Below are positions 1 through 21,134 of a DNA stretch of 21,134 nucleotides, one piece after another. The DNA comes from a virus. The stretch is taken from IMG/VR virus record IMGVR_UViG_3300046012_000081, positions 1-21,134 of that record; one strand, 5' to 3'. The first letter of the stretch is position 1. Each line of letters begins with the position of its first letter. The notes under the pieces were generated by a model. The model saw only the letters and a program-made list of their open reading frames with translations. It did no database searches and was not told where the DNA came from. The translations under genes were made by a program, and so were the position numbers.

Positions 1-1
1 A

Positions 2-388
2 GATGTTCTTGACACTGATACCTTCGAATTCTCGGTTGAAGATAATGCTGAAGCACAGTTTAGACTCAAGTCAACTGGTCGTGGTGCACAGTTTATTAAG
101 TATGGCGAGCGTTCGTCCACACTTACTGTGGAACGTGACTTCCAGGACCGCACTGATTACGACCTGTTCAAGTCAGTAACTTCACAGTCAGTATCTCTAA
201 CTGCTTCAAAGGGTGCCAACAACTCTATTGCGATCCTAACGCCTGTGGCGATCAAAGACACATATGCTGTGGGTCTCTCTGGTGAAGGTGACCTGGTTCG
301 AGCATCAATTGCATACCAGAACATTATTGATGGGACTGGCAAGTCTTGGCAAATCACGATCAAGACACAAGAGGACATTATTCCTTAA
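2..388 (+). CDS. Major tail (tube) protein, C-terminal part (5' end outside window)
   Basis: An open frame runs from the left edge to TAA at 386-388 and gives the last 128 residues of a protein. The call rests mostly on position: the gene sits directly before the two-frame tail chaperone and the tape measure gene, where the tail tube subunit lies in long-tailed phages. The visible part is rich in beta-type residues (alternating Ser/Thr/Val) and ends in a strand-like segment around TWQ-type residues (KSWQITIK), which suits a tail tube fold. Codons often end in C (GAC, TTC, TAC, AAG), unlike the AT-rich genes downstream, as expected of a highly expressed virion protein. It could be another virion protein, but the order makes tail tube the best reading. 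Confidence 0.65.
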   Translation, partial: DVLDTDTFEFSVEDNAEAQFRLKSTGRGAQFIKYGERSSTLTVERDFQDRTDYDLFKSVTSQSVSLTASKGANNSIAILTPVAIKDTYAVGLSGEGDLVRASIAYQNIIDGTGKSWQITIKTQEDIIP

Positions 389-480
389 GAAAATGGTGGG
401 AAGCTTTTAAATACTTAGTTTTTGAACAGCAGGACATTAATGCTCAAGGTTGGTATGAGCTTGCTAAGGAGAAAAAGGCA

Positions 481-867
481 ATGCCAGTTGGTACAGTACT
501 CGTAACTACAAAGCGTTACGATCTAGCAAGTTGTCCAGAAGGATACGTAATTGTTCGTCGCATGAATTATGGCGAAGAACTACAACGTACTGAAATGGCT
601 ACTAAGTTCACGCTCGGTGGTGGAGGTAGTAGTGTTGACAAAGACAACTTCTCTGGTGCCCTAGATATTAACACCACAGCAGTTGCTCTTTGGGATTTTG
701 CTAATCTGATCATCGATCACAATATCACTGATGATACTGATACTCCGCTTAACTTCAAGAATCCAAGAGATGTTAAGCGTCTAGATAGTACTGTTGGTAA
801 AGAAATTGGTGCGGCGATCGACGAGTGGAATGCAGTTAAGGAAACAGAAGACACAAAAAACTCCTAA
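481..867 (+). CDS. Tail assembly chaperone (G-type, unshifted product)
   Basis: A 128-residue protein beginning MPVGTVLVTT. I chose ATG 481 because AAGGAG lies at 466-471, nine bases upstream. It lies between the tail tube gene and the tape measure gene, the fixed position of the lambda G/GT-type chaperones that coat the tape measure protein before tube assembly. The C-terminal third is acidic and polar (DDTDTPLNFK; IDEWNAVKETEDTKN). The last sense codons form A AAA AAC at 855-861, a -1 slippery heptamer, and a second frame continues past the stop, which strongly supports the chaperone call. The same frame is open back to TTG 346 with a protein-like translation, so a longer N-terminus cannot be fully excluded. 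Confidence 0.8.
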   Translation: MPVGTVLVTTKRYDLASCPEGYVIVRRMNYGEELQRTEMATKFTLGGGGSSVDKDNFSGALDINTTAVALWDFANLIIDHNITDDTDTPLNFKNPRDVKRLDSTVGKEIGAAIDEWNAVKETEDTKNS

Positions 868-1094
868 ACGAGCTACGCAAGGCGATAATGTCGCCCAATG
901 CGAAAAATATAGCTCAAGAAGCTCTGGTTGTATTAAGTGTAATTAGAATGTGTCAAGAATTTCATCAAATGCCTCATGCAGGTGGAATGCTAGATCAAGA
1001 CAGTGTGTTTATATTCATATTACAACACGTACTTACATGGGATGCGCAGAGAGCAGAATTGGATAGGAGTAAGCAAAAAGCTAAGACTCATTAA
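481..1094 (+). CDS. Tail assembly chaperone, -1 frameshift fusion (GT-type)
   Basis: Predicted join(481..861,861..1094), 204 residues. A ribosome slipping back one base on A AAA AAC (855-861) leaves the 128-residue frame and enters a second frame beginning LLNELRKAIMSPNAKN and ending at TAA 1092-1094, adding 77 residues. The second frame is open right through the slip site. The extension has a helical middle (EALVVLSVIRMCQEF) and a charged C-terminus (RAELDRSKQKAK). In lambda-like phages the T extension is thought to recruit tail tube subunits to the chaperone-coated tape measure. Independent initiation at ATG 888 is possible but has only a weak upstream purine run (AAGGCG), so I treat the second frame as a shift product. 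Confidence 0.78.
855..915 (+). promoter_or_regulatory. Programmed -1 frameshift signal: slippery heptamer plus stem-loop
   Basis: The heptamer A AAA AAC (855-861) is in the correct phase with the chaperone frame (ACA AAA AAC). After an 8-base spacer a foldable region starts at 870: outer arms GAGCTA (870-875) and TAGCTC (910-915), then CGC (876-878) with GCG (900-902), then the perfect inner stem GGCGA (881-885) / TCGCC (891-895) with loop TAATG. The distance from slip site to stem is typical of known stimulators. Folding energy was not computed. Confidence 0.75.
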
Positions 1095-1117
1095 CCAGTC
1101 GGAATGGATGTAAAGCT

Positions 1118-4100
1118 GTGCCATTCAGTGCGACTCGCGATTTATGGCTAGTCCTAAAGGCCCGTGATGAAGCATCACGGGCCATGGGTAGTTTCTCTCG
1201 TGATATTCGCATGGTTGGTGATAGTGTTAGACTAGCTAACTTGCAAGCTTCCAGATCTGCTCTACAAAACGAGATGGCAGTTCAGCGTTTAACTGGTGCA
1301 ACCAAGCAAGACATCTTAGTTACACAACGCAAGATTGAATCAATTGATAAAGAAATTGGACAAATGAAGGTGGCTCGCGCCGCCATGGAAGAACAAAGAG
1401 TTAGTGCACAAAAACTAGCGTCTGTTCTACAAGGTGCTGCTGGTTTAGCAACAGCCTTTGGTACTGGTATGGTTGCTGCTGGTATATTCGGTGCAGTAGG
1501 TCTTAAGAATTTGGTTAATGCTGCGGTAGAATATGAAAAGCAATCTCAGCTTACTGCTACTCAGGTTGATAAATTTGCACTTTCTCTGCAAGATGTAGAG
1601 AAAATCGGCTTAAGAGTTGCTAACGCCATCGGTGTACCATTTGAACAAATTCAACCAGCGCTGTTCAACATCTTCTCATCTATGGAAGTTGGCGCAGCAG
1701 ATGCTGAGAAACTTCTAACAATCTTCGCCAAGGCTGCTGTTGCTGGGCAGACTGATATTCAGTCTGCCTCAACAGCGACCATTGGTATCCTAAACGCATT
1801 CCACCTTCCTCTTTCTGATATTAACCATCTTATGGACGTTCAGTTCCAGTTGGTTAAAGAAGGTATTGGTACATACGAAGAGTGGACTGCACGTATTGGT
1901 CTTGTTACACCATCTGCGGTACGTGCTGGCCAATCAGTTGATATGATGGCTGCTGCTCTTGCAGCATCTACCCGAATGGGTATTTCGGCCGCCCAGTCTG
2001 GTACCGCCGTCGCGCGTGCCATGGACGCTATGTCGAATCCAGCGGCGGTAAACGCGCTGAAGAAGCTAGGTGTCAACGCCGTTGACGCAAAGGGCAACTT
2101 CCGTCCCATGATTGATGTTCTAAAAGACTTTAGAACACAATTGAATGGATTGCCAGAAGTTGAAAAGGTTAAGAGAATCCTTGATGTGTTCAAGGGTGCT
2201 GGTGGAACCATTCAAGCTCGACGGTTCTTGCAAAACATGCTTCTTACACCAGGAAACCTTGAATTATTCCAGTCGATTTTCGATACAATGTCGACCACGT
2301 CTGGCTCATTCGAGCAGGCATACTCTGCCATGGCTAGCACCACAGCAACAAAATCGGAACTTATTGCTAATAAATGGCAAGAAGTAAAAATTGCTGCTGG
2401 TACAGCTTTGATGCCGACATTCAATAGAATAATAGACGCTGTTGGTAAGTTATTTGATTGGTTCAATAAGCTAAGTCCACAGCAGCAACATATGATTATG
2501 AAATTCCTAGCTTTTGCTGCTGCTGCTTCTATAGTATTTGGTATTCTGCTATTGCTAGTTGGTACTCTTGCAATGTTTGGTGCTGCGCTTGTTACTGCTG
2601 GTACTGGATTGCTGGTAGTGCTCGGTGTATTAAGTGGTGTTGGTATTGGTTTGGCACTACTTGTTACCGCTTTAGTAATAGCGTGGAAGAAGAGTCAAAA
2701 CTTCAGAGATATCATTGGTGAAGTTTCAAATGCTGTTAGAAACCTATGGCAAAATGTCATCATTCCATTTGCCAATGATGTAAGAGCAGCATTTGAAAAG
2801 TACTTGTTACCAGCTTTTGAGAAGCTACGAGACACGATTGAGAATAATGTATTACCAGCATTGAAAGAACTACAAAAGAAGTGGGATGAAGATATTCTTC
2901 CTGCTGCTAAGCAAATTGCAAATTTTGTAAAAGACAGGTTGGCAGATGCCTTTAGATTTGCTGGTTGGGTAATTGAAACTAAAATTATTCCAGCTATTAA
3001 ATGGTTAACACAGTATTACAAAGAACATAAGAAGACAATTGATGAAGTTATTGGTGTATTGGTTTGGCTTGGTAAGTGGCTACTGATTATCGCTGCTGTT
3101 GTGACTGGATTCTTGCTAGTTGCATTTGGTGGTCCAATCATTGCTATTTTCCTGGCTTTCGGACTGGCACTAACTGCAATTGGTATTGCAATTATCTGGG
3201 TTATTGAACGTGTTAAAGACATAGTAAATTGGTTCAGTCACTTTGGCGCTCACATGGAGTGGCTAAAGGATAAAGCCAATGGTATTTGGAAAGCTATTAA
3301 GGATTTCTTTATTGGAATTTGGAACTCAATTCTAGATTTCTTTAAGGGTGTATGGGAAAGTATTGTTGGTGTTTTCACAGCAGCTATGGACATACTGAAA
3401 GCTGCATGGAATAATTTCTGGAAGAGCGACATCGGTGGTTTAATCATAGCTGTATGGAACTTGATTGTCGCAATAGTACAACTTGCACTTACTGCAATAG
3501 AACTAGGTTTTGCTTGGTTCATAGAAGTAGTAAAGGCTGCATGGGGAGCATTCTGGACTGGCATTTCTGCTGACGCAGAGGCTGTATGGAACTTCATTTT
3601 CCCATTCCTTAAGGGAGTTTGGGAAGGTATAGTAGTAGTTGCAAAAGTAATTTGGAGTGCTTTAGTTCTATTCTTCACAGCATTGTGGGAAGGAGCAAAA
3701 GCAATCTTTGGTGGTTTCTGGATCGCTATTAGAGATGATCTAGTTGCTCGTTGGAATGATATTAAGGAAAGTGCTAAAGCAATTTGGGGTTTACTTACGG
3801 GCATTATTGGTTTAGCCATACAAAATGTAAAGAATACTATCATTGAACAATGGAATGCCATTAAGGACATCTTTAATGGAGCTAAGAACTTCCTGTTCGA
3901 AGGTGGAGCAAATCTAATCCAAGGTCTTATTGATGGTATTACTAGCAAGGTAGATGCTGTTACTGATAAGATCAAAGCACTAACAGAAAAACTAAAGGGA
4001 TTCTTCCCACATTCGCCAGCAAAATGGGGTCCACTCGCTGGCAAGGGTGGTATGTTCTATGCTGGCCAAACAATAGTAAGTCAGTTGAGCGATGGTATTC

Positions 4101-4285
4101 AAAGTAAGATGGGTCTTGTTAACTCAGGATCTAGCATGCTTGCTAGTGCTGCTGGTATGAGTGCTCAGTCTATCGCATCCGCTAACTCATCTTCAGTTAA
4201 CCAGAACATCACAATTAATACTCAAGAACTGAATCCGAAACGGCAAGCTGCCGAATTGGGTTGGCTACTTGCTGGGAGCATGTGA
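1118..4285 (+). CDS. Tape measure protein
   Basis: This 1055-residue protein sets tail length and is passed through the tail during DNA delivery. At about 0.15 nm per residue it predicts a tail near 150-160 nm. The start is GTG 1118 with GGA at 1106-1108. The N-terminus (FSATRDLWLVLKARDEAS) leads into a coiled-coil segment (about residues 35-95) and a TP901-type core rich in Ala/Gly. Two strongly hydrophobic blocks lie at about 459-523 and 647-697. From about 715 to 900 Trp/Phe recur at roughly 11-residue spacing (IWKAI, IWNSI, VWESI), the hendecad pattern of tape measure proteins. The C-terminal motif SPAKWGPLAGKGG (about 965-977) is a family hallmark. A strong hairpin (1159-1183) and a GC-rich patch (about 1986-2106) lie inside the gene. 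Confidence 0.95.
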   Translation: MPFSATRDLWLVLKARDEASRAMGSFSRDIRMVGDSVRLANLQASRSALQNEMAVQRLTGATKQDILVTQRKIESIDKEIGQMKVARAAMEEQRVSAQKLASVLQGAAGLATAFGTGMVAAGIFGAVGLKNLVNAAVEYEKQSQLTATQVDKFALSLQDVEKIGLRVANAIGVPFEQIQPALFNIFSSMEVGAADAEKLLTIFAKAAVAGQTDIQSASTATIGILNAFHLPLSDINHLMDVQFQLVKEGIGTYEEWTARIGLVTPSAVRAGQSVDMMAAALAASTRMGISAAQSGTAVARAMDAMSNPAAVNALKKLGVNAVDAKGNFRPMIDVLKDFRTQLNGLPEVEKVKRILDVFKGAGGTIQARRFLQNMLLTPGNLELFQSIFDTMSTTSGSFEQAYSAMASTTATKSELIANKWQEVKIAAGTALMPTFNRIIDAVGKLFDWFNKLSPQQQHMIMKFLAFAAAASIVFGILLLLVGTLAMFGAALVTAGTGLLVVLGVLSGVGIGLALLVTALVIAWKKSQNFRDIIGEVSNAVRNLWQNVIIPFANDVRAAFEKYLLPAFEKLRDTIENNVLPALKELQKKWDEDILPAAKQIANFVKDRLADAFRFAGWVIETKIIPAIKWLTQYYKEHKKTIDEVIGVLVWLGKWLLIIAAVVTGFLLVAFGGPIIAIFLAFGLALTAIGIAIIWVIERVKDIVNWFSHFGAHMEWLKDKANGIWKAIKDFFIGIWNSILDFFKGVWESIVGVFTAAMDILKAAWNNFWKSDIGGLIIAVWNLIVAIVQLALTAIELGFAWFIEVVKAAWGAFWTGISADAEAVWNFIFPFLKGVWEGIVVVAKVIWSALVLFFTALWEGAKAIFGGFWIAIRDDLVARWNDIKESAKAIWGLLTGIIGLAIQNVKNTIIEQWNAIKDIFNGAKNFLFEGGANLIQGLIDGITSKVDAVTDKIKALTEKLKGFFPHSPAKWGPLAGKGGMFYAGQTIVSQLSDGIQSKMGLVNSGSSMLASAAGMSAQSIASANSSSVNQNITINTQELNPKRQAAELGWLLAGSM
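1159..1183 (+). promoter_or_regulatory. Perfect 11-bp hairpin near the start of the tape measure gene
   Basis: GGCCCGTGATG (1159-1169) and CATCACGGGCC (1173-1183) are exact reverse complements around the 3-base loop AAG, starting 41 bases after the GTG start codon. There is no T-run after it, so it is not an ordinary intrinsic terminator. In RNA it should form a very stable stem within the first 22 codons. A role in slowing translation or setting the low tape-measure-to-tube ratio is inference. Confidence 0.6.
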
Positions 4286-5145
4286 TGACAGTTGGCTTAG
4301 GAGATTACGAACTGCAATTAAACGATTCAGGTGTAAGATTAAATGGTGGTTCATCCACACCATTTGTTGATGTTGATAAAGTTAGTGGTTTAGATTCAGC
4401 ACAATATCGAGAAACCATTCGTGATCATGAAGGCGCAGATGGTGGATTTATAGATGCTGAATTTGAAAAAGGTAGAGACATTATCGTAGAAGGTACTGTC
4501 TATGCTAATATTTCAAACGTAGAAGATTATCTAGATAGTCTTAAAGCAAACTTTGCTCCTGTACGAACACCAATTCCATTCTATTTCAAGCCCGGAACAG
4601 TGGACGAGCGTGTAATATTCGTTAAGCCACGAGGTGTCAGATATGACTGGGATACTGCTCGACGTCTAGGTATGACTAGCGCTCAGTTCTTAATGTTTGC
4701 TGAAGATCCAAGAATATATACAAATTTACTACAATCAATTACTGTTGCTTACGGTGGAGATACAGGTATTGGTCTTGCTTTCAATGCTGGGTTCAATGTA
4801 GACTTCGGTGGCGGTGCTACTCCAGCGGGTTCAAATGTAACGAACTCAGGCAATCGATCCACACCTGTGGTGTTTACTATCACAGGCCCCGTCACCAACC
4901 CTGTTATATTAAACAACACTACCAGCAATGCAATGAGATTCACAATTGTTCTAGCTGGTTCAGATACGTTAACAATCGATACTGGTAATAGAACAGTTTA
5001 TTTGAATACTACCCAGAATAGAAGAAATACATTGACGACACCAGACTGGTTCTTATTGTCACCTGGAGTCAACAGCATAACTTATGCAGGTTTGTCTGGT
5101 ACAGGTAGTACGCTTAATATTAAATTTCGCTCTGCATGGAGATAG
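4285..5145 (+). CDS. Distal tail protein (Dit-like)
   Basis: A 286-residue protein that starts at ATG 4285, overlapping the tape measure stop as TGATG, with GGGAG (4274-4278) upstream. The N-terminal half contains the segments SGLDSAQYRETIRDHEGADG and EFEKGRDIIVEGTVYAN, followed by FYFKPGTVDERVIFVKPRGV and RYDWDTARRL, the pattern of siphovirus distal tail proteins that form the ring joining tube to baseplate. The C-terminal half is a Ser/Thr/Asn-rich beta domain (GNRSTPVVFTITGPVTNPVI), like the accessory galectin-type domain of Dit proteins. Its place directly after the tape measure gene fits. Alternative GTG and TTG starts exist upstream but would lengthen the overlap. Confidence 0.82.
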   Translation: MTVGLGDYELQLNDSGVRLNGGSSTPFVDVDKVSGLDSAQYRETIRDHEGADGGFIDAEFEKGRDIIVEGTVYANISNVEDYLDSLKANFAPVRTPIPFYFKPGTVDERVIFVKPRGVRYDWDTARRLGMTSAQFLMFAEDPRIYTNLLQSITVAYGGDTGIGLAFNAGFNVDFGGGATPAGSNVTNSGNRSTPVVFTITGPVTNPVILNNTTSNAMRFTIVLAGSDTLTIDTGNRTVYLNTTQNRRNTLTTPDWFLLSPGVNSITYAGLSGTGSTLNIKFRSAWR

Positions 5146-5154
5146 GTGAACTAA

Positions 5155-6324
5155 ATGGCAGTTATTAATCCACCTGGGTTTCTCCAAAATGCCGGAGCAA
5201 CTCATACAGCAGAACAGTTTCGCAACTGGCATGGTCTTTTACTAGCGGGTAAAGGTGGATCTACTTCATTAATTCCACGGGGTGGAGTTAATCCAGCACT
5301 TGGTAGTCAGTTACAAGTTACTCAAACTGGTTCACCTTCACAAGCTATAATTGTTAAGTCTGGTCATGCCGTTATTCCAGGGTCTGAAGGATCCAAACAA
5401 GGCGTTTACTCAGCAATGAATGATGCTGATTTAACTTTGTCAGTCACTGCTGCTCACGCCACACTTAATAGAATCGATAGTGTTGTATTCAAGGTTCAGG
5501 ATACAGCTTATTCAGGTGCAACCAATACAAGTTCATTAGTTATGGTTGATGGAACTCCAGCGTCATCTCCATCTGCGCCAACACTTCCATCTAACTCTAT
5601 TGAACTTGCTAGAATCAGTGTACTTGCTGCTTCAACGTCAGTTGTTACTGGTAGTATTACAGATCGTAGACAATACTTCGCCACAAATGGTGGAGTTATT
5701 ACGTGTACCAGCTCAACTCGTCCAGCGGCAGGCACAGTTGCTGCGGGTCAAATCATTTATGAATCCGATACAACGTTCATTTATCGGACAGATGATGGTG
5801 GCACAACTTGGACTAAGTTAACATTCAAGTATAATACCAGTCAAGTGCTTGGTGGTACGGCTTCAGTTATTACCTTTTCTAGTATCCCAACTAACTTGAA
5901 AAAACTTAGTCTCAGATATACTGCTCGCTGTGATGTGGCAGCTGCATTCCAATCTATAGCAATTAGAATTAATAATGATAGTGGAGCTAATTACAATAAT
6001 CAAATCCTACAAGGATCTGGTGCTTCAGCAACATCATCAGTTACTACAGGAGCAACTTCAGGGTTTCTAGGACTAATTCCATCGGCTAGCGCTGGCGCCG
6101 GTCAGTTTGGTGGTGGACACATAGAAATCGAAGGTTGGGATTCGCCACATACGAGTTACCTAAGTATTCAAAGTGCAACAATTATGACTGGAACTTCGAA
6201 TGCAACTGACATAGGTGGATCTCAGTATACCGCTGCTGGACCTTACAACCGTATCGATTTTATTCCACAAGCAGGAAACTTCATTGCAGGTTCAGCATTT
6301 TACCTGACAGGAGAATATGAATAA
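5155..6324 (+). CDS. Minor tail / baseplate protein
   Basis: A 389-residue protein with AGGTGA (5144-5149) before ATG 5155. The first 170 residues (MAVINPPGFLQNAGATHTAE, IIVKSGHAVIPGSEGSKQGV, TLNRIDSVVFKVQD, SITDRRQYF) match a baseplate or minor tail family I recognise from actinobacterial phages, apparently an N-terminal baseplate-attachment domain. A short linker with the motif GTVAAGQIIYESDTTFIYRT follows, a stretch often placed before fibre or receptor-binding domains. The C-terminal 160 residues are a Gly/Ser/Thr-rich beta domain of unknown ligand. A host-contact role is inferred from architecture and position. Confidence 0.72.
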   Translation: MAVINPPGFLQNAGATHTAEQFRNWHGLLLAGKGGSTSLIPRGGVNPALGSQLQVTQTGSPSQAIIVKSGHAVIPGSEGSKQGVYSAMNDADLTLSVTAAHATLNRIDSVVFKVQDTAYSGATNTSSLVMVDGTPASSPSAPTLPSNSIELARISVLAASTSVVTGSITDRRQYFATNGGVITCTSSTRPAAGTVAAGQIIYESDTTFIYRTDDGGTTWTKLTFKYNTSQVLGGTASVITFSSIPTNLKKLSLRYTARCDVAAAFQSIAIRINNDSGANYNNQILQGSGASATSSVTTGATSGFLGLIPSASAGAGQFGGGHIEIEGWDSPHTSYLSIQSATIMTGTSNATDIGGSQYTAAGPYNRIDFIPQAGNFIAGSAFYLTGEYE

Positions 6325-6496
6325 GATGATTTATCATTGCGGAAATAAGGAAGGACAAATAGGTTTACCTATATGTGAACATTTGGGTCCTAAAGATAAA
6401 GTCGTTCCGTATGAGAAAGTTCACTCTGACACAGGACGGCATTTCAATTGTCCGAATTGTTTCGAGTTGCTTAGAACATTTGGGAACATTCAATGA
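6317..6496 (+). CDS. Small zinc-ribbon-like protein
   Basis: A 59-residue ORF beginning MNKMIYHCGN and ending with TGA at 6494-6496. It overlaps the previous gene by 8 bases and the next by 4 (ATGA), typical coupled spacing. C8, C20, C45 and C48, with H7 and H22, could bind one zinc ion; the C-terminal pair is a CPNC knuckle. AGGAG at 6309-6313 lies only 3 bases from ATG 6317 and 12 from ATG 6326, so the start is uncertain. No membrane segment is visible. The function is unknown. It is isolated among virion genes, while similar Cys-rich proteins occur in the opposite-strand block. Confidence 0.68.
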   Translation: MNKMIYHCGNKEGQIGLPICEHLGPKDKVVPYEKVHSDTGRHFNCPNCFELLRTFGNIQ

Positions 6497-7443
6497 CCAT
6501 CTTCGGACGTGACAGTTCGCATTACACTACGAACATAACGGATGCGAACCTCAAAGGTTTGGCCTTCCATACGTGTAAATTAACTGATGGTTTACACTAC
6601 TATGAAGATTCAACATTCAAGAGTCAGACCGATCGGGCACATAATATTGGGGTGCCAGTTCTTGGTTCTTATCACGTCCTGTGGGGTAATAAGGATCTAG
6701 CCGGTCAGGCTGATTGGTGGTTGCAAAGAGTAAGTGCATTGACTCCATACTGGAAGTCTATGCCATGGCTCTGGCAACCTGACTGTGAGAGTTTTGGATA
6801 TAATGGATTACCAACGATTGATCAAATCAATACGTTCGGTGATCTAATTTGCTCTAGAGCTGGTGTTCCAGCAGAACGTTATACTCCGTACGCGCCAGCT
6901 TGGGTATATGGAGATAAACTTAAAAGTCTACGTTACAAGAATTATTGGGGCAGCAACTACGGTAGTAATCCATCTGGACACTACGTAACTGTTTATCCTG
7001 GTGACGCTAGTACTCGTTGGAATACATATATTCCAATGACTATTTTGCAATATGGATCTAATACTGATATTGGGGATGCTAACGCATTCCGCGGTACGCT
7101 TCAACAATTTTTAGATACAATCAAGGCGAGCGACACAGTAAGGATAACTGACATGCCAGTAATAGTAAATGTTACTGAAAACGGTGGATACTATATGTAT
7201 CCAGATCGCAAGTGGTTTAAAGCAGAAGCTCATGTAGATGCCGCTCTAGCTGCATTTAAAATGACAAGAGCAGATATTGTTAAGTTTGCTAAGTTAGATG
7301 ATGTTCGTAATGCACTTGGTCCAATTCCAGGTGTAGACGTGCCAGTAGATGCTCATGGTAATGTTATCGTAACAAGTAGTGATACAGTAATAAAGCCTGG
7401 TACAGTGCTCAACCTTGGAACGACTGCAACAGTAATAGGGTAA
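6493..7443 (+). CDS. GH25-type lysozyme (endolysin or tail lysin)
   Basis: A 316-residue protein starting at ATG 6493, with GGGAA (6482-6486) upstream. Residues 1-215 resemble the glycoside hydrolase 25 barrel: GRDSSHYT at the N-terminus, FHTCKLTDG (strand 2 region), GVPVLGSYHVL (strand 3), WLWQPDCES with the D97-x-E99 pair expected at the catalytic site, and ILQYGSNTDIGDANAFRG near the end of the domain. Such enzymes cut the MurNAc-GlcNAc bond of peptidoglycan. The C-terminal 100 residues (after about 220) are not assigned and may bind the cell wall. There is no signal peptide. It lies between baseplate genes, so it could be a virion-associated wall-degrading enzyme rather than, or as well as, the lysis enzyme. 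Confidence 0.82.
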   Translation: MTIFGRDSSHYTTNITDANLKGLAFHTCKLTDGLHYYEDSTFKSQTDRAHNIGVPVLGSYHVLWGNKDLAGQADWWLQRVSALTPYWKSMPWLWQPDCESFGYNGLPTIDQINTFGDLICSRAGVPAERYTPYAPAWVYGDKLKSLRYKNYWGSNYGSNPSGHYVTVYPGDASTRWNTYIPMTILQYGSNTDIGDANAFRGTLQQFLDTIKASDTVRITDMPVIVNVTENGGYYMYPDRKWFKAEAHVDAALAAFKMTRADIVKFAKLDDVRNALGPIPGVDVPVDAHGNVIVTSSDTVIKPGTVLNLGTTATVIG

Positions 7444-7444
7444 A

Positions 7445-8533
7445 ATGACTGACTACAGATATATTTTTGGTACCCTCGGTACGGAAGCAATTATCGAGGA
7501 GATACCTCTATATGGTGTTGTCATGGATATGCAAATGAGTAAGGGTGGTAGCTTTCAAGGTACATTCCAATTAGATCAAACAGGAAAACAAAATTCAGAT
7601 CTTCTATCAGCTTGTGTACCTGGTAGAACATGGGTGACTTGTGAACGAAATGGTACACCAGTTTGGCATGGTTTCGTTTGGAGTCGTGTGTATTCTGCAC
7701 AATCAAAATCAATTCAGTTATATGGATTAAGTTTTGAAAATTATCCAAAGAAAAGACGAATTTTGCAAGATACTTCCTACACAGGAATTGAACAACGAAA
7801 TATTTTTAGGTCATTGTGGCTCCAAATGCAAGCTGATACATATAGTAACTTGAATATAAACATTCCAGGCTCATTTCCTACAGTTATCACCAAAGACCTA
7901 AATGTACTAGCAACTGATTTCAAATTCTACGATAACGTCATGTCTAGTATTGCTGATGCAGTTGATGGCTTTGATTGGTATATAACCATTACCAAAGATT
8001 CAACTAACTATCGTAAAGATTTGTTGATTGGTTATCCACAATTGGGTAGTGGTATTTCTGATGGAATGAATGTTTTTGAGTATCCTGGAAATATAACACA
8101 ATATTATTTGACTGAGTACATGTCTGATGCTGGTACAAATGTATTAGTTATTGGTGCTGGTGAAGGATCAGATATGTTAGTATCAGAAGCAGTAGCTACC
8201 GACTTACTAATTTCCGGATTTCCGCGTTGGGACTTGGTAGTTAGCCGTAAAGATCTTAATAATCAAGATGCAGTTGATGGTATAGCAACACAACAAGGAA
8301 TAATAAATCTACCACCTATTCCAGTTATCAAGATGACTGTTAAGGGTGACAAGACACCGGAATTTGGTAGCTACAACCTTGGCGATACCTGTAAGGTAGT
8401 CATCAAGGATCCACGTTGGCCTGATGATGGCTTTTCCAGTTATAAAAGATTGTTGAAGTGGTCTCTTACACCACAATCATCAGACAATGTTGAAGAAACT
8501 GAACTAACATTCGGAGGCGATCCAGATGTCTAA
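7445..8533 (+). CDS. Baseplate hub / tail-associated protein (Gp37-like minor tail protein)
   Basis: A 362-residue protein starting at ATG 7445 one base after the lysozyme stop; the purine run ATAGGG gives only a weak ribosome site. The N-terminus has the features LYGVVMDMQMSKGGSFQGTF and GRTWVTCERNGTPVWHGFVW, typical of siphovirus hub (Tal N-terminal, gp27-like) proteins, and later segments PKKRRILQDTSYTG and GNITQYYLTEYMS fit the same family in actinophages. The C-terminal FGSYNLGDTCKVVIKDPRWP is the expected end domain. The hub closes the tail tip and links Dit to the receptor-binding parts. No peptidase-like extension is present. Confidence 0.75.
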   Translation: MTDYRYIFGTLGTEAIIEEIPLYGVVMDMQMSKGGSFQGTFQLDQTGKQNSDLLSACVPGRTWVTCERNGTPVWHGFVWSRVYSAQSKSIQLYGLSFENYPKKRRILQDTSYTGIEQRNIFRSLWLQMQADTYSNLNINIPGSFPTVITKDLNVLATDFKFYDNVMSSIADAVDGFDWYITITKDSTNYRKDLLIGYPQLGSGISDGMNVFEYPGNITQYYLTEYMSDAGTNVLVIGAGEGSDMLVSEAVATDLLISGFPRWDLVVSRKDLNNQDAVDGIATQQGIINLPPIPVIKMTVKGDKTPEFGSYNLGDTCKVVIKDPRWPDDGFSSYKRLLKWSLTPQSSDNVEETELTFGGDPDV

Positions 8534-9257
8534 TAATGATGGATCAAGATATAACACTGGACCAGACGACATAGCCGCAAGAATGCAAAACTTGGAAAAC
8601 AGAATTGCTATTTTAGAACGAGTTCCTAGTCTCAGTAATGCATCTATTGACTCTAGTGGATTAACAGTCAAGGAAGGTGCCATTAGAGTAGTTGATGCTG
8701 ATGGTAATATCAGAATAAAAATGGGTAAGCTTGATGATGGTAACTATGACATTACTGCATATAGTGCCGATGGAACAGCGACGGTTAACCTTGCAGCACT
8801 AGCATTTGGTCCAGTAGGTGCATTTGATACTAACACTTGTACATCTACTGTAAATTTCGGAGCTTATGCAGATCCTGTCACTGGCAGTGCAGGGCCATCT
8901 GTTACAGTAACTATTGGTTCATCTGGTAGATGTAAAGTTACTATTTCAGCTTATCTTGATTATATAGTTGCACCTCCTCCATTGACTAATGGTGGGCAAC
9001 TGAACATGTCATATTTTGCTAGTGGTGCAAATACTATTGGCGCTCCTGGAGATGATCGCGCCGTAGGCGACTATCTTACTGGTACGAGTAGTACAGTTGC
9101 TTTCCATCGAGTAATTCGTGTTGGTCGTACGAACTATCATAGTGGTTTGAATCCAGGAATAACTACGTTCAAATGCGTATATGCTGCCGATGTAGATTCA
9201 GGTTCAAGCTTGACTCATGGTTTCGCAGATAGATCTATTATTGTTGAGCCATTCTAG
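8526..9257 (+). CDS. Minor tail protein with N-terminal coiled coil
   Basis: A 243-residue protein. ATG 8526 overlaps the hub stop by 8 bases, and GGAGG (8513-8517) is 8 bases upstream. Residues 14-34 (DDIAARMQNLENRIAILERV) form a short heptad coiled coil, suitable for trimerisation. The motif VKEGAIRVVDADGNIRIKMG followed by LDDGNYDITAYSADG is a repeated element of actinophage minor tail proteins. The rest is a beta-rich domain with scattered Gly/Ser/Thr. It is likely a trimeric tip or fibre component; the receptor is unknown. Confidence 0.66.
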   Translation: MSNNDGSRYNTGPDDIAARMQNLENRIAILERVPSLSNASIDSSGLTVKEGAIRVVDADGNIRIKMGKLDDGNYDITAYSADGTATVNLAALAFGPVGAFDTNTCTSTVNFGAYADPVTGSAGPSVTVTIGSSGRCKVTISAYLDYIVAPPPLTNGGQLNMSYFASGANTIGAPGDDRAVGDYLTGTSSTVAFHRVIRVGRTNYHSGLNPGITTFKCVYAADVDSGSSLTHGFADRSIIVEPF

Positions 9258-9269
9258 GAGGTGATAGTG

Positions 9270-9620
9270 ATGCCAACCACCAGGCTTGATATAACTGTAA
9301 ATCAAGGCTCAGCGTTTAAACTTAATGTTCAAGCGTTGAACGCAGATAAAACAGTTATGGACTTGACAGGATACTTTGCTCGAATGCAAGTAAGAGAAAC
9401 ACCAGCATCGACAAGTGTTCTAATGTCAGCTACCACTGAAGACGGTGGAATTACCATAAATAGTCCTGGTGGTGTGGTAATGATTAACATTAGTGCAGCA
9501 ACCACAACCACTATGACCTGGAATACAGGATTCTGGGATTTAGAAATTTATACAAATGCTGCAAATGTAATTAGGCTTGTTAAAGGTTTTGCTTCTCTCA
9601 GTTATGAGGTGACGAGGTAA
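9270..9620 (+). CDS. Small phage structural protein (beta-sandwich family)
   Basis: A 116-residue protein. I chose ATG 9270 because AGGAGGTGAT (9256-9265) gives a near-perfect ribosome site 8 bases upstream; a GTG at 9261 would sit inside that site. The pattern ITVNQGSAFKLNVQALNADK, then DLTGYFARMQVRET, GGITIN, and finally WDLEIYT and RLVKGFASLSYEVTR is one I recognise from a common phage structural family (N-terminal BppU-like fold) in late-gene blocks. It is probably a beta-sandwich adaptor in the tail tip or on a virion surface. The assignment is by pattern only. Confidence 0.6.
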   Translation: MPTTRLDITVNQGSAFKLNVQALNADKTVMDLTGYFARMQVRETPASTSVLMSATTEDGGITINSPGGVVMINISAATTTTMTWNTGFWDLEIYTNAANVIRLVKGFASLSYEVTR

Positions 9621-10484
9621 ATGGCTAACGCACTATTCGAACTTGCGCGTGAAAAGTTTCTAGGCGCCACCCTAGACTGGGATGGGCAGACTTTCTCCGC
9701 TGTTCTACTTGACCTAACTCCAACTATTTCTGATGGTGGAATTCGTCAGATCACATCATCTACTAACGCAACTCCAATCGTAGTAACCACGGCAGTTACT
9801 CATGGATTCACCACAGGTGATATTGTTTATGTAGATGGTATCACAACTGGAACGTCTGGTAATGGCCTGTGGGTTATTGCTGCGGCATCCGGCTCTGTGT
9901 TCAGTTTAACTGATCCAGTCAGCGGAGCTAACGTAGTTGGTAATGGTGTTGGTTCCGGTGGATATTGTGTCAATCTTGGACGTTCAACATCTGGTGACTT
10001 CTTCGATGATTTCGATGCTGCACTAGTTGGGTCAAAGGTTAACTTAACTGGTAATACTATTGTGTCTGGTGTTGCAGATGCTAATGATACAACTTTCACT
10101 TCTGTATCTGGTAACCAGGTAGAAGCAATTGCTATTATTCGTGATACTGGCTCTAATGCTACTTCTGAGATGGTAGCGCTAATTACCGGTAAGCACATTG
10201 TAGTTGCAAACACTACACTGTCAGCAGGTACAACACTGCTAGTCGAACCAATCAAGTATGGTATTCCGAACGGTACTGTTATTGCATTCTCCACAGGACA
10301 GTCAGCAACATTGACAGTTCTTGCCAATGCTGGAGATCGTTCACTGACAGTGTCTTCAACAACTGTTACTGCTGGTGCTCGTGGTATGGCACCTGCTACA
10401 GGTTCAGGATTACCAGTTACACCGAATGGTGGTAACATTGTTGTCACTTGGGACAATGGTGTGAACAAGATCTTCAAGCTGTAA
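9621..10484 (+). CDS. Phage structural protein with two inserted beta domains
   Basis: A 287-residue protein whose ATG 9621 follows the previous TAA with no gap; GAGG copies lie at 9606-9617. The ends match a common short phage structural family: MANALFELAREKFLGATLDW at the N-terminus, LVGSKVNLTGNTIVSGVADA in the middle and TPNGGNIVVTWDNGVNKIFK at the C-terminus. Two blocks look inserted into this frame. Residues about 39-119 carry a module of the type NATPIVVTTAVTHGFTTGD, and residues about 190-262 carry one of the type TLLVEPIKYGIPNGTVIAFS. Both modules recur in other phage structural proteins. It is probably a tail-tip or capsid surface protein. No enzymatic motif is visible. Confidence 0.6.
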   Translation: MANALFELAREKFLGATLDWDGQTFSAVLLDLTPTISDGGIRQITSSTNATPIVVTTAVTHGFTTGDIVYVDGITTGTSGNGLWVIAAASGSVFSLTDPVSGANVVGNGVGSGGYCVNLGRSTSGDFFDDFDAALVGSKVNLTGNTIVSGVADANDTTFTSVSGNQVEAIAIIRDTGSNATSEMVALITGKHIVVANTTLSAGTTLLVEPIKYGIPNGTVIAFSTGQSATLTVLANAGDRSLTVSSTTVTAGARGMAPATGSGLPVTPNGGNIVVTWDNGVNKIFKL

Positions 10485-10494
10485 GGAGTAGCAG

Positions 10495-11037
10495 ATGGAT
10501 TTTTATGTAGCATCTCCAGTTCTGCCATTCCATCCTGCTGCTGGTGCCGCTTTTGCATCGTTTACATCGAAGCAAGATATTAGTCCCCAACCATTACCAG
10601 TTATTCGTGCTGGACAATTCCACATTGGTAGCAAGGTATGGGTCAAAGCTTGCGGTGAATACTCATCACTAACCGGTGCAGCATTAACACTTGGTCTATG
10701 GATAGGTACAGCTACTGGAACAATTACTGTATCCTTAGCTGAAACATCAGTGTTTACTACTGGTACTACGCCAGCAGCGTGGTCATGGGATCTTGAATGG
10801 ATGGGAACAATTGTCACCCATGCCGTGTCAGGATCTGTCGTTGGTCAAGGGCTATGTAATCTTGGATCATCACTAACTGCGGTAACAGCCACACCATTCC
10901 CAATCACTCAAGCACTTCGCACTGTCACAGTTGATACTACAATCGACAGAGCTATTGGTGTATCCGCAACATGGGGTGCATCGAGTGCTTCTAACACAAT
11001 AAAGACCAATGAACTGATAGTGATGCTGCTAAATTAG
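10495..11037 (+). CDS. Putative minor structural protein
   Basis: A 180-residue protein with AAGGAG (10483-10488) six bases before ATG 10495. It is rich in Ser, Thr, Ala and Gly with alternating hydrophobics (GAALTLGLWIGTATGTITVS), giving a beta-sandwich impression. There is no signal peptide, no charged catalytic cluster and only two Cys (positions about 53 and 121). It sits in a set of small virion-type genes between the hub and the repeat protein, and co-directional close spacing supports a virion role. I do not recognise a specific family. Confidence 0.5.
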   Translation: MDFYVASPVLPFHPAAGAAFASFTSKQDISPQPLPVIRAGQFHIGSKVWVKACGEYSSLTGAALTLGLWIGTATGTITVSLAETSVFTTGTTPAAWSWDLEWMGTIVTHAVSGSVVGQGLCNLGSSLTAVTATPFPITQALRTVTVDTTIDRAIGVSATWGASSASNTIKTNELIVMLLN

Positions 11038-11050
11038 AGCGGGGATCGCA

Positions 11051-11371
11051 ATGGCAAATGTTGGAAACGTCGGTTATACGATTAGCAAGGCAGACTTTGA
11101 TAATCGTATTGGTGCAGCGGTCGTGAATCTACGAAATGCATTTAGAGAGATTGTTTCAATCAAAGCAGAACTTGATGATGCAACTATTCTTCCTGATTCC
11201 ACATTGATAACGCTAGGATATGCCTCTCCAGCCGACACTACTCAAATTCGCAATTCATTCACGGATCTTGCTAAGTTGTATGATATTTCCCGAAACCTTG
11301 CAACACAAGGTGTTACTAACGACTTCTGGTTTAGTGCAAAGCATTTAGCTGGATTGAATTTCAATACCTGA
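11051..11371 (+). CDS. Conserved small phage protein, helical
   Basis: A 106-residue protein with GGGGAT (11041-11046) before ATG 11051. The order of features matches a hypothetical family I recall from phages and viral metagenomes: GAAVVNLRNAFREIVSIKAE, then LITLGYASPADTTQIRNSFT, then a short region ending NDFWFSAKHLAGLN. It is mainly helical, with no Cys and no membrane segment. Related proteins usually sit beside the two small structural genes found just upstream here, so it probably belongs to the same virion subassembly. The biochemical role is unknown. Confidence 0.6.
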   Translation: MANVGNVGYTISKADFDNRIGAAVVNLRNAFREIVSIKAELDDATILPDSTLITLGYASPADTTQIRNSFTDLAKLYDISRNLATQGVTNDFWFSAKHLAGLNFNT

Positions 11372-11381
11372 GTTGTGTGCT

Positions 11382-11435
11382 TGCAGAAGCGTCGGAGGGA
11401 AGTGAGTCATGGCTTTAGCACGCGACGCTTCTGCA
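11382..11435 (+). promoter_or_regulatory. 13-bp inverted repeat enclosing the ribosome site and start codon of the repeat protein
   Basis: TGCAGAAGCGTCG (11382-11394) and CGACGCTTCTGCA (11423-11435) are exact reverse complements. The 28-base loop holds most of the Shine-Dalgarno sequence GGAGGGA (11394-11400, first G in the stem) and ATG 11409. The right arm is coding (residues 5-9 of the repeat protein), the left arm lies in the 37-base gap after the previous gene. No T-run follows, so it is not a terminator. It looks like a translational control element or a binding site for a coat-type or regulatory protein; this is inference. Confidence 0.65.
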
Positions 11436-13655
11436 CCAGCAGTAAAGGTTAACTCGGGTAGCACCACGAACCCAATCGTTTCAGACAGTTTTACTCCACC
11501 GTTAGGAGCACTCCTATTAATAAGATGGTCAGCCAACACAACTAGTCCTGTAAATCCATTTGCACCAACCATTACAGATTCACGTGGAACACCACTAATA
11601 TATGCATTGGCTGATTGGCAATCTAGAGCTAATAGTCCAACAGTAAATGGTCAGGTTGCAACTTGGACAGCAGTTGTTACTTCCTCTGTTGCAATGACAA
11701 TATCTGTTACCACGGGTACAGGTACTGGAAATCAACAGGCTGCTCTTGATATTGAAGTTTTAACTGATACTTCAACTCCAACAGTTGGTGTTCACGGTAG
11801 TTCTGGTTCCACATCAGCTGCAAGTATTGCACAAAGCTATACGGCTTCAGCAACAAATGGTTGGGGATTTGGTGTTGCTTGTGACTGGGATGCATTAGGC
11901 AGCTTTACGGCTGGTTCTGGTTGTACTATTGGTACTGGCCAAACAGGCACTATTCCTACAACTCAGATTTCATATGCATTTTGGCGTAGAACAGTTGCTG
12001 ACGATGTTAACGGTGGTTCTAACACACTTAATGTTAATGCTGCTGGTACTAGTACAAACCTAAACTGGGCTTGGATTGAAATTCTTCCAACTCCAACTGC
12101 TACTTCTACCTCTACAGCGCCACCACAGCAAATTCCACCGCATATATTCAGAGAGTTTGTTCTTAGATATCAATCACAACTACCATCGAGTGCACCTGTA
12201 GTTCTTGACCAAACATTACCACAGGGTGCGATTCCAAGTAGTGAAGTCTTTGGTAACTTTGTCACAAGTCTCACTGTAAATTCAAACGCAATATCTGGTG
12301 CTGAATCTCTAGGTAATGCTACCATTGCGCTTTCAATTACACCTCAAGGTGTACCTAGTGTGCAAAACGTAGGCAGTCCAACAATCACGACTACCTACAC
12401 GGTAAATGCAAATGGAATACCTAGTGCTGAAGTAAGTGGAAGATCTACTGTAGCATTAACTGTTAACCCACAAGGGATCACTGGCGCCGAAAGCGTTGGC
12501 CCACCTGTGGTGTCTCTAGCAGTTAGCGCAAATGGAATACCTAGTAGTGAACAACTTGGTTCGCCAACGATTACCACAACAGTTACGGTTGCGGCTAATG
12601 GAATCATCAGCGGAGAAACGTCTGGTAGTTCTTCAATTGCGACCGCATCTAGTGTTAATCCTAATGGTATTCCAGGAACAGAACGTCTTGGCTCTCCTAC
12701 AGTTACCACAACCTATACGGTTAGTGCTAATGGCATTCCTAGTGCTGAGATATCTGGCAATTCTTCGGTAACAACAACAGTTACTGTTAATGCTAATGGT
12801 ATACCGACTGCGGAAAGCTTCGGACTACCCACAGAACAAGTTATCGTTTCCATTAATGCAAATGGAATCTCAAGCGCTGAGCGTTTGGGAAGTCCAACTA
12901 TTACGACAACCTATGCAATTAATGCAAACGGCATTACAAGTTCTGAGCTATCTGGTAACTCGAATATCACGACCGCTAGCTCAGTCACGCCACAAGGAAT
13001 TTCGGGCGGTGAGCAGGTTGGTGGACCGGCTGTAACGGCCACCTACACCGTTACTCCTGGTGGAATTCCATCGGCTGAAGCATCTGGCGCAACAGCACTA
13101 GGATACAATGTTACGCCAAATGGTATAACAAGTAACCAAGCAGTTGGTAGCCCATCTATACTTGTTGTCGTTGCAATAAATCCAGGTGGTATTACTACTG
13201 GCGAACAAGTTGGTAACCCAACTGTTGTTTCTACATACACAGTCACTGCGCAAGGTATTCCAACATCTGAGCGAATTGGACTTCCAAGCCTAGCACCAAC
13301 GTCTACAATACAACCTGGTAGTATTTCATCTGGTGAGCGATTTGGCTTACCAACAATAACCACAGGTGCAATTACAATTGCAGTTAGTGGCGTACCGGGT
13401 GCATCTGGTGTTGGTTTTGTAACTGTAAGTCTTGGTATTCCAGGACAAAGCATTCTCGCATTTGGAATAACTTCAGAAATTAAACTTGGTCGACCATTCA
13501 TTGGTCCACAGGCAATTGTTGATGTCAGTTGGCGCGAGGAACCTGTGGTGGTCTACATTGCAGATGCACCAGTTACTAGCAAAATAGTAACAGATGTAAT
13601 TTGGTCTATTGAAGATGACATAGTTGATGCTAATGGTGGACCTGACGAAATTTAG
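11409..13655 (+). CDS. Large repeat-containing structural protein, likely tail fibre or virion surface protein
   Basis: A 748-residue protein in three parts. Residues 1-230 form a beta-rich N-terminal domain (SFTPPLGALLLIRWSANTTS, ISYAFWRRTVADD, WAWIEILP), probably a sandwich fold. A Pro/Thr/Ser/Gln linker (about 230-273) leads to residues 274-700, roughly 19 tandem units of 20-23 residues with consensus GIPSAExxGxPTITTTxTVNAN; Gly-Ile, the Glu and the central Gly are the best kept. The C-terminal 45 residues (VDVSWREEPVVVYIA to the acidic end) are non-repetitive. The repeats suggest an elongated beta-solenoid or a string of small beta units. It is the last gene of the rightward block. Receptor binding or decoration is likely but unproven. 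GGAGG (11394-11398) is ten bases before the start. Confidence 0.68.
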   Translation: MALARDASAPAVKVNSGSTTNPIVSDSFTPPLGALLLIRWSANTTSPVNPFAPTITDSRGTPLIYALADWQSRANSPTVNGQVATWTAVVTSSVAMTISVTTGTGTGNQQAALDIEVLTDTSTPTVGVHGSSGSTSAASIAQSYTASATNGWGFGVACDWDALGSFTAGSGCTIGTGQTGTIPTTQISYAFWRRTVADDVNGGSNTLNVNAAGTSTNLNWAWIEILPTPTATSTSTAPPQQIPPHIFREFVLRYQSQLPSSAPVVLDQTLPQGAIPSSEVFGNFVTSLTVNSNAISGAESLGNATIALSITPQGVPSVQNVGSPTITTTYTVNANGIPSAEVSGRSTVALTVNPQGITGAESVGPPVVSLAVSANGIPSSEQLGSPTITTTVTVAANGIISGETSGSSSIATASSVNPNGIPGTERLGSPTVTTTYTVSANGIPSAEISGNSSVTTTVTVNANGIPTAESFGLPTEQVIVSINANGISSAERLGSPTITTTYAINANGITSSELSGNSNITTASSVTPQGISGGEQVGGPAVTATYTVTPGGIPSAEASGATALGYNVTPNGITSNQAVGSPSILVVVAINPGGITTGEQVGNPTVVSTYTVTAQGIPTSERIGLPSLAPTSTIQPGSISSGERFGLPTITTGAITIAVSGVPGASGVGFVTVSLGIPGQSILAFGITSEIKLGRPFIGPQAIVDVSWREEPVVVYIADAPVTSKIVTDVIWSIEDDIVDANGGPDEI
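12228..13511 (+). repeat. Tandem ~66-bp coding repeats (about 19 diverged units)
   Basis: Units of 60-69 bases encode the GIPSAE-type repeat. Most copies have diverged at DNA level, but an exact 18-base match (GCAAATGGAATACCTAGT) occurs at 12408-12425 and 12528-12545, two units apart. Units such as those starting near 12727, 12793 and 12859 keep an AATGG core at 66-base spacing. The array could expand or contract by recombination. Confidence 0.85.
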
Positions 13656-13664
13656 TCCAGAAAC

Positions 13665-13702
13665 GCAAAAAGGCGGCTCTCCTAATGGAGGCCGCCTTTT
13701 GC
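13665..13702. terminator. Bidirectional intrinsic terminator between convergent blocks
   Basis: AGGCGGC (13671-13677) pairs with GCCGCCT (13691-13697). CTCC (13679-13682) pairs with GGAG (13687-13690) around loop TAAT, with T13678 bulged. An A-run (13666-13671) precedes the stem and a T-run (13697-13700) follows it, so a U-tract is made in both directions. It lies between the + strand stop at 13655 and the - strand stop at 13707. Confidence 0.92.
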
Positions 13703-13706
13703 TTGT

Positions 13707-14165
13707 CTACAACTTTTCCTTTAGAATAGGGAGTATCTTTTCCATCCATAATTGATCTTTCATTTTATGTCTTAATAGTACTCTCATTGCATCATTAGCA
13801 TGAATGTGTCCTGGCTTATGTGCACCAATGGCTCTCAGCTTTTTATCATCCCAAAAACCTTTACCATCGCTTGGTGTAATTTTTACTACTTCTAAACAAT
13901 TCAATTGTCCAACAAGCTCGATTACACCTATGTACTCTACACCTGTAAATACAGCACCATCCATACCTTGACGGAAATGAAAAGCTTCATAAATTAGAGT
14001 TTTCTCACCTAGTGCACAAAGCATATCATAGAGAGTTTCATGTGGATGAGGGTATATTCTTGGTTCTATATGGAAAGAACGAAAAATATCCTTGCCATTT
14101 ACGAACTGATAAGTTGCAACACCAGTTGTGACACCTGGATCCAAGGCTACGATCTCAACCGTCAT
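13707..14165 (-). CDS. RuvC-like Holliday junction resolvase / RNase H-fold nuclease
   Basis: A 152-residue protein, last gene of the leftward block. The N-terminus VEIVALDPGVTTGVATYQ carries the first acidic residue D9 of the RNase H fold and the DPG motif of RuvC-type enzymes. LIYEAFHFRQ supplies E60, and HIHANDAMRVLLRH supplies H122 and D125. These acidic residues would bind the two metal ions that cut branched DNA. Phages use such enzymes to resolve recombination or replication intermediates before packaging. ATG 14165 overlaps the previous stop as TAATG, with GAGG just upstream. Length and motifs fit actinophage RuvC-like proteins. Confidence 0.83.
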   Translation of the reverse strand: MTVEIVALDPGVTTGVATYQFVNGKDIFRSFHIEPRIYPHPHETLYDMLCALGEKTLIYEAFHFRQGMDGAVFTGVEYIGVIELVGQLNCLEVVKITPSDGKGFWDDKKLRAIGAHKPGHIHANDAMRVLLRHKMKDQLWMEKILPILKEKL

Positions 14166-14428
14166 TATACCTCTTCGTAAGTTTGCCGGAATAAATCTTC
14201 ATTCATCTTGGTAAATTCATATCCTGTTTGGACAATAAAATCATTATCGTTTACTTGTACTGGTCCGGTGTGAGTGTAAATAATTAGTTCGCCACCACTG
14301 TTAATTTCATGAAATGTATAAGAGCATTTTACAGATGTTAACCATTCAAGGACATTTTTGGAATCTTCCTTATTCCATTGTACTGCCCAGATTGGCTTGT
14401 TGATTGGTACATATTCTCTAAGCTGCAT
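14165..14428 (-). CDS. Conserved small phage protein (AVQW / FTKMNEDLF family)
   Basis: An 87-residue protein. The frame is open further upstream, but I start at ATG 14428 because it overlaps the preceding stop by 11 bases, as elsewhere in this operon. The longer version would add a region antisense to nothing conserved and largely overlapping the Cys-rich gene. The pattern KPIWAVQWNKEDSKNVLEWL, then GELIIYTHTGPVQVNDNDFI, then FTKMNEDLFRQTYEEV matches a very widespread phage family of about 80-100 residues with unknown function. No catalytic residues are known to me. Confidence 0.72.
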   Translation of the reverse strand: MQLREYVPINKPIWAVQWNKEDSKNVLEWLTSVKCSYTFHEINSGGELIIYTHTGPVQVNDNDFIVQTGYEFTKMNEDLFRQTYEEV

Positions 14429-14651
14429 TACGAGCCATCCTCCGAATGTTCTTGATATTCGTCTGCATAGCAAAACGTTCCTTGTAATCCTTAATACGAT
14501 CTGGACAATTACCACAACCACAAATCTTTTGAATTGGCATTGTCACGTGACATTGCCAGCAATGCCCATTATCAGACAGGCAACACTTGCACTTAATACA
14601 AAGTGCAGTTAGCACTTCACCTTCGAGGTGCTCGATTTTAGGAGCGGCCAT
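14418..14651 (-). CDS. Small Cys-rich protein, probable zinc-binding
   Basis: A 77-residue protein with nine Cys: C18, C21, C23, C24 (CIKCKCC), C31 and C34 (CWQC), C44, C46 and C49 (CGCGNC), plus H30 and H35. This spacing suggests two structural zinc sites. The C-terminus is basic (KERF, RRMARNAA), so nucleic acid contact is possible. AAGGA lies before ATG 14651. It follows the holin gene by two bases and overlaps the next gene by 11. Function unknown. Confidence 0.68.
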   Translation of the reverse strand: MAAPKIEHLEGEVLTALCIKCKCCLSDNGHCWQCHVTMPIQKICGCGNCPDRIKDYKERFAMQTNIKNIRRMARNAA

Positions 14652-14653
14652 TG

Positions 14654-14893
14654 TTATTCCTTAGTGGGTTCTGAATCCTTATTAGTGAAACTTGGGTCGG
14701 TTGGGTCGCCTATTTGTGAACCCGCAATAGCTAGTAGTAAGGAACCTACAGCAGCACCTGCTGCAATTAGTAACTGTGACTTCCAGTCAATAGAAACGAT
14801 GTTAGAACCAATTATTGAAACAGATGTGAGAGAAGTAGCGAATGCACGAATTACTCTCTCAAGAGTTGCTTTCCAAAACTTCTTCGTGAACAT
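14654..14893 (-). CDS. Holin, r1t-like
   Basis: A 79-residue membrane protein. I start at ATG 14893, which has GAGGA about five bases upstream; a longer open frame begins at 14929 but lacks this support. The N-terminus FWKATLERVIRAFATSLTSV is the amphipathic or first membrane segment (about 11-33). Residues 41-61 (LLIAAGAAVGSLLLAIAGSQ) form a Gly/Ala-rich membrane helix, and a charged tail GDPTDPSFTNKDSEPTKE follows. This order matches the r1t-type holins of actinophages, which open the membrane at the time of lysis. The lysozyme partner is on the other strand at 6493-7443. The start overlaps the upstream gene by 35 bases. Confidence 0.85.
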   Translation of the reverse strand: MFTKKFWKATLERVIRAFATSLTSVSIIGSNIVSIDWKSQLLIAAGAAVGSLLLAIAGSQIGDPTDPSFTNKDSEPTKE

Positions 14894-15122
14894 CGTATCC
14901 TCTTCTGCGCTCAGAAATAATACTCTCAACTAACTCTACAAGGTGTAGGTATAGAGGATGACTACTAGCCAGCTTGGTAAAAATGAACTTACTTTTACCA
15001 GGATCTATTCCAACTAAATTTCTGGTATCCCTAATAAAAATTGGTTCATTAGGATCAATATTATTTTCTTTGCAGTAAAGAGCATAATCTTGATAGTTAG
15101 CGGCTATGATGTATGTTTTCAC
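14859..15122 (-). CDS. Conserved small phage protein of unknown function
   Basis: An 87-residue protein starting at GTG 15122, overlapping the previous stop as GTGA. It begins MKTYIIAANYQDYALYCKEN, a Rossmann-like strand-helix opening, then NEPIFIRDTRNLVGIDPGKS. I recall similar short proteins in many phage replication or early blocks, without a function. The C-terminus is helical and charged (VELVESIISERRRGYD). There is no Cys cluster and no membrane segment. It immediately precedes the holin gene and shares 35 bases with it. Confidence 0.6.
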   Translation of the reverse strand: MKTYIIAANYQDYALYCKENNIDPNEPIFIRDTRNLVGIDPGKSKFIFTKLASSHPLYLHLVELVESIISERRRGYDVHEEVLESNS

Positions 15123-15472
15123 CGTTCAGGTCCACAGGCATCAAACAGTGCCTTCAATTTTTCATCCTTGAATTTGACTTCGGTCATCGGACGCCTGCGT
15201 CTTATACGAGCAGCAAATAATTCACTTAAATAAATATTTGAATGCTCTATTCGCCTTAGGTCTTTGAATGAATCCAGAAGAACGTGTAAGTTTTCCTTGG
15301 TGATTGGTTCACAATCAGCAGTGCCCCAATCAAAGAAATCACTGCACATTGCAAAGAACGTCACAGGGGCGTACTGAGCATCTGTACGCCACCACAAAAA
15401 GTCATGAACATCTGCACTTGCGTAAATATCAAGTACTACATATATAAAATCTCTATCAGACATTTGATTCAT
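15119..15472 (-). CDS. Conserved phage protein (DFFDWGTADCEPIT family)
   Basis: A 117-residue protein, with ATG 15472 overlapping the previous stop as ATGA. The core motif CSDFFDWGTADCEPITKENL (about 43-62) belongs to a short conserved family I have seen in actinophage genomes, where an acidic Trp-Gly segment is followed by a helical region (LLDSFKDLRRIEHSNIYLSE) and a basic stretch (ARIRRRRPM). The ending FDACGPER is also typical. The function is not known. Three aromatic-rich motifs near the N-terminus (DFLWWR) suggest a folded domain. Confidence 0.65.
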   Translation of the reverse strand: MNQMSDRDFIYVVLDIYASADVHDFLWWRTDAQYAPVTFFAMCSDFFDWGTADCEPITKENLHVLLDSFKDLRRIEHSNIYLSELFAARIRRRRPMTEVKFKDEKLKALFDACGPER

Positions 15473-15723
15473 TTATTCTTCTTTCTTGCAGCATCTCTAG
15501 CAGCTCTTTCAGCAGCAGCCTTAGCAGCGGCTTTTGCAGCGGCGGCTAATTGTTCAAGACGAATTCGTTCTGCTCTAATTGCTTTATCTCTTGCTTCTTG
15601 TCTTATTTGAGCTTCTCGTTCTCTAGCTTCTCTTTGAGCTTCTGCACGTTCTCTTTGAGCTTTTGCTTCATCACCAGCTTTTTTGAATCTAGCATCACGT
15701 TCTGCTGGAGTTTCCTTAGCCAC
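15469..15723 (-). CDS. Ala/Arg/Glu/Lys-rich single-helix protein
   Basis: An 84-residue protein made almost wholly of A, R, K, E and Q, with no aromatic residue apart from F13, no Cys and no Pro after the first ten residues. It should form one long charged helix or coiled coil; the C-terminal half (AAAAKAAAKAAAERAARDAA) turns Ala/Lys-rich and resembles histone-H1-like or DNA-condensing tails. GTG 15723 has GAGG upstream and overlaps the previous gene by 8 bases. The operon position argues that it is expressed despite low complexity. Function unknown; nucleic acid binding is only a guess. Confidence 0.6.
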   Translation of the reverse strand: MAKETPAERDARFKKAGDEAKAQRERAEAQREAREREAQIRQEARDKAIRAERIRLEQLAAAAKAAAKAAAERAARDAARKKNK

Positions 15724-15904
15724 TTGACCTCATTACCTTACTTATTATTTTTGGATCGATATTATCCGCAGTTGCTCTCATAGTAGCTGCTGCAATGCTT
15801 GGATCTCTAGTTGTCATATTTACAAGATGAATCCACTCTGAACCTGTTTCATCATCTGTGGGTGGTAAATCTTGAACATTTATGATTATCTCGTAGATGG
15901 CCAT
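15716..15904 (-). CDS. Small hypothetical protein
   Basis: A 62-residue protein beginning MAIYEIIINVQDLPPTDDET and ending SKVMRSSG. ATG 15904 overlaps the previous gene by 19 bases, with a weak purine run AGAGA upstream. The N-terminal strand pattern (IYEIIINV) followed by a helix (DPSIAAATMRATADNI) suggests a small alpha/beta fold. There is no metal-binding or membrane motif. I do not recognise the family. Real-gene status rests on operon packing and natural composition. Confidence 0.55.
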   Translation of the reverse strand: MAIYEIIINVQDLPPTDDETGSEWIHLVNMTTRDPSIAAATMRATADNIDPKIISKVMRSSG

Positions 15905-16143
15905 GACACTATCTCTTCTGTTAGGTAGTAGTGGTTACGCTCATGTATCTTATCTGAATTTTCATGTCCTTTGAAGTTACAACACTTAATTGGTTGTGAA
16001 CTTGCCGGAGTACCATTTACTGAAATGGCTATAAATCCAGGTGCACAACAAGCCTCACCAGCTTCAAAATACAGTGGTGGATCAAATGTTATTTTTACTG
16101 TTCCACATGTTGGACATTTTTCTGATTCTGATCTTTCAGCCAT
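15886..16143 (-). CDS. Small protein with CPTCG zinc knuckle
   Basis: An 85-residue protein from ATG 16143, which overlaps the previous gene by 8 bases; a GTG at 16155 would extend it by four residues. It opens with CPTCG (C10, C13), and further Cys pairs lie at C32-C33 and C54-C55, with H60 nearby. One zinc site from the CPTC knuckle and a Cys pair is plausible. The rest (KITFDPPLYFEAG, FIAISVNGTPASS) looks like beta strands. Function unknown; it belongs to the set of Cys-rich small proteins in this block. Confidence 0.6.
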   Translation of the reverse strand: MAERSESEKCPTCGTVKITFDPPLYFEAGEACCAPGFIAISVNGTPASSQPIKCCNFKGHENSDKIHERNHYYLTEEIVSWPSTR

Positions 16144-16420
16144 TGTCACTACCACATATAATACTTGCTTCCATTAACTTCTTATGAATTTCTATAAGTC
16201 CAAGAATTCTATACCATGGCAAATCTCCATCACGCATTAACACTGGATGTCCAGTATAAATTGTGCCATCATCTTCCAGCTTTTGCGTAGCTGTAAGTAT
16301 TACAAAATCAATTAAGGTAAACCCATCGTCACTAATACCATACACAGTGAATGCATTTTGAATAGCATCGGACAAGCGGGTATCAGCGTCGATTTGTTCC
16401 TTAGTCTTTACATTGGTCAT
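16136..16420 (-). CDS. Conserved phage hypothetical protein (DAIQ...PWYRILGL family)
   Basis: A 94-residue protein, with ATG 16420 overlapping the previous stop as ATGA. The pattern EQIDADTRLSDAIQNAFTVY, then LIDFVILTATQKLEDDGTIY, then DGDLPWYRILGLIEIHKKLM matches a family I recall from many mycobacterial and other actinobacterial phages, of about 90-100 residues and unknown function. The last helix usually packs on the Trp-Tyr-Arg motif. There is no Cys cluster and no membrane segment. Its presence is one of the better taxonomic hints for an actinobacterial host. Confidence 0.72.
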   Translation of the reverse strand: MTNVKTKEQIDADTRLSDAIQNAFTVYGISDDGFTLIDFVILTATQKLEDDGTIYTGHPVLMRDGDLPWYRILGLIEIHKKLMEASIICGSDNG

Positions 16421-16731
16421 TTTTTACTTCCATCTTCATTGAAGAGTTCACAATTGCTAGGACAGCAAAAGTGAAGGTCAGTCAAGCATTGTCTACAATC
16501 TAACACAGACTTTGTTTTGTGTTTAACATGAGATTTTAAAAGTACATTGCACATTGCCCAGTAGTGACCTTGATTATTATTACCAGTATGGCGGTGACAA
16601 CGAGCGCATACAATACATCGACAAATGTATTTGCCTTCAGAATTCATGTAGACACTAGGATGTTCTGCATCACATCCTTCAGGGCGCCAACTCTCCTCGA
16701 AATTTTTCTGGATTTGTTGCAAATTCTTCAT
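16417..16731 (-). CDS. Cys/His-rich zinc-binding phage protein (HTGNNNQGHYW family)
   Basis: A 104-residue protein, with AAGGA before ATG 16731. Eleven Cys (20, 37, 39, 42, 45, 61, 79, 82, 89, 90, 94) and His at 46, 48 and 56 give at least two potential zinc sites. The central motif CARCHRHTGNNNQGHYWAMC and the terminal motif HFCCPSNCELF recur in actinophage early genes that I recognise, none with a known function. The start overlaps the previous gene by 53 bases, long for this operon but consistent with a good ribosome site. It could bind nucleic acid or a host protein. Confidence 0.7.
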   Translation of the reverse strand: MKNLQQIQKNFEESWRPEGCDAEHPSVYMNSEGKYICRCIVCARCHRHTGNNNQGHYWAMCNVLLKSHVKHKTKSVLDCRQCLTDLHFCCPSNCELFNEDGSKK

Positions 16732-17077
16732 CTATGTCCTTACCAAAATCATTAGTGCCTAGCAATCGCTGTTCAAAAATGTCTAATGGCATTACACACT
16801 CGTTATGTTCATAATTCCACACAGATTGTGGGTCTTGACAAAAGAAGCCCACAGAATGGTATCTAAGAACTTGATTCATTGGAATAAATGATTTATGTTC
16901 ATCACATGCAAGAGCGCCAGTGTGATAACCGTCTTCATCTATTGCCTCGAACATAAAATGTGTAACTACAACTTGATTGCCACACAAAAGTTTAGGATCA
17001 AATCGCTGACCTGGAATGCCACTGTTGTAACCACAACCAGCATTCCAATCCAATGGAGGCCCAATTCTATCATTCAT
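16679..17077 (-). CDS. Conserved phage protein with CDEH motif
   Basis: A 132-residue protein. I start at ATG 17077, because GGGA (17090-17087) is then 9 bases upstream and the codon overlaps the stop of the upstream ORF as ATGAATGA; ATGs at 17083 and 17086 are too close to the purine run. Cys at 15, 32, 58, 80 and 94, and the CDEH pair C58-H61, point to a metal site. The pattern KLLCGNQVVVTHFMFEA, HTGALACDEH, VLRYHSVGFFCQDPQSVW is a recurring actinophage family without a function. The acidic C-terminus may be flexible. Confidence 0.66.
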   Translation of the reverse strand: MNDRIGPPLDWNAGCGYNSGIPGQRFDPKLLCGNQVVVTHFMFEAIDEDGYHTGALACDEHKSFIPMNQVLRYHSVGFFCQDPQSVWNYEHNECVMPLDIFEQRLLGTNDFGKDIDEEFATNPEKFRGELAP

Positions 17078-17246
17078 ATTCATCATCCCAGTCTAACACT
17101 GGACGTCCGTGAGTACGTTGGAAAGTCCACGCTATCCATTCTAGCTGTGTAAAATCTGATGCTACACATACTAGGATTCTATTGCCTGTATAATCTTCTG
17201 TATAAAATTCGAAAAACTTTTTCCTGAAACATCTGATAGGCGTGAT
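17070..17246 (-). pseudogene. Start-less small ORF behind the homing endonuclease (possible broken or frameshifted gene)
   Basis: Directly after the endonuclease stop (TAA, 17249-17247) the same frame stays open for 58 codons to TGA 17072-17070, overlapping the next start as ATGAATGA. The translation (FFEFYTEDYTGNRILVCVAS, then QLEWIAWTFQRTHGRPVLDW) looks like genuine protein. No ATG, GTG or TTG exists in frame before the conserved-looking part. A GAGGTGA ribosome-like site (17258-17252) would place ATC 17246 as start. Alternatively ATG 17232 begins MFQEK in another frame and would join this one if the A5 run (17222-17218) lost one base. It could be a gene damaged by the endonuclease insertion, a gene using an ATC start, or a frameshift gene. 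Confidence 0.5.
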
Positions 17247-17720
17247 TTAAATCACCTCATTAAGTTTACAAAATTCACCAAAAAACTTTGTCGCTGCTTT
17301 GTTGTAAGCGATAGCAGCTTCTTTTTCATCATGAAAGTAACCAAGGAATTTATCTTTACCATCAACGAAAATCTTGGCTTGCCATTTTGATCTTCTAGTA
17401 ACCCAGTGAACACCCTTATAAACTGAAGTTGTAGAATTAGAAGTTTTACTTCTATTCATATTATTTTGTTTAGATGTTACTTCTCGAAGATTTGATTTTC
17501 TATTGTCCAAACCATTTCCATTGATGTGATCACATTTAGAATATCCAGTGATAAATGTGTGCATACGCTGTATTGTCCTTATTGCATATCCGATGTTTCT
17601 ACAAGCATAAAAGGTGTTGGTTCCTTTACCTGCATACCAAGAGTATTGTGATACTATGTCATAATCTTCATCATCTATTATGCAAGTCATTCCACGACTA
17701 AGCGATATCTCCTTGGTCAC
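17247..17720 (-). CDS. HNH homing endonuclease with C-terminal AP2 domain
   Basis: A 157-residue protein from GTG 17720, which overlaps the polymerase stop as GTGA and has GGAG (17730-17727) six bases upstream; a TTG at 17732 is a weaker option. The N-terminus KEISLSRGMTCIIDDEDYDI is typical of this family. H54, then CDHINGNGLDNRKSNLRE with D64, H65, N73 and N77, form the HNH (beta-beta-alpha metal) site. Residues about 100-156 (VYKGVHWVTRRSKWQAKIFV, LGYFHDEKEAAIAYNKAA) are an AP2-type DNA-binding domain. Such enzymes nick or cut intron-less or intergenic sites and spread themselves by repair. It sits between the polymerase gene and the start-less ORF, and no intron is visible. Confidence 0.9.
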   Translation of the reverse strand: MTKEISLSRGMTCIIDDEDYDIVSQYSWYAGKGTNTFYACRNIGYAIRTIQRMHTFITGYSKCDHINGNGLDNRKSNLREVTSKQNNMNRSKTSNSTTSVYKGVHWVTRRSKWQAKIFVDGKDKFLGYFHDEKEAAIAYNKAATKFFGEFCKLNEVI

Positions 17721-20050
17721 AGATCGCTCCAACGCTTTCCCTTAGACACGTCAACCACAAATGGCACATAGTCGGTAAACGCTTTTCCTGAAGCTACCAT
17801 TTCTGTGCTGGCAATGTCAATGACTTGGTCTGCATCAGTTTCCTTGCACTCGAAAATCATTGCATCATGGATTGTCAATCTTGTAGTTGCCAATCCACGT
17901 AGTTTAGGCTGCAATGCAATCAACGCTGTCAAGCAAATGTCACTAGCAATTGATTGAGGCAAAAAGCTAAGACCTTCATTCAATACGTCGTGTCTATTTT
18001 GATCGGTGATCAACCAGAAAGATCGCTTCCGACCAAATGGAGTTGTTAGATCATCACCGTTGAGAATTGTACGCTTGACTGATTCTTGCCAAGTAATGAC
18101 CTTAGAAATGACACCATTGAAGTCATGCATTAGCTTTCTAGTTTCAGCAAGTGTAATGCTCGAACCTTGCTGTGCTAATTCCTGATAGATAGCTTCTACA
18201 CCACGACCATATGCGTTACCATAGAAAATCGACTTCATACTTACTCGATTTTCTTTAACCCACTTACCTTCACCATAGATATCATTACAAAGTTCATTGA
18301 AGATATCACGGTCAGGATCATTGAATATAGAAGCTAGATAATCGTCTTGCGCGAGAGTCGTAATAACACGACCTTCGGCCTGTTTGTAGTCAAGCTGAAT
18401 GAGGACATTCTCTGGACTCTCCACCGTGAATTGGTGTTTGATTCGCTTATCACGGACAATATTTTGCATGTTCGGGTTTTTGGAAGCAAGACGACCTGAT
18501 GTGGTACCATGAAGTGTATACGTCGTGTATACCTTACCATGATATATCCGCTTTTGGAAGCCTTTAACATATGTACCGTTGAGCTTTGTTCTACGTCGAT
18601 GCAATAGTAGTTGTCCAATGAATGTCCTTACTACTGGTGGTATGTTTGATCGCTGTAAGAGTCGTTCTAGTAAATCCTTGTTAGTTGATGGAAGGCTTAT
18701 ACCTTGCTCTGCAAACCATCTGGTGATTTGCATTGGTGAGCGCGGATTCAATGCTCTGCCTGTGGTGTTTGCAATCTCTAGCTCGAACTCGTATAGTTCT
18801 TTTTCTAGAATTGTTTGTAGACCTACACTATATTCACTATCGAATCTAATGCCAGCACGTTCCAAGAACATCAATGCATTTGACGCTTTTACTAAGAACT
18901 CATGTTGCTGCCGTTCTCTATCAGTGAAACGCTCAGAGAACAAACGCCACAGGTCATATGTGACTGCAACGTCGTAAGCGTTGTACTTGTATAGGACTGG
19001 CCGGGGAATATTAGCGTAGTTTCCACCTCTTGGGATGTATTTGTGAATCTCTGCTTCCCAATCCGGCGTACCGAGCAATTCAATACCAAGCTTTTTAAGT
19101 CCATGCTGACCAGGTCGCTCATCAAGGCAGTAGGACATAAGCATTGTGTCGGCATAGGCTTCTAACTCACCGAAGAAGGGGTACAGTCCTGCCAAGTCAA
19201 ACTTTGCATTGTGGGCAATGATATCACGGGAACGTAAGTACTCCCGGAATCTAGGGCGAATCTCGCTTGATGTAAGTCCACTTCCACCAAATACCACAGT
19301 TTGCCCTGGCGCATATGCGATACCCACGCAGAGTAAACCATATTGGTCTGGGTGGACGTAAGTGTTGTCTTTTTCAATACCGCATTCAATGTCGATAACG
19401 ATAGGCCCCGACATATCCGCCAGTCGCTCAATGGCGAGTCCAATTGCACTAGCATCGTTAAACGTTCTGATGTTAGGTTCACGCCAACTAGCATATGTTT
19501 TTCCTCGTAGTTTGGCTGTATCTGAAACGAATGATGGAAACGCATCGGGGCTTCTAAGACAGTAAGCAGGATGCCATGTTGCAACTACACTTACCTGTGG
19601 GTCTTCAATATATGGTTTGGGTGCCCCGATGCGTAATGTTGAGATTTTCTTTTTCTGGTCGATAAGGTTGCTGGCCGCTGTACCACCAACAGCTAAAATC
19701 TTTTCTACGCCGCTCTCAGCTAGCTCTCTGTCCAGCCGTGGCTTGCAGGCAGCGATGGCAGCCTTGGGTGGATCATCGTTATTTTCTGGTCTACATAGAC
19801 AAATGTTGGTTATCATCGTATTTTCACGCTTATAACCATGATGATGAAGTACTTGATCTAGTAGTCGACCGGATGGACCGGTAAACGGAATACCACGAAC
19901 CGCCTCATAAGCACCTGGTGCTTCACCAATCACTACAAGCTTAGCTCTAGGATGTGGATTCTGCGTTGGTACAAAAGGTGCACTCTGAAATGGACACTCC
20001 CAGCATTTAGCTCCTGGCGCTTTTGAGTGGCGCTGCACTTCATCATCCAT
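17717..20050 (-). CDS. DNA polymerase: family-4 uracil-DNA glycosylase + 3'-5' exonuclease + family A polymerase
   Basis: A 777-residue protein. I start at ATG 20050 (AAGGA seven bases upstream, 8-base overlap with the previous gene) rather than GTG 20074. Residues 1-190 form a family-4 glycosylase: C16, C19, C86 and C102 match the four iron-sulfur ligands, GEAPG (42-46) with the following E and PFTGPSG, and HPAYCLR (160-166), the usual uracil-pocket motifs. Residues about 215-370 hold exonuclease motifs: D220-I-E222, N281/D285 and Y356-x3-D360. Residues about 385-777 are the polymerase: motif A DYKQAEGRV (D554, E559), motif B with R602, K606, Y610 and Y614, motif C H728-D729-A730. Y610 takes the place of E. 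coli Pol I F762, as in T7 polymerase; the usual Glu after D729 is Ala. It replicates phage DNA, perhaps while removing uracil. Confidence 0.93.
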   Translation of the reverse strand: MDDEVQRHSKAPGAKCWECPFQSAPFVPTQNPHPRAKLVVIGEAPGAYEAVRGIPFTGPSGRLLDQVLHHHGYKRENTMITNICLCRPENNDDPPKAAIAACKPRLDRELAESGVEKILAVGGTAASNLIDQKKKISTLRIGAPKPYIEDPQVSVVATWHPAYCLRSPDAFPSFVSDTAKLRGKTYASWREPNIRTFNDASAIGLAIERLADMSGPIVIDIECGIEKDNTYVHPDQYGLLCVGIAYAPGQTVVFGGSGLTSSEIRPRFREYLRSRDIIAHNAKFDLAGLYPFFGELEAYADTMLMSYCLDERPGQHGLKKLGIELLGTPDWEAEIHKYIPRGGNYANIPRPVLYKYNAYDVAVTYDLWRLFSERFTDRERQQHEFLVKASNALMFLERAGIRFDSEYSVGLQTILEKELYEFELEIANTTGRALNPRSPMQITRWFAEQGISLPSTNKDLLERLLQRSNIPPVVRTFIGQLLLHRRRTKLNGTYVKGFQKRIYHGKVYTTYTLHGTTSGRLASKNPNMQNIVRDKRIKHQFTVESPENVLIQLDYKQAEGRVITTLAQDDYLASIFNDPDRDIFNELCNDIYGEGKWVKENRVSMKSIFYGNAYGRGVEAIYQELAQQGSSITLAETRKLMHDFNGVISKVITWQESVKRTILNGDDLTTPFGRKRSFWLITDQNRHDVLNEGLSFLPQSIASDICLTALIALQPKLRGLATTRLTIHDAMIFECKETDADQVIDIASTEMVASGKAFTDYVPFVVDVSKGKRWSDL

Positions 20051-20261
20051 GAATCTGTCCTTTGTGTCGTTCACACTTACAACTAACTACATAGCAGTGA
20101 AAATGTAGCGACTCACACGTACATGGTCTGGTATCTTCAGGATATGGTTCTGGTTTTTCACATTCAGTCAGTCGTGAATGACTCCATGTAGGTATTCCCT
20201 GTGGTGTTCCAATTCCGCGTATCGGTGTACGGCAATGCTGACACGTTTTCCTTAATGCCAT
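20043..20261 (-). CDS. Small Cys-rich protein
   Basis: A 72-residue protein with eight Cys: C7 and C10 (CQHC), C34, C47 and C49 (CTC), C56, C61 and C63 (CKC), plus several His. ATG 20261 has AAGG nine bases upstream. Its stop overlaps the polymerase start by 8 bases. The 5' third (20164-20261, 98 bases) overlaps the preceding membrane gene in another frame, an unusually long overlap. The segment GIPTWSHSRLTECE and the DTRPCTCESLHFHC-type ending resemble phage zinc-ribbon proteins with no known function. Coupling to the polymerase suggests an early role. Confidence 0.62.
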   Translation of the reverse strand: MALRKTCQHCRTPIRGIGTPQGIPTWSHSRLTECEKPEPYPEDTRPCTCESLHFHCYVVSCKCERHKGQIHG

Positions 20262-20367
20262 CTGGATCGACCTTCATTAGCAGATAGCTACGCACCTTAT
20301 AAATGTACCACGCTGATCCAGCAACCGCTGCACCAACTGCAATCGCAGCTACTAACTTCTTATTCAT
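20164..20367 (-). CDS. Small membrane protein
   Basis: A 67-residue protein from ATG 20367, which overlaps the previous stop as ATGA. Residues 5-23 (LVAAIAVGAAVAGSAWYIYK) form one Gly/Ala-rich membrane helix after two Lys, so the N-terminus is probably inside. The remaining 43 residues are polar; 98 bases of coding sequence are shared with the Cys-rich gene that follows. The helix looks genuine, but the C-terminal part may owe its sequence to the other frame. Function unknown. Confidence 0.55.
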   Translation of the reverse strand: MNKKLVAAIAVGAAVAGSAWYIYKVRSYLLMKVDPDGIKENVSALPYTDTRNWNTTGNTYMESFTTD

Positions 20368-20477
20368 GAAGACCTACGATTCTGTGATCTATCTTTGAAG
20401 TATTCTGTGTAAAGCTTAAGTGTTAAAGCAAATACGCCAATATTAGCAAGTAGTATCAGTAGCTCAGCATATATCAT
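20364..20477 (-). CDS. Tiny membrane protein (37 residues)
   Basis: ATG 20477 overlaps the previous stop as ATGA, and its own TGA (20366-20364) overlaps the next ATG the same way, so it fills an otherwise empty 106-base gap exactly. The sequence starts MIYAELLILLANIGVFALTL and continues as a basic tail (KLYTEYFKDRSQNRRSS). Residues 3-22 form a membrane helix. AAAGG lies 9-13 bases before the start. Tiny membrane proteins are common in phage early regions; no specific function can be named. Confidence 0.62.
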   Translation of the reverse strand: MIYAELLILLANIGVFALTLKLYTEYFKDRSQNRRSS

Positions 20478-20776
20478 GAGACTAGTACCTTTTCCGCCGT
20501 AGCTCCATAAATTTCTTCATGTGTAATGTTATGATCTGTCATCAATATTACTTCTACATAAAGAAGTGCATTGCCATCGCAATATTTGTCTCTTAAATCA
20601 CAAGCTAACTTTTCCACCATAACAGTGTAATCACGAAGATGATTATAGCTTTTAAGTAGCTTAATCGCTTCCGATTGTAATTCTGTTGGGTTTAATGGAA
20701 CACCATTAAAAGGCCCATGTAACTTAATAGTTATTTTATTAATACCATGTTTTAATCTTACACCCATATATGGCAC
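20474..20776 (-). CDS. Hypothetical protein
   Basis: A 100-residue protein from GTG 20776, with AGGGA eight bases upstream; it starts one base after the preceding TAA. ATG 20767 is a possible alternative. The N-terminus has alternating strand residues (GVRLKHGINKITIKLHG), then a helix (NPTELQSEAIKLLKSY), a strand pair and an acidic end. There are two Cys (residues 59 and 66), no membrane helix and no catalytic motif. I do not recognise the family. Operon packing on both sides supports it as a real gene. Confidence 0.58.
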   Translation of the reverse strand: MPYMGVRLKHGINKITIKLHGPFNGVPLNPTELQSEAIKLLKSYNHLRDYTVMVEKLACDLRDKYCDGNALLYVEVILMTDHNITHEEIYGATAEKVLVS

Positions 20777-21133
20777 TTATTTATTCCCTACGTATCTAGG
20801 TTGTCCGTTAACATGAGAAGCGTACAAGATTCTACGCTGAACCATTGTTGATAGAATCAACTCAGCACGTCTAGAATCAAGTTTGAACATTCTCATAAGC
20901 TCAGAACGTGACATACCAGATGTGCCAGTTGCAAGTACGACTTCTTGAATTTGGTCAACAGTGCGCTCGTCTTGACTCTTTCCTACACCGTTGACAATTT
21001 CACTGGCGTATACATGCCAGTGTTTGCAGTAGTAAATTGCATGAAGTATATCTGTTAATTCTACTACTATGTCTCCTGTTTCACCCTGCCTTGAAGCAGC
21101 AATGAGAATAGCTGCCTTTAGTGTTGATTTGTC
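20777..21133 (-). CDS. Primase/helicase-like protein, C-terminal part (5' end outside window)
   Basis: An open frame enters from the right edge and ends at TAA 20779-20777, giving the last 118 residues. The visible part starts STLKAAILIAASRQ and DIVVELTDILHAIYYCKHW, a helical pattern found near the C-terminus of phage primase-helicase or DUF3987-type replication proteins. It ends in a winged-helix-like unit (MSRSELMRMFKLDSRRAELI, then MVQRRILYASHVNGQPRYVG). No Walker motif is in view because the catalytic part lies outside. Being upstream of the polymerase in one operon supports a replication role, but the family is uncertain. Confidence 0.45.
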   Translation of the reverse strand, partial: DKSTLKAAILIAASRQGETGDIVVELTDILHAIYYCKHWHVYASEIVNGVGKSQDERTVDQIQEVVLATGTSGMSRSELMRMFKLDSRRAELILSTMVQRRILYASHVNGQPRYVGNK

Positions 21134-21134
21134 C

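Follow-up and report, generated by a model that had tools for sequence, protein, structure and literature searches.

A recurrent RNA stem, kept by codon choice, at the start of a phage minor tail protein gene: a putative lock on translation initiation

Tailed phages must produce their various tail proteins in the correct copy numbers from a single late transcript, and how they do so has been asked for a long time. RNA structure at the start site of a gene is a known lever that has rarely been documented. The locus described here raises this question for a single gene. It lies in a 21,134-base IMG/VR virus record, which was analysed over its entire length and is referred to as the window in the following. 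The plus strand of the window carries a siphovirus tail module (tape measure, minor tail proteins, endolysin), and the minus strand carries small genes and a DNA polymerase. Within the tail module, a perfect 13-bp stem encloses the translation start of a 748-aa minor tail protein gene. We asked whether this pairing is under selection and what it may do to the translation of that gene.

The left arm of the stem (TGCAGAAGCGTCG; 11382-11394, plus strand) and the right arm (CGACGCTTCTGCA; 11423-11435, plus strand) are exact reverse complements with a spacing of 28 nt, and 8 of the 13 pairs are G-C. The left arm is non-coding and is positioned 5' of the Shine-Dalgarno (SD) sequence, in the 37-nt gap between the upstream stop codon TGA (11369-11371) and the ATG at 11409; the right arm represents codons 5-9 (R-D-A-S-A) of the 748-aa reading frame. 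The 28-nt loop (GAGGGAAGTGAGTCATGGCTTTAGCACG; 11395-11422, plus strand) contains the SD and the start codon (11409-11411). A first-pass annotation of the same DNA had described this arrangement, and the sequence bears it out, with the amendment that the first G of the SD (GGAGGG, 11394-11399) also forms the 3' end of the left arm and therefore belongs to the stem. The description of the surrounding DNA as AT-rich was correct in direction but overstated, as the GC content of the window is 42%.

Folding of the region 11360-11460, as proposed along with the first description, yielded a stable structure of -45.6 kcal/mol (z -5.6, equalled by none of 200 shuffles), which extends from 11365 to 11459; the 13-bp stem alone (54 nt) folds at -27.9 kcal/mol (z -5.1). 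The computed fold comprises two elements that had not been recognized before, a 4-pair extension of the stem (11378-11381 with 11438-11441, plus strand) and an outer 11-pair stem (11365-11375 with 11449-11459, plus strand). The outer stem includes the upstream stop codon on its left side and is coding on its right; conservation of this outer stem was not found among the relatives described below. One or two spots within the tape-measure gene reach a comparable fold strength over 100 nt, so that strength alone does not set the start hairpin apart. What is unique in the window is the perfect stem and its position together. The stem is the window's sole perfect inverted repeat of at least 13 bp with a loop of at most 60 nt, and 9 of 200 dinucleotide-shuffled windows contained such a repeat anywhere. 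The chance probability for the stem length alone is accordingly about 0.045, and a repeat that also encloses a gene start is much rarer. No clear excess of arm copies occurred elsewhere in the window, a search of 11000-11700 with Rfam covariance models (E up to 1) gave no match, and a tRNA search returned none. An intrinsic terminator was considered and rejected, as the right arm is followed by CCAGCAGTAAAGG, without a T run.

The putatively controlled gene (11409-13655, plus strand) matches the minor tail protein family PHROG 13352 (E 5e-30). Its product consists of an all-beta N-terminal domain (about residues 1-230; predicted by AlphaFold2 as all beta with a pLDDT of 90), followed by short repeats (...ANGIPSAE.SG/SPTITTTYTV...). 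In an annotated phage collection searched at the DNA and protein levels, only the repeats were matched, mostly by mycobacteriophage minor tail proteins, and neither the N-terminal domain nor the preceding 106-aa gene had relatives there. A Pfam search of the 748-aa product gave no match for the N-terminal domain, a structure search of the PDB with this domain gave no confident one, and the sole match in bacterial genomes was a distant one in Planomonospora (27%). The 106-aa gene (11051-11371, plus strand), a possible coupling partner, is separated from the tail gene start by 37 nt, counted from its stop.

Relatives of the locus were gathered from uncultivated viral contigs by searching with the 106-aa gene, the preceding 180-aa gene and the N-terminal domain. 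This resulted in about three dozen distinct gene starts, mostly at 45-60% protein identity and with GC contents of 0.42-0.71. The window's hairpin was present in none of these starts, and an exact search of viral contigs for the whole hairpin gave no hit either. In most relatives, codons 6-10 (D-[AG]-S-[ST]-P) are instead complementary to the SD/start region itself, as in L054 (GGUUGAGCCGU / ACGGCUCAACC), L036 (GAUGACGCGU / ACGCGUCAUC), L039 (GGGGUUGAC / GUCAACCCC) and L045 (GGGGGUGAGCCGU / ACGGCUCAUCUCC). In most of them the SD and/or the start codon is predicted to be paired in a stable local stem, whereas in the window the SD and AUG are located in the loop. Across the family the accessibility of the SD is below that of shuffled sequences (unpaired 0.20 versus 0.26, p 0.0013). 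A few members, namely L038, L044, L066 and L069, have no SD-hiding stem; L066 lacks it even though its 180-aa gene is the closest to that of the window (74%), but there the upstream gene is an unrelated replacement whose stop lies 9 nt before the start. The first-pass annotation had taken relatives that keep the right-arm codons and lose the complementary left arm to speak against the hairpin. This loss was indeed seen for this particular left arm, but the right-arm codons are still paired, with the SD/start region.

As some complementarity already follows from the encoded residues and from the G-richness of the SD, codons were redrawn synonymously with each gene's own usage, and the pairing of positions -15 to +3 with codons 5-14 was scored. 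Of 32 sequences, 28 paired more strongly than their synonymous shuffles (mean z -1.14, p 5e-9). A set that was enlarged by starts found later, and from which the window was left out, gave 32 such cases among 35 relatives (p 3e-9, mean z -1.12); when it was clustered at 72% identity, 19 of 22 favoured pairing (p 8e-5). Other codon blocks (9 to 72) and other upstream blocks displayed no excess pairing, 124 control genes from the same loci had a mean z of -0.07, and the start of the gene just upstream, analysed in 16 phages, gave z +0.08. When arms were swapped between phages, the native duplex was the stronger one (z -4.65, p < 5e-5), also within the GC-rich subset (z -3.49, p 1e-4). Four starts were found after the hypothesis had been formed (L066, z -0.32; L068, -0.77; L069, +0.10; L072, -1.90); these agree in direction only and are too few to be decisive. 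These results support selection on pairing well, with the fitting of codons to a conserved SD motif as its main route, and the earlier suggestion that pairing rather than protein is selected thus gained backing at the level of the family. Across diverse uncultivated phages that span the whole of the above GC range, the choice among synonymous codons for the first residues preserves an RNA stem at this one gene start.

The first-pass annotation had pointed to compensatory changes in the arms of related phages. In a strict column test, 73.6% of the cells were paired as compared to 32-54% when the arms were slid against each other, and 19 of 500 shuffles reached the observed covariation score; no consensus helix emerged when the anchored alignment was analysed with RNAalifold. 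Classical compensatory covariation in the family is therefore modest. In several members the register is shifted by a base or a bulge, and column tests penalise such shifts. Whole-region folding energies did not differ significantly from those of synonymous shuffles in the majority of GC-rich relatives, which offer many alternative pairs, and the arm-specific test was therefore needed.

In the window itself, the pairing signal resides in left blocks within -33 to -6 (z -2.7 to -2.9), with none at -15 to +3 (z -0.15). The window is thus a derived variant, in which the right-arm codons have been re-partnered 5' of the SD, and the SD and AUG have moved from the stem into the loop. The stem can evidently be rewired while the same codons remain paired. 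One might argue that the family start hairpin is real and that the 13-bp stem of the window is coincidental, given that shuffled windows do hold such repeats at the above frequency and that the exact geometry is unique to the window. However, the stem engages the same codons as the stem of the relatives and encloses a gene start, which leaves such a coincidence highly improbable. We also regard it as very unlikely that the locus is an inverted repeat that matters at the level of DNA, either because a protein binds there or because a template-switch mutation left it behind, with no RNA role. A recent template switch could yield the perfect 13-bp identity in the window, and the G-U versus A-C count (43/24 observed, 42/26 expected), an asymmetry that might have told RNA from DNA, was uninformative and does not lean towards RNA. 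However, the position is tied to the start codon in the relatives, the SD is buried beyond expectation and the signal is restricted to this one start, all of which would be odd for a DNA site.

Selection on the pairing at a start site suggests that the hairpin serves as a cis-acting lock on translation initiation of the minor tail (fibre-like) protein gene, a function that we propose with moderate confidence. Translational control, one of the roles raised in the first-pass annotation, is the best-supported reading of the locus, but the exact architecture seen in the window (SD/AUG in the loop, left arm 5' of the SD) is not conserved. Nothing in the data pointed to the other two roles that it had raised, an mRNA-stability element and a binding site for a protein. 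Speaking against a lock are the few members that have no SD-hiding stem, the modest covariation and, as described below, the failure of an upstream ribosome to ease opening in the window and in long-spaced members. In the usual form of the family, codons 6-10 would fold back and hide the SD and the start codon, and the stem would be opened by translation of the preceding gene, i.e., by translational coupling through RNA unfolding. Synthesis of the tail protein, of which a virion probably needs few copies, would then scale with translation of the upstream gene.

In most members, 12-30 nt separate the stop codon of the preceding gene from the start. A ribosome positioned on that stop was taken to cover 10 nt beyond it. 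Masking this footprint decreased the calculated cost of opening the start site by 3.5-16.6 kcal/mol in relatives with a spacing of 12-20 nt, and occlusion-based coupling therefore fits the short-spaced members. No lowering was obtained for the window (37 nt), L018 (47 nt) and L023 (52 nt). Judged from these calculations, coupling to upstream translation is the likely release of the lock in the family. In the window, a ribosome that terminates upstream reaches to about -27, which is the foot of the 13-bp stem, and this would leave melting by further scanning, a plain damper or the exposure of the start discussed below.

The calculated accessibility of the window start site differs from that of its relatives. 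The start codon is unpaired with a probability of 0.75, compared to a family mean of 0.22, and opening of -15 to +15 costs 13.5 kcal/mol, the lowest value of the 21 family members compared (family median 24 kcal/mol) and normal for the window's own genes. The SD is unpaired at 0.38 versus 0.43 in shuffles. Opening of -25 to +25 requires 32.6 kcal/mol, more than the 7-29 kcal/mol calculated for the window's other gene starts that were tested. According to the model, the start site of the window is thus exposed locally yet clamped. The main rival to a lock builds on the local exposure. As an anti-sequestor, the upstream left arm would capture the right-arm codons and free the SD, and the 13-bp stem would expose the start and allow translation without coupling. 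In addition to the low opening cost and the unpaired start codon, a possible intermediate fits this explanation, as a homologous upstream stretch in L007 and L039 (TGTCGA) has 5 bp that are complementary to the codons of the SD-hiding stem. However, a 30S subunit requires more than 28 nt and would face the high cost of the wider opening, and a shorter stem would be sufficient to displace the SD; we consider such a role of the stem unlikely. If the hairpin is a lock also in the window, the 13-bp stem would hold a locally open initiation site at both ends, and its release would depend on a ribosome that scans on past the upstream stop and melts it, or on slow spontaneous melting.

The two states may also belong to one start-site switch in the family, in which two partners compete for the same codons, the SD giving the off state and an upstream arm the presenting state. 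The window lineage would then have fixed the second state, and dosage would be tuned by a swap of partners. We put this forward as a tentative idea that is rather improbable. With regard to the upstream arm, the stretch following the stop in L007 (L007:3295-3337, TACTAGCTGTCGA) is a near-copy, in direct orientation, of tail gene codons 2-6 (CACTAGCTATCGA). This stretch aligns with the left arm of the window and may hint at the origin of the arm.

SD-hiding stems in gene pairs are an established device for translational coupling, for which an RNA unfolding model has been put forward in f1 VII-IX, MS2 coat-lysis and E. coli rpmI-rplT (PMC12548453). The family described here shares with these systems an inhibitory structure at the downstream start and a close upstream stop, and in short-spaced relatives the upstream ribosome would likewise invade the stem. 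It differs in that the known cases are individual genes backed by experiments, whereas here the stem recurs in a family of uncultivated dsDNA phages and the coupling is a calculated one. Furthermore, the arm is part of the gene's own first codons, and in the window the SD and AUG are in the loop, beyond the reach of the upstream ribosome. With respect to geometry, the window is closer to the MS2 coat initiator hairpin, which, according to the work of de Smit and van Duin as cited in PMC9894550, has 27 nt, includes the start codon and part of the GGAG SD, and sets coat synthesis by its stability. Both place the SD and AUG within one local hairpin. However, the stem of the window is longer and, at the strength given above, would be expected to repress rather than to fine-tune, and it belongs to a dsDNA phage.

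Translational operators such as the MS2 coat/replicase operator and those of T4 RegA, gp43 and gp32 likewise place a structure or a binding site where translation of a phage gene begins (PMC3561173, PMC3014915). A phage or host protein might bind the hairpin and repress the gene in the manner of MS2 coat protein, RegA or T4 gp43, and the hairpin surrounds the start codon as in MS2-type operators (PMC3561173; PMC3014915). However, loop, stem sequence and register vary across the relatives, which share no unpaired motif beyond the SD and start and, unlike the known operators, no conserved loop or bulge motif, and no candidate protein or known ligand was found. We therefore assign this explanation a very low probability. 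If the hairpin acts as a lock on initiation, dosage control of one tail protein becomes directly testable with a small reporter.

Several further features were observed at the related starts and in the window. In L066, an unrelated 107-aa ORF (L066:2498-2821) replaces the 106-aa gene between two conserved neighbours, and the start hairpin is shifted 3' of the GTG (GCCGCTGG/CCAGCGGC). L041 displays a different long stem around the same start (CGACGTGG/CCACGTCG), and in L024 the start codon is located inside a long stem and pairs with codons ~12-21. A second hairpin of the window is formed by codons 9-20 of the 106-aa gene (11076-11109), with 13-nt arms that are 92% complementary and separated by an 8-nt gap; the start-arm test of this gene gave no family-wide signal. 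On the minus strand, a 785-aa ORF (17717-20074) combines a uracil-DNA-glycosylase superfamily domain (residues 42-178) with a 3'-5' exonuclease and a family A DNA polymerase (PF03167, PF01612 and PF00476, respectively). The 3' end of this polymerase gene is overlapped by 16 nt by an HNH endonuclease-like ORF (17247-17732, minus strand; PF13392), which is possibly a homing endonuclease.
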